A stretch of 64,000 nucleotides of DNA, taken from contig JAUQWM010000063.1 in assembly GCA_030835125.1 (NCBI GenBank), positions 1 to 64,000 of the forward strand, read 5' to 3'. The number at the start of each line of letters is the position of its first letter. Position 1 is the stretch's first letter. The notes beneath the pieces were generated by a model. It made no database searches, was not told the DNA's origin, and worked only from the letters and a program-made list of their open reading frames with translations. This DNA is from Gemmatimonadaceae bacterium. GTDB taxonomy: Bacteria; Gemmatimonadota; Gemmatimonadetes; Gemmatimonadales; Gemmatimonadaceae. Position numbers and translations under genes: made by a program. This document shows positions 1 to 64,000 of this stretch, in pieces.

Positions 1-204
1 CCCACCGAGGTGGACCCGATCTTCGGGTTGACGATCCCGAAGTCGGTGGCGGACGTGCCGGGCGAGGTCCTGAACCCGCGGAACACCTGGCAGGACCCGG
101 CCAGGTACGACGAGCAGGCCCGGAAGCTGGCGGACATGTTCCGGAAGAACTTCGAGAAGTTCGGGGACGTCGACGCGGCGATCCGGGCCGCGGGCCCGCG
201 TTAG
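1..204 (+). CDS. pckA: ATP-dependent phosphoenolpyruvate carboxykinase, C-terminal end (partial)
   Basis: Only the last 67 codons are in the window; the frame is open from base 1 and ends at TAG. The tail has the typical PckA C-terminus, with DPIFGL, a VLNPRNTW motif and a final MFRKNFEKF helix. The enzyme makes phosphoenolpyruvate from oxaloacetate and ATP in the cytoplasm, the entry step of gluconeogenesis. The catalytic P-loop lies outside the window, so integrity cannot be judged. The ORF track starts at an internal GTG (base 10), which is not the real start. Confidence 0.88.
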   Translation, partial: PTEVDPIFGLTIPKSVADVPGEVLNPRNTWQDPARYDEQARKLADMFRKNFEKFGDVDAAIRAAGPR

Positions 205-247
205 GAGCCGATTTCGAGGCGGCACGACCCCCCGACGGTCACAAGGA

Positions 248-297
248 CCATGGCCTCTGGCCTCTGACCTGTCCGGTTTGGCCTCGGACCTCTGATC
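248..297. repeat. Degenerate 7-bp array (TGGCCTC/TGACCTC type)
   Basis: Units TGGCCTC, TGGCCTC, TGACCTG, then GGCCTCG and GACCTCT, lie between pckA and the HD-domain gene and end about 10 bases before its GTG start. They match the TGACCTC array at 45.3 kb and the GGCCACA units inside the acylase gene. See the finding on heptamer arrays. Confidence 0.6.
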
Positions 298-306
298 CAG
301 CCCGAC

Positions 307-1578
307 GTGGAAATCATCCGGGACCCGCTCTGGAACAACATCACCCTCGATTCACTGGCCATCAGGCTGGTGGATACGAGGGCGTTCCAGCGATTGCGGT
401 ACGTGCGCCAGCTGGGGCTCGCGTACCTCGTCTACCCCGGGGCCACGCACACGCGCTTCGAGCACGCGCTGGGCGCGTGGCACCTCGCCGGCCGCACCCT
501 GACCCTCCTGCAGGCACGCGGGGAGCTGGGGGCGGACCTGGCGGCAGAGGCACCCGTCGTCACGGCCGCCGCGTTGCTGCACGACATCGGCCACTACCCG
601 TTTTCGCATGCGCTCGAGGAGATCGGCGCGCCACACCACGAGGACGTCGCCGCGGCGCTGCTGACCCGCGGTGAGATCGGGGACATCCTGCGATCGGAAC
701 TCGGAACCGACGTGCCGGAACGCATCGTCGCGTTGATCAGGGGTCGCAGCGCCAGCCCGCTCCAGGGGCTGATCTCCGGGTCGCTGGACCTCGACAAGGT
801 CGAGTACCTCAAGCGCGACGCCCTCATGTGCGGCGTCCCGTATGGCGAGATCGACGTGGATCGCCTGCTGCACTCCCTGACGGTCGTGCTCGACCCGGCG
901 ACCGGGCGCCGGACGATGGGCGTCTCGGAAAAGGGGCTCGCGGCCCTGGAATCGCTGCTGTTCGCCAAGTACCAGATGTACCGCAACGTGTACTGGCACC
1001 ACGCCGTCCGCAGCGCGACCGCGATGTACAAGCGGCTGGTGGCCGACGCCATCGACGGGGGCGCGCTGCGCGTGTCGGAGCTGGCATCCTACAGCGATGA
1101 ATCCCTGCTCCACCAGCTGGAAGAGCGGGCGCCGTCGCCGCTCCTGGCGGGGCTCCGCGAACGGCGCTTGTTCAAGCGCGCCTTCGAGTGCCCCAGTGCG
1201 GAGCTCCCGGACGAAGCGGCGGAGTGGATCGCGTCGGACCGGAGGCTCGTGGCGGCGGCAGAGGACCTGCTGGCGCGCGAAGTGGGACTGCAGCCGGGGG
1301 AGTTGCTCCTCGACTACCCGGTCAAGACGCAGATGCTGGACCTGGACCTGCCGGTGATGCGCCGGAACGGCGAAGTGCGCCGCCTGACGGGCGAGGGACT
1401 GGAAGGAGCGATCAACCTGCCCATGCTCTCGACCGAGTTGTATCGCTCGGCGCGCTGGCTCAGGGTCTTCGTCGCGCGCCCGGTGTCGATGGACCGGAAG
1501 GCGGTGGTGCGGCTGGCGACGCTTGCGGAAGCCGAAGTGCGATCGCGGGTCGCGAACGGGGAGGGACTGCTGAGTTGA
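307..1578 (+). CDS. HD-domain phosphohydrolase (COG1078 / dGTPase-like family)
   Basis: A 423-aa protein with the N-terminal signature of the COG1078 family (IRDPLWNNITLDS, then FQRLRYVRQLG). The metal-binding HD motif is seen as HTRFEH and HDIGHYPFSHALE. Relatives hydrolyse nucleotides, some being dNTP triphosphohydrolases; the substrate here is unknown. It is cytoplasmic, with no signal peptide. The start is GTG at 307, the only start that gives the family's usual N-terminus. The last codons and the TGA stop lie inside the GAGTTGA repeat, so the C-terminus may have been set by the array. It converges with the PP2C pair on the other strand. Confidence 0.82.
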   Translation: MEIIRDPLWNNITLDSLAIRLVDTRAFQRLRYVRQLGLAYLVYPGATHTRFEHALGAWHLAGRTLTLLQARGELGADLAAEAPVVTAAALLHDIGHYPFSHALEEIGAPHHEDVAAALLTRGEIGDILRSELGTDVPERIVALIRGRSASPLQGLISGSLDLDKVEYLKRDALMCGVPYGEIDVDRLLHSLTVVLDPATGRRTMGVSEKGLAALESLLFAKYQMYRNVYWHHAVRSATAMYKRLVADAIDGGALRVSELASYSDESLLHQLEERAPSPLLAGLRERRLFKRAFECPSAELPDEAAEWIASDRRLVAAAEDLLAREVGLQPGELLLDYPVKTQMLDLDLPVMRRNGEVRRLTGEGLEGAINLPMLSTELYRSARWLRVFVARPVSMDRKAVVRLATLAEAEVRSRVANGEGLLS

Positions 1579-1636
1579 GAGTTGGGAGTTGAGAGTTGAG
1601 AGAATGCCACCGCTCTCAACTCTCAACTCTCAACTC
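1572..1636. repeat. Inverted pair of 7-bp arrays (GAGTTGA / TCAACTC), probable bidirectional terminator
   Basis: Four GAGTTGA-type units face about three and a half CTCTCAA units across a 10-base loop, so the two arms can pair over nearly 25 bases. The stop codons of both convergent genes (TGA at 1576 on plus, TGA at 1632 on minus) are formed by the repeat itself. The position and strength of the hairpin suggest transcription stops here from both sides. Confidence 0.75.
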
Positions 1637-1794
1637 GCCCCCCGTACCCCCGCGAGCTTGCGCGCGATGCCCCGGTAGAACGCGGCGTCATCCTTCTTCC
1701 CCTCGGCTTCGAGCGACATCGCGCACCGCTCGAGGGCGTACAGGATATTGCCGAGGTACAGTTCCGCGACGCTGCCGACGCTTTCGTCGGGCAT
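1630..1794 (-). CDS. Small conserved-looking protein coupled to the PP2C phosphatase
   Basis: A 54-aa ORF read from an ATG one base after the phosphatase stop (TGA-C-ATG), so translation is probably coupled. The ORF track starts it earlier at 1824, inside the phosphatase, which is unlikely. It is a soluble, helix-rich sequence (ELYLGNILYALERCAMSLEAEG) resembling a helical hairpin, with no motif I can name. It ends in the inverted heptamer array. Its position suggests a partner of the phosphatase; this is an inference from context only. Confidence 0.55.
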   Translation of the reverse strand: MPDESVGSVAELYLGNILYALERCAMSLEAEGKKDDAAFYRGIARKLAGVRGAS

Positions 1795-1795
1795 G

Positions 1796-2626
1796 TCAGC
1801 CGCCGATCGTTGCCGGACCACCAAAGGGTGGCGTGTGACCTTCGGGCAGCGCCGGCGCCTCCTCGGTCCGCTCTTCGTCTCCAGCCGGATCGGTCGAGAT
1901 GACCTGCACGACGACCGCCGTCACGTTGTCCAGCCCGCCGCGATAGTTGGCCTCGGCGATGAGCGCATCGACGATGCGACCCGCGGAGGCGCGCGACAGC
2001 AGCAGTTGCTGGAGCCGGCGGTCATCGACCATGCCCGTCAGGCCGTCGCTGCAGACCAGGAAGACGTCGCCGGGGCGGAAATCGCCCGTGAACGTGTCCG
2101 CCTCGACTTCCTCGCCGGCGCCTACACAACGAGTGATGACGTTGCTGTAGGGGTGGTAGCGGGCCTGCTCGGGGGTCAGCAGCCCGGCATCCACCTGCTC
2201 CTGGACGTAGGAATGGTCCTTGGTCAGCTGGATGAGGGCGCCGTCGCGAAGCAGGTAGACCCTGGAATCCCCGACCTGGCCGATGAGCCAGCGGGACCCG
2301 GCCACGAGCAGGACCGAGACCGTGGTTCCCATGCCCTGCTTGTCCGACTCACTGATGGTGCGGTCGTAGATCGCGCGGTTGGCGTTCCTGATGGACTCGG
2401 CGACCTTGTCCCGCGGCGCCGAACCGGCCAGCTGGTACAAGTCCGTCAGTTCGCGCGAGACGATCTGCACGGCCATCTCGCTGGCGACTTCCCCGGCGGC
2501 GTGCCCCCCCATGCCATCGGCGACGATGAACAACCCTCCCTGCTTGGTGGCATGGGCGAAGAACGAGTCTTCATTCCCCGACCTCACCATGCCCACGTCA
2601 CTGCGGGCCGCAACGTGCATGTCCAC
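1796..2626 (-). CDS. PP2C-type serine/threonine protein phosphatase
   Basis: A 276-aa PPM-family phosphatase. The aspartate metal ligands and family motifs are all present in order: DVGMVRSGNEDS, VADGMGGHAAGE, GTTVSVLLV, QVGDSRVYLL, CSDGLTGMVDD and GGLDNVTAVVV. Proteins of this type (Stp/PrpC) remove phosphate from targets of Hanks-type kinases; no such kinase is in the window. It is soluble, with a short proline-rich tail beyond the last catalytic motif. The start is GTG at 2626 or ATG at 2620. It is read in one unit with the 54-aa protein downstream. Confidence 0.9.
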   Translation of the reverse strand: MDMHVAARSDVGMVRSGNEDSFFAHATKQGGLFIVADGMGGHAAGEVASEMAVQIVSRELTDLYQLAGSAPRDKVAESIRNANRAIYDRTISESDKQGMGTTVSVLLVAGSRWLIGQVGDSRVYLLRDGALIQLTKDHSYVQEQVDAGLLTPEQARYHPYSNVITRCVGAGEEVEADTFTGDFRPGDVFLVCSDGLTGMVDDRRLQQLLLSRASAGRIVDALIAEANYRGGLDNVTAVVVQVISTDPAGDEERTEEAPALPEGHTPPFGGPATIGG

Positions 2627-2940
2627 TAGGCGGCGGTCCCCTGGCGCGGGTTCCTCTGGGGGTTCGGTCTCCGGACGCGCTGCGCAGCATGCTCAGCCGA
2701 CGGGGTCACGGTGGCTCGAACCTCGATTTGTCGCATCTGGGGGAGTGGGGATGGGTCGGCGGGGACCGGCTACCGCGGCCGTCACCGGCCGCTGCCATCC
2801 ATCGCCGCCCGCAATGGAGTGGGGGAAGCTATTCCGGCGCCCGCGGGACACGCAAGCAGCGATGACGACGGGACTTGGGCCGCGCGGACCTGAGAGACCG
2901 CTCATCCGGGAGGGGCCGAGTGGCCGCTTAGCTTTGTGTC
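2627..2940. other. Intergenic region between divergent PP2C and uvrA genes
   Basis: These 314 bases separate two divergent genes and should hold both promoters. Short ORFs here look like chance GC-rich frames. The only regulatory signal I can point to is TAGCTT at 2929-2934, six bases before the uvrA GTG, a possible -10 box giving a leaderless message. No good -35 box is visible. Confidence 0.5.
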
Positions 2941-5790
2941 GTGAAGGATGTGATCCTGGTCCGGGGCGCCCGGCAGAACAACCTGAAGGGTTTCGACGTG
3001 GCGATCCCCCGCCGGCGCCTAACGGTGATCACCGGCCCGTCGGGCTCCGGAAAGTCCTCCCTGGCGTTCGACACCGTCTACGCCGAGGGCCAGCGCCGGT
3101 ACGTGGAGTCCCTCTCCGCCTACGCGCGGCAGTTCCTGGAGCGGATGGAGAAGCCGGACGTGGACGGGATCGACGGCGTCTCGCCCGCGGTGGCGATCGA
3201 GCAGAAGAACCCCACCCGCACGTCGCGATCCACCGTCGGGACCTCCACGGAGGTCTACGACTTCCTGAGGCTCCTCTGGGCCAGGATTGGCAGGACCTTC
3301 TGCCCGCGGTGCGGCCGGGAGTTGAAGCCCGACAGCGTCCAGTCGGTCACGGACCGGCTGCTGGAGATGGAGCCGGGCCGCCGGTTCGTGATCTGCTTCC
3401 CGCTCAAGCTGTCGGCGATCGTGACGGAGGCGATGGTCCAGGAGAACCTGCGGGCGCAGGGATTCCTGCGCGTGGTCCTGGACGGCGAGATGATGACGCT
3501 GGACGAGGCGTCCGAACGCGGCATCGCCGTGACGAAGGCCCTGGAGGTCCTGGTCGCGGTCGACCGGCTCGCGGCCGGCCCGGAAGCGGCAGGGCGGATC
3601 GCCGAAGCGGTGGGGACCGCGTTTCGCGAGGGCGATGGGGAATGCGTCGTCCTCGAGCCCCTCGGTCAGGGGCCACCGGCCACCGGGGTGCCGGGTCACG
3701 AGTCCCGAGGCACGAACCGCGTCCTCCGGTTCACCGAACGGTTCGAGTGCCCGGATGACGGCTTCAGAGCCCCGCAGCCGTCACCGCAACTCTTCTCGTT
3801 CAACAACCCACGGGGCGCGTGTCCCACCTGCAACGGGTTTGGCGCCGTCCTGGAGTACGACGAGGCACTCATCGTGCCGTACCCGGAACGGACTCTCCGC
3901 GAAGGGGCGATCGACCCGTGGACAAAGCCGCGCTACGACGGACGGCGCCGCACGCTCTACGAGTACGCGGCGAAGGAACGGATCGCGACCGACCGCCCGT
4001 GGCGTGACCTCGAGCCCGAGCAGCGCCACAAACTCCTCCACGCACGGACCCGGACCTACAAGGGCATCTTCCCCTTCCTGGCCGACCTCGAGGAAAAACG
4101 CTACAAGCAGTACATCCGGATCTTCCTTCGGCACTACCAGACCGCCAATACCTGCGGCGCTTGCGGTGGGTCACGCCTCCAGCCCGATGCCCTGAACGTG
4201 AAGGTCGCCGGGCGGAGCATCGCGGAAGTGTCCGCCATGACCATCGAGGTGCTGCGGACGTGGGTGCGCCAGCTCGACCTTGCGCCGTTCGAGCGAGAGG
4301 TGGCGCGCCACATCCTCCGTGAGGCCATCGACCGCGTCGACTTCCTCTGCGATGTGGGCCTGGGCTACATCACGCTCGACCGCGCCACGCGGACCCTGTC
4401 GGGCGGGGAGGCACAACGCATCTCGCTCGCCAACTCCCTGGGCGCGCGCCTGGTCGACACGCTGTACGTGCTCGACGAGCCGTCGATCGGGCTGCATCCG
4501 CGGGACATGGACCGGCTGCTGGCGTTGCTGCGGCGGCTGCGAGACGGCGGGAACACGGTGATCGTCGTGGAGCACGACCTCGACGCCATCCGCATGGCCG
4601 ACCACCTCATCGAGTTGGGCCCCGGCAGCGGCGAGCAGGGCGGGCGGATCGTCTTCGAGGGCCCGGTCGCCGACGCCGCGCGCAGCCCGCTCACCGGCAA
4701 GTACCTCACCGGCGAGCTGTCGATTGAAGTGCCCCGGAAGCGACGGCCGCTGTCCCGGTCGCGGCTGGTGCTCAAGGGCGCGCGCGAGCACAACCTCAAG
4801 CGCGTGGACATCGAGATTCCGCTTGGCGCGCTGACGGTGGTGACCGGCGTGTCGGGGTCGGGCAAGAGCACGCTCGTGCACGACGTGCTCTACCGGGCGC
4901 TGGAGACGCGCCTGGCGGGAGAGAACAGCGCGCAGCGGCACCTGGGCGAGCGCGTGGGCGCGTACGCGTCGATGACGGGCGTGGAATCGCTCGATGCGGT
5001 GGTCCTGGTCGACCAGGAACCCATCGGACGGACGCCGAGGTCCAATCCCGTGACGTACGTGAAGGCGTACGACGAGATCCGGCGGATCTTCGCCTCGCAG
5101 CCGCTGGCCCGTCAGCGGAAGTTCACGCCGGGCACGTTCAGCTTCAACGTCGCGGGCGGACGTTGCGACGGCTGCGAGGGCGCCGGCGTGGTGCAGGTGG
5201 AGATGGTGTTCATGGCCGACGTCTTCGTGCCCTGCGACGAGTGCGGGGGCCGGCGATTCAAGCCCGACGTGCTCGAGGTGACGGTGAAGGGCAAGTCGAT
5301 CCACGACGTGCTGCAGCTCACCGTCGACCAGGCGATCCGCTTCTTCGCCTGGGAGGAGAAGCTGGGCCAGACGCTGTGGCAACTGCAGCAGGTGGGGCTC
5401 GGCTACCTGCGGCTGGGGCAGTCGGCAACGACGCTGTCCGGCGGCGAGGCGCAGCGGATCAAGATCGCGCGTGAGCTCGCGTCAGGCGAGCGCCGGGGTG
5501 GGCGGAAGATCTACATCATGGATGAGCCCACCACCGGCTTGCACATCGACGACATCCGGCGCCTGTCGGGCGTGCTGGACCGGCTGGTGGAGGCGGGGCA
5601 TACCCTGGTGCTGATCGAGCACAACCTGGACGTGATCAAGCTGGCGGACTGGGTGATCGACCTGGGCCCCGAAGCCGGGGCCGCCGGCGGCGAGGTGGTG
5701 GCAATGGGGAGACCCGAGGAGATCGCGAAGAACCCGAGGTCGATCACGGGGAAATGGCTGGCACCGTTGCTCGGGAAGCGGGACTCGTGA
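2941..5790 (+). CDS. uvrA: Excinuclease ABC subunit UvrA
   Basis: A 949-aa UvrA, the damage-recognition ATPase of nucleotide excision repair, acting as a dimer with UvrB. Two ABC modules are complete: Walker A GPSGSGKSSL and GVSGSGKSTL, signature LSGGEAQRI twice, and Walker B LYVLDEPSIGLH and IYIMDEPTTGLH. Zinc modules include CPRCG, CPTCNGFG, CGACGGSR and CDGCEGAG. The start is GTG with a possible -10 box six bases upstream. Residues about 241-260 form an extra Gly/Pro-rich stretch encoded by repeat-like DNA before the FTERFECP zinc region. The last codons and stop are made by the GACTCGT array. Confidence 0.97.
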   Translation: MKDVILVRGARQNNLKGFDVAIPRRRLTVITGPSGSGKSSLAFDTVYAEGQRRYVESLSAYARQFLERMEKPDVDGIDGVSPAVAIEQKNPTRTSRSTVGTSTEVYDFLRLLWARIGRTFCPRCGRELKPDSVQSVTDRLLEMEPGRRFVICFPLKLSAIVTEAMVQENLRAQGFLRVVLDGEMMTLDEASERGIAVTKALEVLVAVDRLAAGPEAAGRIAEAVGTAFREGDGECVVLEPLGQGPPATGVPGHESRGTNRVLRFTERFECPDDGFRAPQPSPQLFSFNNPRGACPTCNGFGAVLEYDEALIVPYPERTLREGAIDPWTKPRYDGRRRTLYEYAAKERIATDRPWRDLEPEQRHKLLHARTRTYKGIFPFLADLEEKRYKQYIRIFLRHYQTANTCGACGGSRLQPDALNVKVAGRSIAEVSAMTIEVLRTWVRQLDLAPFEREVARHILREAIDRVDFLCDVGLGYITLDRATRTLSGGEAQRISLANSLGARLVDTLYVLDEPSIGLHPRDMDRLLALLRRLRDGGNTVIVVEHDLDAIRMADHLIELGPGSGEQGGRIVFEGPVADAARSPLTGKYLTGELSIEVPRKRRPLSRSRLVLKGAREHNLKRVDIEIPLGALTVVTGVSGSGKSTLVHDVLYRALETRLAGENSAQRHLGERVGAYASMTGVESLDAVVLVDQEPIGRTPRSNPVTYVKAYDEIRRIFASQPLARQRKFTPGTFSFNVAGGRCDGCEGAGVVQVEMVFMADVFVPCDECGGRRFKPDVLEVTVKGKSIHDVLQLTVDQAIRFFAWEEKLGQTLWQLQQVGLGYLRLGQSATTLSGGEAQRIKIARELASGERRGGRKIYIMDEPTTGLHIDDIRRLSGVLDRLVEAGHTLVLIEHNLDVIKLADWVIDLGPEAGAAGGEVVAMGRPEEIAKNPRSITGKWLAPLLGKRDS
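3661..3720 (+). repeat. In-frame heptamer-like insert within uvrA
   Basis: Units GGCCACC, GGCCACC, GGGG and a GGGTCACGAGTC stretch resemble the intergenic arrays (GGCCACA and GAGTCAC units). They encode about 20 residues (GQGPPATGVPGHESRG) where other UvrA proteins, from memory, are shorter. The reading frame is kept. Confidence 0.45.
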
Positions 5791-5864
5791 CTCGTGACAC
5801 GTGACTCGTGACGCGTGACTCGTGACTCGTGACTCGTGACTCGTGACTCGTGACTCGTGACTCG
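5782..5864. repeat. GACTCGT tandem 7-bp array at the uvrA stop codon
   Basis: About twelve units of GACTCGT, two with single changes (GACACGT, GACGCGT), run through the uvrA stop codon and beyond. The TGA stop is part of the repeat. The minus-strand ORF 5511..6386 reads it as a SHESRVT repeat protein, which I take as an artefact. The same unit, as GAGTCAC, reappears inside the acylase gene at 42.3 kb. Confidence 0.9.
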
Positions 5865-5889
5865 GGGGAATCTGAATCGGGACGCATGC

Positions 5890-5914
5890 TCCGACCTCCG
5901 ACCTCCGACCTCGG
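5890..5914. repeat. Short TCCGACC 7-bp array
   Basis: Three and a half units of CCGACCT lie just beyond the stop codon of the SDR gene on the minus strand and about 25 bases after the GACTCGT array. Together the two fill the gap between convergent uvrA and the SDR gene. Confidence 0.75.
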
Positions 5915-5917
5915 TTC

Positions 5918-6736
5918 TCATATCCCCCGCGACTGCCGTCTCCGCTCCTCCTGGATCTTTCGCACGGTCCTGAGCATTCGGCCGCGAGGACTGAATCTCG
6001 ACATCATCGCCGCCAGGCGAGCCTGGTAGCCCGGGATCACGACGCGCTTGCCGTCCATCGCGCCCTCGAGGGCATCGGAAACGACCTGTTCCACCCTGAC
6101 CGGCGCGGTCCCGCTCGTGCGTGCCTTCGATGACAGGCCGGCCATCTGCTGGAATTCGGTGCGCACCGGGCCGGGACAGAGGGCCGTCACCACGACCCCG
6201 GTGTCGCGGCACTCTTCCCAGAGCGCCTCGGAGAACGAAAGCAGGAACGCCTTCGTCGCGAAGTACATCGCCATCACCGGGCCTGGGGTGAAGGCGGAAA
6301 GTGACGCGACATTGATGACGTGACCGCGCCGCCGCTCGAGCATCCATGGCAGCACGCGCTTGGTGAGGTGCACCGGCGCCGCGCAATTGACCTCGATCAT
6401 CTCGAGTTCACGGGAGAGGTCGGTCTCGCGAAAGAAACCGTGCGTCCCGAAGCCTGCGTTGTTGACCAGCACCGTCACGCGATCCTCGTCAGCAGCGAGC
6501 AGGTCGCAGAGGCGATCACGTTCGGCCGCCCTGGCCAGGTCGACCTCGATCGAGACGCATTGGACGCCATGGACGACCTCCAGTCGTTCGCGAAGGGCCT
6601 CGAGGCGGTCACGGCGCCGGGCGACGAGGACCAGGTCGTGGCCGCGCGCGGCGAGCTGCCGGGCGAATTCCTCGCCGATGCCGCTGGAGGCACCGGTAAT
6701 GATGGCGATGGGTCGGGAGGGAGTAGCCGCGGTCAT
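5918..6736 (-). CDS. Short-chain dehydrogenase/reductase
   Basis: A 272-aa classical SDR. The cofactor motif TGASSGIG is near the N-terminus, then NNAG, and the catalytic Ser (VASLSAF) with YFATK as the YxxxK pair. An arginine pair after the glycine motif (LVARRRDRL) suggests NADP(H). The C-terminal part after the catalytic region is longer than in minimal SDRs and is basic. The substrate is unknown. The start is set at ATG 6736; the ORF track extends further upstream through unlikely sequence. It is divergent from the large lipoprotein gene. Confidence 0.88.
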   Translation of the reverse strand: MTAATPSRPIAIITGASSGIGEEFARQLAARGHDLVLVARRRDRLEALRERLEVVHGVQCVSIEVDLARAAERDRLCDLLAADEDRVTVLVNNAGFGTHGFFRETDLSRELEMIEVNCAAPVHLTKRVLPWMLERRRGHVINVASLSAFTPGPVMAMYFATKAFLLSFSEALWEECRDTGVVVTALCPGPVRTEFQQMAGLSSKARTSGTAPVRVEQVVSDALEGAMDGKRVVIPGYQARLAAMMSRFSPRGRMLRTVRKIQEERRRQSRGI

Positions 6737-6870
6737 GGAGCGAAAGAGGAGAGGGAATGGTCCATAAGCAGTAGCGAAGGCCAGGGTTGGGCAACAACGA
6801 GTCCGGTGTCGTATGAGCCAGCTCGGAGGCCTTTCCCGCATGGGGAGTGGCCCCTTCCGCGAGCGACGAC

Positions 6871-9800
6871 GTGCCCAGTCCACGAGCCCTGCCTGCTGTC
6901 CTGATGTTTCTTGCCGCCTGCGGCGGAGGTGACGGGGTCGCGCCGAACGAGGAACCCGACGGCAGGCCAGCGACACTGGCGATCCAGGGAGGGAACAACC
7001 AGTCCGCAGACCCCGGTACGGAACTGGCGATGCCGCCGACGGTCGTCGTGAAGGATGCCAGCGGAAAAGGCGTCGCGGGCGTCACGGTGTCCTTCTCTGT
7101 CCAGTCCGGCGGTGGATCCGTGGCCAGTTCCACATCCACAACCGGAACCGATGGCGCCGCGAACCCGGGCTCGTGGACCCTGGGACCGCAGTCCGGACCC
7201 AACTCGCTGGAAGCACGCGCGGGTACGCTGACATCGATCACTTTCCACGCGCAGGGCGTCGCGACCCCGCGACTGCTCGCCGATACGGTCGTTGGCACGA
7301 ATGGCGCCACGCTGCAACTCGGCGACGGCACGGCATGGGAAGGCCTCGAATTGACGATTCCCGACGGCTCGTTCGGGGGACCGAGTCACTGGACGTTCCG
7401 CGTCGATCCCTCCGTGACGCCGCCAACCCTTCCCGCGGGCGTGCTCGTCACGAGCCCGGCGCTGGTGCTCACCACCGATCAGGCCCGCGCCGCACACCTG
7501 ATGACATTGCGGGTGCCCGTGAAGCGGACGCCCGGATACGTGAATGCGGTCATCCTGCATGACCCGCTGCGTAACCTCATCGAGGCCTTCCCGATGTTCG
7601 GCGGAGACGCGAACTCGATACTGGTCGGGTCAACACACCTCAACGGGAGCCTGCTGGTTGGACCGGGAAGCGGAGCAGTCCCACGCTTGGCGGCGGCCGG
7701 ATTGACGGGCTCCACCATGTTCACGGTGTCGATCCCCACCGGCCTGCTATCCACGATGGGCAACGTGGTCGAGCGCGTCAGCGAGGTCTTCCAGATCGCC
7801 GAGGGAGGATCGTACCTCTTCCCCGACGGCCACGGCCCGGGGACCTCCCTGCTCAACATGCTGGCCAACGTCGCGAACCCGAATGGCTCGCTCGGGACGC
7901 TGTTCAAGCCGGCGGCGGTGCCTGGCATGCACCTCGACAGCGCGTCGCTGGCAGGGCTTGTCGCCATCGCGAGGCGCTATCAGGCGGAAGGCGGGTTGCT
8001 GACTCCGGTCTACAACGGCATTGGCACCCTGATAAGTCCGTTCTCCCCACCGGTGCGTGACTCGCTCACGGACGTCACGCTGCGCGTGGCGCTGCTCCTC
8101 AACAGGCTGCCCCAGATGGTCATGTTCGTGAGGCGCATCGCAAGCGCGCCGTATGCGACGACCGACGTCTCGTTCAGCACGGCGATCGGTGCGGGCCCCT
8201 CGGGCGTCGAATACGTAGACCCCACCGTGCCGCAAGTCGCCAAGTACCTCCGTTCGTTAGGCGGTCTGGGATTCTCGTCGCGGGCCTTCCAGGTCGTGCA
8301 GGACGCGCTCCCGGCCGACGCCGAGGCGGTCGTGGCCCTGGGGACGTCGTTCCTCTTCCCCGTCGAACGGTATCTCGACACTGTGGGAAAGGTGATGGCC
8401 TTCCAGCGGCAGGCGTTGGCCGCCGAGGCACAGTTGCCGGAGGTCATCATGGAACTCCGGAATGCCGCCAACATGGACTGGGTGTCCATCGTCAGCGGCG
8501 TGGTGCGGTCGGACAGCGCCGAGATACGGGTGCGATGCACCCAGTGTACCGATGCGGTGCCGATCGGGACGGATCCGGAACTGCAGGAAGCGATCGCGGT
8601 CGACCCCGGCAGCGGCGCGGTGAGGTCGCGGAGCCGTATCCCGGGCAGCATCGGCTTCCTGGTCGGCCCGTTCCTCGCCAACCTGACGAACGGCGCCCTC
8701 ACGCAGGTTGTTGGTGGCATTTTCTCGAGAGTGCTCTCGTTCCTTGGCCCGGCCCCGACACCACGGGCCGGGGGTCTTCCGGCCGCAATGGCGGCGACCG
8801 GCCCGGTCGTCTCACGGATGCTGACCCCGCTCAACGTCCAGTTGCGGCGGATGGACATGCAGCTCGACCCGGGATCGCAGGTCATCCAGCGGCACACGCG
8901 AGCCGACTTCATCGTGCGCAACGCCCTGCCCGGCGCCAACGGGCAGCTCGAGTGGAAGTTCGGCGATGCGAGCGCACCAGTCACTGAAGCCGGCGGCGAC
9001 ACCACCGGCTCGCACATCTACCACCAGAAAGGGACGTTCACGGTCGAGGCCACGTTGCTGCAGTCCGCCAAGCGGATCGCCCAGGTCACCGGGACCGTCG
9101 TGGTGCGGGATTCATTCACGGTGGACCCGGTCGCGGACACGGCGCAGGTGGACAGCCTGGTGCGATTCACGGCGCGTCCGCACGGTGACGTCCCCGCCTC
9201 GGCGCGATATGTCTGGACCTTCGGCGACAGCACGCCGCCGGACACCATGCTGAACGACTCCTTGGCGACCCACACGTACAAGGCGCCGGGCACGTACACG
9301 GTCACCGTCGAGTTGTGGGATGCGATCGCGAATGTCAGGCACGGAGTCGCGACCGCCACCGTAACGGTGGTGCAGCCTTCATTTATCCAGGTGGCCGTCG
9401 GCAGCGCACACACGTGCGCCATCGCGCCCGGCGGGGACGCGTGGTGCTGGGGAAAGAACACGACGGGGCAGCTCGGCAATGGCACCACGACGAGAAGCAC
9501 GCGCCCCGTGAAGGTCCTCGGCGGCAGGAAGTTCATGCAGGTGGGCGCCGGCACGGAGCACACCTGTGGGCTCACCACCGGCGGTGCCGCCTGGTGCTGG
9601 GGGGACCGCACCTCCGCCCAACTGGGGGATGGTTCGCCATTTGGACCACTGGCCCCTCCCGCCTTGCAGCCCGTCGCCGTCCAGGGTACTCCGGCGCTGG
9701 TCGCCATCAGCGTCGGAGGCCGCACGACGTGCGGTCGGACCGCGGGTGGTCAGCTCTGGTGCTGGGGCTACAACGGATTCACGCAAATCGGTGACGGCAC

Positions 9801-10506
9801 GAGCACACATCGAATCACCGCCGTGCCGGTCGCCGTCGGCGTCAGCGTGGGCAGCGTGAGCGTGGGCGGCACGCAGACGTGCGCGGCGCCGACAGGGGCA
9901 TTCGGCCAGACCTTCTGCTGGGGCAACAACGGCAAGGACAACCTCCAGGAATACCTGGTGGATTACTCGCCACAGGTCTGGGGATCGAACCTTCTCGGGA
10001 CCGGGTCCAGTGAGAAGACGCTCTACGACCCGCGCCCGGTCGTGAACCTCGGGATGCCGTGGCACCGTGTGAGCGTCGGCACCGGCTTCGTGTGCGCGCT
10101 CGACCTGGCGGGCGCCGCCTCCTGCTGGGGACTGAATGGATTCGGTCAGCTCGGGAACAACTCGACGCAGTGGCGATCGAGCCCTGCACTGGTGCACGGC
10201 GGTCGATTCTTCACGGCCATCGGCACGGGAGGCGGACACTCCTGTGGACTGACGGCGGCGGGCGAAGTCTGGTGCTGGGGTCGGAACACGACGGGCCAAC
10301 TGGGAACCGGCACGGCGGTCAACAGCAGTATTCCCGTGAGATCGGCCATCGGGATCGGGCGCGTGCTGCAGATCTCGGCGGCCGGCGCGAGCACCTGCGC
10401 CCTCACGGAACTGGGCGACGTGTGGTGCTGGGGGTTCAACGCTGATGGTGGCCTGGGCGACGGGACGCTCGTGACCCGGCAGAACCCGGTGAAGGTCGTG
10501 CCGTGA
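6871..10506 (+). CDS. Very large surface lipoprotein with Ig-like, PKD and RCC1-type repeats
   Basis: About 1211 aa from GTG 6871, chosen because it gives a clean lipoprotein signal (LPAVLMFLAACGGG). Parts in order: a bacterial Ig-like domain (residues ~30-130, PPTVVVKDASGKGVAGVTVSF), a ~550-aa middle region I do not recognise, two PKD-type domains (FGDASAPVTE...GTFTVEATL and WTFGDSTPP...GTYTVTVEL, ~690-830), then about seven RCC1/BNR-like blades with WCWGxNxxGQLGxGT (~840-1211). The RCC1 part should fold as a beta-propeller, probably facing outward from the outer membrane. Many paired cysteines in the blades (HTCGL/WCWG) suggest disulfides and export. The role is unknown; binding or adhesion is a guess. 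Confidence 0.8.
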   Translation: MPSPRALPAVLMFLAACGGGDGVAPNEEPDGRPATLAIQGGNNQSADPGTELAMPPTVVVKDASGKGVAGVTVSFSVQSGGGSVASSTSTTGTDGAANPGSWTLGPQSGPNSLEARAGTLTSITFHAQGVATPRLLADTVVGTNGATLQLGDGTAWEGLELTIPDGSFGGPSHWTFRVDPSVTPPTLPAGVLVTSPALVLTTDQARAAHLMTLRVPVKRTPGYVNAVILHDPLRNLIEAFPMFGGDANSILVGSTHLNGSLLVGPGSGAVPRLAAAGLTGSTMFTVSIPTGLLSTMGNVVERVSEVFQIAEGGSYLFPDGHGPGTSLLNMLANVANPNGSLGTLFKPAAVPGMHLDSASLAGLVAIARRYQAEGGLLTPVYNGIGTLISPFSPPVRDSLTDVTLRVALLLNRLPQMVMFVRRIASAPYATTDVSFSTAIGAGPSGVEYVDPTVPQVAKYLRSLGGLGFSSRAFQVVQDALPADAEAVVALGTSFLFPVERYLDTVGKVMAFQRQALAAEAQLPEVIMELRNAANMDWVSIVSGVVRSDSAEIRVRCTQCTDAVPIGTDPELQEAIAVDPGSGAVRSRSRIPGSIGFLVGPFLANLTNGALTQVVGGIFSRVLSFLGPAPTPRAGGLPAAMAATGPVVSRMLTPLNVQLRRMDMQLDPGSQVIQRHTRADFIVRNALPGANGQLEWKFGDASAPVTEAGGDTTGSHIYHQKGTFTVEATLLQSAKRIAQVTGTVVVRDSFTVDPVADTAQVDSLVRFTARPHGDVPASARYVWTFGDSTPPDTMLNDSLATHTYKAPGTYTVTVELWDAIANVRHGVATATVTVVQPSFIQVAVGSAHTCAIAPGGDAWCWGKNTTGQLGNGTTTRSTRPVKVLGGRKFMQVGAGTEHTCGLTTGGAAWCWGDRTSAQLGDGSPFGPLAPPALQPVAVQGTPALVAISVGGRTTCGRTAGGQLWCWGYNGFTQIGDGTSTHRITAVPVAVGVSVGSVSVGGTQTCAAPTGAFGQTFCWGNNGKDNLQEYLVDYSPQVWGSNLLGTGSSEKTLYDPRPVVNLGMPWHRVSVGTGFVCALDLAGAASCWGLNGFGQLGNNSTQWRSSPALVHGGRFFTAIGTGGGHSCGLTAAGEVWCWGRNTTGQLGTGTAVNSSIPVRSAIGIGRVLQISAAGASTCALTELGDVWCWGFNADGGLGDGTLVTRQNPVKVVP

Positions 10507-10564
10507 GGAGGAATCGGCGCCCGTTGAGGGGTGAGACCCGGGGGTTCCGGGGCCTCCATCCCGG

Positions 10565-10593
10565 TTGATCCGCCCTGCCGACGTGCCTAGCTT
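10565..10593 (+). promoter_or_regulatory. Probable tRNA-Asn promoter
   Basis: TTGATC and TAGCTT are separated by 17 bases, with the -10 box ten bases before the tRNA 5' end. Confidence 0.55.
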
Positions 10594-10603
10594 TCTCGTC
10601 CCT

Positions 10604-10676
10604 TCCCGAGTAGCTCAGTTGGTAGAGCAGGTGACTGTTAATCACCGGGTCGCAGGTTCGAGTCCTGCCTCGGGAG
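10604..10676 (+). tRNA. tRNA-Asn (anticodon GTT)
   Basis: A 73-base cloverleaf. The acceptor stem is TCCCGAG/CTCGGGA with discriminator G, the D-arm has AGCTCAGTTGGTAGAGC, the anticodon loop is CTGTTAA (anticodon GTT), and the T-arm is GGTTCGAGTCC. No CCA is encoded. Its 3' part serves as the attachment site of the integrated element; the copy here stays intact because the element carries the same 45 bases. Confidence 0.96.
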
Positions 10677-10677
10677 C
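10633..10677 (+). repeat. attL, 45-bp direct repeat in tRNA-Asn 3' half
   Basis: It starts at GACTGTTAATC (anticodon loop) and runs one base beyond the tRNA. It is identical to 24815-24859. Confidence 0.93.
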
Positions 10678-10688
10678 CTTGTAGGACA

Positions 10689-10725
10689 ACGACTTAGCCC
10701 GCCGTGCTTCGGTGGGCTTAGTCGT
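10689..10725. terminator. Hairpin terminator inside the element, after tRNA-Asn
   Basis: Arms CGACTTAGCCCGCCG and CGGTGGGCTTAGTCG pair with a 5-base loop and one or two mismatches. It replaces the tRNA gene's original terminator, which is now at 24877. Confidence 0.7.
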
Positions 10726-10727
10726 TC

Positions 10728-10747
10728 AGGAAGCCAGCAGGAAGCCA
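10728..10747 (+). promoter_or_regulatory. Two AGGAAGCCA repeats near attL (candidate integrase arm sites)
   Basis: Two copies spaced 11 bases start to start. Three copies with 10-11 base spacing lie beside attR at 24689-24718. Equal motif, orientation and helical spacing at both element ends fit arm-type integrase or excisionase sites. Confidence 0.6.
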
Positions 10748-10761
10748 TCGGGGAATCGACA

Positions 10762-11580
10762 ATGACCTCGCAATTGAATCCGGCGCGGCGACTTGAAAGG
10801 ATCATGGCAGCAGTCGCACCGAATACAAAGCAGAAGACGCTTGTCTTCGACGTCTGGTCCACGGTCTTTGAGGTGAGAGCGGAGCGCGGCTCACCGGAGG
10901 CCTACGCGGAAGTCACGCGTCGCTTGCTCGATCTGCTCCGCGACCTCGACTTGGTGGAAGAATGGCTTCGTGGCACGGACTTGTCGCCCGTTCGCTACGC
11001 CTCGAAACTCGAAGAGGTACGAAGAGCGCTGTCTCCCGCGCGTCTGCACGAAGGATGGAACACGATCTCCGGTGCGTTTCGTGACGAGATCCGAAGCTCG
11101 CTCATTGGTCAGTACGGTGACAGCATGGGAGATCTCGAGCAGGACGTCCAAGGCGACCTTGATACACTAATGGAGCAAGTCGCCGCGCTCGAAGAATCCT
11201 TGAGCGAGTCGACGGAGATCTCGCCTGAGGTGCGTCGGTTCGTGGTGGCCCAGCTGGATGCGATTCGAAAGGCCATCCGCGACTATCCGTCGCAGGGGGC
11301 GATGGCCCTCGAGGCCGCATTTCGTCGTTTCTGCTGGGAGTGGGCGTCCGCGCCGGCATCGAAGACCGACAGGGATCGTGAAACACTTGCGAAGGTGAAG
11401 AAGCTGTGGGCGCGCTCTCGGGCGATCGTCGCAACAGCGACGCGATTGCTCATAACCGCCGCAGCGGCATTCGAGGCAGGCGAAGAGCTATTGGATCGCA
11501 TGCCAGGCATCACAGGCGCCATCGATCGGATCATTACATCCCGGCCGGCACCTCCTCAGCTCCCACCATCCTCTCAATAG
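10762..11580 (+). CDS. Unknown 272-aa cargo protein
   Basis: The first gene at the left end of the element, read opposite to the phage core. The sequence is mostly predicted helix with charged heptads (EEVRRALS, LMEQVAALEESLSEST), an alanine-rich stretch near residue 225-245 (ATATRLLITAAAAFEAGEELL) and a proline-rich end. I recognise no domain. The start could instead be ATG 10804. Codon use is less GC3-rich than the neighbours, consistent with transfer. Its position beside an XRE/DUF2971 pair makes a defence or moron role possible but unproven. Confidence 0.6.
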   Translation: MTSQLNPARRLERIMAAVAPNTKQKTLVFDVWSTVFEVRAERGSPEAYAEVTRRLLDLLRDLDLVEEWLRGTDLSPVRYASKLEEVRRALSPARLHEGWNTISGAFRDEIRSSLIGQYGDSMGDLEQDVQGDLDTLMEQVAALEESLSESTEISPEVRRFVVAQLDAIRKAIRDYPSQGAMALEAAFRRFCWEWASAPASKTDRDRETLAKVKKLWARSRAIVATATRLLITAAAAFEAGEELLDRMPGITGAIDRIITSRPAPPQLPPSSQ

Positions 11581-11622
11581 CCCAAGCGGCACGGGGGGGC
11601 CGTTCACCTCATACCGTTGGCC

Positions 11623-12465
11623 TTACGAGAGTGACCGGAATGGTATCTCCGACCGATCAACGACAATACCGTCGCCCTCGAGGACTCGTTGGAGCGCATC
11701 GAATGTCATCCCGTCGTGCCTGCCTGGCCCCACACGAATCGCTGAGATCGACCTGACAAGCGGTAGGGGGGCATTGTCGCCGGCCCCTGCCTCCACGAAG
11801 CGGAGTTCTACGTATGGGACCACGCGGCTATCCGTCGACCGGAGCTTCATTGCCCTTGGCCAGAACCGATCAGTAATGAGGCGCCACTCGCGTTCTTCTC
11901 GGAACGATGGATGCTTGATCGTCGCAGCTACTGCGTAAAATCGGGACTGCAACGATGTGGTCATGAGCTGATTCGTCTCGAGCTCGTAGATGAGTTGGTC
12001 GGCAATGGAGTCGAAGGCGGCACTCGCCTCCTCCTGGGTGTACACGCACTTCGCCAAGGTCGCGCGCTCAACGTGTCCAAGCGCGGTACGGTGGAACCCG
12101 ATTGCGAGGGGCGCGAGACCGCCATACGCCCGCCATTGCCCAAGCGAATCGCCGTCGGCCGATAGGCTGAACACGGCAACTTGCCCTTCAATGTCGAGAT
12201 CACCGCTTCGATGACGCGGACGTCCCGCCACCGAGAGCCAGCCGAGGGCCTGCTGAATCCAGCTGTCGTGGAGCTCGGCCGTAGCACGGATCGCGATGCG
12301 AGCACGGATCACGCTGTCAAAGACGCCGCGCGCGTGTTCGATCTCCGCGGCGTCGTTGAGGTGTCCGAACGCGGTCGCAAACACGACGCCACTCTCCAAG
12401 ATTCTCAGAAGGGCACCTGCCGTCGTGTAATGCCATAGGATGTCGGGGGCGCTCGGTTCTGGCAC
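11623..12465 (-). CDS. DUF2971-like protein
   Basis: A 280-aa protein with the DUF2971 hallmarks: LWHYTTAGALLRILESG at the N-terminus, HLNDAAEIEHA, then VAVFSLSADGDSLGQWRAYGG in the middle and FREEREWRLI near residue 215. The family is common on mobile elements and in defence neighbourhoods; its biochemical activity is not established to my knowledge. The GTG start shares a base with the stop of the XRE gene (TAGTG), so the two are translated together, like an antitoxin/toxin or regulator/effector pair. Confidence 0.75.
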   Translation of the reverse strand: MPEPSAPDILWHYTTAGALLRILESGVVFATAFGHLNDAAEIEHARGVFDSVIRARIAIRATAELHDSWIQQALGWLSVAGRPRHRSGDLDIEGQVAVFSLSADGDSLGQWRAYGGLAPLAIGFHRTALGHVERATLAKCVYTQEEASAAFDSIADQLIYELETNQLMTTSLQSRFYAVAATIKHPSFREEREWRLITDRFWPRAMKLRSTDSRVVPYVELRFVEAGAGDNAPLPLVRSISAIRVGPGRHDGMTFDALQRVLEGDGIVVDRSEIPFRSLS

Positions 12466-12686
12466 TAATACTTCCCCCGCTTCCTGACGCTCCTGAGCAA
12501 CTCGGACGCGTCGACGTTGAGTGCTCGAGCGAGTCGGTCGAGGACGTCCAGGTCAATGCGCGATGTCGCGCCCCGTTCGATCGCGCTCACGGTGCCTTGG
12601 CGCACGCACGCCAGCTCGGCGAGCGCTTCCTGACTGAGCCCCTTGGCCGCCCGGAGGTCCCGGAGTCGAATCTGGATAGGCGTCAT
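12465..12686 (-). CDS. XRE-family helix-turn-helix regulator
   Basis: A 73-aa single-domain Cro/CI-type protein (LRDLRAAKGLSQEALAELACVRQGTVSAIERG, quoted in part). Start ATG 12686 is favoured over GTG 12692 because a TATACT -10 box ends seven bases before it, implying a leaderless mRNA. It probably represses its own operon and the divergent gene through the palindrome between the promoters. It is coupled to the DUF2971 gene. Confidence 0.85.
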   Translation of the reverse strand: MTPIQIRLRDLRAAKGLSQEALAELACVRQGTVSAIERGATSRIDLDVLDRLARALNVDASELLRSVRKRGKY

Positions 12687-12693
12687 GGCCACC

Positions 12694-12744
12694 AGTATAC
12701 GCCAGACCGCCTATTGACGCCAAGACGCTAGGGCGTCTAGGTTG
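12694..12744. promoter_or_regulatory. Divergent promoters with a shared palindromic operator
   Basis: On the minus strand TTGGCG, 18 bases, TATACT drives the XRE gene. On the plus strand TTGACG and TAGGTT are 18 bases apart and drive the 151-aa gene. AGACGC-TAGG-GCGTCT (12723-12738) lies between the plus-strand boxes and beside the minus-strand -35. This suits autoregulation by the XRE protein. Confidence 0.6.
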
Positions 12745-12773
12745 GAGCCACACACTCCAGCCGGAGGCACTCC

Positions 12774-13229
12774 ATGGCAGCGAAGCACAGCAAGGTTCCG
12801 CGACGCGAACAGGCCGAACCTCACCCGGGAGGATGGGTCGAGTTGGTGGCCACCACTGACATCGGCGGCAACTGCGAACTCGAGATCCGCCGTACGCTGA
12901 ACGCGGACCTCGGGTGGTTCGACCCTGACCCACGGGTGAACATCAACTTCAAACGGCACAAGTCCGGCCTCCACCCGGCCGATGCAGAACCCGAGTGGGC
13001 CAAGGAGTGGATCGAGGACATTCGCGCCAGTGACTTGGACAGCTTGGTGAAGGCTATCCAGCAGGCCATCGCGGTGGCACGGTTCCACGGCATCATCCCT
13101 GGACCGCTGTCGGACGACGCACGACGTGAGATGCTGGGCGCTGCCCTGCAGGCGGGCACAACGCCTGCTCAGCCCGACGACTCGGACGACGACAGCGACG
13201 GCGGCGAGGAGTGGAAGGCAGGCGTCTGA
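12774..13229 (+). CDS. Unknown 151-aa acidic-tailed cargo protein
   Basis: Preceded by a good Shine-Dalgarno sequence (CGGAGG, 8 bases before ATG). The N-terminal 110 residues look folded (GGWVELVATTDIGGNCELE; EWAKEWIEDIRASDLD); the tail is very acidic (DDSDDDSDGGEE). No family is recognised. It is divergent from the XRE/DUF2971 pair, shares their control region and is followed by a strong hairpin. It could be part of the same cargo unit; an acidic DNA-mimic role is only a thought. Confidence 0.65.
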   Translation: MAAKHSKVPRREQAEPHPGGWVELVATTDIGGNCELEIRRTLNADLGWFDPDPRVNINFKRHKSGLHPADAEPEWAKEWIEDIRASDLDSLVKAIQQAIAVARFHGIIPGPLSDDARREMLGAALQAGTTPAQPDDSDDDSDGGEEWKAGV

Positions 13230-13244
13230 GGTCGTTCGCCCGCA

Positions 13245-13286
13245 CGAAGGGGGGCCGACGCTTTCACGTGAGGCGTCGGCCCTTCG
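13245..13286. terminator. Hairpin terminator after the 151-aa gene
   Basis: CGAAGGGGGGCCGACGC pairs with GCGTCGGCCCTTCG around an 11-base loop. It separates the cargo from the convergent phage operon, so it may act both ways. Confidence 0.7.
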
Positions 13287-13296
13287 CGTCCCCCCC

Positions 13297-13470
13297 TCAC
13301 GCCTCTGCCCTCACCTTGGCCCGCAGGCGAGCCACGTACCAACGCACCGCCGGCACGAAGGGGTGGAAGTCGACCCGGCTGAATCGCACCGTGGGCAGGC
13401 CTTCCCGTCGCAGGACCCGCACCTCCCGGACGTTGATCCCGACCAGAAAGGCGAACTCGTGGCCGTTCAC
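13297..13470 (-). CDS. Small winged-helix protein, Nu1/small-terminase-like
   Basis: Not in the ORF track. 57 aa from GTG 13470. The sequence EFAFLVGINVREVRVLRREG followed by LPTVRFSRVDFHPFVPAVRWY fits the Nu1-type winged helix of small terminase subunits. It is in the same frame as the gene upstream, separated by one TGA, so it could be the end of a longer protein cut by a stop codon. It would be the last gene of the phage operon. Confidence 0.45.
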   Translation of the reverse strand: MNGHEFAFLVGINVREVRVLRREGLPTVRFSRVDFHPFVPAVRWYVARLRAKVRAEA

Positions 13471-13509
13471 GTGCTCGGGGAACCGGCCGCCGAATTGCGG
13501 GTTCGAGGC

Positions 13510-13968
13510 TCACCGGCTGAGTTCCGCCATGACTGACCGGACCTCGGCATCGATCGCGGCAGTCGCGTCGGCCATCGTCTTTACGCCCACCACGCAGGGC
13601 GCCAATCGCCCCGGCATCGAGAGTAGTTGCGCCCGGAGCTTGCCGTAGTCGGTCGAAACGATCCGCTCGACGTCGGAGATCGTGAGCAGGTCGCCCCGCG
13701 CCTTCGCCAGCTCCAACTCTGCCAGTTCGGCCTGAGCCGACAGTCGCCGCCTACGCGCCTCGTCCAGGCCCGAAGGCTTCCCTACCTTCTTGAGTCGCTC
13801 GTCGCGCCAGCGGGGGAACTCGGGCCAGCGGAGGAACACCTTCCCGCCCCGCACGACCTTCGGCGCGCCCGGCTCACCATGCAGGCGCGAGACCTCCCCC
13901 CCGGTCAGCCCCAGCCGCCGCGCGGCCTCATTGACGCCAACCTCCTCGGAATCGCCGCCTTTTCGCAT
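13510..13968 (-). CDS. Small terminase-like DNA-binding protein
   Basis: 152 aa. The N-terminus has a MerR/Nu1-like helix-turn-helix (VNEAARRLGLTGGEVSRLHG, then KVFLRWPEFPRWRDER); the C-terminal half is a charged helix and a short domain (RIVSTDYGKLRAQLLSMPGRLAP) seen in phage small terminases and DUF1441-like proteins. In a full phage it would select DNA for packaging with a large terminase, but none is present here. It ends in TGA, after which the same frame stays open for 70 codons. Confidence 0.65.
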   Translation of the reverse strand: MRKGGDSEEVGVNEAARRLGLTGGEVSRLHGEPGAPKVVRGGKVFLRWPEFPRWRDERLKKVGKPSGLDEARRRRLSAQAELAELELAKARGDLLTISDVERIVSTDYGKLRAQLLSMPGRLAPCVVGVKTMADATAAIDAEVRSVMAELSR

Positions 13969-14111
13969 GGCTAGTTCAGTCAGGTTTGTGATATTGGGTG
14001 TCTAGTTCTCACACGGCCCTGTGCGGACCCTGCGTCTCTACCCCCCGGAAGGACCCGTGAAATCCTTGTAGCTCTTCCGGTGGGGCGGACAGCCAGCCTA
14101 ACGCTGGCTCT

Positions 14112-14318
14112 CTACTTGTTCGGGTTCTGGATGGCGACGGCATCGCCGTAGGCAACGGCGCGCCGTGCTTCTTGCGGGTCGAGTTCCATCTCGCAGCCGG
14201 GCGAGACTTCCCAGCGTCCACCGTCGACGTCCACCGCGCGCGTCGCTTTGGTGAACCGCACCCACTGGGAAGGCCGCGGAGTTCCAGCGGCGAGCAGGCG
14301 CTTGAGCGGGTCAGCCAT
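14112..14318 (-). CDS. Small phage protein of unknown function
   Basis: 68 aa, start ATG 14318 overlapping the end of the upstream gene by 8 bases (ATGGCTGA). It contains a compact domain with WVRFTKATRAVDVDGGRWEV and an acidic helix. The ORF track hides it inside a longer frame (14112..14582). The position after the tail genes suggests a virion or tail-tip accessory role, unproven. Confidence 0.6.
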   Translation of the reverse strand: MADPLKRLLAAGTPRPSQWVRFTKATRAVDVDGGRWEVSPGCEMELDPQEARRAVAYGDAVAIQNPNK

Positions 14319-15021
14319 TGGTGCCGACTCCCGCGAGCTCGGCCCGCGCCTTTGCAAGCTTCGCCGCGGCATCGTTCGCGAGCTCGGCCTCGAGCCGGGC
14401 GACTTCGCGCCGCAGTGTCTCCAGGCGTTCGCGCTCGGCATCATCGGCGAGGACCTTGGCCGGCAGGCCGGGGATGATGCGGAAGGCGCCACGCTCGACC
14501 CACGCGGCGATCTGCCCGGCCTTGTCGTGGACGCGCCACGCGCGCGCCGTGGAGGGCACTGGCGCGCACACCAGCGCCTCATTCCACCGGTCGGCGAAGT
14601 GCTCTGTCAGTGGCACCCGCCGCGGTTCGCCGCCGAGCCAGTCGGGCTCAGTGGTCTGCATGGCGCGGCGGATGCCGGCCGCGAGGGCGCGGGCATCGGT
14701 GCCCGTAACGATCTGAGCGTCGGGCAGGTAGTGACCGCCGGCCGCGGGCAGGTCAGGTGCGAAGGCGTCGCTCCTACGCACTTTCGGCTTTGCGTCGGTG
14801 CCGAGCGGTTCCCACCCGCCGTCAGCGATCGCCAACGGCCCGAGCAGCACCCATGTCGCCTCGTGCATGACGAGGGCCTCCTCTTCGCGGCACAGGTGGA
14901 TGATGGGGGCGCGGCGTCGCTCGTCGGGATTCTGCAGGTCGAAGGTCGAGTCAATGCGGGTGGGGTTCATGGTCTGGGGGAGGTGGGTGAAGGCGAAGGC
15001 AAGGCGTCGGCGGAAGCTCAT
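14311..15021 (-). CDS. Phage protein of unknown function, tail region
   Basis: 236 aa from ATG 15021, which overlaps the peptidase stop as ATGA; the longer start in the ORF track runs back through the peptidase gene. It has a middle region with a conserved look (HLCREEEALVMHEATWVLLGPL; WNEALVCAPVPS, quoted in part) and a C-terminal coiled coil (ERERLETLRREVARLEAEL). Following tape measure and peptidase, it may be a distal tail component. No family is recognised. Confidence 0.6.
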   Translation of the reverse strand: MSFRRRLAFAFTHLPQTMNPTRIDSTFDLQNPDERRRAPIIHLCREEEALVMHEATWVLLGPLAIADGGWEPLGTDAKPKVRRSDAFAPDLPAAGGHYLPDAQIVTGTDARALAAGIRRAMQTTEPDWLGGEPRRVPLTEHFADRWNEALVCAPVPSTARAWRVHDKAGQIAAWVERGAFRIIPGLPAKVLADDAERERLETLRREVARLEAELANDAAAKLAKARAELAGVGTNG

Positions 15022-15626
15022 GCGACCGCCTCGAGGGGAACATCGCGGAGTGCCAGCACGTCGGCGGGCGTCAGGCGTCCGTGCGCGAGCAGCGCCTCGG
15101 CGACCCGGGAGATCCACGGCCAGGAGTCCCGGGCGAAGTCGTCCGCCAGATCGACGCACAGGGCGAGGAAGCGCTCACGGGCGCGGTCGGAGAATCCCAG
15201 CGACTGTGCCAGGCGCACCGCGTGCGCGTTGTCGAGGTCACTGGCTGGGAAGGCGTTGCCGTGCCGCCGTTCAGCGGCCGGACCCACAAATAGCATGATG
15301 ACATACGCCTCGACGGCGAAGCGGTCGACGGGCTCGGGTCCGCTCAGGACGACGCGGCCTAACGTCGGCTGCGTGCTTGCGTCCTCGGTCCCGATCGAGG
15401 CGAGCTGGAACGGGATGCCCGCGTCGGTGCAGGCAGCCGCGTGGCCGGCTTCATGGTACGCGACTTGGCGGCGATTCTCGGCCTTCTGCTCGGCACGGCG
15501 CCAGATCAAACGCGCGGAGCAGGCCCGGATCTCCTCCTCGAGGTCGTCCACGGAGAGAAACGACTTCGCTGCGACGTCGAGCGCCGCGAGGGCAGCGCGC
15601 GTTACGCGTTCTTGGGGCTCCATCAT
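15018..15626 (-). CDS. Free-standing M41 (FtsH-like) zinc peptidase
   Basis: 202 aa. The zinc site HEAGH is at residues 58-62 (YHEAGHAAACTDAG) and a SDLDNAHAVRLA segment matches the third-ligand region of FtsH peptidase domains. There is no AAA+ ATPase domain and no membrane segment, so it must act alone or with a host partner. It sits between the tape measure and the tail gene with 4-base overlaps on both sides. Possible jobs are tape-measure or tail-protein processing, or host protein cleavage; none is shown. Confidence 0.75.
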   Translation of the reverse strand: MMEPQERVTRAALAALDVAAKSFLSVDDLEEEIRACSARLIWRRAEQKAENRRQVAYHEAGHAAACTDAGIPFQLASIGTEDASTQPTLGRVVLSGPEPVDRFAVEAYVIMLFVGPAAERRHGNAFPASDLDNAHAVRLAQSLGFSDRARERFLALCVDLADDFARDSWPWISRVAEALLAHGRLTPADVLALRDVPLEAVA

Positions 15627-18328
15627 AGCGGCACTCCCTGCGCCGCCGACTGGTCAGCAATCCGCCGAAACAACTTCTGGGAGATCTTCTCGGTCAGCTC
15701 CTCACCGACCTCCTCCACCGACCTGCCGTCGGGCGCGACGGTGACCGGGCCGAAGTGCCATCCACCGTTGACGACGATTCCCGCCACTCCTCCGCTCCCA
15801 AGGCTCCCGCCTGAGCCCGGGAACCAGGTCCCGGTCTCACTGTCCATCGAGTCGAGGCCACCGGTCACCAGCTTGTCATCTTTGCCGAGGCCCAGCGTCC
15901 CGAAGTCGGCGGGGAGCATGGCGCCCGTACCGCCAACAGCGTCGGCCAGCGGAATCAGCAGCTTGAGCAGGTCGAGGAACTGACCGCCGTTCAGGTCCCC
16001 GAAGTCCTCGGCCGACAGCCCGCCCGTCTGCAACTTGCCGAACAGTCCGCGCAAGGCGCCGCCGGCGTCGCCGCTCTGCAACGCGGCCGCGATCGCGGGG
16101 GAGAACGACCCGAGTTGCGAGAGCTGGGCAAGCTGCTGGCCCTTGTCCTCGACACCGAAGACACCGAACCCCTCGGTAATCGATCGCAGTTGCGACTCGA
16201 AGTCCTGTCCGAATTGCCCGAACTCCACGTCGCCGAGACCCTTGCCGATCTGGCCGAGCGAGGCGCCAAAGGTCGCGGCACTCGTGAACGCGCCACCGAA
16301 CCCCAGGTCGCCGAGGATCTGCTTCGCCTCGGACAGCGACACGCCATTCTTGAGCAGTTCCCGGATGAAGAAGTCGAACGTCTTGATGTCCGTTTCGACC
16401 CGATCGCGGCCCTTGAGCTGGCCCGACGACTGCGCCTGCTCGGTCGCCGCAATCGCGGACTGGATGCCCTTGAACTGCTTGCCCGTGGCCGACAGATCGA
16501 GGTTCCCGACTTCGCGGGAGAGGCGGTCCAGCGCGTCCTTGTTCTGCGACAGCGCGGCCTTCATGGCCCGGTGGGCTTCGCTATTGCCGATGCCGGTGAT
16601 GACGTTGGCGAGGCCGCCCAGCACGCCCACGATGCCGCCCAGCGGGTCGACGCCGATCCGGGCGAGCGAGGAGCCGATGTTCAGGACCGAGTTCATGACG
16701 CTGGCCATCTCGCTGTTGACCGCGCCCGACGCTTGCGCCACGTCCAGCAGCGCACGCCCGAGCCCGACCGCGCCCTCGACCGTCTGCTGGAACTCGCCCT
16801 TCACGTCCTTCGCGGTCTCGCGGTTCTTCTCCAGCGCCTTGTTGTTCTCGTCGATCGACGCCTTGAGTTCTTCGGCCGGCGGCAGCAGGTCCGAGAGATC
16901 GCCCTTGACCAACCGGACGTTGCGGTCGATCTCCGCCCATTGCTCCTTGTGCTGGGCGAGATCGATCTTGCGGAGCGCCTCCTCGACCTTCTGGAACAGC
17001 GCCGCGGATTCCCGCGCCGCCTTCTCTCGCGCGATCGTGGTCTCGAGATGGCTGGCTTCAATCTCCTTGTTCGACTCCTTGACCAGTCGCGTCCGGGCGG
17101 AAGTTTCCTTCTTGACCGTCTCGGTCTGCGCTTCTTCGGTCTGGCGGACGCCGGTGCGAAGTTGCGTCCAGGCCTTCTCGTGCTGGGCGCGAGATTCCTC
17201 GAGCAACTTGCCGCCTTCGGCGACCGCGATCTCGCCAGCATCCTTCAGCGTTTTTCCCCACGCCACGCCGACGTCGATGCCGAACAGCTTGAGAACGCGA
17301 CCACCCGCCATGACGAACTCGCCGAGCTTCGCCTGCACGAGACCCACGGCGGACAGAGCAGCGCCAGAGAACGCCCGGAACCCGGCCGCGACTTCGCCAA
17401 TGAGGCCGAGGAGCCGGGCGAACAGCGAGCCGTTGCCGCCACCGATCGCGGCGAGGGCAGGCTGCATCGTCTGGACGATCGCCTTGCCGGTGTCGAAGAT
17501 CGCGGACCCCACCTCGCCGATCGCGGCGAAGAAGTCCCGGAACTTCTCCGCGTTGCGGCCGATCCAGCCGGCCAGCGATTCGAGCAGGGTGCCCGCACCG
17601 CCGAGGAAGTTGTTGAGCCCCTCGCCGCCCGTGACCACGCCACCGATCGCCTCCTTCACTTCGCCGAGCTGCTTGAAGACGTTCTCAAGCCGGCCCTGAA
17701 ATCCGGCCGCCTGGTCCTCGGCGGTCCCCTTCAACTTCTCGCCTAACGCCCCGACCGCGTCCGCGCTGCCCTTCAATTCGGGGAACAGCTTGGTCAACGC
17801 GGTCGTGTTGCCGGCCATTGCCTTGGCGACGATGTCCGAGGCCGCGCCGAGGTCCAGATTGCGCGCCGCGGCGAGGTCTGCGACGACCGCCATATTCTTC
17901 AGGCTGCCCTCGGCGTCCCCCGTGATCTGGATCATCCCCGTCAGGGCGTCCCGCAGGTCGTCGTCCGTGAACTTGGTCTGGCGGGCGAGCCCGGAAATCA
18001 CCTTGTCAATCGGCGCCTCGAGGTCCTTGTAGGACAGGCCGAGGTTGCCTAACGCATGTTGTAGCGCGTTGGTCGATCGTTCCGCCGCGCCCGCCTCGTT
18101 GATAGAGTCCTTGAAGAACCCGTAGACGGCCGCGCCCGCGTCCTTCACGAGGGAAAGCGCCATCGTGGCCACGCCGCCGGCAATGCCGCCAATCGCTGCC
18201 GCTGCACCGCCGCTAATCGTCTTCGCGCGGCCGGCGAACCCGGTCAGGTCCCGTTCCGCTTCCGCCGCACCACCCTTGACGTCTGATTGCGCGGTAATTC
18301 GGATTCTGACGTCGCCGTCGTTAGCCAT
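15623..18328 (-). CDS. Tail tape measure protein
   Basis: 901 aa, the longest gene in the element. It starts with a basic/helical region, then small hydrophobic segments (AAAAIGGIAGGVATMALSLV and others), the GTAEDQAAGFQGRLENVFKQ stretch typical of tape measures near residue 205-225, and long coiled coil (residues ~370-520). This protein fixes tail length in siphophages and some myophages; 901 residues would give a tail of roughly 130 nm at 1.5 angstrom per residue. It overlaps neighbours by 8 and 4 bases. Confidence 0.85.
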   Translation of the reverse strand: MANDGDVRIRITAQSDVKGGAAEAERDLTGFAGRAKTISGGAAAAIGGIAGGVATMALSLVKDAGAAVYGFFKDSINEAGAAERSTNALQHALGNLGLSYKDLEAPIDKVISGLARQTKFTDDDLRDALTGMIQITGDAEGSLKNMAVVADLAAARNLDLGAASDIVAKAMAGNTTALTKLFPELKGSADAVGALGEKLKGTAEDQAAGFQGRLENVFKQLGEVKEAIGGVVTGGEGLNNFLGGAGTLLESLAGWIGRNAEKFRDFFAAIGEVGSAIFDTGKAIVQTMQPALAAIGGGNGSLFARLLGLIGEVAAGFRAFSGAALSAVGLVQAKLGEFVMAGGRVLKLFGIDVGVAWGKTLKDAGEIAVAEGGKLLEESRAQHEKAWTQLRTGVRQTEEAQTETVKKETSARTRLVKESNKEIEASHLETTIAREKAARESAALFQKVEEALRKIDLAQHKEQWAEIDRNVRLVKGDLSDLLPPAEELKASIDENNKALEKNRETAKDVKGEFQQTVEGAVGLGRALLDVAQASGAVNSEMASVMNSVLNIGSSLARIGVDPLGGIVGVLGGLANVITGIGNSEAHRAMKAALSQNKDALDRLSREVGNLDLSATGKQFKGIQSAIAATEQAQSSGQLKGRDRVETDIKTFDFFIRELLKNGVSLSEAKQILGDLGFGGAFTSAATFGASLGQIGKGLGDVEFGQFGQDFESQLRSITEGFGVFGVEDKGQQLAQLSQLGSFSPAIAAALQSGDAGGALRGLFGKLQTGGLSAEDFGDLNGGQFLDLLKLLIPLADAVGGTGAMLPADFGTLGLGKDDKLVTGGLDSMDSETGTWFPGSGGSLGSGGVAGIVVNGGWHFGPVTVAPDGRSVEEVGEELTEKISQKLFRRIADQSAAQGVPL

Positions 18329-18671
18329 TCGTTAGGTTCTCCAGCGTCGTGCTGCTTGTGGGAGTGAACTGTCCGACCTGCACCAGCAGCGCTGCCACGG
18401 CCTCGCCGCGCTTCTCGGGTGTGCAGCGCATCAGGTGGCCAACGGGGTCGCCGCCGGGGCGGAAGTACGCCCAGCGCCACGGGAAGGCGGCACGGAGGAA
18501 ACGCCGCAGGCGGTACGTGCGGACGAGCCGCGAAGGATGCGCCCTACCGCGGATGAAGGCGTTCAGGGCACTGACCCCAACCGGGCGGGCGTGGTGCTCC
18601 TGCCCGCGAATGGTGACGGTGACGTTCGGTGTGTCGCGGCGCTCGCGGATCGCGTCCAGGTCGATAATCAC
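18321..18671 (-). CDS. Probable tail assembly chaperone
   Basis: 116 aa immediately before the tape measure gene, overlapping it by 8 bases. Tail assembly chaperones hold this position in most tailed phages. The sequence itself (VTVTIRGQEHHARPVGVSALNAF at the N-terminus, quoted in part) is not diagnostic, and I see no slippery site for the usual frameshift product. Confidence 0.5.
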   Translation of the reverse strand: MIIDLDAIRERRDTPNVTVTIRGQEHHARPVGVSALNAFIRGRAHPSRLVRTYRLRRFLRAAFPWRWAYFRPGGDPVGHLMRCTPEKRGEAVAALLVQVGQFTPTSSTTLENLTNG

Positions 18672-19273
18672 TTTGCGGTCCTCATGGCGTCCGCGAACCG
18701 CTTCGGGAAGGATTCCCGCGCGGCGGTGAGTGCCTGCTCGCTGGCATGATCGAGGGCAGGGCGAAGCACCGGCTTGATGCGGACGGTCCTGACGAGCAGG
18801 TAGAACGTGCGGACGGTCTTCGCTTTCCCGCGCCCCACTGCCTTGGCGAGCTGGGAGAGCCCATCCCTCGGCCCCTTGAAGAACGCCCCGGCGGCGACGA
18901 GTGCGCGCGGGCGCTGGCTGGTGGGGATTAAGTCCTTCTTGGTGCGTCGCACGGCCGACAGCGGAATGGCCAACTTGCCCTGCCCATCGGCCGGCCCGTG
19001 CTGGCCGCCGGTCAGGTGCTTGCTGAGGAACTTCGCGGCATCGGTCGTCCCGACTTCCGCGACGAGGTTGGCCTTTGTGCTCCGCGTCAGGCGCGCGCCG
19101 TGCATCCGGAAGAACTCCGGGCGTCGCAGGGTGAAGCGATCCGCGTACTCGCCGAGCAGCGCCTTCTGGCCCGCGATCGCGCCGTCGTTCAGGGATTGCG
19201 ACGCGGCGAAGTTTGACTGCTTCGCGATGTTCGCGAGCTTGGATTGTGCGCCAGTCATATCGACGGTCGTCAT
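18668..19273 (-). CDS. Phage virion/minor tail protein (DUF6441-like)
   Basis: 201 aa from ATG 19273, overlapping upstream and downstream genes by ATGA junctions. The C-terminal half has a basic FYLLVRTVRIKPVLR motif after a loop with RPRALVAAGAFFKG, resembling proteins found between the head-tail joining and tail genes. The ORF track merges it with upstream sequence. A role in tail termination or completion is an inference from position. Confidence 0.6.
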   Translation of the reverse strand: MTTVDMTGAQSKLANIAKQSNFAASQSLNDGAIAGQKALLGEYADRFTLRRPEFFRMHGARLTRSTKANLVAEVGTTDAAKFLSKHLTGGQHGPADGQGKLAIPLSAVRRTKKDLIPTSQRPRALVAAGAFFKGPRDGLSQLAKAVGRGKAKTVRTFYLLVRTVRIKPVLRPALDHASEQALTAARESFPKRFADAMRTAK

Positions 19274-19593
19274 CGAACGATCTCCTGTACGAGGGGGGAG
19301 GTACGTTCGCGGAGTGCCTGCTGGAGACGCTCGAGGAGCTGCTGAGCGATGTCGTCCTGCTCGCTCTCCGGGAGTCGGTCCCACCGGGTTGCCGGCGAGC
19401 CTAACCAGAGCCAGCTCATGCGCGCCTCGCCCGCATGGGCAGCGATGTAGCCTTTGACCAGGACCCGCCGCTGTCGCGGGGTGGCACTCGTCAGGCTCGA
19501 CACGATTCCGGGGAGCGCACTGGTGGGGATCCTGACGTCGGTGTCGCGCGCGCCAGGTCCGAGGCGGATGGAGAGAACGAGAACGATGCTCAC
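19270..19593 (-). CDS. Unknown phage protein, 107 aa
   Basis: Coupled by 4-base overlaps on both sides. It has a beta-rich start (MSIVLVLSIRLGPG), an arginine-rich middle and a helical end (DDIAQQLLERLQQALRER). No family is recognised. It lies between the replication and tail modules, where head-tail connector genes would normally be. Confidence 0.55.
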   Translation of the reverse strand: MSIVLVLSIRLGPGARDTDVRIPTSALPGIVSSLTSATPRQRRVLVKGYIAAHAGEARMSWLWLGSPATRWDRLPESEQDDIAQQLLERLQQALRERTSPLVQEIVR

Positions 19594-19820
19594 GGGAACC
19601 TCCGCGATGCGGGCGAGTGTCGGCGTTGTTGTGCGGGCGCGCGGGAGCCGGCGAGCTCGTCGCCGAGCACGAGGACCGCTGGCGGGAGTTTGTTGGCCCG
19701 GGCGAGTCTGTTGGCATCGTCCTGGCTCTCCGCGTCGAACTCGATCGGGATGCCAGCCTCGCCGAGGTAGGGCACAAGCCGGCCGGTCACGGGGTCGGGA
19801 ACCATGGCGGCGAACCTCAT
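19590..19820 (-). CDS. Unknown small phage protein, 76 aa
   Basis: Start ATG 19820 overlaps the helicase stop as ATGA; the end overlaps the next gene likewise. It contains PDPVTGRLVPYLGEAGIPIE and a DANRLARANKL helix, with a low-complexity basic tail. No family is recognised. Confidence 0.55.
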   Translation of the reverse strand: MRFAAMVPDPVTGRLVPYLGEAGIPIEFDAESQDDANRLARANKLPPAVLVLGDELAGSRAPAQQRRHSPASRRFP

Positions 19821-20734
19821 GGCCGCGGTCCTTCGCCTAACGGTGACGTCGCGTAGCGGTCGCGCTCGGGAACTTCCTGAACGCGGAGGGTCCGATAGTC
19901 CCAGGCGACGGGGATCTTCGGTTGCGGGCCGTGACGGTTCTTGGCGACTAGCAGGTTGGTCGTCGCACCCGTCGGCGTGCGGTTGAAGTTGGAAAAGTCG
20001 AGTAGCAGCACCTGGTCGGCGTCTTCGTCCAGTGAGCCGCCTTTCAACGCCTCGATGCCTGGTTCCTCGGTCTTTTGCGTGAGCGCGCCCCGGTTCATCT
20101 GCGACAGGGCGAGCACGGTGAGACCGGTCTCGAAGGCCAGCTCCTGCAGCCGGCCGGACACGGCCTGCGTGCGCTCGAACATGCCCGGGTATTCGGCGCG
20201 ACCGATGAGCTGCACGTAGTCGACCACGGCGAGGGAGCACCCTTCGTCGGCGGCCTGACGGAGCGCGACGGTCAAACCGGCCATACTGCGAGGCGGACGG
20301 TCGCAGAGGGTGAGCCGGCCGAGAAGGCCCGCATCACGTATCGCGTACATTGCGCTCTCGAACGTGCCCGCGTCGAATTGCGCCCCGCGTTCGATTCGCC
20401 GGAGGTCGCAGCCCGTGGCGATCCCGATAAAGCGCGTGACGAGCTGCGCGCGGCTCATCTCGAGGCTGTAGAACATCACGGACCGCTTGTCGCGCATGGC
20501 GGCGAGCGTGACGTTGAGTGCGAGCGCCGACTTTCCCGCGCCCGGCTTGCCGGCGACGACGACCTGCCAACCCTTCGCGAGCCCGAGACCGCCGCCCTCG
20601 CCGCGACAAGCGGCGTTCCACGTCGGAAGCGACGTCGGGACCGTGTCGGTGACGGGCTTCGCGTGCTCGCGACGCATGACCTCGAGGTCGATCCAGTTCA
20701 CGAGCTCGAGTGCCACCATCGGGGCGTCAGCCAT
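19817..20734 (-). CDS. DnaB-like replicative helicase (RecA-type ATPase domain)
   Basis: 305 aa, corresponding to the C-terminal ATPase half of DnaB without the N-terminal primase-binding domain. Walker A GKPGAGKSALALN, the SLEMSRAQLVTRFI motif, Walker B LAVVDYVQLI and the ALSQMNRG sensor are clear. It should unwind DNA at the element's own origin. It overlaps the upstream initiator-like gene by 8 bases, and the two form the replication module, as in many temperate phages. Confidence 0.9.
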   Translation of the reverse strand: MADAPMVALELVNWIDLEVMRREHAKPVTDTVPTSLPTWNAACRGEGGGLGLAKGWQVVVAGKPGAGKSALALNVTLAAMRDKRSVMFYSLEMSRAQLVTRFIGIATGCDLRRIERGAQFDAGTFESAMYAIRDAGLLGRLTLCDRPPRSMAGLTVALRQAADEGCSLAVVDYVQLIGRAEYPGMFERTQAVSGRLQELAFETGLTVLALSQMNRGALTQKTEEPGIEALKGGSLDEDADQVLLLDFSNFNRTPTGATTNLLVAKNRHGPQPKIPVAWDYRTLRVQEVPERDRYATSPLGEGPRP

Positions 20735-21632
20735 AGGCCTCAGCCACCTCCGCCGGCGAGCAGTAGCTCGTGCCCGTCGAGCGGTTCGAGGTGCCCACGC
20801 TGCCCCAGTCCTCCGCGAATCGCCGGTCAGGGCCGAAGAACGTCGCGGCCTGCATCACGAACTCAGTGTCAGTCTTCCCGCTCTGGTCGCAGTACGTGGC
20901 GTACCGCCGCACCCCTTCAAGCATCTCCGTGGCGGTCGTGCCTTCGCGGAGGCGAGCGCGCCAGCTCTTGCGCGCGCGGTCCTTCGGGTTTCCACCCTGC
21001 CGCTTCGGGTAGGCCACCCACGCCTGGTCAAAGAGCGGCTCGGGCTCGTCCGGCTTCCGCTGCTTCGGGGAGGGGCGCGCCCCCAGCGCGCCCCCATGCC
21101 CTTCGGATGCCATCAACACTCTGTCTTCTGTCTTCTGTAATCGCGATGGCATGGGGGATGCCATGCCCGAGGTATCCTCATGGCTATCCGATGGCATGGG
21201 GTATGCCATGAGGATGGCATCGGCATCGGGGAAGAACGCGGCGTACTCGCGAATGAACGCACCGACCAGGGCCAGGCGCGGAAGGCCGGCGACGTGTTGC
21301 TGAACCGACGCGCGGTGATTCGGGTTGCTGGCCTTCAGGCTGGGCTCGTATTCGAGCTGGCCGACGATCCAGAGGACGTTCCCTTCGCGCCGGATCCATC
21401 CACCCGCTTCCAACTCATTGAGTGCGGCGCCGATGTCCTTCACGGAAAGCCCGGTCTGTGCAGCGAGCTCCTCGAGCAGGGCGCGCGGATAGCGCGGCTC
21501 GATCCCAGCTGGCCCCATGCCGATTTTCAGGGTCAGGAGCACGAGGCGTGACTCAGCGGTGAGCCGCTGATAGTCAGGCCCGTCGATCAGGACTCGAGCG
21601 ATCCCGCGATATGCTCCTCGTGATGCGGCCAC
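20727..21632 (-). CDS. Replication initiator/helicase-loader-like phage protein
   Basis: 301 aa from GTG 21632, five bases after the upstream stop. The N-terminal ~110 residues form a winged helix (SRLVLLTLKIG; LSVKDIGAALNELEAGGWIRREG, quoted in part), a linker follows, and a C-terminal domain has FDQAWVAYPKRQGGNPKDRARK, typical of phage replisome organisers. It probably binds the origin and loads the helicase encoded next. The linker carries near-repeated MASPMPS/MAYPMPS segments. Confidence 0.75.
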   Translation of the reverse strand: MAASRGAYRGIARVLIDGPDYQRLTAESRLVLLTLKIGMGPAGIEPRYPRALLEELAAQTGLSVKDIGAALNELEAGGWIRREGNVLWIVGQLEYEPSLKASNPNHRASVQQHVAGLPRLALVGAFIREYAAFFPDADAILMAYPMPSDSHEDTSGMASPMPSRLQKTEDRVLMASEGHGGALGARPSPKQRKPDEPEPLFDQAWVAYPKRQGGNPKDRARKSWRARLREGTTATEMLEGVRRYATYCDQSGKTDTEFVMQAATFFGPDRRFAEDWGSVGTSNRSTGTSYCSPAEVAEAYG

Positions 21633-21634
21633 CG

Positions 21635-21967
21635 TCAGCGACCCCCGAGAAACGCGATCGCAGCATCGCACCGCTCATCGACCTGTTCCCGCGCCGGCCG
21701 CCAGGTCTTCGCCGCCTTTGCCCGGATGGCGCTCTCCCGGAGAGCGTCGCCCTCGGCAAGGAACAGGTCGACGTCGGGCACGAGCTCGAGGCGCGCGGCA
21801 CCATGTACAGAGGCCACAAGGAATCTCCCGCCGACCGCCGTCATGGAGGCGCTGAGGATCACCCGGTCGCCGATCGATCCTTCGACGTCGACAGTCCAGG
21901 CGCGAACAGGCGCCATAGTCGTGCCGACTGGCGCGCGGTCGTGGTCTTCGCGATCTTTTCTGTACAT
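21635..21967 (-). CDS. Unknown phage early protein, 110 aa
   Basis: Start ATG 21967 has GGGAGG nine bases upstream, a better start than the ORF-track one at 22012. It has a beta-rich core (VEGSIGDRVILSASMTAVGG) and a helical tail with WRPAREQVDERCDAAIAFL. It leads the replication operon. An accessory DNA-binding role is possible; no family is recognised. Confidence 0.55.
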   Translation of the reverse strand: MYRKDREDHDRAPVGTTMAPVRAWTVDVEGSIGDRVILSASMTAVGGRFLVASVHGAARLELVPDVDLFLAEGDALRESAIRAKAAKTWRPAREQVDERCDAAIAFLGGR

Positions 21968-22272
21968 CTCTGTTGCCCTCCCGCGGGCGATTGGATGGAG
22001 GCCGGCGCCCAAACGCTGGCCTCGTTGTCTTTCAGCAGTGTGGGTGTTTCCCGATGCCGCTTACCAGTCCTTGCAAGCCTCTGCGGACAAACAGCACTCT
22101 TCAAACACGCTGCCTTCCAGCACGGGCAGGATTCGCCGCGACGCGTTTTACCGGCTGTCCGGCCGGGCTGACCTGAGTGTCGGCCGCGCCGGGCGATCCT
22201 GTATGAAGACAGCCCGCGCCAGCCGAAGGGGCCAAGGAGCCGAGGCGTCGCGGAGCTGGTGAAGCTTCATCG
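21968..22272. other. Region with no convincing gene, upstream of the replication operon
   Basis: ORFs here (22148..22579, 22101..22355, 21859..22104 on minus) are short, basic and overlap the excisionase in other frames. A 40-aa frame from ATG 22270 follows the excisionase stop closely but has no recognisable content. The stretch probably holds the promoter for the replication operon, and possibly an origin, though I see no iterons. Confidence 0.4.
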
Positions 22273-22476
22273 TTAGGCTTCGCCCGAGTCTGACGTCGAG
22301 CGCCGAGTGTTGGCGTCGAGGAACGCCTCGATGGCGGACGGTCTGTACAGCACACGCGCGCCGACTTTCACGAACTCGGGGGAACGGCCGGCGACGCGCC
22401 ACGCCGCCAGCGTTTGCGGCTTCACGCCCAACGCCTCTGCGGCAGACCGGCTGTCGAGCAGGGTCTCTATTGACAC
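22273..22476 (-). CDS. Excisionase-like helix-turn-helix protein
   Basis: 67 aa with the AlpA/Xis-type fold: LLDSRSAAEALGVKPQTLAAWR as helix-turn-helix, then a wing with FVKVGARVLYRPSAIEAFL. Such proteins bend attachment-site DNA to direct excision, or regulate integrase genes. It is divergent from the 212-aa gene with only 44 bases between, so their promoters overlap. Confidence 0.8.
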   Translation of the reverse strand: MSIETLLDSRSAAEALGVKPQTLAAWRVAGRSPEFVKVGARVLYRPSAIEAFLDANTRRSTSDSGEA

Positions 22477-22520
22477 GTTTGGAACCTCGTGGCTGACGGT
22501 GAACGCGCCTAGATTGGCTT

Positions 22521-23159
22521 ATGGCCAGCGTTCGACCTAATTCAAAGGCAGCGCAGCGGGGGAAGCCTGCGGGCAGCATGCGGGTCGACTACTGCCGCGT
22601 GTTGGACCGTGGTGCGCTCGGCCGGTTCGTCCGGTGGCTGGTGGACCGCGCCGGCGGCATCAGGCCGTTGCATACCAGAACAGGCCTGCCAGTAGCCTCG
22701 GTTCACGACTGGCTAAATTGTCGCCGAAACGAAATGGCGCCGCGGACCCGCCTCGCTCTACGTCAGGCAGTGTGGCGAGCTGGCAGGCACCCATCGACGC
22801 AACCGGGCCCGCAGGGAGACTCCGAGTACGATCGCCTTCAGCGACTCCTCGACCGTGGTGTCGGTGCCGCGCCACCGGCTCACCATCCGGTGGCAAGCTC
22901 CCGCGGCCGCTGGCGGTTCATCGCGTCGGGGGTGGAGTGGGTCGACCTATCGTACGATCTGCCGCAGCGTACCAGTCGGTCGCTCGACGTAGGGCGTATA
23001 CCACCTGGCTTGTGGAAAAAATGGCCGTTTGGAGAGTGGAGGCGAGCAACGCCTCGACAAGCCAGTCTCCTGAAAGCGAGTAACCCCGCAAACTGGATTC
23101 AGGACGCTCGAGCGCTCCCGGATGGACGCATCGTTCTATGCTTCCTTGCGCCTCCCTGA
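22521..23159 (+). CDS. Unknown element protein with possible HTH
   Basis: 212 aa, one of the few plus-strand genes in the element. Residues ~45-85 (GIRPLHTRTGLPVASVHDWL) could be a helix-turn-helix; the rest is tryptophan-rich (GLWKKWPFGEWRRA) with no family recognised. The divergent position against the excisionase fits a regulator of the lysogeny/excision switch. Codon use is less GC-rich than the flanking chromosome. Confidence 0.55.
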   Translation: MASVRPNSKAAQRGKPAGSMRVDYCRVLDRGALGRFVRWLVDRAGGIRPLHTRTGLPVASVHDWLNCRRNEMAPRTRLALRQAVWRAGRHPSTQPGPQGDSEYDRLQRLLDRGVGAAPPAHHPVASSRGRWRFIASGVEWVDLSYDLPQRTSRSLDVGRIPPGLWKKWPFGEWRRATPRQASLLKASNPANWIQDARALPDGRIVLCFLAPP

Positions 23160-23385
23160 CCTCGGGGGCGGCGGTGCGGCGGATGCGGCGGGCTTGGGCG
23201 GCCATGTTGCGATGTACGCCGAGTCGACGTGCTGCGTCACCGAGGGAGACCGGAGGACGTGATGCACTTATTTGTGCATCATCTTTCTGGCTTTGCACCC
23301 GCCCCCGCTTCATCGTCGCCAGCCGCTCCGCATACGCCGCCCGCTGCGAGGCCGTGTAGTGCGTCCGTAGCAGGTTCAGCGCATG
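23131..23385 (-). pseudogene. Truncated ParB/RepB-like remnant beside the integrase gene
   Basis: The minus-strand frame reads HALNLLRTHYTASQRAAYAE, then RLATMKRGR, then SLGDAARRLGVHRNMAAQAR. This resembles the middle of a plasmid/phage ParB-like family, where TPSQRAM and LATMKRG precede a helix-turn-helix. The homologous stretch has no good start codon, begins inside the integrase 3' end in another frame, and loses similarity after EVREA. It also lies partly antisense to the 212-aa gene. I read it as a leftover of an older replication or partition gene. Confidence 0.45.
23261..23280. repeat. Perfect 7-bp inverted repeat GATGCAC-TTATTT-GTGCATC
   Basis: Arms of seven bases around an AT-rich six-base loop, between the 212-aa gene and the integrase gene (convergent). 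It may be a protein-binding site or a weak terminator. Confidence 0.5.
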
Positions 23386-24662
23386 CGTTTTCGCTTCAGT
23401 GGGGTGACGGGTGTGGATGGCGCCGCAGCCATGGCCCGCGCGATCGCACCGGCCGTTTCGTCAGCCGCCCGCCTCATCGGGTCGTCGGCGAGGTGCGCGT
23501 ACTTCGCCGAAGTGCTGACCTGGCGATGGCCCAGCAGCTTTCCAATCACTAGCAGGGGTTGACCCGCGGCGGCCGCGCCTGACGCGAAGCTATGCCGCAG
23601 ATCATGAAGCCGGACGTCGGGAAGTCCGGCAGCGACGCGCACCGATGACCAGAGCCGCTTCACATTGTCCAGGTGCGCTCCTTTGACTCGGCCCGGAAAG
23701 ACATGTGGGTTGCCCTGCACGTGCGGCAGGTTCGCCAGCAGTTCCTTCGCCGCGCCACCGAGGGGACGCACCGAGGGGCCAGTCTTCGTCATGCCGAGTC
23801 GCAGGAACCCGCGCTCGAGGTCGACCGCATCCCAGCGGAGGGACAGCACTTCCCCGCTCCGCGCGCCCGTCAAGGCCATGAGTCGAAGCGCCGCGATCGC
23901 GAACGGATCGGCAGGCGTTGGAACGTCGGCTGACTTCGGCCGGTTCTTGCCACCCTTCTGCCGTCGCAAGTGCTCGGGGGCCACGAGCCCGACCTTCTCG
24001 GCCTTCGCCAAGGCGTCGCCCAGGGCCGAGAACTCCGCTGGGGTGAGGAATCGTTCCTTGCCCTTCTCCGCGTATCGCTCGAGGCCGCGCGTCGGGTTCA
24101 CGTGCGTCGGAATCGCCCCTTGGCGCCCCGCGTACGAGAAGAACGCACCGAGCAACGCCGCCACACGGTTCGCGGTCACCGGCTTGTCGCTGAGCTTCCG
24201 GTGCAGCTTCGCCACGTCAGCGAGCGTGATGCTGGCGACCTTCCGGGTCCCGAACATCGGCACAACGTATGCCTCCCACTGCTCCCGATACTTTCGCGTC
24301 GTGGCAGGACTCCGGAGCGCCTCGACGTGCGCTAGATAGTCGACGCCAAGCTCGGCGACGGTTGGAGCGTTGCGCGCGGTCACACGCTGGCTGGCGGGAT
24401 CCTCGCCCTTGGCGACGTCGCCCAGGTGCTGCTTCGCGAGTTGCCGCGCCTGCTCGATCGTGATAGCGCCATGCCGGCCAAGCGTCACTCGACGGAATCG
24501 GCGCGAGCCCTGCGCGCGAAACCCGACGACGTAGACCTTGCGTCCGCTCGGCTGCACACGCACACCGAACCCGGGGAGCGTCGCGTCCCACGTGAAGTAG
24601 TCGCCGTCGGTTCGAGGGCGCAGCGCCTCGACGGCGCGTTTCGTCAGCTTGGTAGTCGTCAT
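23376..24662 (-). CDS. int: Tyrosine site-specific integrase
   Basis: 428 aa. It has the N-terminal arm-binding domain of P4-like integrases (KRAVEALRPRTDGDYFTWDATLPGFGVRV, quoted in part), a SAM-like core-binding domain and a C-terminal catalytic domain. The active-site set is present: Arg in TGARSGEVL, Lys in MTKTG, HDLRHS, LLGH and the Tyr in KYAHL. It integrates the element at tRNA-Asn. The gene lies 150 bases from attR, reading inward, with three AGGAAGCCA repeats between. Confidence 0.95.
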   Translation of the reverse strand: MTTTKLTKRAVEALRPRTDGDYFTWDATLPGFGVRVQPSGRKVYVVGFRAQGSRRFRRVTLGRHGAITIEQARQLAKQHLGDVAKGEDPASQRVTARNAPTVAELGVDYLAHVEALRSPATTRKYREQWEAYVVPMFGTRKVASITLADVAKLHRKLSDKPVTANRVAALLGAFFSYAGRQGAIPTHVNPTRGLERYAEKGKERFLTPAEFSALGDALAKAEKVGLVAPEHLRRQKGGKNRPKSADVPTPADPFAIAALRLMALTGARSGEVLSLRWDAVDLERGFLRLGMTKTGPSVRPLGGAAKELLANLPHVQGNPHVFPGRVKGAHLDNVKRLWSSVRVAAGLPDVRLHDLRHSFASGAAAAGQPLLVIGKLLGHRQVSTSAKYAHLADDPMRRAADETAGAIARAMAAAPSTPVTPLKRKRMR

Positions 24663-24688
24663 GTTGCAACCCCGGTGTCTGGAGGCTC

Positions 24689-24718
24689 AGGAAGCCAATA
24701 GGAAGCCACAGGAAGCCA
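24689..24718 (+). promoter_or_regulatory. Three AGGAAGCCA repeats near attR (candidate integrase arm sites)
   Basis: Copies at 24689, 24700 and 24710. They lie just upstream of the integrase gene, so binding there could also control its transcription. Confidence 0.6.
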
Positions 24719-24814
24719 TTCGCGTCTATCGGCAGGAATTGTCCCTGAGCCGTAACGCCCTGTGTTGTCTACGGTTGGGAATCTACGTCCATTCCGGGGA
24801 ATGCGCCATTCCGG

Positions 24815-24859
24815 GACTGTTAATCACCGGGTCGCAGGTTCGAGTCCTGCCTCGGGAGC
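24815..24859 (+). repeat. attR, 45-bp direct repeat
   Basis: Identical to the 3' part of tRNA-Asn at 10633-10677. The 5' half of the tRNA is missing here, so it is not a functional tRNA gene. Confidence 0.93.
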
Positions 24860-24876
24860 TCGCTGATCAAGGACTC

Positions 24877-24906
24877 ACAAGGCCCGCCCCTCGAGGCGGG
24901 CCTTGT
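24877..24906 (+). terminator. Original tRNA-Asn terminator, displaced by the element
   Basis: A perfect 12-bp stem ACAAGGCCCGCC/GGCGGGCCTTGT with a 6-base loop, 17 bases after attR. Before integration it would have stood directly after tRNA-Asn. Confidence 0.8.
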
Positions 24907-25137
24907 CGTTTCCGGCGGTGCCAGCGCTAAGCGAGACCGACTACCCCGTTCTCGTCAGGCATGCCCTGATCCTTTCCATCGTAGGGGAAGGCGATGCTCC
25001 GCGTGTCTCTTCGGCGATCACCATCGCGCGAGCGCGACCGGACCGCCAACGTCTCGTCGGTCCAGCCTCCCTGGTGAACGCCTGATCCCCGCGCGACCCA
25101 CGTTGCACGCTCACCTCTGGAGAAGGAGCTGGTCCCG

Positions 25138-25638
25138 ATGCTGCGTACTGCCCGGTTCGGCCTGTCCCTCGCCCTGCTCGCCGGCCTAACGATCGCCTGT
25201 TCCGACGACCCCACGGGGCCGGAGCAGAATCCGCTGTCCGGCCTGTCCCTGCGGACCGCCAATGACAGCCTCGGCAATCCCCTGCCCCCCGCTCCGGCGA
25301 CCCCGACCCCGGGAGTCTTCCGCGGCTTTGTGCTGGCGCCGTGTGCCGGTTCATGCACCGGAGACACGTTGGCCACCTCGCCGCGCATCTCCGGCGTCGT
25401 GGTCAAGGCGTACCAGATCACGGGCGGTTCCGCCGCGAACCCGACGCTCGGCCCGGTCGCCGCGACGGTCACCACTGGCAACGATGGCACGTTCACGCTG
25501 CCGCAACTGGCCGGTGGCGAGTACGTCGTGACCTTCACGCCGCCGTCGAGCAGCAACTATGCCGGCGTCTGGGTCACCGCGCACACGTCCACGCAGAGCG
25601 ATGACTATCCGTGGTGGGTGATACTGCCGATCAAGTAG
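25138..25638 (+). CDS. Secreted lipoprotein with a carboxypeptidase-regulatory-like domain
   Basis: 166 aa with a lipobox (LLAGLTIACS) and a Shine-Dalgarno GGAGAAGGAG. After a Pro-rich linker comes a single beta-sandwich (ISGVVVKAYQITGG; VTTGNDGTFTLPQLAGGEYVV) of the carboxypeptidase-regulatory/CNA-B type. These domains are structural, often carbohydrate-facing or part of surface proteins. It is followed by two fold-back repeats. Confidence 0.7.
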   Translation: MLRTARFGLSLALLAGLTIACSDDPTGPEQNPLSGLSLRTANDSLGNPLPPAPATPTPGVFRGFVLAPCAGSCTGDTLATSPRISGVVVKAYQITGGSAANPTLGPVAATVTTGNDGTFTLPQLAGGEYVVTFTPPSSSNYAGVWVTAHTSTQSDDYPWWVILPIK

Positions 25639-25649
25639 GGCATGGCTGC

Positions 25650-25791
25650 GTACTGATTGCTGCGGGCTGGGGCTGCCGCTGCTTGCTTGTGTTGGTGCTG
25701 GAGCCCCAGCCCAAGCCCAAGCCCCAGCCCCAGCCCCCAGCCTCAGCCCGCAGTTCCAGCAGCAGTAAGCAGCAATCAGCACGAAGCATGA
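25650..25791. repeat. Fold-back element copy 1 (TGATTGCTG ends, CCCCAG core)
   Basis: It starts GTACTGATTGCTGC and ends GCAGCAATCAGCACGAAGCATGA, so the ends CTGATTGCTG/CAGCAATCAG are inverted repeats. The inner arms are GGCTGGGGCTG facing many CCCCAG/CCCAAG hexamers, so the whole can fold on itself. Copy 2 follows after 43 bases. Confidence 0.75.
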
Positions 25792-25834
25792 CCGCTGGAT
25801 TGCAGGCAGGTTTGCCCCGTCGCACCGGGGCTCC

Positions 25835-25944
25835 GTACTGATTGCTGCCGGCTGGGGCTGCCGCTGCTTGCTTGCGTTGGTGCTTGAGCCCCAGCCCCAG
25901 CCCGCAGTTCAGCAGCAGTAAGCAGCAATCAGCACGAAGCATGA
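25835..25944. repeat. Fold-back element copy 2
   Basis: Same ends and inner order as copy 1 but with fewer CCCCAG hexamers (110 against 142 bases). It ends 15 bases before the M23 peptidase start, so it forms most of that gene's 5' region and may affect its mRNA. Confidence 0.75.
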
Positions 25945-25959
25945 GGTTTAGTTTGCAGC

Positions 25960-26847
25960 ATGTCGATGAAACCGCTGCTTGTGCTCATCGCCGCGGGCGC
26001 AGTCCTCTGGACGATCGGTGACCCGCGGTCCCCGGCTCCGCGCACCGGCGCCTGCGGCGACTCCGTCGCCGTGTCGTGGGAACCGGCCAGTCCACGCCGG
26101 GGCGCGTTGTTCCGTGTCCGGGTCACCGGGGTCGACAGTGCCGTGCGCCTGTCGGGCAGCGTCGTCGGCGAAGCCCTCCATCTCCTCGCCGACGGCACGG
26201 GCGCGGCGCTCGTGTCCCTCGCCCCCGTGCCGATCGACGGACCCGACTCCCTGGACATCGTCATCCAGTGTGTGACCGACGCCGCTGTCGACACCCTGCG
26301 GGAACGCGTGGCCACCGCGAGCGGTGACTATGCGATCGAGCGCCTCCGCGTGGCCCCGGCGTTCGGCCGCCCGCCGGACCCGGCCACCGCGGCCCGCATC
26401 GAGCGGGAGTCGCGGCGCGCCGCCGAGGTCGCCCGCAACGCCCATGCGACGCCGCGGCTCTGGCGGGAACCGTTCCGGCTCCCGCGGGACTCCCGCATAA
26501 CGAGTGGCTTCGGCAACGGCCGGGAGTTCAACGGCACCATCACGTCCCGCCACATGGGGACGGACTTTGCCGGCGTCACGGGCGCCCCGGTGCGCGCCGC
26601 CAATCGCGGCGTCGTCCGCATCGTGGACGCGTTCTTCTACGGCGGCAACGTTGTCTACCTGGACCACGGCGCCGGGTTGTCGAGCGCATACCTCCACCTG
26701 TCGAAGCAGGACGTCGCCGCCGGGGACACGGTCGAACGCGGCCAGCAGATCGGGCTGGTCGGCGCCACCGGGCGCGTCACCGGCCCTCACCTGCACCTGA
26801 TCGTTCGCTACGGGAGCGTGACGGTGGACCCGGTGTCGCTCTTCTGA
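25960..26847 (+). CDS. M23-family (LytM) peptidase, exported
   Basis: 295 aa with an N-terminal hydrophobic signal (LLVLIAAGAVLW), a ~130-aa beta-rich spacer, a helical linker (ARIERESRRAAEVARNA) and a C-terminal LytM domain. Zinc ligands are visible in RHMGTDFAG and GPHLHLIV, with the ITSGFGNGREFNG start of the fold. It should cut peptide cross-links in peptidoglycan in the periplasm. The TGA stop touches the GGGTCGA heptamer array. Confidence 0.88.
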   Translation: MSMKPLLVLIAAGAVLWTIGDPRSPAPRTGACGDSVAVSWEPASPRRGALFRVRVTGVDSAVRLSGSVVGEALHLLADGTGAALVSLAPVPIDGPDSLDIVIQCVTDAAVDTLRERVATASGDYAIERLRVAPAFGRPPDPATAARIERESRRAAEVARNAHATPRLWREPFRLPRDSRITSGFGNGREFNGTITSRHMGTDFAGVTGAPVRAANRGVVRIVDAFFYGGNVVYLDHGAGLSSAYLHLSKQDVAAGDTVERGQQIGLVGATGRVTGPHLHLIVRYGSVTVDPVSLF

Positions 26848-26878
26848 GGGTCGAGCGTCGAGGGTCGAGGGTCGAGAG
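26848..26878. repeat. GGGTCGA 7-bp array after the M23 gene
   Basis: Four units GGGTCGA, GCGTCGA, GGGTCGA, GGGTCGA begin directly after the TGA stop and fill the gap to the convergent hydrolase gene. Confidence 0.85.
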
Positions 26879-26882
26879 TAGG

Positions 26883-27818
26883 TTACCTGCCTCGCTGTTC
26901 CACCTGCCGGAGGAAGTCCCGCACCGTCGCCAGCAGCACGTCCGGATTGTCGTTCTCGGTCGAATGCCCGGCGTTCAGGATGACCGTGAACACAGCGCCG
27001 GGCACGAGCCGTGAGAACCGTTCCGTCGACGCCGGGGTTGCCTCATCGAACTCACCGGCCAGGAACAATGCCGGTACCCTGATGTTCGCGAGCCAGGCGG
27101 TGGCATCGAACGTCTTGAGCGTGCCGGTGGACGTGAACTCGCTCGGCCCCCACATGTACTCGTAGACGAGCGCGCCACTCGTGGCCCGGGCACTGTCGGC
27201 GTCGGACGGCGACCGGCGCGGCTGGCGCGTCACGTACCGACGGTAGTACTCGGCCATCGCGGCGGCATACTCGGGAGACCCGGTGGTGCCCGCCGCCTCG
27301 TGCCTGGCGATCGCGGACTGGAATGAATCGGGCAACGTCAGGATCAGCGAGTCGGCATCCCGCTCCCACTGTGCGGTGGTCACGAGCGGGCTCGAAAGCA
27401 CCACGCTCCGCACGCCCGGTGGGTTGGTCGCGAGGTACGCCTCGACGAGCATCGCCCCCCACGAGCGCCCATAGAGATGGACCTCGGTGAGGCCGAGCGA
27501 ATCGCGCAGCGCCTGCAACTCCTGCACGGCCCTTTCGACGGTGAAGAGCGATGAGTCGGTCGGATGGTCGGCCTTCCCTGCCCCGAGCTGGTCATAGCGA
27601 ACGACCGGCCGCTCGTCGCCGAGTGCCGACCAGACTTTGAGGCCCCAGCTGCCGCTGCCAGGGCCGCCGTGGATGACGATGAGCGGGGTTCCGGGCCCGT
27701 CGCCCATGCGCGCGTACCAGATCCGTCCGCCGGGGACCCGCACGAATCCCTCGTCAGGCACCCGTTCCCTGGTGCAGGCCACAAGCAGGACGCAGATGAT
27801 CAGGTTCGCAAGGCGCAT
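26883..27818 (-). CDS. Proline iminopeptidase-like alpha/beta hydrolase, lipoprotein
   Basis: 311 aa with a short signal and lipobox (ICVLLVACT). The S33-type motifs are present: HGGPGSGSWG oxyanion loop, nucleophile elbow GRSWGAML, acid in GEFDEATP and catalytic His in NAGHSTEN. S33 enzymes remove N-terminal proline or other residues from peptides; substrate not determined here. Probably the last gene of the extended his transcript, eight bases after the nitrilase gene. Confidence 0.85.
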   Translation of the reverse strand: MRLANLIICVLLVACTRERVPDEGFVRVPGGRIWYARMGDGPGTPLIVIHGGPGSGSWGLKVWSALGDERPVVRYDQLGAGKADHPTDSSLFTVERAVQELQALRDSLGLTEVHLYGRSWGAMLVEAYLATNPPGVRSVVLSSPLVTTAQWERDADSLILTLPDSFQSAIARHEAAGTTGSPEYAAAMAEYYRRYVTRQPRRSPSDADSARATSGALVYEYMWGPSEFTSTGTLKTFDATAWLANIRVPALFLAGEFDEATPASTERFSRLVPGAVFTVILNAGHSTENDNPDVLLATVRDFLRQVEQRGR

Positions 27819-27826
27819 GGATGCCC

Positions 27827-28630
27827 TCAGGCCGGCGTGGCGTCTTCGTATCGCTCGGGCGCGTACCGTCCGGCGAGGAAACAGGTCGCCAGGGCGGGAT
27901 CGATCGACTGCACGAGTACCCCTTCCTCACCGTACGGCAGGAACGCCTGGCAGGCGCCTGACGGGTCGATCAGGCTCGTCGCCGCTTCCTGGAACCGGAG
28001 TGCGTAGTTGACGCTGGCGAAGTAGATGGTGTTCTCGATGCTGCGCATCAGCATCGCCTTCTCGTAGTACGGGTTGCCCGCCGCGCCCCACTCCGTCAGC
28101 ACCCGGCCGGACTGCTCGGCGCCCGTGTGCTGTGGGTGGAAGACGATCGCCGCGCCGCGTCGCGCGGCCCAGCGCACCGTCTCGGGATAGCGCCAGCCTT
28201 CGTGACAGATGACGATCCCGAACTTCACGCCGTTGACCTCGAAGATCCGGCGCGAATTGCCCGGCACGTAGAATCGATCCTCCGACGGGTCGACCTGGGT
28301 CTTGTCCTGCCAGCCCTGGATGGATCCATCGGCGTCGATCACGCACGACGACACGAGGCGGCCAGCATCGGTGCTCCGCTCGAAGCCCATGATGGTGGCG
28401 ATCCGGTGCGCCTTCGCGAGCGCTCGGATGCTGGACATCGCCAGCTCGCGCGCGTCCTCGTCCCAGTTGACCATGTCGAAGTCCTGTCCGCGGAGACCCG
28501 GGAGGTACGCCTCGGGAAAGCAGACGATCTCCGCCTCCTGTGTGACCGCGACCGCCATCAGGCGCTCGATGCGCGCGAGGCCATCGTCCAGCGACTTCGC
28601 GACACGGGGTGAGGCCAGCGCAATGATCAT
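27827..28630 (-). CDS. Nitrilase-superfamily carbon-nitrogen hydrolase
   Basis: 267 aa. The catalytic triad of the superfamily is visible: Glu in CFPEAYLPG, Lys in GWQDKTQVDP and Cys in IVICHEGWRYPE. Members hydrolyse amides or nitriles; this branch resembles predicted amidohydrolases rather than true nitrilases. Soluble. It sits between a lipoprotein gene and a hydrolase gene in the same direction, with gaps of 18 and 8 bases. Confidence 0.88.
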   Translation of the reverse strand: MIIALASPRVAKSLDDGLARIERLMAVAVTQEAEIVCFPEAYLPGLRGQDFDMVNWDEDARELAMSSIRALAKAHRIATIMGFERSTDAGRLVSSCVIDADGSIQGWQDKTQVDPSEDRFYVPGNSRRIFEVNGVKFGIVICHEGWRYPETVRWAARRGAAIVFHPQHTGAEQSGRVLTEWGAAGNPYYEKAMLMRSIENTIYFASVNYALRFQEAATSLIDPSGACQAFLPYGEEGVLVQSIDPALATCFLAGRYAPERYEDATPA

Positions 28631-28648
28631 GACGGGGACGGTGGCCGG

Positions 28649-29140
28649 TCAGCGAATGGTGACACGGCCGGTTCGACGGAACTCGCGCACGTACTCGATG
28701 AGGTCGACATAGGTCCGCACGCCATGGATGACCACCGGCTGGAGCAGCGTGTCCGCAAGGACGTATCCGACATCCGCGCTGTCCGGTGAGCGGGCGAATC
28801 GCCAGCGACGGAGCGGCGTGCGAAACCAGACGGTGTCGCCGCCACGATAGTGCACCGTGACGCCGGCCGCGACGAGCGAGTCCATGGCGCTGCCAAGGTG
28901 AAACGCGAAGTCGTCGAGGGTCGTCGCCAGGTCGGCATCGAGTTGCAGTTGCTCGTTCGTCTTGACCGGATAGAACCCGACGAGTGTCAGGCCGGAGACG
29001 TCGACCCATGCGGAGTCCGCAACCGCGGCGAACCCGGAGTCGACGACGGCGCGCGAGTCCGATGCGCCTGGCGCGGTATCCGGCTCGCACGCCAGTGGCA
29101 GCGCCAGCAAGGCCAGGCAGGTCGAGAACCGTCGTCGCAT
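28649..29140 (-). CDS. Lipoprotein of unknown function
   Basis: 163 aa with lipobox LLALPLACE. The mature part is a compact alpha/beta domain (DVSGLTLVGFYPVKTNEQLQ; VIHGVRTYVDLIEYVREFRR) without a family I recognise. It starts 29 bases after hisD and may share its transcript. Confidence 0.65.
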   Translation of the reverse strand: MRRRFSTCLALLALPLACEPDTAPGASDSRAVVDSGFAAVADSAWVDVSGLTLVGFYPVKTNEQLQLDADLATTLDDFAFHLGSAMDSLVAAGVTVHYRGGDTVWFRTPLRRWRFARSPDSADVGYVLADTLLQPVVIHGVRTYVDLIEYVREFRRTGRVTIR

Positions 29141-29169
29141 GGCTCCGGGATGATCGTGATCCCTCCAAG

Positions 29170-30432
29170 CTAGCGCACGAAGCGTCGCTCGGCCGCACGC
29201 GCGTGCGCCTCGAGCCCCTCCACGCGGCCCAGCCAGGCCGCGTCCTCGAACAGCTCCCTGCCGGCGTCGCGATCATGGATGGACAGCCACGTCCGGACGC
29301 GCAGGAATGACAGGACCGACAAGCCGCCGGTGTAGCGCGCGGATCGCCCCGTCGGCAGCACGTGATTCGGCCCCGCCCCATAGTCACCCAGGACTTCGGC
29401 GGCATCCGGACCAATGAACAGCGCCCCGTAGTGCCGTACGGCGGCGGCCGCCGCGCGGGGATCGCGAACATGCAGCTCGAGGTGCTCCGGCGCGAGTTGA
29501 TCGCACGCCGCGATACCCTGCGCGATATCACTGACGATTACCACGCCGCCATTCGCCAGCGCGGCCAGCGCCGTCTCGGCCGTCGGCAGCGACGCAACCT
29601 GCACTGCAAGCTCGCACACCACCCGCTCGGCAACAGGCTCTCCGATGCTGACCAGTATTGGCACCGCCATCGGGTCGTGCTCCGCCTGCGCCAGCAGGTC
29701 GGCGGCGACAACGGCGGGATCGGCAGTGTCGTCGGCAAGGACGACGAGTTCCGAGGGACCAGCCAACGCATCGATACCCACCCGCCCGGACACCAGCTGC
29801 TTGGCGGCGGTGACCCAGGCATTGCCCGGTCCGACGAGGACGTCGCACGCGGGACAGCCGCCGACGCCGAAGGTCAGGGCCGCGATTGCCTGCGCTCCAC
29901 CGATCGCGAGAAATCCGTCGACACCCGCCAGCGCCGCGGCGGCGAGCATCATGGGCCCTGGTCGCGGACTCGCCACCCAGCATTCGCCTACGCCGGCGGC
30001 ACGCGCCGTGAGTGCCGTCATGAGCAGTGACGACGGAAGTGGATACCTGCCTCCCGGGGCATAGCACCCGGCCCGCTCCACAGGGGACACGGTATGGCCG
30101 GCGGTCCCGCCGGGAACCGCCACCGTGCAGGACCGCAATGCCGCGCGCTGCGCGTCCGCGAAGGACGAGATGCGCGCCGCCACCCGCTCGAGCCGGCGCC
30201 GGTCGTCAGGCGACAGCGCATCGAGCGCCGCCCGCATGGCCGCGCGCGAAACGCCGAGGGGAGCGCCGGGCACGAGCCCGTCGAGGCGCTCGGCATGGCA
30301 GCGGAGCGCGGACTCCCCGCGCTCGCGCACGTCGTCGACGATCGTGGTCGCCGTGGCCAGGATATCCGGCGACAGCCCGCCCACCTGCGACGCCAGTTCG
30401 TCCACCGAGCGCCGACGGAACGGCACGGTCAT
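29170..30432 (-). CDS. hisD: Histidinol dehydrogenase
   Basis: 420 aa, catalysing the last two oxidations to L-histidine with NAD. Family motifs are GCYAPGGRYPLPSS, ASPRPGP, VGPGNAWVTAAKQ, and zinc-site segments LLAQAEHDP, DYGAGPNHVLPT and EGLEAHARAAERR. Start ATG 30432 overlaps the upstream hisA/I/E stop as ATGA; the longer ORF-track start runs through that gene. hisD lies last of the recognisable his genes here, whereas it is second in enterobacteria. Confidence 0.96.
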   Translation of the reverse strand: MTVPFRRRSVDELASQVGGLSPDILATATTIVDDVRERGESALRCHAERLDGLVPGAPLGVSRAAMRAALDALSPDDRRRLERVAARISSFADAQRAALRSCTVAVPGGTAGHTVSPVERAGCYAPGGRYPLPSSLLMTALTARAAGVGECWVASPRPGPMMLAAAALAGVDGFLAIGGAQAIAALTFGVGGCPACDVLVGPGNAWVTAAKQLVSGRVGIDALAGPSELVVLADDTADPAVVAADLLAQAEHDPMAVPILVSIGEPVAERVVCELAVQVASLPTAETALAALANGGVVIVSDIAQGIAACDQLAPEHLELHVRDPRAAAAAVRHYGALFIGPDAAEVLGDYGAGPNHVLPTGRSARYTGGLSVLSFLRVRTWLSIHDRDAGRELFEDAAWLGRVEGLEAHARAAERRFVR

Positions 30433-31685
30433 GTCTTCGCCTCCATCGGCCGCCGCGAGACGCGGCGTCGCCGGTGACCGAGTTCGGCCTCGACATCCGC
30501 GAGGGTAGCGCCGGCGCCGGCCAGCGCGGTCATCACGAAATACAGCACGTCGGCGGACTCGTGGATGATCTCGGCCCGTGTCCTCGCCAGGGCGAGTTCC
30601 GCTGCCTCTTCCCGCAACTTGGCCCCCAGCAGGTCGGGATCCGTCAGCAGCGATCGCGTCACCGAGGCGCCGAGCGCCTGGTCGCGGCGCTCCCCAATCA
30701 CACGCTCCAGCACCGACAGGTCGAAGCGGTCGCCGAAGCACGTCCTGGTGCCCCGATGGCAGAATCCGGATCCCTCCTGCCTGACGACGAAGCGCAAGGC
30801 GTCGCGGTCGCAGTCCGTCTCGACGGCCAGCAGCCGCTGCGTGGCGCCGGACGACTCGCCCTTGACCCAGATGGCGCCGCGCGAGCGCGACCAGTAGATG
30901 CCCCGTCGCTCGCTCACCGCGCGCCGCAGGGACGCGGCGCTGCTCCAGGCCAGGCCCAGGGCACGACCGGAGTCGTCGGCGACGATCGTTGGCCACAATC
31001 CATCGATGCCCCCCCGCAACGGCGCGCCCACCGCGTCCCCAAGCGCAAGGGCGCCGGTGTAGAGCGCCATGCCGACCTGTGCGTCGACGTCCGCCGCGTC
31101 GAGCGCCGCGATCTCGGCGGCACTCGTTATGCCGCCGGCGGCGGTGATGCGCACTCCCTCCGCGGCCCCGACCGCCGCACGAATGAGTTTGAGGTCAAAC
31201 CCCCGCATCGCTCCCTCATGCTCCACCTGGGTGAGCAGGAACCCGCCAACCCACGGCGCGAGTTCACGAACCAGCTCGAGCACGCCCTGCCCGGTTGCGG
31301 TTCGCCATCCCTCGACCACCACCTGCCCGCGCATCGAGTCGACGGCCGCGATCACGCGATCGCGCGGAAGTGCGCGGCAGAACGCCGGTGTCGCCGCGGT
31401 CCCTACGACGATCCGGGTGGCGCCGGCGTCGAGCCAGGAGCGCGCCGAATCGATATCGCGGATCCCGCCTCCAACCCGGCAGGCAGCCCGCCGAACCATG
31501 TCCCTGATCAGCCCGTCGTTCGATCCCAGGCCAAGAGCCGCGTCGAGGTCAACGACCGCGACCTCTCCCGCGACCGAGAACTCCTCGAGCCGTTCGAGGG
31601 GATCGCCGCCATCCAGCATGAACTCCCGTCCCTGGCGAAGCTGGACCGCCCGGCCGCCCATGATGTCGATGCTGGGCACGATCAT
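30429..31685 (-). CDS. hisA-hisI-hisE: HisA-HisI-HisE trifunctional fusion
   Basis: 418 aa from ATG 31685. Residues 1-~232 are HisA (MIVPSIDIMGGRAVQL, GGGIRDIDSA, IAAVDSM), the ProFAR isomerase barrel. Residues ~240-335 are HisI, PRA-CH (WPTIVADDSGRALGLAW; YWSRSRGAIWVKGESSG; zinc cysteines in TDCDRDAL and FCHRGTRTCF). Residues ~340-418 are HisE, PRA-PH (KLREEAAELALA; ESADVLYFVMTAL). One chain thus carries three consecutive early steps (HisE, HisI, HisA). HisI-HisE fusions are common; joining HisA to them is unusual as far as I know. ATGA junctions on both sides. Confidence 0.93.
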   Translation of the reverse strand: MIVPSIDIMGGRAVQLRQGREFMLDGGDPLERLEEFSVAGEVAVVDLDAALGLGSNDGLIRDMVRRAACRVGGGIRDIDSARSWLDAGATRIVVGTAATPAFCRALPRDRVIAAVDSMRGQVVVEGWRTATGQGVLELVRELAPWVGGFLLTQVEHEGAMRGFDLKLIRAAVGAAEGVRITAAGGITSAAEIAALDAADVDAQVGMALYTGALALGDAVGAPLRGGIDGLWPTIVADDSGRALGLAWSSAASLRRAVSERRGIYWSRSRGAIWVKGESSGATQRLLAVETDCDRDALRFVVRQEGSGFCHRGTRTCFGDRFDLSVLERVIGERRDQALGASVTRSLLTDPDLLGAKLREEAAELALARTRAEIIHESADVLYFVMTALAGAGATLADVEAELGHRRRRVSRRPMEAKT

Positions 31686-33070
31686 CGGCGCACCCTCGCG
31701 CCCGTGGTGGCGAGGGCCGCCTTGATCCCGTCCACCGTCTCGTCGCCATCGTGGAACACGGAAGCGGCCAGGACCGCATCGGCGCCTGACGAGACGGCAT
31801 CGGTGACGTGCGCCCGCGTCCCGATCCCCCCGGACGCGATGACCGGCACCGCGACCGCCTCGCTGACCGCGCGCAGCAACGCGAGGTCGCAGCCGCCTCG
31901 TGTCCCGTCGCGATCCCAACTGGTCAGCAGGATCTCCCCGGCGCCAACGGCCGCACCTTCACGCGCCCACGCGATGGCGTCGCGTCCGGCCGACTGCCGT
32001 CCCCCCATGACCAGCACGTCCCATGACGCACCGTGCCGACGCGCGTCGAGGGCCAGAACCACGCATTGGCGCCCGAACTCAGCCGCGAGTTCCCCGAGGA
32101 GATCCGCACGCTCGACGGCCGCCGTGTTCACGCTCACCTTGTCGGCGCCGGCGGCCAGCACCAGTCTGGCGTCGTCGACGGAGCGAATGCCGCCCCCGAC
32201 CGTCAGCGGAATGCCGAGCGCGGAGCGCACGCGCCGCACCGTCTCGAGCCGGATGGGCCGGGATGCCGGCGACGCGGCGATGTCGAGCAGCACGATCTCG
32301 TCCGCGCCCTGTGCCTCGTACCGGGCAGCCTGTTCGGCGGGATCACCCGCGTCGCGTAGCCCGGTGAACCGGACTCCCTTCACCACGCGATCGTTGGCCA
32401 CGTCCAGGCACGGGACGATCCTGATGGCCAACCCCGCCGGGCGTGAGGCAGTGCCGCCCGCGCTTACCGATCGCGGCTCCCGCCGGAGCCAGCGTCCCAG
32501 CAGCGCGCTCCCTGCCGCCCCGGACAGCTCCGGGTGAAACTGGCAGGCCAGGACGTTCCCGCGCTCGAGTGCCGCGACGAACGGCGTGCCGTGCGTCGTC
32601 CACGCCGCCGCCCACTCGTCAGGCGGGGCGGGCAGCGCGAACGAGTTGGCATACGCCGCGTCCATCCGCTCCACGTAGCGACAGAAATCGCCGGGTTCGA
32701 CGACGTTCCACCCCAGGTGGGGAACGCGGACGCGGGACGGAAGCCGCCGGCAGGTGCCGCGGACGACTCCAAGCCCCGCCACACCGGGCGCCTCCTCACT
32801 CCCATCGCAGAGGAGCTGCATGCCGAGGCAGATGGCAAGCGTCGGCGTGCCGCGCACGATCTCGCCGGTCATCGCTTCGTCGAGCCGCTGCGCGCGCAAG
32901 GCACCGATCCCCGCGCCAAACGCGCCAACCCCCGGCAGGACCAGTCGCGTGGCCTTTCGCAACGCGCCGGGATCGGCAGTGACCACCGTACTCGCGCCCA
33001 GGCGCGCGAACGCCGCCCTGACGGAAGCCAGGTTCGCCACCCCCGAGTCGACAATCGTCACCTCGCTCAC
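31682..33070 (-). CDS. hisHF: HisH-HisF fusion, imidazole glycerol phosphate synthase
   Basis: 462 aa. Residues 1-~205 are the glutaminase HisH (IVDSGVANLASV; GVGAFG; nucleophile AICLGMQLL; CQFHPELSG). Residues ~215-462 are the cyclase HisF (IRIVPCLDVANDRVVKGVRF; GGGIRSVDDA; VLALDARRHG; IASGGIG). The product makes IGP and AICAR from PRFAR and glutamine, with ammonia channelled inside one chain. This is the domain order of eukaryotic HIS7; most bacteria keep two genes. The linker (VSAGGTASRPAG) is short. ATGA overlaps upstream and downstream. Confidence 0.95.
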   Translation of the reverse strand: MSEVTIVDSGVANLASVRAAFARLGASTVVTADPGALRKATRLVLPGVGAFGAGIGALRAQRLDEAMTGEIVRGTPTLAICLGMQLLCDGSEEAPGVAGLGVVRGTCRRLPSRVRVPHLGWNVVEPGDFCRYVERMDAAYANSFALPAPPDEWAAAWTTHGTPFVAALERGNVLACQFHPELSGAAGSALLGRWLRREPRSVSAGGTASRPAGLAIRIVPCLDVANDRVVKGVRFTGLRDAGDPAEQAARYEAQGADEIVLLDIAASPASRPIRLETVRRVRSALGIPLTVGGGIRSVDDARLVLAAGADKVSVNTAAVERADLLGELAAEFGRQCVVLALDARRHGASWDVLVMGGRQSAGRDAIAWAREGAAVGAGEILLTSWDRDGTRGGCDLALLRAVSEAVAVPVIASGGIGTRAHVTDAVSSGADAVLAASVFHDGDETVDGIKAALATTGARVRR

Positions 33071-33657
33071 AACACCCCCTTGGTCGACGGGATGTCGTCA
33101 AAGCCCGAGCGCGCCATCGCTTTCCGCAACGCGACCGCCAGCGCCTTGAATGCCGCCTCGGCGCGGTGATGGTCGTTGGTGCCCTTCAGCACATCCGCGT
33201 GCAGCGTCAGTCGCGCTCCGAGGGCCAGCGACCGGAAGACGTGGGAGACGTTCTCGCACGAGAGCGTGCCGAGTCGGTCGCGGGTGAGCCCGAGGCTGAT
33301 GTCGGCGAACGGTCGTCCGCTGAGGTCCACGGCGACGCGGGCCAGCGCGTCGTCGAGTGGGACCAGCGCGTCCCCGAAGCGGACGAGGCCGCGGCGATCT
33401 CCCAGCGCAACGTCCAGCGCCTGGCCCAGGGCCAGTGCGGTGTCTTCGGCCGTGTGATGGTCATCGACGTGCAGGTCGCCTTCGCAGCGCACGGTGAGGT
33501 CGAGGCGCGCGTGCCGGGCAAACGACGCCAGCATGTGATCGAGGAAGCCGATCCCCGTGTTGGCGTCGGCCGCTCCGGAGCCGTCGACGAGGAGGTCGAC
33601 CGTCACGGAGGACTCCGCGGTCGTCCGCTGCACCTGCCCGCGGCGTGGCGTCGTCAT
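33067..33657 (-). CDS. hisB: Imidazoleglycerol-phosphate dehydratase
   Basis: 196 aa, monofunctional (no phosphatase domain). The two manganese-binding histidine clusters are DDHHTAEDTAL and NDHHRAEAAF, with GIGFLDHMLASFARHA near the N-terminus. It converts IGP to imidazole acetol phosphate. Coupled by 4-base overlaps to hisC and hisHF. No histidinol-phosphatase gene is in the cluster, so that step must be encoded elsewhere. Confidence 0.96.
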   Translation of the reverse strand: MTTPRRGQVQRTTAESSVTVDLLVDGSGAADANTGIGFLDHMLASFARHARLDLTVRCEGDLHVDDHHTAEDTALALGQALDVALGDRRGLVRFGDALVPLDDALARVAVDLSGRPFADISLGLTRDRLGTLSCENVSHVFRSLALGARLTLHADVLKGTNDHHRAEAAFKALAVALRKAMARSGFDDIPSTKGVL

Positions 33658-34739
33658 CGGGCGCGGTCCGTCGTGGCCAGGGCCACGTCGAGCGCCGACG
33701 TGAGGAGCGCAAACTGGCCCTCGTCCCCGGGCAGCGTGATGCGAAGCCCGTGCGGCGCGCCCGATCGGTCGCGCAAGAGCCGCACGAGGATGCCCTGCTC
33801 CCGGAGCGCTGCGTGAACGTCGGCGGCGCGCGGGCCGAGTTCCGCATACACGAAGTTGGCCTGGGACGTGCGCGGCGATGCGCCGCGCCGCGCGAGCTGG
33901 CCCTGGAGGCGGAGCCGCTCCTCACGAATGCGCGCGACATGGCCGTCGCGGCCCGCGGTGCCGCGCTCGAGGTGCGCGGTGACGATCGCCAGGGACGTCG
34001 CCGCGACCGGGAAGGGCCCGCCGGCCGCCCGCAGCGCGGCGAGAATGGCGGCCCGTCCCAGGGTGTAGCCGACCCGGCAGCCCGCCAGTCCCCAGGCCTT
34101 CGAGAAGGTCCGGATGACGACGACGTTAGGCAGGGCCAGGGCCTCGGCGGTGAGGTCGCGGTCGGCATACTCGGCGTACGCGTGGTCGAGGATGACGAGG
34201 GCGCGCGGGGCCGCCGACGCGATGCGGCGGAGGTCCTCGATCGTCGCGACCTCGCCGGTGGGATTGTTGGGCGTGACGACCGCGACGATCGACACCCGAT
34301 CGTCGATGGCGGCCAGCATCGCGTCGGCCGGGAACGGGCCCGGCGCCCAGCGCACGCGTTCCACGGCTCCGCCCGTCAAGGTCGCGTACCGCTCGAACAT
34401 CTCGAACGTGGGGTCGGTGAGGAGCATCGAGCGGCCCGCACCCAGGAAGGCGCGGCAGCACCGATCGATGCCCTCGTCGGCGCCGGCCGTGACGAAGGCC
34501 TGGTCCGGGTCGAGCCCGTACCGCGCGGCGAGCATCGCCTCGAAGGCGCGTGTGTCGGGATAGCGCCGCACGAGTTCAGGGCCGCCGAGGCGCAGGGCAT
34601 CCAGCACTGCCTCGATCGAGGGTGTGGCGCCCTCGTTAGCATCGAGTCGCAGACGCACGGTGCCGGGGACGCCCGGCTTCCGGTACGCGAGGCGGGGGTC
34701 AACGAGCGGCACCGGGCCAGTGGGGATTCCGGGATTCAT
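33654..34739 (-). CDS. hisC: Histidinol-phosphate aminotransferase
   Basis: 361 aa, PLP-dependent class I/II transaminase. Motifs: RLDANEG near the N-terminus, VVTPNNPTGEVA, LDHAYAEYAD, and the PLP lysine in RTFSKAWGLAGCRVGY. Start ATG 34739 overlaps the hisG stop (ATGA); the ORF-track version extends back through hisG. Confidence 0.95.
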   Translation of the reverse strand: MNPGIPTGPVPLVDPRLAYRKPGVPGTVRLRLDANEGATPSIEAVLDALRLGGPELVRRYPDTRAFEAMLAARYGLDPDQAFVTAGADEGIDRCCRAFLGAGRSMLLTDPTFEMFERYATLTGGAVERVRWAPGPFPADAMLAAIDDRVSIVAVVTPNNPTGEVATIEDLRRIASAAPRALVILDHAYAEYADRDLTAEALALPNVVVIRTFSKAWGLAGCRVGYTLGRAAILAALRAAGGPFPVAATSLAIVTAHLERGTAGRDGHVARIREERLRLQGQLARRGASPRTSQANFVYAELGPRAADVHAALREQGILVRLLRDRSGAPHGLRITLPGDEGQFALLTSALDVALATTDRAR

Positions 34740-35596
34740 GGGACGATCTGGGAAAGGGTCGAGACCACGACATCGGTGCCACCGGCGGCCTTCAGTGCCG
34801 GAATGACGCGAGGCAGCGTCTCGCGCGGGACGGCGGCCTTCACGGCATAACTGCCGTTGCCGTAGAGCGGGGAGACGGTGGGGCGGCGCATGCTTGGGAG
34901 GACGGCCACCACCCGCTCGAGGCATTCGCCTGACGCGTTCACCTCGACCATCACCCGGCGGCGGGCTTCCAGCACGCTCGCCAGTAGCAGGGCGATGTCC
35001 TCGACGCGACGACGGCGAACAGGGTCGGCCCAGGCCGCGGGGCTGGCGTAGAGTCGCGTGGACGAGCGCAGCAGCGAGTCCACGATGACGAGGCCATTGG
35101 CCTGCAGCGTCGCCCCGGTCGCGGTCGAGTCGACGATCACGTCGGCGTCCTCGGGCGGGAAGACCTCGGTCGCGCCGAAGGAGCGCACGCAGGAGGCCTC
35201 GAGTCCGCGGCGCGCAATCCAGGCGCTCGTCAGGCATGCGTACTCGGAGGCCACGACCAGGTGCCGGCGCGGCAGCCGGCCGCCGTCGAGCAGCGCGCCG
35301 GGGGCGGCCGCGACCAGTTCGACGGGATCGAGCCCGGTATCGAGCACCTCGACCACGTCGGCCGAGAGTTCAGCGACCCAATCGGCCCCGGCGAAGCCCA
35401 CGTCACGGCTCCCGGCCACGAGCATCTCGATGATGTTCTGCGGCTTGAGGATCTTCACCTCGCTGGCCTCGAGACCCACATGTGGGCGGTACCCCCGCGC
35501 CGTCGGGGTCACCCGGACCCCGGCGTCGGACAGCAGCTCGAGCACGGCGCGTTCCATCCTCCCCTTGGGAAGGCCGATACGCAGGATCTCGCTCAT
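34736..35596 (-). CDS. hisG: ATP phosphoribosyltransferase, long form
   Basis: 286 aa from ATG 35596. It has the N-terminus IGLPKGRMERAVLELL, the catalytic core with DVGFAGADWVAEL, the PRPP loop region DVIVDSTATGATLQ, and a C-terminal ACT-like regulatory domain (~210-286, NGSYAVKAAVP). Long-form HisG is inhibited by histidine without HisZ, and no hisZ is seen. It is the first structural gene of the operon, 47 bases after the attenuator hairpin. Confidence 0.96.
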   Translation of the reverse strand: MSEILRIGLPKGRMERAVLELLSDAGVRVTPTARGYRPHVGLEASEVKILKPQNIIEMLVAGSRDVGFAGADWVAELSADVVEVLDTGLDPVELVAAAPGALLDGGRLPRRHLVVASEYACLTSAWIARRGLEASCVRSFGATEVFPPEDADVIVDSTATGATLQANGLVIVDSLLRSSTRLYASPAAWADPVRRRRVEDIALLLASVLEARRRVMVEVNASGECLERVVAVLPSMRRPTVSPLYGNGSYAVKAAVPRETLPRVIPALKAAGGTDVVVSTLSQIVP

Positions 35597-35642
35597 CACG
35601 GACCTCGAAGTCCCCGGCATCAGAGCGGCCGGGAGATGGTGA

Positions 35643-35676
35643 CAAAAAGAAAGACGCCGGCTGGGAAGCCGGCGTC
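35643..35676 (-). terminator. his operon attenuator terminator
   Basis: On the minus strand GACGCCGGC-TTCCCA-GCCGGCGTC forms a perfect 9-bp stem followed by TTTCTTTTT. It lies between the leader peptide and hisG, the position of a classical attenuator. Confidence 0.88.
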
Positions 35677-35708
35677 GTGGTTGCTTTCGGACTCGATCGT
35701 GAATCCGC

Positions 35709-35783
35709 CTACACCGCGCGCATGCCTCCCCTGGCCTGAAAGCCATGGTGGACGTGATGGTGGCGCGCGGTGGTGCGAAGCAT
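35709..35783 (-). CDS. hisL: Histidine leader peptide
   Basis: Not in the ORF track. A 24-aa peptide whose codons 8-13 read His-His-His-Val-His-His (HHHVHH). It ends at TAG, 33 bases before the attenuator stem. When charged tRNA-His is scarce, ribosome stalling on these codons would prevent the terminator from forming and allow hisG onwards to be transcribed. A -10 box ends seven bases before its ATG, so the mRNA probably starts at or next to the ATG, with no Shine-Dalgarno sequence. Confidence 0.85.
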   Translation of the reverse strand: MLRTTARHHHVHHGFQARGGMRAV

Positions 35784-35790
35784 GGCAGGG

Positions 35791-35818
35791 ATCTTATCCG
35801 TCAAACGGTCGCTGTCAA
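35791..35818 (-). promoter_or_regulatory. his operon promoter
   Basis: TTGACA and TAAGAT separated by 16 bases. The -35 box overlaps the stop codon of the upstream DinB-like gene (TGA is part of TTGACA). The predicted start of transcription is at the hisL ATG or within two bases of it. Confidence 0.72.
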
Positions 35819-36360
35819 GCACGACGTGCCTGGTGATCGAGGATCGGCAGGTACTGCCGCCACGGCCCGACCGCCTCACGATACTGTTTCGCCATCACCC
35901 GGGCCGTTTGCGCGATATGCCCCAGGTCGTGCGCGATCCACGTGGCCAGGAGCTGCCGCAGGGTAACGTTGCCGAAGGCGGGATGTTCTCCCTCGAGCGC
36001 GAGTTCCCGGTCCGTGAGGTTCCAGCCCCGAAGCACGTCGAGGTTCGCGGCGCGCAACGACGCGAACTCGTCGACCAGTTCATCCATCGTCTTACCCTGG
36101 CTCTCGCGCGCCTGCGCAAACCGGTCGTACGGCTCGAAACGGCGGTTCTCGCCCTGCGCCAGGATGATGCGAGCCCGCGGGATCCAGTCGGTCCGCTCGC
36201 CGTGGATGAGGTGGCCAAGGTTGTCGAACGCACTGAACGTGTCGGCTCCCTCGTTGGGAGCCGTCCATGCCTCCGGCAACCCCCTGGTCAGCGCGCGGAA
36301 CACCGCCGGCGTCCGTTCGAGGATCTCCGTGGCGTGTACCAGGTCGAACTGCATCGTCAT
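35815..36360 (-). CDS. DinB-superfamily protein
   Basis: 181 aa four-helix-bundle protein. The metal-ligand histidines of the DinB fold appear as NLGHLIHGE in helix 2 and AHDLGHIAQ in helix 4. Members include thiol-dependent transferases and hydrolases; the activity here is unknown. It is transcribed towards the his operon, and its stop codon lies in the his promoter. ATG 36354 is an equally possible start. Confidence 0.85.
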   Translation of the reverse strand: MTMQFDLVHATEILERTPAVFRALTRGLPEAWTAPNEGADTFSAFDNLGHLIHGERTDWIPRARIILAQGENRRFEPYDRFAQARESQGKTMDELVDEFASLRAANLDVLRGWNLTDRELALEGEHPAFGNVTLRQLLATWIAHDLGHIAQTARVMAKQYREAVGPWRQYLPILDHQARRA

Positions 36361-36536
36361 GCGCCTCGGTGTGATGGGTGAGCGGTCTTCAGGTCAGGAA
36401 TCCTCGGGGAGCCGCGCGCCAAACACAACCGCTGCCCTTGCCGACGCTCCCGCTGAACCGGACTTTCCCCGCAGGTTCAGCAGCGGGACCGCTCGCCGCG
36501 TTTCCTGACTGGACCGCTCACCCCTGCCCACCCGCC

Positions 36537-38084
36537 ATGCGAACGTTCGTCGCAACCCTGCTCGTCGCCACCGCGCTGCTCGCGCCGGGCAGGCTGCCCG
36601 GCCAGTCCGCTGTGGCCCGATGGACCACTGAGCACCAGCGGGACGTCGTCGACGAATTCCTCACGCTGCTGTCGGTCCCGAACGTGGCGCGCAACGACGC
36701 CGACATGCGGCGGAACGCGTCGCTGCTGGGCGACATGTTCCGCAAGCGCGGTTTCACGGTGGAGACGCAGCAGGTGACCAGCGGCGCGCCCGTCGTGCTG
36801 GCATCGCTCGATGCGTCGCCCAGCCAGGGCGTGCTGACGCTGTACATCCACTATGACGGGCAGGCGGTCGACTCGACCGAGTGGACGAAGTGCGGGCCGT
36901 TCGCGCCCTGCGTGCACTCCACGTCAGGCAAGGTGTCGCTCGATGCCGCGACGAGGACCTTCGACGCCGAGGCCCGCGTCTATGGTCGATCGGCATCGGA
37001 CGACAAGGGACCGATCATGGCGCTGCTGGCGGCGGTAGACGCCCTGAAGGCCACCGGCAGCAAGCCGGCGTGGAGCCTCCGCGTCGTCCTCGATGGCCAG
37101 GAAGAAGGCGGTTCGGCCAACTTCCGCCGCTTCGTCGCCGCCAGCGGCGACAAGCTCAAGGCCGACCTCGCGATCACGCTCGATGGGCCGCGGCATCCCA
37201 GCGGCCGTCCGACCATGTACTACGGCGTGCGCGGCAGCGCCGGCGTGACGCTCACCGTGTTCGCGTCGCGGAACGACCTGCACAGCGGCAACTACGGCAA
37301 CTGGGCACCCGATCCCTCCATGCTGCTGGGCCGCCTGCTCGGCTCGATGAAGGACGAGGCCGGCCGGGTGGTCGTCGCCGGCTTCTACGACGATGTCACC
37401 CCGCTCACGCCGACGGAGAAGCGGGCCCTTGCCGAGGCACCGAATGTCGAGGCCGTGCTCGCCCGGGAGTTCGGCGTCGCGCGACCCGAGCGTCCCGACG
37501 TGCGGCTGGAGCAGAAGCTGAACGAGCCGACGCTGAACGTGCTCCAGATGGAATCCGGGGGTGGCTTCAGCGCCCCCGGCCGCACGGCCATTCCCGCGTC
37601 GGCCACCGCCCGGCTGGCGATGCGGCTCGTCCACGGACTCGATCCGCAGAAGATGAACGACCGCGTGATCCAGCATGTCCGCACGCAGGGCTACTTCGTG
37701 GTCGTGAACCGGGACCCGACTGACGCCGAGCGGCTCGCGCACCCGCTGCTGGCCCGCGCCGACGCCCGGGGCGGCCGCGCGGCCACCCGCGTGTCGATGG
37801 ACGAACCGCTCGCCCAGGCGGTGGCACGGGCGCTCACCCGCGGCGCGACCACCCCGGTGCAGCTCCCCACGTTAGGCGGCAGCATGCCCTTCGGCGAGTT
37901 CAGCGAGCAGTTGAAGCTGCCGACCGTGGGCGTCTCGCTGGTCAATCACGACAACAACCAGCACGGGCCGGACGAGAACCTGAAGCTGCGGAACCTCTGG
38001 GAGGGCATCGACCTGCTCGCGTCCATCCTGGTGATGCCTCGCCCGGCGGGGACGCCGGTCAGGTCTTCTGGCGCGCTCCCATAG
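36537..38084 (+). CDS. M20-family zinc metallopeptidase, secreted
   Basis: 515 aa from ATG 36537, which gives a clean signal peptide (MRTFVATLLVATALLAPG). The two-zinc site is seen as LYIHYDGQAVD, RSASDDKGPI, DGQEEGGS and the final NHDNNQHGPDENL. The dimerisation insert (~residues 215-380) is present. It resembles dipeptidase/carboxypeptidase-type M20 enzymes acting on short peptides in the periplasm. The 3' end overlaps the convergent small membrane-protein gene by 26 bases. Confidence 0.9.
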   Translation: MRTFVATLLVATALLAPGRLPGQSAVARWTTEHQRDVVDEFLTLLSVPNVARNDADMRRNASLLGDMFRKRGFTVETQQVTSGAPVVLASLDASPSQGVLTLYIHYDGQAVDSTEWTKCGPFAPCVHSTSGKVSLDAATRTFDAEARVYGRSASDDKGPIMALLAAVDALKATGSKPAWSLRVVLDGQEEGGSANFRRFVAASGDKLKADLAITLDGPRHPSGRPTMYYGVRGSAGVTLTVFASRNDLHSGNYGNWAPDPSMLLGRLLGSMKDEAGRVVVAGFYDDVTPLTPTEKRALAEAPNVEAVLAREFGVARPERPDVRLEQKLNEPTLNVLQMESGGGFSAPGRTAIPASATARLAMRLVHGLDPQKMNDRVIQHVRTQGYFVVVNRDPTDAERLAHPLLARADARGGRAATRVSMDEPLAQAVARALTRGATTPVQLPTLGGSMPFGEFSEQLKLPTVGVSLVNHDNNQHGPDENLKLRNLWEGIDLLASILVMPRPAGTPVRSSGALP

Positions 38085-38271
38085 CCACGAGGCCGATCCC
38101 CGCGACCACCACCAGGCCGGCGGCCCAGGGCGGCACCGGGTGCTTTTCCTCGGCGGACACCTTCAGGGGCCCGATGTCCGCGACCGTCTCCTTCGACGTG
38201 AAGCCGCCGCTCAGGAACAGTGCGACGCCGACGATGATGAGTGCGATTCCGACCCAGGACGCTGCGCGCAT
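38059..38271 (-). CDS. Small two-helix membrane protein
   Basis: 70 aa with transmembrane segments at ~6-24 (VGIALIIVGVALFLSGG) and ~48-66 (WAAGLVVVAGIGLVAMG), joined by a short polar loop. It resembles small DUF3185-like membrane proteins; function unknown. It lies 11 bases after the PLP-enzyme gene in the same direction. Confidence 0.65.
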   Translation of the reverse strand: MRAASWVGIALIIVGVALFLSGGFTSKETVADIGPLKVSAEEKHPVPPWAAGLVVVAGIGLVAMGARQKT

Positions 38272-38282
38272 TGGGGTTCCCC

Positions 38283-39539
38283 TCAGGTGGCCAGTTGGGT
38301 GAGCGCGTTCACGAGGACATCGAGCTCGGCCGTCGTCGTAAACAGGTGAGGCGTCACGCGGACTCCGCGAACGCCAGCCTCGGGTCGGTTGATCGCCACG
38401 GTCCAGACCCGGTGCCTGTCGAACAGGGCGCGCGCGAGGTCGCCCGGCAGCATGCCCTCGATGCCGACGTTGGCGATGGCGCAGGCCCGCCCCGGATCCG
38501 CCGGCGTGTTCACCAGGATACGCGGCGTGCCGCGGACCCGCGACGTCCAGTACTGCTGGAGCCAGCGCAACCGCGCCTCCTTGCGGGCCACGCCGATGGC
38601 TTCATGGAACGCGATCGCGTGCTCGATGCCGAGGTCGGTGTGGCAGGGGTGCGTCCCGGTGTGGTTCAGCTTGTCGATCGACCCGGCGGCGAGGCCTTCC
38701 TCGCCATAGAGCGGCCAGAGCGGCTCGACCTTGTCCCGCCGCACGTAGAGGAGGCCGGCGCCTAACGGGGCGCCCAGCCACTTGTGGAGGCTGGCGCCGT
38801 AGTAGTCGGCACCAAGGTCGGGGATCCGGAAGTCGAGGTGCGCGAAAGCATGGGCGCCGTCCACCAGGACGTCCACCCCGCGGGCATGCGCCATGTCGGC
38901 GATCCGGCGCACCGGCAGGACCTGCCCCGTGATGTTCACCAGGTGGCAGACCATCAGCAGTCGCGTCTTCGGCGTAATGGCGTTCGCGTAGACCTGCACG
39001 ACCTCGTCGTCGGAACGCGGGTGCATCGGGACCTGCACGACCGTGTTCACCAGGCCGTGCCGGCGCGCCATGAGCTTGAACTGGTCCAGCATGGCCCCGT
39101 AGTCCTGCGCAGCCATCACCGCCTCGTCGCCCGGTTTCCAGTCGTACCCGGAGATGACGGTGTCCAACGACTCCGTGGTGTTGCGGGTGAGGATCAGTTC
39201 CTCGGGCGAGCACCCCGCCAGGGCCGCGACTTTCGCCCGGACGCGGTTCCTGTCCTCGACGCGCACCGTGCGCAGGTAGCGCGACGATTCGTAGTTCACC
39301 CGCCGCACGCTCTCGATGAAGGCCTCGAGCACCGGCTCCGACTGCATCGAGTAGTACCCGTTCTCGAGGTTGATGTAGTCGGGGGTGAGCCGGTACTTGC
39401 CCCGGAGCGACGCCCAGAACGCCTCGTCCTGGGCGAGGGTCGTGGGAGGTGTCGATGACAGCCGCGACAGGATGTCCGGACCGAAGAACAGGCCGAGGGA
39501 AGCGCCACCCATGGAGCGGACGAATTCGCGTTTGTTCAT
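38283..39539 (-). CDS. Class V aminotransferase-fold PLP enzyme, probably Tat-exported
   Basis: 418 aa from ATG 39539. The N-terminus (MNKREFVRSMGGASLGLFF) resembles a weak Tat signal. The PLP site is in DGAHAFAHLDF and YGASLHKWLGAP (Schiff-base Lys). The family includes cysteine desulfurases and isopenicillin N epimerase; the sequence (INLENGYYSMQSEPV) is closest in style to the epimerase-like branch, but substrate cannot be assigned. The ORF track start is too far upstream. Confidence 0.85.
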   Translation of the reverse strand: MNKREFVRSMGGASLGLFFGPDILSRLSSTPPTTLAQDEAFWASLRGKYRLTPDYINLENGYYSMQSEPVLEAFIESVRRVNYESSRYLRTVRVEDRNRVRAKVAALAGCSPEELILTRNTTESLDTVISGYDWKPGDEAVMAAQDYGAMLDQFKLMARRHGLVNTVVQVPMHPRSDDEVVQVYANAITPKTRLLMVCHLVNITGQVLPVRRIADMAHARGVDVLVDGAHAFAHLDFRIPDLGADYYGASLHKWLGAPLGAGLLYVRRDKVEPLWPLYGEEGLAAGSIDKLNHTGTHPCHTDLGIEHAIAFHEAIGVARKEARLRWLQQYWTSRVRGTPRILVNTPADPGRACAIANVGIEGMLPGDLARALFDRHRVWTVAINRPEAGVRGVRVTPHLFTTTAELDVLVNALTQLAT

Positions 39540-39742
39540 GGCCGGGAGTGCGGTAGGCGGCGAGCGGGATTCACCCGGTGGAGCATTACCGAATTCCCAC
39601 GATCTGGCAACTCTCCTCCGCTGGCCGTGCTGGCCGGCGGAGCGTACATTCGCCGCGCTTCGAGTGCACCCTGGCGCGCCGGTGGTCCCTGCGCGCGGCG
39701 GGGGTCCCATCTCGTTCGCGACCCACCGTCAAGGGAGTCCCT

Positions 39743-41614
39743 GTGAGAATGCTGGCGCTGCTGGTCCCGGCCGCGATGTCCGCTCAGGCCCCCGCGGCTC
39801 CCCCGGTGACACCACCGGGCGGCACCACCTTCCCGGCCGGGGAGATCAACGACAACCGGCGGGCGGCGGGTACCCTTCGCGACGGCGTGCTCACCCTGCG
39901 CCTCGTCGTGCAGTGGTCGGCGTGGACCCTCAACTCCCGCACCGCGCGCGACCTGCCGATGCTGGCCTTCGCGGAAGAGGGCAAGGCACCGACCATCCCG
40001 GGTCCCGTGTTGCGTGCGCCGGTCGGCACGCGGGTCCGCGTGTCCATTCGCAACCCACTGGCCGACCTCACGGTCACCGTACGCGGCCTCTCCCCCCATG
40101 ACTCCGATGCCAGGGACTCGCTCGTCGTCGGCCCCAGAACCACGGTCGACCACGAGTTCGTCGCCGGCGCCGAGGGCACGTACTACTACTGGGGCAGCAT
40201 CTCGCAGGCGAGCACGCCGCAACTCCGCTTCGGCTACGACAGCCAGTTGAACGGCGCGTTCATCATCGACGGCCCTTCGGCACGCCGCGACGACCGGATC
40301 TTCCTCATCTCCCTGTTCAGCGATTCGGCCAACCCGAACGGCTCGTTCCGCATCGACCGCGAGTTCTGGGCGATCAATGGGCGATCCTGGCCGGAGACCG
40401 AACGCCTGGAGTACGCGCTGGGCGATTCCATCTCCTGGCGGGTGCTCAACCCCTCGGCCGATACCCACCCGATGCACCTGCACGGCTTCTACTTCCGGGT
40501 GGATGCGAAGGGGGGCAGTGGGCGCGACTCGATTTACCGGGCCGGCGACGAACGCATGGTGGTGACCGAGATGCTCCGTCCCGGCACCACGATGCAGATG
40601 ACCTGGTCACCGGACCGGCCGGGCGGGTGGATCTTCCACTGCCACATGACCGTCCACCTGCTTCCGCACGGCGAGCTCGCCGGCCAGCCGGTGGCGTCGC
40701 ACGACCACGATGATCCCCAGCGGCACACGGAACTCGGGATGGCGGGCCTGATCATCGCCGTGGATGTCCACGATGCCGCCGGTCGGCGCGCCGCGCCCGT
40801 GACGCCGCGCCGGCAACTGCGCCTCGTGATCAATTCCGATTCACTCCCGACCGACAGCTCGCGGCGCTTCGCCTTCGTGCTGCAGGAAGGCGACCGCGAA
40901 CCGGCTCGTGACTCGCTCCCGGTGCCCGGATCGAGGCTCGTGCTCCATCGCGGCGAGCCGACCGCCATCACCGTCGTCAACCGGAGCGGGGAGCCCGCGA
41001 GCATCCACTGGCACGGCATCGAACTCGACAGCTACTACGACGGGGTGGTTGGCATCGGGGGGATGCCGGGGTCACGAACGCCGGCCATCATGCCGTCCGA
41101 CTCGTTCCAGGTGCACATGACGGTCCCCCGTTCGGGGTCCTTCATGTATCACACCCACTTCGACGACGTCAGGCAGCAGATCAACGGGTTGTACGCGCCA
41201 ATCACCGTGATCGAACCGGGAACCGGGCTGGACGCGACACATGACCTGTCGCTCATGATCGCCAACACGCGCGGGTTCGGGGTGGCCCTGAACGGAAGCC
41301 GGACTCCCGCCCCCGTGATCCTGCGTGCGGGCGACACATACCGCCTCCGGATCGCGAACATCACCACCGCGAACCCCGGCCTCGTGACGCTCCTGGTGCG
41401 GGACGGCGCGCCCGTCGAGTGGAAAGCGCTGGCGAAGGACGGCTTCGACCTTCCCGCCGCGCACGCCACCACGCGTCTCGCGCGGCAGCCCGTCAGCAAC
41501 GGGGAGATCTACGACTTCGAGGTGACCGTACCGGAACCGGGCGCCATGACCTTCGAGGTGCGCAGCGGGGCCGGGGCCATCTTCGTCAGCTTGCCGATCC
41601 GGGTCATTCCGTAA
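39743..41614 (+). CDS. Four-domain multicopper oxidase with split copper motifs
   Basis: 623 aa from GTG 39743 (GGGAG five bases upstream; ATG 39749 is the alternative), with a short signal peptide. Four cupredoxin domains can be seen. Domain 1 has the usual scaffold (PTIPGPVLRAPVGTRVRVSI) but lacks its histidines. Domain 2 has HPMHLHG (242-248) and HCHMTVH (299-305). Domain 3 has HWHG (422-425) and HTH (470-472). Domain 4 lacks ligands. So the motif order is the reverse of ordinary laccases, and the copper cluster would form between domains 2 and 3. A Met ligand after HCHMTVH is not obvious. Substrate unknown. Confidence 0.85.
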   Translation: MRMLALLVPAAMSAQAPAAPPVTPPGGTTFPAGEINDNRRAAGTLRDGVLTLRLVVQWSAWTLNSRTARDLPMLAFAEEGKAPTIPGPVLRAPVGTRVRVSIRNPLADLTVTVRGLSPHDSDARDSLVVGPRTTVDHEFVAGAEGTYYYWGSISQASTPQLRFGYDSQLNGAFIIDGPSARRDDRIFLISLFSDSANPNGSFRIDREFWAINGRSWPETERLEYALGDSISWRVLNPSADTHPMHLHGFYFRVDAKGGSGRDSIYRAGDERMVVTEMLRPGTTMQMTWSPDRPGGWIFHCHMTVHLLPHGELAGQPVASHDHDDPQRHTELGMAGLIIAVDVHDAAGRRAAPVTPRRQLRLVINSDSLPTDSSRRFAFVLQEGDREPARDSLPVPGSRLVLHRGEPTAITVVNRSGEPASIHWHGIELDSYYDGVVGIGGMPGSRTPAIMPSDSFQVHMTVPRSGSFMYHTHFDDVRQQINGLYAPITVIEPGTGLDATHDLSLMIANTRGFGVALNGSRTPAPVILRAGDTYRLRIANITTANPGLVTLLVRDGAPVEWKALAKDGFDLPAAHATTRLARQPVSNGEIYDFEVTVPEPGAMTFEVRSGAGAIFVSLPIRVIP

Positions 41615-41693
41615 GGAGGCCGGCGGCCGGTGCCGCAGCGGAGCGCGCGTCCGATCCGTACCTTTGTACGACTCCCTTCCCAGTGACATCGTC

Positions 41694-43916
41694 ATGAAGA
41701 TGCGCTTCCGTCACCTGCTGATTGCCGCGGCGTGTACCGCGTGCATTCCGGACCTCTCCGCGCGTACCGAGCTTGCCGAGTGGCAACAGCAGGCGCAGAA
41801 CGTCACGATCATCCGCGACGACTGGGGCATTGCCCACGTCTACGGAAAGACCGACGCCGACGCCGTGTTCGGGGCGATCTACGCGCAGGCCGAGGATGAC
41901 TTCAACCGCATCGAGACGAACTACCTGAACTCGATGGGTCGCCTGGCCGAAGCCGAGGGGGAGAGCCAGGTCTGGCGCGACCTGCGGATGAAGCTCTTCA
42001 TCGATCCTGCCGAGATGAAGAAGCTGTATGCCGCGGCGCCGGAAAGCCTGCGCAAGCTCATGGACGCCTGGGCGGACGGGCTCAACTTCTACCTCGCGAC
42101 CCATCCCGAGGTGAAGCCACGGGTGATCACGCGCTTCGAGCCCTGGATGCCCCTGACCTTCAGCGAGGGGAGCATCGGGGGAGACATCGAACGGGTGAAC
42201 CTGGGACAATTGGAGGCGTTCTATGGGCGGACGCCGACGCCGAGGGGCGACATCGAGAGGCCACAGGCCACAGGCCACAGGCCAGAGGACGTGCCGAGTC
42301 ACGAGTCACCAGTCACGAGTCACAATGACGAAGAACCCCGCGGCTCGAACGGCATCGTCATCGCACCGTCGAACACGGTGAACAAGGCCCCCCTGCTCCT
42401 GATCAACCCGCACACATCGTTCTTCTTCCGCTCCGAGCTGCAGATGGTGAGCGAGGAAGGCCTGAACGCGTACGGCGCCTCGACCTGGGGGCAGTTCTTC
42501 ATCTACCAGGGCTTCAGCGACAAGGCCGGCTGGATGCACACCTCGAGCAGCGTCGACAACATCGACGAGTATCTCGAGACGATCGTGCGCAAGGACGGCG
42601 GCCTGTTCTACCGGTACGGCAGCGAGGAACGGCCCGTGCAGGTGAAGACGGTGAGCGTTCCCTACCGGACCGCGACCGGGATGTCCGAGCGCACGTTCAC
42701 GGTGTATCGCACGCACCACGGACCGATCGTGCGCGAGGCGGACGGCAAGTGGGTCGCCATGCGCATAATGGAAGAACCGCTCAAGGCGCTGCAGCAATCG
42801 TGGGGACGCACCAAGGCGAGGAACCTGCGCGAGTACCTGCAGGTGATGGAGTTGCACACGAACTCCTCGAACAACACGCTGTTCGCGGACGCCGAGGGGA
42901 ACGTGGCATACCTGCATTCCAACTTCGTCCCGCGCCGCGACCCGAAGTTCAACTGGTCGCGTCCCGTGGACGGCAGCGACCCCGCCACCGACTGGAAGGG
43001 CGTCCACAGCGTCGACGAGAGCCCCAACGTGATCAACCCGAAGTCGGGGTGGGCGTACAACACGAACAACTTCCCGTACACGGCCGCCGGTCCGGACAGC
43101 CCGAAGCAGTCGGACTACCCGGCGTACATGGACGCCGGGTCGGAGAACGCGCGCGGCATCCACGCGATCCGCGTGCTCAAGGACAGGAAGGACTTCACGC
43201 TCAATTCGCTCCTCGCGGCGGCATTCGACAGCTACATGCCTGCGTTCGAGGGCTCCATCCCTCCCCTGCTGAAGGCGTGGGATGCCGCTCCGGCCGACCA
43301 TCCGCTGAAGGCGAAGCTGCGGGAGCCCATCGAGCAGTTGCGGGGTTGGGACTACCGGTGGGGCGTTTCGTCGGTCCCGACCTCGCTTGGCGTGTTCTAC
43401 GCGACGGCCGGCGGCGGGCGAGGCGGCCGCGGGGGACGCGCCGGCGGCGCGGCACCGGCACTCCCCGAGTCGGAGCGCATGCTCCAGGCCCTGTCCTCGG
43501 CCGTCGACCGCCTGACGAATGACTTCGGAAGCTGGAAGACGCCGTGGGGCGAGATCAACCGCTTCCAGCGCATCAGCCCGGAGATCGTGCACCCCTTCGA
43601 CGACACGAAGCCCAGCATCCCCGTGATGTTCACGTCGGCCGCCTACGGGTCGCTGGCGTCCTTTGGTGCGTCGCCGAAGCCGGGCACGAAGAAGTGGTAC
43701 GGCACCAGCGGCAACAGCTTCGTCGCCGTGGTGGAGTTCGGAAAGGACAGCGTGCGGGCGCGGGCGGTGAGCGCCGGCGGCGAGAGCGGCGACCCGACGT
43801 CGAAGCACTTCAACGACCAGGCGACTCGTTATGCGACGGGGAACCTGCGGACCGTCTACTTCTACCGCGCGCAGCTCCGAGGGCACACGGAGCGGGAGTA
43901 CCAGCCGGGGAAATAA
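41694..43916 (+). CDS. Penicillin/acyl-homoserine-lactone acylase family Ntn hydrolase
   Basis: 740 aa from ATG 41694 (MKMRFRHLLIAAACTAC signal); the ORF track starts at TTG 41664. Alpha chain: TIIRDDWGIAHVYGKTDADAV. The self-cleavage site and nucleophile are in RGSNGIVIAPSNT (Ser218), followed by PHTSFFFRSELQMVSEEG and the beta-chain Asn region LHTNSSNNT. It should mature to two chains in the periplasm and cut an amide side chain; the substrate is not known. Residues ~189-210, just before Ser218, are encoded by a heptamer array. A GGGRGGRGGRAGG loop lies near residue 580. Confidence 0.9.
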   Translation: MKMRFRHLLIAAACTACIPDLSARTELAEWQQQAQNVTIIRDDWGIAHVYGKTDADAVFGAIYAQAEDDFNRIETNYLNSMGRLAEAEGESQVWRDLRMKLFIDPAEMKKLYAAAPESLRKLMDAWADGLNFYLATHPEVKPRVITRFEPWMPLTFSEGSIGGDIERVNLGQLEAFYGRTPTPRGDIERPQATGHRPEDVPSHESPVTSHNDEEPRGSNGIVIAPSNTVNKAPLLLINPHTSFFFRSELQMVSEEGLNAYGASTWGQFFIYQGFSDKAGWMHTSSSVDNIDEYLETIVRKDGGLFYRYGSEERPVQVKTVSVPYRTATGMSERTFTVYRTHHGPIVREADGKWVAMRIMEEPLKALQQSWGRTKARNLREYLQVMELHTNSSNNTLFADAEGNVAYLHSNFVPRRDPKFNWSRPVDGSDPATDWKGVHSVDESPNVINPKSGWAYNTNNFPYTAAGPDSPKQSDYPAYMDAGSENARGIHAIRVLKDRKDFTLNSLLAAAFDSYMPAFEGSIPPLLKAWDAAPADHPLKAKLREPIEQLRGWDYRWGVSSVPTSLGVFYATAGGGRGGRGGRAGGAAPALPESERMLQALSSAVDRLTNDFGSWKTPWGEINRFQRISPEIVHPFDDTKPSIPVMFTSAAYGSLASFGASPKPGTKKWYGTSGNSFVAVVEFGKDSVRARAVSAGGESGDPTSKHFNDQATRYATGNLRTVYFYRAQLRGHTEREYQPGK
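42257..42323 (+). repeat. In-frame heptamer arrays inside the acylase gene
   Basis: AGGCCAC three times plus AGGCCAG, then GAGTCAC, GAGTCAC, CAGTCAC, GAGTCAC. They encode the peptide just upstream of the catalytic serine. GAGTCAC is the reverse complement of the unit at the uvrA stop. Confidence 0.85.
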
Positions 43917-43917
43917 T

Positions 43918-44069
43918 GCAGAGTGCAGAGTGCAGATCGCAGATTGCGGAGTGCACCGCACCCAACGACACCTGGCGTCGGCATGGTCGCGATCCAGCCA
44001 GCCCCGGCGCGCCGAATGGCCGGGGCAATCCGCCTCTTTGTGCCTTGCACTCTGCGCTCTGCGCTTCGC
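43918..44069. repeat. Inverted GCAGAGT / CTCTGCG arrays after the acylase gene
   Basis: Left arm: GCAGAGT, GCAGAGT, GCAGATC, GCAGATT, GCGGAGT from 43918. Right arm: GCACTCTGCGCTCTGCGCTT at 44047-44066. The arms can pair across about 90 bases. The left arm begins right after the TAA stop; the right arm ends 16 bases before the fabH ATG. The same unit, GCACTCT, forms the array at 59.47 kb. Confidence 0.75.
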
Positions 44070-44085
44070 CGTGAGGGGTCACTGA

Positions 44086-45216
44086 ATGCCGTACGCCAGC
44101 ATCACCGGTTGGGGCGAGGGTATGCCTCCCGCCGTCCTGTCCAACGAGGACCTCTCCACCTTCCTGGACACGTCCGACGAGTGGATCATCACCCGGACGG
44201 GAATGAAGGAGCGCCGGGTCTCGCACGTGTCGGCGATCGAGATGGCGACCGTCGCGGCATCCCGGGCGCTGGCCTGTGCCGGCCTCGATCCGGCTGACCT
44301 GGACCTCATCATCTATGGCGGCTGCAGCAACGAGGAGGCCGTCCCGAACAGCGCCTCGGGCGTGCAGGTGGCGCTCGGTGCGACACGCGCGGCATCGATC
44401 GACCTCAACACCGCCTGCACCAGCTTCCTCTATGGGTTGACGACGGCCACGGCGATGATCCGCACGGGAGTCGTGCGCAACGCGGTCGTGATCGGGGTGG
44501 AGCTGATCAGCCGCTACATGGACTGGAGCAACCGGAACGTGGCGGTGCTGTTCGGGGACGGGGCCGCCGCGGTCGTGCTGCAGGCCACCGATCGCGAGGA
44601 AGGCGTCATCGGCAGCGTGCTGGGGTGCGACGCCGAGTCGCGAGCCAGCCTTCGGGTCCGCGGTGTGGGCTGCGGCTATGCCGGCAAGGGCATCACGTTC
44701 GGCGATACGCTCTGGGACTTCGACGGCCAGGTGATCTTCAAGCACGCCGTGAAGGGCATGAGCGACGCCTCCGGCAAGGTACTGGCGAATTGCGGAGTCA
44801 CCGCCGACCAGGTGGACCTGGTGGTGCCGCACCAGGCAAACCTGAGGATCATCGAGGCGGTGGCGAAGTACGCCGGGGTCCCGATGGAAAAGGTCATCGT
44901 CACGGTGCACAAGTACGGCAACATGAGCGCGGCCACGGTGCCGGTCAGCCTGGTCGAAGCGCTCAGCCTCGGGCGCATCAGGCCCGGAAGCCTGATCCTG
45001 ATGCCGGCGTTCGGCGGGGGACTGACCTTTGCGGCCCTCCTGGTGCGATGGGGAGAGCGAGTCACGCCGTTGGGCACGTCACCACGTTCGCTGAGCCCGA
45101 ACACGAAGACGGCGCTGGAACTGGTGAGCGAGATCAGGGCGACGCAGGATCCGCATGGGCGGTCCAGGGCGGGGCTGATGGGAGTACGCTTTGTCGAGGA
45201 GGGACGGGGGGCTGGT

Positions 45217-45222
<6 letters not shown>
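44086..45222 (+). CDS. fabH: 3-oxoacyl-ACP synthase III family protein
   Basis: 378 aa thiolase-fold condensing enzyme. The catalytic triad is visible: Cys in LNTACTSF, His in VPHQANLRI, Asn in HKYGNMSAAT. FabH starts fatty acid synthesis by joining acetyl-CoA to malonyl-ACP. The protein is about 50 residues longer than typical FabH at the C-terminus, beyond the FGGGLTFAALL strand, with a non-conserved tail. The TGA stop is part of the repeat GGCTGATTGCTG. A specialised KAS III role cannot be excluded. Confidence 0.88.
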
Positions 45223-45329
<107 letters not shown>

Positions 45330-45335
45330 CCTCCC

Positions 45336-45791
45336 ATGCCCCTCGCCCGCCTACTGCTGCCGGTCCTGATGCTCCTGGGAAGCACGACCGCCGCGGCCCA
45401 GGCCACTCGCTTCGGCCAGTGGAAGCTCAAGTCGGACGCGCCGGCGCCCCAGAGCAACATCATGACCTACGAGCCGTTCGGCGCCGGCGGCATGAAAGTC
45501 ACGGTCCAATCCGTGAACGCGCGCGGCGAGAAGACCGAATGGTGGTACACGACCGACTTCGACGGAAAGGACATGCCGGTCACGGGAAGCACCGGCACTA
45601 CCCACACCTCGGTCCGGGTGATCAATGACCGCATCAACGAAATCGTGAACAAGCGGGATGGCCGGGTGACGCAGATCCTGACCAATGTCCTCTCACCGGA
45701 CGGCAATACGATCGCGGTCATCTACATGCGCGACGACGGCACTGGGCACACCACGGCCGTCTCGTTCGCCACGTACGAGCGAATCCGGTAG
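45336..45791 (+). CDS. Secreted protein of unknown function, 151 aa
   Basis: Signal peptide MPLARLLLPVLMLLGSTTAAAQ. The mature part is beta-rich (MKVTVQSVNARGEKTEWWYT; RVTQILTNVLSPDGNTIAVIY), of the lipocalin/DUF-type barrels common in this phylum. Its ribosome-binding region is made of the TGACCTC array (last bases CCTCCC), so initiation may be weak or leaderless. Confidence 0.65.
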   Translation: MPLARLLLPVLMLLGSTTAAAQATRFGQWKLKSDAPAPQSNIMTYEPFGAGGMKVTVQSVNARGEKTEWWYTTDFDGKDMPVTGSTGTTHTSVRVINDRINEIVNKRDGRVTQILTNVLSPDGNTIAVIYMRDDGTGHTTAVSFATYERIR

Positions 45792-45862
45792 GTCGGCGTC
45801 AGGCGCGGCATCTCTCCTCGCGCGGCTCCCGGTCTGATGGATCCCCGAGACGCGCGCGGTGG

Positions 45863-46564
45863 TCAGCGTCCGCTTCCCGAAATCGTGAACGGCGCAGTGA
45901 GGGTGAGCAGCACCGGGGAACCGAGGCTCACCACCACATCACGGCTCGCCGTCTGCGCGGCCACCGCGGCACCACCGACGGCCCCAACCGCGCCGCCAAT
46001 GACCGTGCTCCGGGTGTCCCGGCCGATCACCTGACCGGCCGCGGCCCCAACCGCGGTCCCGACCCCGACCTTCACCACCTCGGCCTTGCCGATACCGCGA
46101 CCCTCGAGGCTGTGGGGCACTGAGGTCACGCGACCCGGCAGGGAGTAGGTCCTGCCCCGGATCGTCGCAGAGGTCACGCTCAGCGCGAGCTTCCCATCCT
46201 GATCGCTCCGGCTCGTCGCCGGCGCGAGCTCCGTGATGAGCAGGTCAACCGTGGCTCCGCTGGGGATGACCACGCGCCCGCCCCCGTCCTTCACGTCGGC
46301 CGTGACGGTGATCGTGACCGTCTCACCGGCCTTGCTGGTGCGCGAGGAGATGGTCCGGCCCCAGGTGGCGTCGATGCGCGTGCCGGTACCGAGCGTTCGC
46401 ATGCCGGTAGCCTCCACGTCCGGCCCGTCATTCCGGCGACTGGCGCGGTCGCTGGGCAGGAGTTCGAGGTTGCGACCGGAGTCGCGCGAGGCGGCATCGA
46501 GGTCTCCACGCGTGCAGCCGACCAGTCCGGACAACGCCACCACCGCCAACATCGTGTTTCGCAT
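45863..46564 (-). CDS. Glycine-zipper lipoprotein
   Basis: 233 aa. Lipobox LSGLVGCT; a middle domain with repeated IDATWGRTISSRTSKAGE and VVIPSGATVDLLITEL; then a glycine-zipper helix (VGVGTAVGAAAGQVIG; VIGGAVGAVGGAAVAA) able to sit in a membrane. Probably outer-membrane anchored, in a stress/envelope role. It follows the OmpA gene in the same direction but has a hairpin between. Confidence 0.75.
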   Translation of the reverse strand: MRNTMLAVVALSGLVGCTRGDLDAASRDSGRNLELLPSDRASRRNDGPDVEATGMRTLGTGTRIDATWGRTISSRTSKAGETVTITVTADVKDGGGRVVIPSGATVDLLITELAPATSRSDQDGKLALSVTSATIRGRTYSLPGRVTSVPHSLEGRGIGKAEVVKVGVGTAVGAAAGQVIGRDTRSTVIGGAVGAVGGAAVAAQTASRDVVVSLGSPVLLTLTAPFTISGSGR

Positions 46565-46626
46565 TTGCTCTCTCCAGAAGGGGAACGCAGCCGGACGCGG
46601 TTGCCCACGTCCGCTGCTCTGCTGCC

Positions 46627-46651
46627 CCGGGGGCCGGTCCTACGCCCCCGG
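46627..46651 (-). terminator. Hairpin after the OmpA-family gene
   Basis: CCGGGGGC/GCCCCCGG with a 9-base loop, nine bases beyond the stop codon on the minus strand. Confidence 0.6.
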
Positions 46652-46659
46652 CGCACACC

Positions 46660-47727
46660 CTACATCTTCGGCGGCAACAGATAATCCGAAGCCACCAGCA
46701 GTCGGAACTCGGCGCGTCGGTTCTGCGCCTGCGCATCCGTGGTCGTTCCGGCCGCGATAGGCTTCGACTCGCCACGACTCGCAATCTCGATCCGGACGGG
46801 ATCGACACCCTTGCTCACGAGGTACGCCTTCGCGGCATCGGCGCGACGTCCCCCGAGCGCCAGGTTGTACGCATCCGTCGCGCGCTCGTCGGTATTCCCG
46901 ACAATGACGATGCGCATCGCCGGGTTGCTCCTGAAGATCTCGAGCTTGCTGTCGAGCGTGACCTTGGCGGAGTCGCTGAGGAGTGAACTATCGGTCGCGA
47001 AGTGGATCATCTCGCGCATGGTCGCCAGGGCGATCATTGACGACGCGGCTACCGGCGTGTCCAGGGTCGGACGCGACAGCGAGTCACGCAGCGCCCCGTA
47101 TTGCGATGCGATCAGTCGCAGGCGGCGCTGTTCCGTCGCGCTGACGGAATCCTCGCGCATCACCGCGGGAGCCGGCGGACCGACCACCGTGACCGTCTGC
47201 ACGCGCGTTACCGGCTGGCGGAAGAGGCTGATGCCGGCCCGGAACCCGGTGTTGGTGTCCTTGCGCTTCGTCATGTAGTCGGTGATGGCATCCACCCGAA
47301 GGGCAGCCCGATCGCCGAGGGCAAGCTTGGCGCCGAGCAGGCCGCTGACGCCGTAACTCGATCGCGTGCCGTAGTCCGTGTTGACCGCACCGGCGGCAAT
47401 CACCCACGACAGTCGTCCGATGACGAGCGGGGTCAGCGCCAACCGGGCCGACAACGACGTCACGTGAGCGTCACTGGACAGGCCGACCGGCCGGCCCGCG
47501 CCCATGCCGCTGCCATCGAGCTCGATGGCCCAGCGCGGATCGAGGAAGGCGCCGATCCGCAGGCCGCCGCCGGAGCCGTTGTTCAGGCTCAGGCTGTTGT
47601 CGTATGAGGTCGCGCCGCCGAAGGCACCCATCTCGATCGTGCCGCGACGCTGGGCCTGCACCGGGGACGCGGCCATGAGCGCGGCGACTCCGAGGGCGAT
47701 GATTCTGTAGGACATGTTGTTCTCCAT
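46660..47727 (-). CDS. OmpA-family outer membrane protein
   Basis: 355 aa. Signal peptide ending SPVQAQ, an N-terminal beta-barrel-like half (GTIEMGAFGGATSYDNSLSL), a linker, and a C-terminal OmpA domain that binds peptidoglycan (LEIFRSNPAMRIVIVGNTDE, ALGGRRADAAKAYLVSKGV, IEIASRGESKP, NRRAEFRL, quoted in part). It tethers outer membrane to cell wall. GGAG precedes both possible starts (ATG 47727 and ATG 47715). Confidence 0.88.
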   Translation of the reverse strand: MENNMSYRIIALGVAALMAASPVQAQRRGTIEMGAFGGATSYDNSLSLNNGSGGGLRIGAFLDPRWAIELDGSGMGAGRPVGLSSDAHVTSLSARLALTPLVIGRLSWVIAAGAVNTDYGTRSSYGVSGLLGAKLALGDRAALRVDAITDYMTKRKDTNTGFRAGISLFRQPVTRVQTVTVVGPPAPAVMREDSVSATEQRRLRLIASQYGALRDSLSRPTLDTPVAASSMIALATMREMIHFATDSSLLSDSAKVTLDSKLEIFRSNPAMRIVIVGNTDERATDAYNLALGGRRADAAKAYLVSKGVDPVRIEIASRGESKPIAAGTTTDAQAQNRRAEFRLLVASDYLLPPKM

Positions 47728-48186
47728 GAAGAGCTCCTGGTGGTGCTGAGGACCTGCCGGAGGGACGCTCGACGGAGGCTCGGGTCGAGGGCCCTGCGTG
47801 TTGACGCGTGCCGCTATGGAAGCCGTGGGTGCAGCACAGCCCGACCTGGTCGGGTCGTTAGGTACGGCGCGTTCCTGCGCGCCCGCTGCTCCCTGGTGTT
47901 GGTCCGATAACCTTCTGCGCGACGCGGCCCGGTCGAACGATCGGTGGGCTCGCTGCGTCGGGCGTTGGCGGCGGTGCTGCTTCCTGGTCGGCCGCGCCAG
48001 TGGCGTGCTATTGCGGTACTGGAGGGCTCATGCTCCTCTCACCGCGAAGTCGCCGTTGCCATTCCCCGTGGGGAGGCGGTATCCCCAATGGTAATCCGTG
48101 CTCCGCCACTTCCCTATCGCTCGTTGGGATGACGAAGGAGCGACGCGTGGTCATTCCCGGGGACGGACCCCCGGTCGACCGGACCG
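47728..48186. other. Intergenic region, 459 bases, no gene seen
   Basis: The plus-strand ORF 47798..48094 has a Trp/Arg/Cys-rich composition unlike real proteins here. This stretch should hold the ompA promoter on the minus strand and the end of the histidine-kinase transcript. I see no clear promoter boxes or repeats, apart from one CGTTAGG heptamer at 47857. Confidence 0.5.
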
Positions 48187-49389
48187 CTACGCCACTGTTA
48201 TTGCCAGCGGAAGCAGGACCCGGAACTCACTGCCGGTGCCGGGCCCGGCGCTGTGCGCCTCGACGCTGCCGCCATGCAGCTCGACAATCCGCCTCACGAT
48301 ATTGAGTCCCAGCCCCAGGCCACGGCTCGCGTGGCTCCTCGCGCTCTCCCCCCGCGTGAAGAGATCGAACACGAGAGGCACCAGCTCGGCCGCGATCCCG
48401 ATTCCGGTGTCGGTAACCCGCAACTCCACCCGCGCCTGCGCCTGGCTGACGCTGACCGTGATGTCTCCACCGTCCGGCGTGTAGTTGGCGGAGTTGCTCA
48501 CCAGGTTCACCACCACCTGCTCGAGCCGGATCACGTCGGCATCCAGCCACACGGGTTCGGCCGGAAGCTGCACGGCAACCCGGTGCATGCGGTGGGCATG
48601 AGCCATCATCACGGCCTCCACGGCGCGCCGCACCACCCCCCGCAGGTCCACCCGGCTTGGCCGAAGGCGCATGCGCCCGGTGCCGATCCCGGAAATCTCC
48701 TGCAGGTCATCCACGAGCCGGGACAGGTGACCTACCTGGCGTTCGATGAGCGTGCGCGCCTTGTCCGTGGCCTCAATGTCCCGTGCCGGCGACAGCCGAA
48801 GGACCATCAACGCATTCGCAACGGGAGCCAGCGCGTTGCGCAGCTCGTGCGACAGCATCGCCATCGATTCATTCTTGTGGCGGTCCGCCACCGCCAGTTC
48901 CTCCGCCTGAGCTACGGCGTGCAGGTTCGCGCGCTTCCGTTCCGTGATGTCGCGCACGTGGCACTGGATCACCTGGCCGTCGCCTTCCTCATAGCGGTTG
49001 GTGACCACCTCGACGTCAATGCCATCGGGATACGCCGTGCTCTGGAGGAACAGGTCCTCATGTCGAACGAAGCGTGGTTCGCGAAGCTCGCGTACGATCT
49101 CGCGGCTCCGCCCGGCGTCCCGGAGGAGGCCGACTTCCCACAGCTCCTTTCCAAGGAGGGCATCATGGGAGAGGCCCAGCAGGGTCGTCATGAAGGGGTT
49201 GGCGTCGAGGATCTGCCCGGTCGTCGCGTCAAGGATGAGTATGCCGTCATGCGCGGTTGCGAAGAGTCGCTGATACCTGAGCTCGGTGCCGGGGCGGACG
49301 CTCAACCCGCCGCGCGGCGCGGCCCCGGGCCTGGCTCCGGACTGGCTCCGCTGACCGCGCTGGATCTTTCCGTCGGGATCGAGACTCAT
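48187..49389 (-). CDS. PAS-domain sensor histidine kinase
   Basis: 400 aa from ATG 49389 (AAAGGA eight bases upstream). A PAS domain (~40-165, RLFATAHDGILILDATTGQI) is followed by a short coiled coil, H-box MLSHELRNALAPV, N-box NLVSNSANYT, and G-boxes DTGIGI and GLGLGLNIV. No membrane segment, so the signal is cytoplasmic. It lies downstream of a NarL-type response regulator gene; a pair is likely but a hairpin separates them. Confidence 0.88.
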   Translation of the reverse strand: MSLDPDGKIQRGQRSQSGARPGAAPRGGLSVRPGTELRYQRLFATAHDGILILDATTGQILDANPFMTTLLGLSHDALLGKELWEVGLLRDAGRSREIVRELREPRFVRHEDLFLQSTAYPDGIDVEVVTNRYEEGDGQVIQCHVRDITERKRANLHAVAQAEELAVADRHKNESMAMLSHELRNALAPVANALMVLRLSPARDIEATDKARTLIERQVGHLSRLVDDLQEISGIGTGRMRLRPSRVDLRGVVRRAVEAVMMAHAHRMHRVAVQLPAEPVWLDADVIRLEQVVVNLVSNSANYTPDGGDITVSVSQAQARVELRVTDTGIGIAAELVPLVFDLFTRGESARSHASRGLGLGLNIVRRIVELHGGSVEAHSAGPGTGSEFRVLLPLAITVA

Positions 49390-49564
49390 CAGGCGTTCCT
49401 TTCGAAGACGTTGACGGTTGATCCGTTGACCTTCGCCAGGGCGCGTGCCCATGGGCCCACACGCCGCCCCGTGCTGAGGCTGCAAGATGTGGTGCCTGCG
49501 TCGGCGCACCAAGAATGAAAAGGATGGACTTACCCGTGGGCGGGATGGAAGAACCTGCTCCATC

Positions 49565-49583
49565 GCCCGAGCGATGCTCGGGC
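49565..49583 (-). terminator. Hairpin after the response regulator gene
   Basis: GCCCGAGC-GAT-GCTCGGGC, a perfect 8-bp stem, 33 bases beyond the stop. There is no T-run, so termination may be partial. Confidence 0.5.
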
Positions 49584-49616
49584 CGCGCGGCCCGGCCCGG
49601 CGTTCCGACCTGACGC

Positions 49617-50384
49617 CTACTTCGCGAACGCCTTCGACCCGCCGGAGGCGTGACTGAACGCAGCCACCTCGAGGCGGCTGTGCAGGGCGAGCTTCTCCAG
49701 CACGTTATGCACGTGACTCTTCACCGTGTGCACCGCGATGTGAAGCCGGCTGGCAATCTCCTTGTTGCTGAGTCCCTCGCCGAGCAGGTCGATGACCTGT
49801 CGCTCCCGGGTCGTCAGGCGGACGGCATCGACGACCAGCGCCGGGTCCTTCCGGGCAACGTTCTGGACGATCTGGGAGAACAGCGAGTTCGTCAGCTGGG
49901 ACGGAAGGACTTGTGCCCCGCCGGCGACGGCCCGGATGGTCGCAAAGAACTCCTCGAACGACGCGTCCTTCATGACGAACCCGGAGGCGCCGGCCCGGAC
50001 ATAGTGGGCCACGTCCTCCTGACTGGGCAGGAGTCCCATCACGATCACCTTCGCCTGCGGCACTTCACCATGCACCGTCGCGGTCAGGCTCAGGCTATCG
50101 TGCCCCTCCAGTCCGAAATCGACGAGGACGATGTCGGGCTTGGCCTCCCTGACCTTCTCCAGGGCCTCGTTCGCGTCAGCCGACGCCGCCAGGACCTTGA
50201 AGCCCGGCTGCCGGCGGACCATCGCGACAATCCCCTCGCGCAGGAGCCGATTGTCGTCGATGAGGACGAGCGCAATCGGGTCGACCTCGCCACCGGAAGG
50301 GGCGGGGCGTCCGGAATTCGGTTTCACGGACTTCGACTTCGTGGCCCCCGTCGCGGTGCGTTTCGCGGGACGGCGTGGAGTCAT
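49617..50384 (-). CDS. NarL/LuxR-type response regulator
   Basis: 255 aa with a basic N-terminal extension of ~35 residues (PRRPAKRTATGATKSKS), a receiver domain (LVLIDDNRLLREG; phospho-Asp in IVLVDFGLEG; K in FVMKDASFEEF) and a C-terminal LuxR HTH (LTTRERQVIDLLGEGLSNKE, then IASRLHIAVHTVKSHV). It acts as a DNA-binding transcription regulator, probably phosphorylated by the kinase encoded next. Confidence 0.9.
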   Translation of the reverse strand: MTPRRPAKRTATGATKSKSVKPNSGRPAPSGGEVDPIALVLIDDNRLLREGIVAMVRRQPGFKVLAASADANEALEKVREAKPDIVLVDFGLEGHDSLSLTATVHGEVPQAKVIVMGLLPSQEDVAHYVRAGASGFVMKDASFEEFFATIRAVAGGAQVLPSQLTNSLFSQIVQNVARKDPALVVDAVRLTTRERQVIDLLGEGLSNKEIASRLHIAVHTVKSHVHNVLEKLALHSRLEVAAFSHASGGSKAFAK

Positions 50385-50600
50385 GATGCCTCGTCGATTG
50401 CGGGTCCCGAACGCGCAGAATGCTCCAAGGCGAGGCCCCGAAGCATCCCATTTTTTGTGCCTCTATACCTACGTGCCGCAGCAGCGCGCCGCAATCGGGT
50501 CCCCACCCGGAGGGAATCGTTTCGGCATGCGCTCCTTCAGCAGGGCGGAATATCCAGCGCATAACGGCGGACCTCACCGTAAGGCCAACCGGGGTCCTCG

Positions 50601-50810
50601 TCAGTCGGCCTTCAGGCGCCGGCCTCGCGGGTCCACGCCCTCACCGTCCACCCTTATTACGGCCCGCCCCTCGATCGCGTTCATCGGGCCGCTGTGCTTT
50701 TCGCGCTTCTTCGCACTGGCATCAGCGTCACTGCCGGACCGCTTCGCCCATTGTGCCCGCAACTTCCCCTTGAACTGCATCCAGTTCCCCTCAGTCGTCC
50801 GGTCGTTCAT
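50601..50810 (-). CDS. CsbD-like stress protein
   Basis: 69 aa from ATG 50810 with a strong GGAGG. The N-terminal part MNDRTTEGNWMQFKGKLRAQW matches the CsbD family start; the later part keeps the KREKHSGPMNAIEG pattern but then departs into a basic tail (GRRLKAD). CsbD proteins are small, helical and induced by general stress. The ORF track hides it in a longer frame. Confidence 0.7.
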   Translation of the reverse strand: MNDRTTEGNWMQFKGKLRAQWAKRSGSDADASAKKREKHSGPMNAIEGRAVIRVDGEGVDPRGRRLKAD

Positions 50811-51026
50811 GACCTGCTTCCTCCATGCCTCATGGTGTTGACGGATACGCGACCTGCATGGCGTTCGACAGGGCCATGGCCCCGTGCGGCCCGTACCCGC
50901 GAGAGAATTCCAGCGTTGCCACGTCCAGCACGCGGAGGCATTCGGCGAAGACGCCCCGCGAGGCCCCATCGCCGGGACGAGCGCCGTTGAGCCTGGCGAC
51001 GTCCGGCGTCCGGCAGGTATCCGACG

Positions 51027-51689
51027 CTATTTCGCCGCGGAGGAGAAGATGGCCACCTCGACACGGCGGTTCATCTGGCGGCCGGCCTCGGTTTCGTTGG
51101 ACGCCAGCGCCTCCAGTTCCCCCTTGCCTGACGAGTGCAGCCGGCCGGCATTGACGCCCTGGCCCGCCAGGTAGCCGGAAGCCGAGTTCGCGCGGCGCGA
51201 GGACAGGTCCTGGTTGTAGGCCGTGCTGCCCAGGGCATCGGTGTGGCCGACGATGAGCAGGTCGGTGTTCGCGTACTTCTTCAGGCTGATCGCGAGATTC
51301 CGGAGGTTCTGTCCCGCCTCGGGACGGATCGCGTCGGAGTCGAAATCGTACAGGAGGCCCGAGGCGAAGGTGACCTGGATCCCCTCCCCCACGCGCTCGA
51401 CCACCGCACCGGGGATCTCGAGCTGCAGTTCCTTCGCCTGTTGGTCCATCTGGTGACCGATGATGGCCCCGGCGGCGCCACCCACGACGGCACCGATGAT
51501 GGCGCCTCGCGCGGTCGACCCGGTGTTCTTCCCGACCACGCCGCCGACCGCTCCGCCCGCGGCCGCACCGATGACGGCGCCCTTCTCCTTGCGACTCATG
51601 GACGCGCACGCGGACGAGGCGAAGGTGGCGACGAGCAACGCGTGGAGCAGCACGCGATGCGACGCCCTGGAGGTCCTGATGGTACGCAT
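51027..51689 (-). CDS. OmpA-family lipoprotein with glycine zipper
   Basis: 220 aa from ATG 51689. Lipobox region FASSACAS, glycine-zipper segment (GAVIGAAAGGAVGGVVG, IIGAVVGGAAGAIIG), then an OmpA domain (LLIVGHTDALGSTAYNQDLS; RRANSASGYLAGQGV; NRRVEVAIF). This is the YiaD-like architecture: an outer membrane lipoprotein that binds peptidoglycan. The ORF-track frame is far too long. Confidence 0.9.
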   Translation of the reverse strand: MRTIRTSRASHRVLLHALLVATFASSACASMSRKEKGAVIGAAAGGAVGGVVGKNTGSTARGAIIGAVVGGAAGAIIGHQMDQQAKELQLEIPGAVVERVGEGIQVTFASGLLYDFDSDAIRPEAGQNLRNLAISLKKYANTDLLIVGHTDALGSTAYNQDLSSRRANSASGYLAGQGVNAGRLHSSGKGELEALASNETEAGRQMNRRVEVAIFSSAAK

Positions 51690-52061
51690 TGGGAGCACTC
51701 GGGAGTGGGAGAGTCGGGATGACGCATGGCATGAGGTGACCGCGCGCCGGTCCAGCCAGAAGACGTTAGGTGTCCTGAAGTCCCGCCACCATCGCTCGTG
51801 ATGCGGACGGGAACCTCCATCGGATGGTGGAGGCATGACCCGCCGGCAGGCCGGTGTCGTTGCGCCGGACGCGGAACGGCCTCGACCGAAGATCGCTCCC
51901 ACGAGCGATGGTTCCCCGACCGCCGTGCCGCCAGACTCCATCACACGAATTGCCGGGATACCGTGCCTTCGAGCCGGACCTCGAGGCCATTCGTTGCTGT
52001 CTTGCGGAACGACGGGCCGCGCGGCGACCGCCGGCGGCTTGTCCTCACTCGTGGAGTCATC
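51690..52061. other. Intergenic region, 372 bases, divergent promoters
   Basis: It lies between the OmpA lipoprotein and the GlsB-like gene, divergent. The ORFs here overlap in several frames and have no recognisable domains. I see no clear promoter boxes. Confidence 0.45.
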
Positions 52062-52322
52062 GTGGACCTCATCACCTGGCTTATCGTCGGACTCGTCGCC
52101 GGATTGCTGGCCAGTGCCGTCGTCGGTGGCATCGGCCACGGCCTCCTTGGGGACATCGCCGTCGGCGTGATCGGGGCGGTGCTCGGCGGCTGGATCTTCA
52201 GCACGCTTCAGATTGCGCTGCCCGTGGGCGGATTGCCGGGCACAATCCTGGTGGCGTTCATCGGCGCCGTGGTGCTCCTCGCGATCATCCGGATGGCGCG
52301 CCGGCGCCGGCCCCTGACGTAG
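52062..52322 (+). CDS. GlsB/YeaQ/YmgE-family membrane protein
   Basis: 86 aa from GTG 52062. Three hydrophobic segments with the family's glycine pattern (LIVGLVAGLLASAVVGG, GDIAVGVIGAVLGGWIF, VAFIGAVVLLAIIRMARRR). Often called transglycosylase-associated proteins, they are stress-induced inner membrane proteins. It neighbours a CsbD protein, a frequent pairing. Confidence 0.8.
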   Translation: MDLITWLIVGLVAGLLASAVVGGIGHGLLGDIAVGVIGAVLGGWIFSTLQIALPVGGLPGTILVAFIGAVVLLAIIRMARRRRPLT

Positions 52323-52358
52323 GTCCCGCGTGCCTCCCACCCTTTCGAAGGCTCCACC

Positions 52359-52604
52359 ATGCCCGGCCGCAACCTCCATGGCAGTTGGCTACGAATGAAG
52401 TCGGCGGTCCTCGCGCGCTGGCCGCGCGTCACCGCAGCGGATCTCGGCACCCTCCAGGGCAATCGCGAAGAGCTGATGCGGGTGCTCAAGGCACGCTACC
52501 ACACGTCGTATGGCGAGATCGAGCGCGAGGTGGGCGAGTTCGAGGTGCGAGAGCACCGGGCGCGGAACCTGGCACGGCCCGCGCTCGGCATCGGACCGGG
52601 CTGA
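52359..52604 (+). CDS. CsbD-family protein
   Basis: 81 aa. It aligns by eye along its whole length with CsbD: LHGSWLRMKSAVLARW, DLGTLQGNREELMRVL, ARYHTSYGEIEREVGEFE. A stress-response helical protein, adjacent to the GlsB-like gene in the same direction. Confidence 0.78.
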   Translation: MPGRNLHGSWLRMKSAVLARWPRVTAADLGTLQGNREELMRVLKARYHTSYGEIEREVGEFEVREHRARNLARPALGIGPG

Positions 52605-52715
52605 CGACGCGGACAGCGACAGGTGGGTGCGGTTGGGAGCCGGGCCGGACCCCGGTTTCCAGCCGGACCGCCCGTCCCGTTTGGAAGCAGTTGGTGAGCG
52701 GAGCGAACACCGGCA

Positions 52716-52747
52716 GGGGGCGCCATGTCAGAGGACATGGCGCCCCC
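52716..52747 (+). terminator. Perfect 14-bp hairpin terminator
   Basis: GGGGGCGCCATGTC-AGAG-GACATGGCGCCCCC. It stands about 110 bases after the CsbD gene and before the M14 gene. There is no T-run. Confidence 0.7.
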
Positions 52748-52892
52748 GCCACGTATGGAGCAGCAGGGCGCAGGGAGCCGTTCGCGATGGCGCCGGCCAT
52801 GGTCCGTCGCGTAACGAACCGACCGCAGATTGCTTATTATGGAGCCGCTCCCGGCCTCCTGCGTCCCGCGTCCAGTTCACGTGCCCGCCCCC

Positions 52893-55800
52893 ATGCGCCT
52901 CGCCCTTTCCCTCGTTTCAGCAGCGTTCCTCGCGACCGGAGCCACGGCTCCGCTGGCAGCCCAGCAGGCAGTCACGGAGACCCGGGACCCACGCCAGACC
53001 CAGGACCCTGACTTCGCCAAGGCGTACGCGCAGTGGACCACTGAGCCGCGTTACGGAAGTCCGCTCGTCGACCACCTCCCCAGGGTCGCCGGGATCCCGT
53101 CGCCCAAGGACGTCCTCGGCCATCACATCGGCCAGCCGAAGACGCTCACCTACTACGCTGACGCGCTGAAGTACTATCGCGCCCTGGCCAAGGCGGCACC
53201 CGGGCGCGTGCACATCGAGTCGATCGGGAAGTCCGACGAGGATCGTGAGCTGGTGGTCGTCTGGATCTCGTCCGAAGCGAACCTCCGCAACCTGTCGCGC
53301 AACCGGGCCAACCTCGCCCGCATCGCCGACCCCCGCGGAATGAGCGAGTCCCAGGTCAACCAGTTGATCAACAACACCAAGCCGCACTACCACCTCATGG
53401 GCGGCCTGCACAGCGGCGAGGTTGGGCCCTCCGAGATGCTCATGGAGCTGGCGTACCGGCTCGTGGCCGAGACGTCACCGCTCATCAACCAGATCCGCGA
53501 GAACGTGTACGTCTCGATCACGCCGCAGGCCGACCCTGACGGCCGCGATCGCAACGTGGACTGGTTCTACCGCGGCCTCGACATGGCGGCGCAAGCGGGC
53601 GGCACGACCCCCACCGGGCGCGGCGGGGGCGCCGGGGTGCCGTACTGGGGGAAGTACGTGTATCACGACAACAACCGCGACATCAACCTCTCGCAGGTCT
53701 CGATGCGCGCGATCACCGACTGGTACTTCACGGCGCACCCGCCGATCATGCACGACCTGCACGAGGCGGCACAGCTGATGTACACGTACAGCGGCGGCCC
53801 GCCGCAGAACCCGAACCTCGATCCCCTCCTGTTCGCCGAACTCCCGTTCTTCTCGAACTGGGAGATGTCGCAGATGACGAAGTGGGGAATGCCGGGCGTC
53901 TACACGCATGCGTTCATGGACGGCTGGTCGCCGGGATACCTGGGCTCCGTCGCGTACAACCACAACGGCATGATGCGGATGTACGAGACGCAGTCGGGCG
54001 TGGACGCGTCGGACAGCACCGCGGCGGGTGGGCGCGGGGGCCGGGGTGGTGGCGCCGACAGCACCGTGGCCGGTGGGCGTGGGGGCCGGGGCGCTGGCGC
54101 CGACACGACCGCGGCCGGTGGCCGCGCCGGTGGTGGAGCGGCGGGCGCGGGCCGTGGGGGACGCGGCGGGCGTGGGGGTGGAGCGGCTCCTCCTGACACC
54201 GTCGGCGGCCGGGGCGGCGCGGCCGGGGGCGGCATCGCCGGCACGGTCCCGTCCGGACGCGGCGCCGGCGGCGTGCCCACCGGGCGCGGGGGCGGCCAGC
54301 CACGCGAGTGGTACCGCGGCATCCCCATCCCGCCTAACGCGGTCCAGACGTTCTCGCGCCGCAACAACGCCAACTACATGCAGACCGGCGTGCTGTCGGC
54401 CCTGCAGCTCACGTCGATGTTCCCGAACCTGGTCCTCCAGAACTTCTACGTGAAGACGAAGAACAGCATGGAGGACGGCCGGACGAAGGCGCCGCACGGG
54501 TACGTCTTCCCGATGCAGCGCGACATGACGAAGGTCGCCACGCTCATCAACGTGCTGCGCGCGCAGGGCATCGAGGTCGGCACGCTCGGCGCGCCCCTGA
54601 CGATCGACAGCGTGACCTACGCCGCCGGATCCTACGTCCTGAAGCTCGACCAGCCCTATGGCCGGCTCGCCAAGAACCTGCTGGAGCGGCAGGACTACCC
54701 CGACCCGGCCCTCCGCACCTACGACGACTCCGGCTGGTCGATGGGTTTCGCCTTCAACGTCGAGGTGAAGGAGATCCGCGACAAGGCGATCCTCGACGCG
54801 CGCACCACCCCCGTCACCACCGCCACGGTCCGTGGGACGGTGGCCGGGACGGGGACCGCCGGACTCGCCGTCGCCCACCTTGGATCGAACAACATGATCG
54901 CGTTCCGCTACAAGCTGCGGAACGTGCCGATGCGCGTAGCAGAGAAGGCGTTCACCGCCGACGGCATCACCTTCCCCGCCGGTTCGTTCGTGATCACGGG
55001 TTCCGCGGCCGACCTGCAGGCGGCAAGGGCCGCGGTCGAGTCGTTCGGCCTGACGGCGGCCGCGCTCTCCTCGGCGCCCACCGTCGTCACGCACGATGCC
55101 GACGTGCCCCGCGTCGCGATCTATTCGCAATGGTCGGGAACGCAGGAACTGGGCTGGTACCGGCACGCCTTCGACCAGTTCGGGATCCCGTTCGAGTTGA
55201 TCTACAAGGAGCGGGTCGCGAAGGGGAACCTGAAGGCGGACTACGACGTCATCGTGATGGCCGCCCAGAACGTCACCCGCACCGCGGTGATGGCCGCCCC
55301 GGCCGCCCGGCCGCAACCGTACAAGAAGAACGACAAGTTCAAGTTCCTGGGCATGTACGGCGAGACCGATGACATGACCGGCGGCTTCGGCCAGGCCGGC
55401 GTCGACGCGTTCGAGGCGTTCCTCGAGGCAGGCGGCACGCTGATCACCACGCTGCAGTCGACGCGGTTCCCGATCGAGTTCGGGTTCGCGCGCTCGGTGG
55501 ACACGGAGTCCCTGACCGGTGTCAATGCGCAGAAGCCGCTCGTCAACGCCGAGATCAGGAAGCCGGACCATCCCGCGTTCTACGGCTACGACAAGACGAT
55601 CTTCCCGATGAAGTTCGGGCAGGGACAGCAGGTCTTCCGGGTCGGTGTGGCCGACCAGGACAACGTGCTGGCGCAGTTCGTCGGCGGCGAGTCCAACGTG
55701 CTCTCGGGGCTGATGGTCGGGTCGGAGAACATCCGCGGGCGCGCGTTCGCGATGGATATCCCGAACGCCTACAACGGCAAGGGTCGCGTGCTGATGTTCG

Positions 55801-55913
55801 CCAACAACCCGATCTACCGGTGGCAGAACCACGGCGAGTTCAACATGGTGTTCAACTCGATCGTGAACTGGAATGACATCCCCAGGCCTCAATCGACCGC
55901 GATTGTTCCGTGA
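52893..55913 (+). CDS. Secreted M14 zinc carboxypeptidase with RGG-like insert
   Basis: 1006 aa from ATG 52893, giving signal peptide MRLALSLVSAAFLATGATA. M14 domain with zinc ligands in GGLHSGEVGPSEM and a later HDLHEAAQ segment, and QADPDGRDRNVDW. Between them and the second half lies a ~100-residue Gly/Arg-rich loop (~374-470) built from 15-aa repeats. The C-terminal ~400 residues include a glutamine-amidotransferase-like fold (VAIYSQWSGTQELGWYRHAF; GGTLITTLQ), as in large secreted M14 proteins of this phylum. A TATTAT box at 52835 may be its -10. Confidence 0.85.
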   Translation: MRLALSLVSAAFLATGATAPLAAQQAVTETRDPRQTQDPDFAKAYAQWTTEPRYGSPLVDHLPRVAGIPSPKDVLGHHIGQPKTLTYYADALKYYRALAKAAPGRVHIESIGKSDEDRELVVVWISSEANLRNLSRNRANLARIADPRGMSESQVNQLINNTKPHYHLMGGLHSGEVGPSEMLMELAYRLVAETSPLINQIRENVYVSITPQADPDGRDRNVDWFYRGLDMAAQAGGTTPTGRGGGAGVPYWGKYVYHDNNRDINLSQVSMRAITDWYFTAHPPIMHDLHEAAQLMYTYSGGPPQNPNLDPLLFAELPFFSNWEMSQMTKWGMPGVYTHAFMDGWSPGYLGSVAYNHNGMMRMYETQSGVDASDSTAAGGRGGRGGGADSTVAGGRGGRGAGADTTAAGGRAGGGAAGAGRGGRGGRGGGAAPPDTVGGRGGAAGGGIAGTVPSGRGAGGVPTGRGGGQPREWYRGIPIPPNAVQTFSRRNNANYMQTGVLSALQLTSMFPNLVLQNFYVKTKNSMEDGRTKAPHGYVFPMQRDMTKVATLINVLRAQGIEVGTLGAPLTIDSVTYAAGSYVLKLDQPYGRLAKNLLERQDYPDPALRTYDDSGWSMGFAFNVEVKEIRDKAILDARTTPVTTATVRGTVAGTGTAGLAVAHLGSNNMIAFRYKLRNVPMRVAEKAFTADGITFPAGSFVITGSAADLQAARAAVESFGLTAAALSSAPTVVTHDADVPRVAIYSQWSGTQELGWYRHAFDQFGIPFELIYKERVAKGNLKADYDVIVMAAQNVTRTAVMAAPAARPQPYKKNDKFKFLGMYGETDDMTGGFGQAGVDAFEAFLEAGGTLITTLQSTRFPIEFGFARSVDTESLTGVNAQKPLVNAEIRKPDHPAFYGYDKTIFPMKFGQGQQVFRVGVADQDNVLAQFVGGESNVLSGLMVGSENIRGRAFAMDIPNAYNGKGRVLMFANNPIYRWQNHGEFNMVFNSIVNWNDIPRPQSTAIVP
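54012..54146 (+). repeat. Three 45-bp in-frame tandem repeats in the M14 gene
   Basis: Units start exactly at 54012, 54057 and 54102 and encode DSTAAGGRGGRGGGA, DSTVAGGRGGRGAGA and DTTAAGGRAGGGAAG. Further degenerate Gly/Arg sequence follows to about 54300. Confidence 0.88.
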
Positions 55914-55991
55914 GATGGTTGATGGGGGATGGGAGCCAGGGATGGACCGGTCGGGCCCGCGCGGTGCATCCGTTGCGATCAGGTCCGGCGT

Positions 55992-56810
55992 GTGATCTCC
56001 CGCCTCCCCTCTCCCGTCTCCCCTCAGCCCTTCCGGTACGCCGAGCGCACGCCGTCGGCGGAGGCAGGACGACTCATCCTGTCGTACTGGTCGTTCCAGG
56101 CAGACACCGCGCCGCCGCCTGACGAGCCATACACGGTGTTCCCGGACGGGTGCGCGTCGCTGGCGTGCGTCCGCACCGGCGGCGGCAGCTTTGTCGCCCT
56201 CGTCGGCCCGCGGGTGTCGCCGCTGCGGCCGCCCGTGTCGGCCGGCGTGAGGATCTGGGGTCTCCGGCTCTGGCCAGACGCCATCGCCCCAGTGCTCGGG
56301 CTCTCGCCTCGCGGCGTCCGCGACCACTTCGGGTTTGTCCCGCCCCGAGCACGACCGGTATGCATCGATCTCGCCCGGTCACTGCCACCCTCCGACGATC
56401 CCGAGGTCGTCTTCCCGGCACTCGCGCAGTTCGCGCTCAGGCTCATCAGCAACGCCGCGGACCCCGATCCGCGCGTCCGCGCCGCGATCAGGGCGATCGT
56501 CTCCCGGCGGGGGGAGGGCGCGCTGCAGGACGTCGCGCGCGAGGCAGCCGTCGGGCTTCGGCACCTCCAGCGTCTTTTTCCCGAGGCCACCGGCCTCACG
56601 CTGCGCGAGTACGCACGGGTCAGGCGGCTCCGCGAGGCCCTGCACATGCGCCTGACGCGGGAGTCGGCTGGGTGGTCGCATATCGCCGCGGGGGCGGGAT
56701 ACGTCGACCACGCGCACCTGTCGCGCGAGTTCGTGGCGTTGACCGGGCTCGCCCCCACCGCCGCCGCCGGCCAGCTCGAGTCGACCACCCATCATGACGT
56801 ACGCCCGTAG
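55992..56810 (+). CDS. AraC-family transcription regulator
   Basis: 272 aa from GTG 55992; the earlier ORF-track start is possible but adds unlikely sequence. N-terminal ligand-like domain (LILSYWSFQADTAPPPDEPY; FPDGCASLAC) of the DUF6597 type, and a C-terminal double helix-turn-helix with DVAREAAVGLRHLQRLFPEA and GYVDHAHLSREFVALTGLAP. Target genes unknown; it is the only dedicated regulator in this part of the window. Confidence 0.82.
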   Translation: MISRLPSPVSPQPFRYAERTPSAEAGRLILSYWSFQADTAPPPDEPYTVFPDGCASLACVRTGGGSFVALVGPRVSPLRPPVSAGVRIWGLRLWPDAIAPVLGLSPRGVRDHFGFVPPRARPVCIDLARSLPPSDDPEVVFPALAQFALRLISNAADPDPRVRAAIRAIVSRRGEGALQDVAREAAVGLRHLQRLFPEATGLTLREYARVRRLREALHMRLTRESAGWSHIAAGAGYVDHAHLSREFVALTGLAPTAAAGQLESTTHHDVRP

Positions 56811-56884
56811 GAAAGTCGCGAAGATACAAGCGACCGCCCGCGGCAACCGCACAGGTTTCGGGACTGACCTCAGGAGGTCCTTCA

Positions 56885-57430
56885 ATGCGGTTGCGAATTT
56901 CCCTGTGCGTGCTGGGCGCCTGGTCGACCGTCGCGGCGGGACAGGGCAGGTCCGGCATGCCTGATGGGGCACGGGAACGCGCGGGGATGGCTCCGCTGGC
57001 CCGGTTGGCCGGCCAATGGGAGGGGGACGCGACGGCCGTCATCCCGACCGGGGAAAGGATGGAAGTGCGGCAGACGGAAGACGTCGTCTTCGGCGCCGGG
57101 TCGACGGTACTCATGGTGCGCGGGACGGGCCGATCGAAGGACCCGAAGATGGCCGGGCAGATCCTGTTCGAGGCGGCGGCGACCATCTGGTTCGACGCCG
57201 GGACCGGGAAGTACAAGATGCGCGCGCATCGCGCCGAGGGGGTGGCCGTCGAGCCGGAGGTCGAGCTCCGGGGCGATACGCTCATCTGGGGCTTCGATGT
57301 CGAGGGGGGCCGGATCCGTTACACGACCACCTTCAGTGACACGGACTGGCATGAGGTCGGCCACTTCATTCGCCAGGGCGCGCCGCCATTCCTCATGATG
57401 GAAATGCGACTCAGGAAGGTGTCGAAGTAA
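56885..57430 (+). CDS. Exported DUF1579-like protein
   Basis: 181 aa with signal peptide MRLRISLCVLGAWSTVAAG and Shine-Dalgarno AGGAGG eight bases from ATG. The mature part has the pattern of lipocalin-like DUF1579 proteins: LARLAGQWEGDATAVIPTGE, then FEAAATIWFDAGTGKYKM and a final EMRLRKV strand. Ligand unknown. Confidence 0.7.
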   Translation: MRLRISLCVLGAWSTVAAGQGRSGMPDGARERAGMAPLARLAGQWEGDATAVIPTGERMEVRQTEDVVFGAGSTVLMVRGTGRSKDPKMAGQILFEAAATIWFDAGTGKYKMRAHRAEGVAVEPEVELRGDTLIWGFDVEGGRIRYTTTFSDTDWHEVGHFIRQGAPPFLMMEMRLRKVSK

Positions 57431-57566
57431 CAACGCAGGGGTTGGTCTGGCGGCGGGAGCGTCCCACACCTGCCGTGCGTTCCCCTGAGTCGGGGGTTCC
57501 GAACCGCGCGGGTCGTGCCAGATTAGGCGCGACCCGCGTTGCCGTACTGGTTCGAAGGGAGTGTGC

Positions 57567-58760
57567 ATGAACAGGCGTGAGTCCATCCGAGTCCTGATTG
57601 GCGCCGGCGCCGCGATCGTCGGCGCGCCAGCCGTTCTTCGCGGCCGCTACCGGTTGTTCGGCCAGCAGGGCCCCGCCTATTCGGCGCGGGCGGTGCGGCT
57701 CGTCCAGGACAGCATGGTCATCGACATGCTGAACCAGTTCCGGTTTCCCGACTTCGCCGACCGGCCACCGCGCAGCCAGGTGTGGATGGCGAGCCCCGGC
57801 AGCTTCACCGAGGCCGACTGGGAGGTCTATCGCACGTCCGGGATCGACGTGCTGGCGCTCGGCAGCGGTCCCGGGGATTACGAGGGAGCCGTCCGGTTCT
57901 TCGCGGACTGGAACGGCTTCCTGGCGCAGTACGACCAGTGGTTCATGCGCGTCGACGACGTGCGCGACCTCGACCGGCTTGCCGGTTCTGGCCGGGTGGG
58001 CGTCCTGCTCACGTTCCAGAATTCGGACCATTTCCGGACCCCGCAGGACGTGGCGACCTTCTTCGCCCTTGGCCAGCGGCTGTCCCAGCTGACGTACAAC
58101 TACCAGAACCGGATCGGGTCCGGATTCCTGGAGACGAAGGACGGCGGGCTGAGCATCTTCGGCGCCGACATCGTGAGCCGGATGAACGCGGTCGGGATGG
58201 CCGTGGACGTCTCGCATTGCGGCGACCGCACCACGCTGGACGGCATCGCGGCCTCGCGGAAGCCGGTGGTCTTCTCGCACGCCAGTTGTCGGGCCCTCGC
58301 GCCGGACCACCCCCGCTGCAAGACCGATGAAATGATCCAGGCCATGGCGCGGAGCGGCGGGGTGATGGGGATTCCGTTCCTGCGGATGATGATCCGGCCC
58401 GATGAGCCGGTGACCGTCGATCACGTCATCGACCATTTCGACCATGTGATGAAGCTGGTCGGGGTCGAGCACCTTGGCGTCGGCAGCGACATGGACATCG
58501 TCGGCAACCCGAACCCGGTGAACGGTGAGCCCATGCGCGAGACGCCCAACTGGGACCGGTACCGGCTGCACAAGGATGCGCAGGGCCAGTGGATGCTCAC
58601 CATCCGCGGCCTCGACCATCCGCGCCGGATGTTCGACCTGACCGAGGGGTTCATCCGCCGCGGGTACACCGATGACCAGGTCCGCTCGATCCTGGGCGGC
58701 AACTGGAAGCGGGTCATGGCGGCGATTCAGGACTCCACGGGGGCGCGGTCGGGCGATTAG
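57567..58760 (+). CDS. M19 membrane dipeptidase, Tat-exported
   Basis: 397 aa from ATG 57567 (AAGGGAG before). The twin-arginine signal NRRESIRVLIGAGAAIVGAP precedes the mature enzyme. Renal-dipeptidase family features: VLLTFQNSDHF, MAVDVSHCGDRT, FSHASCRAL, HLGVGSDMDI and the end DQVRSILGGNWKRV. It hydrolyses dipeptides with a zinc pair in the periplasm. The first metal site is unusual: the typical DGHND region reads DMLNQF, so activity might differ. Confidence 0.85.
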   Translation: MNRRESIRVLIGAGAAIVGAPAVLRGRYRLFGQQGPAYSARAVRLVQDSMVIDMLNQFRFPDFADRPPRSQVWMASPGSFTEADWEVYRTSGIDVLALGSGPGDYEGAVRFFADWNGFLAQYDQWFMRVDDVRDLDRLAGSGRVGVLLTFQNSDHFRTPQDVATFFALGQRLSQLTYNYQNRIGSGFLETKDGGLSIFGADIVSRMNAVGMAVDVSHCGDRTTLDGIAASRKPVVFSHASCRALAPDHPRCKTDEMIQAMARSGGVMGIPFLRMMIRPDEPVTVDHVIDHFDHVMKLVGVEHLGVGSDMDIVGNPNPVNGEPMRETPNWDRYRLHKDAQGQWMLTIRGLDHPRRMFDLTEGFIRRGYTDDQVRSILGGNWKRVMAAIQDSTGARSGD

Positions 58761-58814
58761 GTTCCCTGCCCCGGGCACCTAACGCCCGGCACCGCCGGCA
58801 ACCGTCGAGGAACC

Positions 58815-59462
58815 ATGTCGTCCACCGAAGAGCCGTTGTTCGAGGTCCGCAACTCGCCCATCGCGGGATCGGGCGCCTTCGCCCTGCGCCCCATTCCCAG
58901 GGGAACCCGGTTGATCGAGTACACCGGCGAGCGTGTCAGCCACAAAGTCGCCGACTCGCGCTATGACGAAGCCGAAGAGAACGGGTTGTCGCACGTGGTC
59001 CTGTTCACCGTGGATGACAAGATCGTCATCGACGCCGGGGTCGGCGGCAACGACGCGCGGTTCATCAACCATTCGTGCGCGCCGAACTGCGAGGCTGTGA
59101 TCGTCCGGAAGCGGGTGTTCATCGACGCGATCCGCGACATCGAGCCTGGCGAGGAACTGGCGTACGACTACGAAATGCAGAACGATGGCGAGGATGCGGA
59201 GACCGCGCGGAAGTTCTGGCCATGCCGCTGCGGCGCGCCCAATTGCCGGGGTACGTTGATCCTGCTGCCGGAGGAGAAGCCGAAGAAGCCGGCACGGAAG
59301 GCGTCGCGGAAGTCGTCGCGGAAGCCGGCGGCACGCCGGAAGGAGCGAAAGCCCCGCACCAAGCGTCGCCCGACAGCGAAGCGAACCTCCCCCGGGAAGC
59401 GGAAGACGCCCGCGCGACCAGCGAAATCAAAGCGCAGGGCGTCTCCACGCTCCCGACGCTGA
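58815..59462 (+). CDS. SET-domain lysine methyltransferase with histone H1-like tail
   Basis: 215 aa. The SET domain covers residues ~8-135: GSGAFALRPIPRGTRLIEYTGE, then DARFINHSCAPNCEA and GEELAYDYE, with a post-SET cysteine cluster CRCGAPNC. From ~152 to the end the sequence is almost only Lys, Arg, Ala, Pro, Ser and Thr (KPARKASRKSSRKPAARRKE and onward), like histone H1 or bacterial Hc1 tails. The enzyme would transfer methyl from SAM to lysine. The tail may bind DNA or be its own substrate. A small hairpin (CCGGGC...GCCCGG) lies upstream at 58771. Confidence 0.9.
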   Translation: MSSTEEPLFEVRNSPIAGSGAFALRPIPRGTRLIEYTGERVSHKVADSRYDEAEENGLSHVVLFTVDDKIVIDAGVGGNDARFINHSCAPNCEAVIVRKRVFIDAIRDIEPGEELAYDYEMQNDGEDAETARKFWPCRCGAPNCRGTLILLPEEKPKKPARKASRKSSRKPAARRKERKPRTKRRPTAKRTSPGKRKTPARPAKSKRRASPRSRR

Positions 59463-59465
59463 TCA

Positions 59466-59502
59466 GCACTCTGCACTCTGCACTCTGCAATCTGCAATCA
59501 GC
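59466..59502. repeat. GCACTCT 7-bp array between SET and GH29 genes
   Basis: GCACTCT three times, then GCAATCT and GCAATCAGC. It begins three bases after the SET stop, and its right end forms the TGA stop of the convergent GH29 gene. Confidence 0.88.
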
Positions 59503-60865
59503 CCCGCCACGCCCTCAGCGACACCCCCACTGGCGCCGCCAGTGCGTCCTCGATGGTCAGCCGCAGCGCGCGGACCTCGACCGGAGGGACCCGGTGCAAT
59601 CGCCGGTACCCGATCGTCGTTCCCCGACCCAGCGCAATCCAGCCGGCGCTGCCCAGTCCCTCGAATCCGTGGCGTGACACCACCTGGCCGCGTGTGATGT
59701 CCTCGCGTGCCTCCAGCACCGAGACGGTGGCTGGCTGCGGCAGCGTGACTTCGAGCGTTCCTCCACCCGTGCCGGCCTGCCAGCTGGCCATGGCCCCCGC
59801 GGTGGCTTCGCTCGAGAACATCGCGTCGAGCCTGCCGCGCATTCCCGTCAGCCGCGCGACGTCCACCGCGTGGAGCAATCCCTCGCGCGTCGGCGGCACG
59901 TTGAGCAGCAGCTTCGAGTTGCGGCCGACCGACGTGAAGTAGAGCTCCACCAGCTCGTCGACGGACTTCACCCGCGCGTCCTCGGCGGGATGATGGAACC
60001 ACCCCGGCCGTATCGAGACGTCGGTCTCTCCCGGACGCCACACACTGCCCCTGGGATCGCCGTCCTGCAGCATCTTCATGACGGCGTCGCCGCTCATGCC
60101 AGGGATCGGCACCACCGACGGGTCAACCGTCGACCAGTTGGTGTCGCCAGCCACGCCGCGCTCATTGCCGATCCAGCGGATATCGGGGCCGGCATCCGAG
60201 AACATGACCGCGTCCGGCTGCAGGCCGCGCACGTGCGCCCAGAACCTCGGCCAGTCGTACTCCTGGCGGCGCCCGTTAGGCCCCTCGCCATTGGCGCCAT
60301 CGAACCAGACCTCGTGGATCGGGCCGTACTGCGTCAGCAACTCGCTCAACTGGTCGCAGAACAGGTCATTGTAGCGCGGCGAGTCGCCGTAGGCCGGGGC
60401 ATTGCGATCCCACGGCGAGCAATAGAGGCCGACTTTCAGGTTCTCGGCGCGACAGGCGTCCACGAACTCGCGCACGACGTCCCCTCGCCCACCACGGAAC
60501 GGGGAGTTCGCGACCGAGTGTCGGGTCGTCTTCGTCGGCCAGAGGCAGAATCCGTCGTGATGCTTGGCGGTGAGCACCATGGCCCTGAACCCCGCCGCGC
60601 GAGCGGTTCGCGCCCATTGCCCCGCATCGAGGCGGGTCGGGTTGAAGATCGCCGGGCTCTCGGTGCCGTCACCCCACTCGCGGTTGGTGAAAGTGTTGAC
60701 GCCGAAGTGGATGAAGATCGCGAGCTCGTCCTGCTGCCAGGCCAGTTGTGACGCACGCGGAACCGGCCGCCCCTGTGTGAAGAAGCGATCCAGCCGGCCA
60801 AACCTGGCCGTGACGCCGGCGGATACTGCAAGGCGAAGGGCCTCGCGACGCGAGAGTGGGGTCAC
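59498..60865 (-). CDS. GH29 alpha-L-fucosidase, exported
   Basis: 455 aa from GTG 60865. N-terminus SRREALRLAVSAGVTA resembles a Tat signal. Catalytic barrel: FIHFGVNTFTNREWG, LTAKHHDGFCLWPT, and the nucleophile Asp in EVWFDGANGEG. The C-terminal part has a beta-sandwich (VSVLEAREDITRGQVV). It releases L-fucose from glycans, probably in the periplasm. The stop is in the repeat GGCTGATTGCAG, the same context as the fabH stop. The ORF track start is about 490 bases too early. Confidence 0.88.
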   Translation of the reverse strand: MTPLSRREALRLAVSAGVTARFGRLDRFFTQGRPVPRASQLAWQQDELAIFIHFGVNTFTNREWGDGTESPAIFNPTRLDAGQWARTARAAGFRAMVLTAKHHDGFCLWPTKTTRHSVANSPFRGGRGDVVREFVDACRAENLKVGLYCSPWDRNAPAYGDSPRYNDLFCDQLSELLTQYGPIHEVWFDGANGEGPNGRRQEYDWPRFWAHVRGLQPDAVMFSDAGPDIRWIGNERGVAGDTNWSTVDPSVVPIPGMSGDAVMKMLQDGDPRGSVWRPGETDVSIRPGWFHHPAEDARVKSVDELVELYFTSVGRNSKLLLNVPPTREGLLHAVDVARLTGMRGRLDAMFSSEATAGAMASWQAGTGGGTLEVTLPQPATVSVLEAREDITRGQVVSRHGFEGLGSAGWIALGRGTTIGYRRLHRVPPVEVRALRLTIEDALAAPVGVSLRAWRG

Positions 60866-60890
60866 AGGTCTCGGAAGGGAGTCGTGGTGG

Positions 60891-60956
60891 CCAACTCCAG
60901 CTCCAGCACCAGCACCAGCACGCTGCTGGAGCAGCAGCCACCAGCAATCAGCACGC
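60891..60956. repeat. Hexamer/fold-back repeat between GH29 and methyltransferase genes
   Basis: CCAACT, CCAGCT, CCAGCA repeated, then CACGCTGCTGGAGCAGCAG and CCAGCAATCAGCACG. The last part matches the right end of the fold-back elements at 25.8-25.9 kb. It lies between divergent genes, so it is in both 5' regions. Confidence 0.75.
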
Positions 60957-60971
60957 AGCGTATCTTGGATC

Positions 60972-61670
60972 ATGCCTCGCGAACTCGCCATCCCCGGCAC
61001 CCACGACCGCGTCCTGAAGGCGTTCGCGGGCGCCATCGACCTCCAGTCCCGGCCGCGCGTGCTCGACATCGGCGCCGGGCAGGGCGCCCTGTCACTGCGC
61101 CTGCAGGAAGCCGGCGCGCGCGTCAGCGCCTGCGACGTCGTCCCCGAGCAGTTCGACGTCCCCGGCGTCGACTTTCGTGCCGTCGGGCCCGATGGACGCC
61201 TGCCCTTTGACGATTCCAGCTTCGACGCCGCGATTGCCGTCGAGGTACTCGAGCACATCGATGGCCACGACCGCTTCTTCGCCGAGGTGGCGCGCGTGCT
61301 CGCCCCGGGCGGGATCGTCCTCTTCACCACGCCCAACGTGCTCTCCCTCAAGTCGCGCCTGCGGTTCCTGCTGACCGGCTTCTTCTACTCGTTCGGGCCG
61401 CTCGAGCCGTTCACGCGGGACCCCGTGAGCCAGCACGTGGCGCCCTTCTCGGTCAACCGGTACGAGTGGATGATGTCGCAGCACGGCCTGCGGCTCGCCG
61501 GTCTCGCGACCGATCGGATCCAGACCTCGTCGGTCCTGCTCTCGTTCCTGGTGCCGTTCATCAGGTTCAGCACCTGGCGTCAGTTCGGCGGGAGCGCGCT
61601 CGCGCGCCGCCAGAACAGCACGGTGGCCCTCTACGGTCGCAAGCTCATGGTCATCGGACGAAAGGGCTGA
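60972..61670 (+). CDS. Class I SAM-dependent methyltransferase
   Basis: 232 aa from ATG 60972 (a TATCTT box five bases upstream could give a leaderless mRNA). Motif I VLDIGAGQGALSLRL, motif II SACDVVPEQFD, post-I LPFDDSSFDAAIAVEVLEHI, and FTTPNVLSLKSRLRFLLTG. UbiG/Coq3-like fold; substrate unknown. A hydrophobic stretch (LLTGFFYSFGPL) may touch the membrane. The 3' end overlaps the convergent gene by 20 bases. Confidence 0.82.
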   Translation: MPRELAIPGTHDRVLKAFAGAIDLQSRPRVLDIGAGQGALSLRLQEAGARVSACDVVPEQFDVPGVDFRAVGPDGRLPFDDSSFDAAIAVEVLEHIDGHDRFFAEVARVLAPGGIVLFTTPNVLSLKSRLRFLLTGFFYSFGPLEPFTRDPVSQHVAPFSVNRYEWMMSQHGLRLAGLATDRIQTSSVLLSFLVPFIRFSTWRQFGGSALARRQNSTVALYGRKLMVIGRKG

Positions 61671-62817
61671 CCTGGCGCGACAGGTCGACCACGTCCCCGT
61701 AGCTCTGCAGCCGTCCCCTGCTGAACTGGTCCAGCAGCTCGGCGATCGACGACGTGACCGACGATGAACGCCCAGAGGGATGTTGCCGACGCATCCCGCG
61801 GTTCGAGACCGACCGTACGAACAAGGCGCGCCGGTCCAGCGGCATGTCGGAAACGTTGCCGTAGAACCGCCGCCAGGCATCCGACTGCTGGAAGAGGTAC
61901 TGTTCCACGTTCGAGACGTAGAACACGCCCACGGTGGCGCCCTGGCGCCGGATCCAGTTGCCGACCTCGCGCAGCGCCTTGTTCCCGCCGAAGTCTCCGA
62001 CGACCGGTACGATGAGGTTCCGTTGCTGGAGGTCCTTCAGGATCGCGAACGCCTCGTCGCTCCCCATGTACGACCGGTTCCGGCCGTCCTGGTCCGTCGC
62101 CGTCATGAGCATCCGGTAGCTCGGCATCCCGCGCCCGCCAAATCCGCGCATCGCGTTCGTCGAGTACGTCAGCGCCGTGCCTGCCTGGAAGAACGCCGAG
62201 TACACGTACCGGAGGCTGGACAGGTCGGCGCCATCGAGGTGGAACCCGTGGACCTTCGTCAGGTGGTTGACGATGGCCGCATGGTTCGCCTCGAACAGCG
62301 CCGTGTCACGTGGCACCGACGCCAGCCACGAGAACAGCGTGTCGGCCTCCAGGCCCGCCGGAGGCGGCTCGGGCCAGTTCCTCGAGAAGAGCCGCGCCAG
62401 AAAGTCGGCGCGATCACTCGACATCTCGATGAGCGCCTTGTACATCAGGTGCTGCAGCAGGTTCTGCCGGCGGATATCGACGATGAACGCGATCCGCGGT
62501 CGCAGGGCCGTGAGGTAGGTGAAGTTCTGGTCGGGCCCAACCCCGACGTACACGCCACCCGTCCCGGTCGTGGACACCAGTTCGTCGATGACGTACTGAA
62601 ACCCCAGCTCGTTCGAGACGAAATTGTCTGAATGGAAATAGCCGCCAGGTTCCGACAGGTCGTTGACCATCGCCCAGAACGTGCTGTCATCCAGGCGCTC
62701 GGGGATCGTGACTGTGCTGCGCGCGCAACCGACGGTGGCCTGGGTGAGCCCGGCGACGAACGCCGTCGCCAGCAGGACGTGCGTCAGGGATCGCGAACGC
62801 GGATGCAGGGCGGGCAT
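61651..62817 (-). CDS. Conserved exported protein with a Rossmann-like motif, unknown function
   Basis: 388 aa from ATG 62817; signal/lipobox LTQATVGCARS. The mature part has VYVGVGPDQNFTYLTALRPR, then IAFIVDIRRQNLLQHLMYKA, which resembles the SAM-binding start of a methyltransferase fold (GxGxDxN and an acidic end of strand 2). Later segments include NLIVPVVGDFGGNKALREVG and FYVSNVEQYLF. I believe this is a conserved family of unknown role, but I cannot name it. It is unusual for such a fold to be lipid-anchored outside the cytoplasm. Confidence 0.7.
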   Translation of the reverse strand: MPALHPRSRSLTHVLLATAFVAGLTQATVGCARSTVTIPERLDDSTFWAMVNDLSEPGGYFHSDNFVSNELGFQYVIDELVSTTGTGGVYVGVGPDQNFTYLTALRPRIAFIVDIRRQNLLQHLMYKALIEMSSDRADFLARLFSRNWPEPPPAGLEADTLFSWLASVPRDTALFEANHAAIVNHLTKVHGFHLDGADLSSLRYVYSAFFQAGTALTYSTNAMRGFGGRGMPSYRMLMTATDQDGRNRSYMGSDEAFAILKDLQQRNLIVPVVGDFGGNKALREVGNWIRRQGATVGVFYVSNVEQYLFQQSDAWRRFYGNVSDMPLDRRALFVRSVSNRGMRRQHPSGRSSSVTSSIAELLDQFSRGRLQSYGDVVDLSRQVSPFVR

Positions 62818-64000
62818 GCGAGGCGGGGCTTCGGGTCCGGTCTGGCACAATCTACGCCGAGTGCGCTTCGGTCGTGGAGCGCCCTGGCGGCCACGGCATT
62901 GGCGCTGAGCACCGGCCTGGCGGGTGCACAACGCCCCGCCAGCGCGCGGGCGCAGCTGGTGGAACTCCGGCCCGGCAGGATCGTGACCCGATCCGTGCGG
63001 TTCCGGCCGGGCGTGTACCGTTTGCCGGCGCCGGCGAGCCCGGATTCGGCGCTGATCACCGTGCGCGGAGACAGCCTGACGGTTGACCTCACCGGCGTCA
63101 CCCTGGAAGGCATGGATCCTGCCCTGGATCCCGACCACGCCGCCGGGATTGCGGTCCGCGTGGAGGGTGGGACCGGCATCCGGATCGTTGGCGCGCGCAT
63201 CCGCGGCTACAAGACGGCGATCCTGGTGCGCGGGACGCGAGGGATCGAGGTCCGCTCCTCAGACCTCAGCCATAACTGGAAGCCGCGCCTCTTCAGCCTC
63301 GTGGAACACGAGAGCCTGGTCGACTGGCTCTCGTTCCACAACAACGAGGGGAACGAATGGCTGCGATTCGGCGCCGCGATCTACCTCGACAACGTGAGCC
63401 ACGGCCTGCTGCAGGGCAACACCGTCACGCAGGGCATGAACGCGCTGCTGATGAACCGCACGGACCACGTCACCGTGCGCGACAACAACTTCTCGTACAA
63501 TTCCGGGCTCGGCATCGGGATGTACCGGTCGAGCGACAACACCATCGTTCGCAATGCGGTGGACTTCAACATCCGCGGGTACAGCCATGGCTTCTATCGC
63601 CGCGGCCAGGATTCGGCAGGGATCCTGATGTACGAACAGAGCAGCAACAACGTCGTCGCGCTGAACTCCGCCACCCACGGGGGCGACGGGATCTTCCTCT
63701 GGGCCGGCAACTACACCATGAACACGGGCCAGGGCGGCGCCAACGACAACGTGTTCTACGCGAACGACTTCAGCTTCGCGCCCGCCAACGGCATCGAGGC
63801 CACGTTCAGCCGGAACACGTTCGTCGCGAACATCCTCGAGGGGAACGATTACGGCGTGTGGGGCGGGTACAGCTTCGATTCGCGGATCGTCGCCAATTGC
63901 TTCGCGAACAACCGCTTCGGGGTCGCCATCGAGCACGGCCAGGCGAACACCATCGTGGGCAACCGGTTCCTCGGCGACTCGACCGCCATCCGCCTGTGGG
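62803..64000 (+). CDS. Right-handed beta-helix (NosD/pectate-lyase-like) protein, partial
   Basis: Not in the ORF track because it runs off the window end without a stop. The frame is open from ATG 62803, which lies inside the divergent gene's start; the true start is uncertain. A signal peptide (WSALAATALALSTGLAGAQ) precedes VELRPGRIVTRSVRFRPGVY. Then come parallel beta-helix coils, each with an Asn-rich turn: LLQGNTVTQGMNA, VRDNNFSYNSGLG, IVRNAVDFNIRG, NNVVALNSATHGG, FVANILEGNDYGVW. Such proteins bind or cut polysaccharides. Confidence 0.82.
   Translation, partial: MQGGHARRGFGSGLAQSTPSALRSWSALAATALALSTGLAGAQRPASARAQLVELRPGRIVTRSVRFRPGVYRLPAPASPDSALITVRGDSLTVDLTGVTLEGMDPALDPDHAAGIAVRVEGGTGIRIVGARIRGYKTAILVRGTRGIEVRSSDLSHNWKPRLFSLVEHESLVDWLSFHNNEGNEWLRFGAAIYLDNVSHGLLQGNTVTQGMNALLMNRTDHVTVRDNNFSYNSGLGIGMYRSSDNTIVRNAVDFNIRGYSHGFYRRGQDSAGILMYEQSSNNVVALNSATHGGDGIFLWAGNYTMNTGQGGANDNVFYANDFSFAPANGIEATFSRNTFVANILEGNDYGVWGGYSFDSRIVANCFANNRFGVAIEHGQANTIVGNRFLGDSTAIRLW

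Follow-up and report, generated by a model that had tools for sequence, protein, structure and literature searches.

A putative leaderless attenuator upstream of the histidine operon in a Gemmatimonadaceae bacterium and in genomes of its relatives

The region between a DinB_2 gene and hisG in the window (the whole 64,000-nucleotide stretch of Gemmatimonadaceae DNA analysed here) is very probably a ribosome-mediated attenuator of the his operon. Its leader mRNA would begin on the start codon (AUG) of the leader peptide or at most one or two bases from it. The promoter geometry, the leader ORF with its His run, the terminator, the alternative fold and the conservation of these elements were established by sequence and computation; from them we infer the exact start site, that the leader is translated and that the switch responds to histidine.

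Anatomy of the leader and the operon

The promoter, the leader ORF and the terminator all lie on the minus strand, which the first-pass annotation had left unstated. The -35 box TTGACA (35813..35818, minus) and the -10 box TAAGAT (35791..35796, minus) are separated by a 16-nt spacer and together match the consensus at 10 of 12 positions; the promoter scan detected this one site, against 0.1 expected in shuffles. The TGA with which the upstream DinB_2 gene (35815-36360) ends falls inside the -35 box, and this gene lies on the same strand as the leader. Seven bases, CCCTGCC, lead from the -10 box to the leader ATG at 35783, and no Shine-Dalgarno-like sequence was found before this ATG in the window. 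The spacing, its conserved geometry and the pyrimidines at -2 and -1 place the probable transcription start on the A of the ATG itself (35783, minus).

The ORF that opens here (35709..35783, minus) has 24 codons followed by a stop and encodes the peptide MLRTTARHHHVHHGFQARGGMRAV. Its codons 8-13 (35745..35762, minus) are the presumed sensor and read HHHVHH, five His in six, a run that is kept in relatives. The intrinsic terminator hairpin (35653..35676, minus) consists of 10 perfect base pairs, 8 of them G-C, with a 4-nt loop, and the T-run TTTCTTTTTG (35644-35652, minus) stands directly 3' of the stem. Each structural element reported by the first-pass annotation was thus recovered: the spaced promoter, the 24-codon His-rich leader (35783-35709), the perfect terminator with its T-run ahead of hisG (stem 35676-35653), the ATG seven bases past the -10 box without a Shine-Dalgarno sequence, and the -35 box built into the stop codon of the DinB-like gene.

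The first structural gene, hisG, is of the long form with HisG and HisG_C domain matches (34736..35596, minus) and has its own Shine-Dalgarno sequence, GAGGT at 35606-35602, five bases 5' of its ATG. The hisG frame stays open in the 5' direction as far as an ATG at 35746 within the leader (35597-35746, minus), and automatic annotation may lengthen HisG by 50 residues, through the terminator. The remaining genes (29170..34736, minus) are hisC, hisB, a hisH-hisF fusion, a hisA-hisIE fusion and hisD, which gives the order hisGCB(HF)(A-IE)D. One fused enzyme (31682-33070, minus) combines glutamine amidotransferase and His_biosynth domains and is HisH-HisF by sequence, while the other (30429-31919, minus) combines His_biosynth, PRA-CH and PRA-PH domains and corresponds to HisA-HisIE; the assignment of HisF and HisA in the two fusions is our reading of their N-termini.

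Alternative folds and the proposed switch

The unmasked leader RNA folds with -67 kcal/mol (z -5.6 against shuffles) into a form that contains a 1:2 helix and the terminator. In this minimum-energy fold segment 1 (CACCGCGCGC; 35763..35772, minus), if free of ribosomes, pairs with part of segment 2. Segment 2 (GGCCAGGGGAGGC..GCGCGCGGUG; 35711..35736, minus) appears as the 5' side of an antiterminator in the fold with the first 42-45 nt masked, and segment 3 (35659..35684, minus), its 3' side, overlaps the 5' arm and loop of the terminator.

The ribosome was imitated by masking the RNA from its 5' end, and the probability of the terminator was calculated for each front position. In the window this probability was about 0.82 at almost all positions; it was down to 0.57 at nt 39, lay at 0.09-0.16 over nt 42-48 and was back up by nt 51-54. 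If the ribosome front is taken to lie some 12 nt beyond the A-site codon, a stall with His codons 12 and 13 (nt 33-38) in the A site would bring it to about nt 42-48. With the front there, GGCC-AGGGGAGGC-GCGCGCGGUG pairs in the predicted fold with the 5' half of the terminator. The antiterminator that had been proposed as a folding check was therefore found by masked folding of the leader RNA; in these predicted folds a stall at the sensor codons releases an antiterminator that cannot coexist with the terminator. In an alignment fold of ten relatives the covariation term was about zero because these relatives are alike in the stem, and we claim no support from it.

These folds suggest the following course of events. 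With no Shine-Dalgarno sequence to guide it, the ribosome would load directly on the AUG at the 5' end and trail RNA polymerase. When charged tRNA-His is ample, it would reach the stop codon and cover segment 2, so that the terminator hairpin could form and transcription would end before hisG. When charged tRNA-His is scarce, the ribosome would stall on the last His codons (12-13) and cover segment 1 and the sequence to about nt 42-48; segment 2 would then remain exposed and could pair with the terminator's 5' half, and polymerase would continue into hisGCB(HF)(A-IE)D.

Conservation, competing explanations and distribution

How far is this arrangement kept at other hisG loci? We collected such loci from Gemmatimonadota genomes and a named genome collection, which yielded 184 non-redundant upstream regions including that of the window; these loci are related, so their counts are not independent events, and they span dozens of genera. 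A leader was defined as a small ORF with at least 3 His in seven codons, and the ATG closest to the His run was taken as its start, a choice made blind to the promoter. By this definition 140 of the 184 regions carry a His-rich leader ORF, compared with 10 in the antisense control and 4 in the shuffled one. TTGAC stands 34-40 nt before the leader start in 116 of the 140 (shuffled mean 0.7), TANNNT occupies -17..-11 in 76, and both occur together in 69 (shuffled 0.01). The gap from the -10 box to the ATG is mostly 6, 7 or 9 with a mode of 7; among relatives whose promoter can be recognised, about one third have a gap of 9-10, which would permit a 5' end 2-4 nt before the AUG. Pyrimidines are found at -2 in 117/140 leaders and at -1 in 110/140, as expected if transcription begins on the A of the leader ATG. 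An SD-like 5-mer precedes a single leader out of 140 (4.6 in shuffles), and the hisG starts of the same loci have an SD-like motif in 26 of 101 cases and TTGAC in one.

A terminator follows 128 of the 140 leaders on the 3' side (antisense 10), mostly 20-50 nt past the leader stop, and the leader loci have 94 different terminator 5' arms. The leader peptides are equally diverse, with 138 distinct sequences among 140, and the His run alone is kept. Loss of the His codons in close relatives had been named beforehand as an observation that would speak against the attenuator; the nearest relatives retain the run, and the remainder of the peptide varies.

The modelled stall was extended to 117 loci. 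On average the terminator becomes less probable with the ribosome front within about 0-12 nt of the final His codon in the run, and its probability is high at other front positions. This dip is weaker after the RNA that separates the His run from the terminator has been shuffled (mean 0.86 vs 0.68; Wilcoxon p ~2e-9). The average dip is modest, and the stall brings the probability below 0.5 in only one quarter to one third of the loci, since the folding is thermodynamic and leaves out co-transcriptional kinetics, and since the ribosome edge is set only approximately.

These data bear on the other ways in which the region might be read. The attenuator may be real and its mRNA not leaderless, with transcription starting upstream, from another promoter or by readthrough from the DinB gene, and the leader would then be translated by coupling or from a longer 5' UTR that has no Shine-Dalgarno sequence. 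The 5' end of the leader is predicted from spacing, the upstream gene lies on the same strand with its stop within the -35 box, and E. coli hisL likewise has no strong Shine-Dalgarno sequence, all of which would suit such a start. However, the promoter hexamers stand at the same distance from the leader start in distant relatives (116/140) whatever sits upstream, SD-like motifs are depleted before the leaders, and the pyrimidines at -2 and -1 suit a start on the A, so we consider a longer transcript improbable.

Still less credible, in our estimation, is that the His-rich ORF encodes a small functional protein, for example a metal-binding one, with its own terminator, and that hisG is served by a separate promoter downstream. 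His-rich peptides do bind metals, and some leader peptides work in trans, as peTrpL does (PMC7298713). Such a protein would hardly be preserved in its His run alone through 138 distinct peptides of 140; it would also leave unexplained the antiterminator and the position of the stall-dependent dip. The terminator that comes mostly 20-50 nt past the leader stop speaks against it too. A chance run of CAC/CAT codons in GC-rich DNA beside an ordinary terminator has a negligible probability, being refuted by the conservation and by the antisense and shuffle controls on leader ORFs and terminators.

The putatively leaderless his leader is the standard form across Gemmatimonadota, and it is also present in genomes labelled as other phyla. 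Phylum here means the deposited label, and most records are metagenome bins. A leader was detected in 104 of the 128 Gemmatimonadota regions; 24 lack it by the His criterion, and seven of these belong to a Tyr/Phe variant. The loci from outside Gemmatimonadota were picked by similarity to the hisG of the window and are not a census of those phyla. Among them the leader was found in 15 of the 18 regions labelled Planctomycetota (13 with TTGAC in place), in all five labelled Spirochaetota, under a few other labels, and in just 3 of the 16 labelled Myxococcota/Deltaproteobacteria. Two of the leader-bearing Planctomycetota records are chromosomes (L097, L111). Leaders outside Gemmatimonadota may indicate that the operon was transferred together with its control region.

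The promoter pattern is not confined to the his leader. TTGAC-N15-19-TANNNT-N4-9-ATG occurs at 12 places in the genome and at 2 when the genome is read backwards as a control. Each of the 11 matches other than the his leader leads straight into an ORF of at least 80 residues, which suggests that leaderless initiation is likely in ordinary use in this genome. Most of the ten ORFs scanned match Pfam families, Semialdhyde_dh, RlmN_N, PseudoU_synth_1 and an ArsR-type HTH among them. The eleven genes with leaderless-spaced promoters (L112, L113, L115-L123 in genome G000) include argC-like, rlmN-like and truA-like genes and several regulators.

Known attenuators and variation of the sensor codons

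Attenuators of his operons have been described in Proteobacteria (gammaproteobacteria) and in a few Firmicutes (PMC9413887). The hisL leader of E. coli and Salmonella (RF00514) is unlike that of the window outside the His codons. E. coli hisL has no TTGAC/TANNNT at the leaderless distance and a TAGGTT about 40 nt before its ATG; it lies farther from its promoter and is therefore leadered. The candidate attenuators of the Bacillus cereus group, Peptostreptococcaceae and Erysipelotrichales resemble the present one in having 3-5 consecutive His codons and a terminator/antiterminator before his genes outside Proteobacteria, but they belong to another phylum, and the portion of the paper seen makes no mention of a leaderless start (PMC9413887).

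Leaderless leaders are known from attenuators for other amino acids. In Streptomyces lividans the leader peptides LeuL, TrpL, IlvL, MetL and ThrL, covering the Leu, Trp, Ile/Val, Met and Thr attenuators, are leaderless (PMC8079986). They have no 5' UTR, as is predicted for the leader of the window, and share with it TTGAC / TAnnnT at similar spacing, codons for the amino acid concerned and in some cases a terminator; they differ in the amino acids and in phylum (PMC8079986). No his RNA structures turned up in Actinobacteria in a survey of 2005 (PMC1262725). In Sinorhizobium meliloti the attenuated RNA trpL/rnTrpL begins on the ATG of its leader peptide, as is predicted here, but it concerns Trp, belongs to Alphaproteobacteria and has trans-acting roles (PMC7298713). 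The probably leaderless, ribosome-mediated his attenuator that the first-pass annotation had suggested stands as the best reading. With the precedents in Streptomyces (PMC8079986) and Sinorhizobium (PMC7298713), leaderless leaders of attenuators are in themselves nothing new, and given its spread across Gemmatimonadota and into genomes labelled as several other phyla the arrangement is no local oddity.

In the literature searched, which left most subscription papers outside, neither a leaderless his attenuator nor any his attenuation in Gemmatimonadota was found described. The parts are known; their combination, spread and rigid geometry are new as far as these searches reach. Ribosome-mediated his attenuation would thereby extend to Gemmatimonadota and apparently to several other phyla for which the papers found give no such account, with the leaderless form as the rule there. 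It would also be tied to leaderless initiation, since with an AUG at the very 5' end the first ribosome is coupled to polymerase immediately, as attenuators need. More than 100 natural variants of one switch are available for testing its essential features.

One of these variants concerns the sensor codons. In one Gemmatimonadota genus (g69; loci L136, L137, L138, L140, L141, L148 and L149) the leader is MTNTHxFFGHYYYHRxxGGR. Tyr (or Phe) codons take the place of His in the middle of the run, with FF ahead of it; the distance from TTGAC to the ATG is unchanged and the terminator is present. One member of the genus keeps HHYYH, and locus L144 is intermediate. The operon of this genus is hisG-hisC-hisB, with names read from sequence. 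In some bacteria HisC also serves as a Tyr/Phe aminotransferase; with such a double role joint sensing would make sense, and we hypothesize that this leader may sense His, Tyr and Phe together.

We propose tentatively, at somewhat short of even odds, that leaderlessness is a selected part of an attenuator class found across Gemmatimonadota and in Planctomycetota-labelled, Spirochaetota-labelled and other genomes. The leader would be held at the 5' end of the RNA for instant loading of the ribosome as polymerase starts, and the sensor codons could be re-aimed, as in the one genus with His, Tyr and Phe, matching the double role of HisC.

Comparison with Rfam gave no match of the window leader to the His leader family RF00514 at the gathering score. 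No T-box was detected upstream of the operon, and the sole Rfam match in the whole window is a tRNA. Two Burkholderia sRNAs were considered and rejected. The match to ncS025 is weak and far under the gathering score, as is the full-length match to ncS037 (RF02868; 35646-35783, minus; E 0.016-0.03). No mention of ncS037 was found in the literature searched. Its match begins exactly at the leader ATG, and ncS037 itself might be an attenuated leader.
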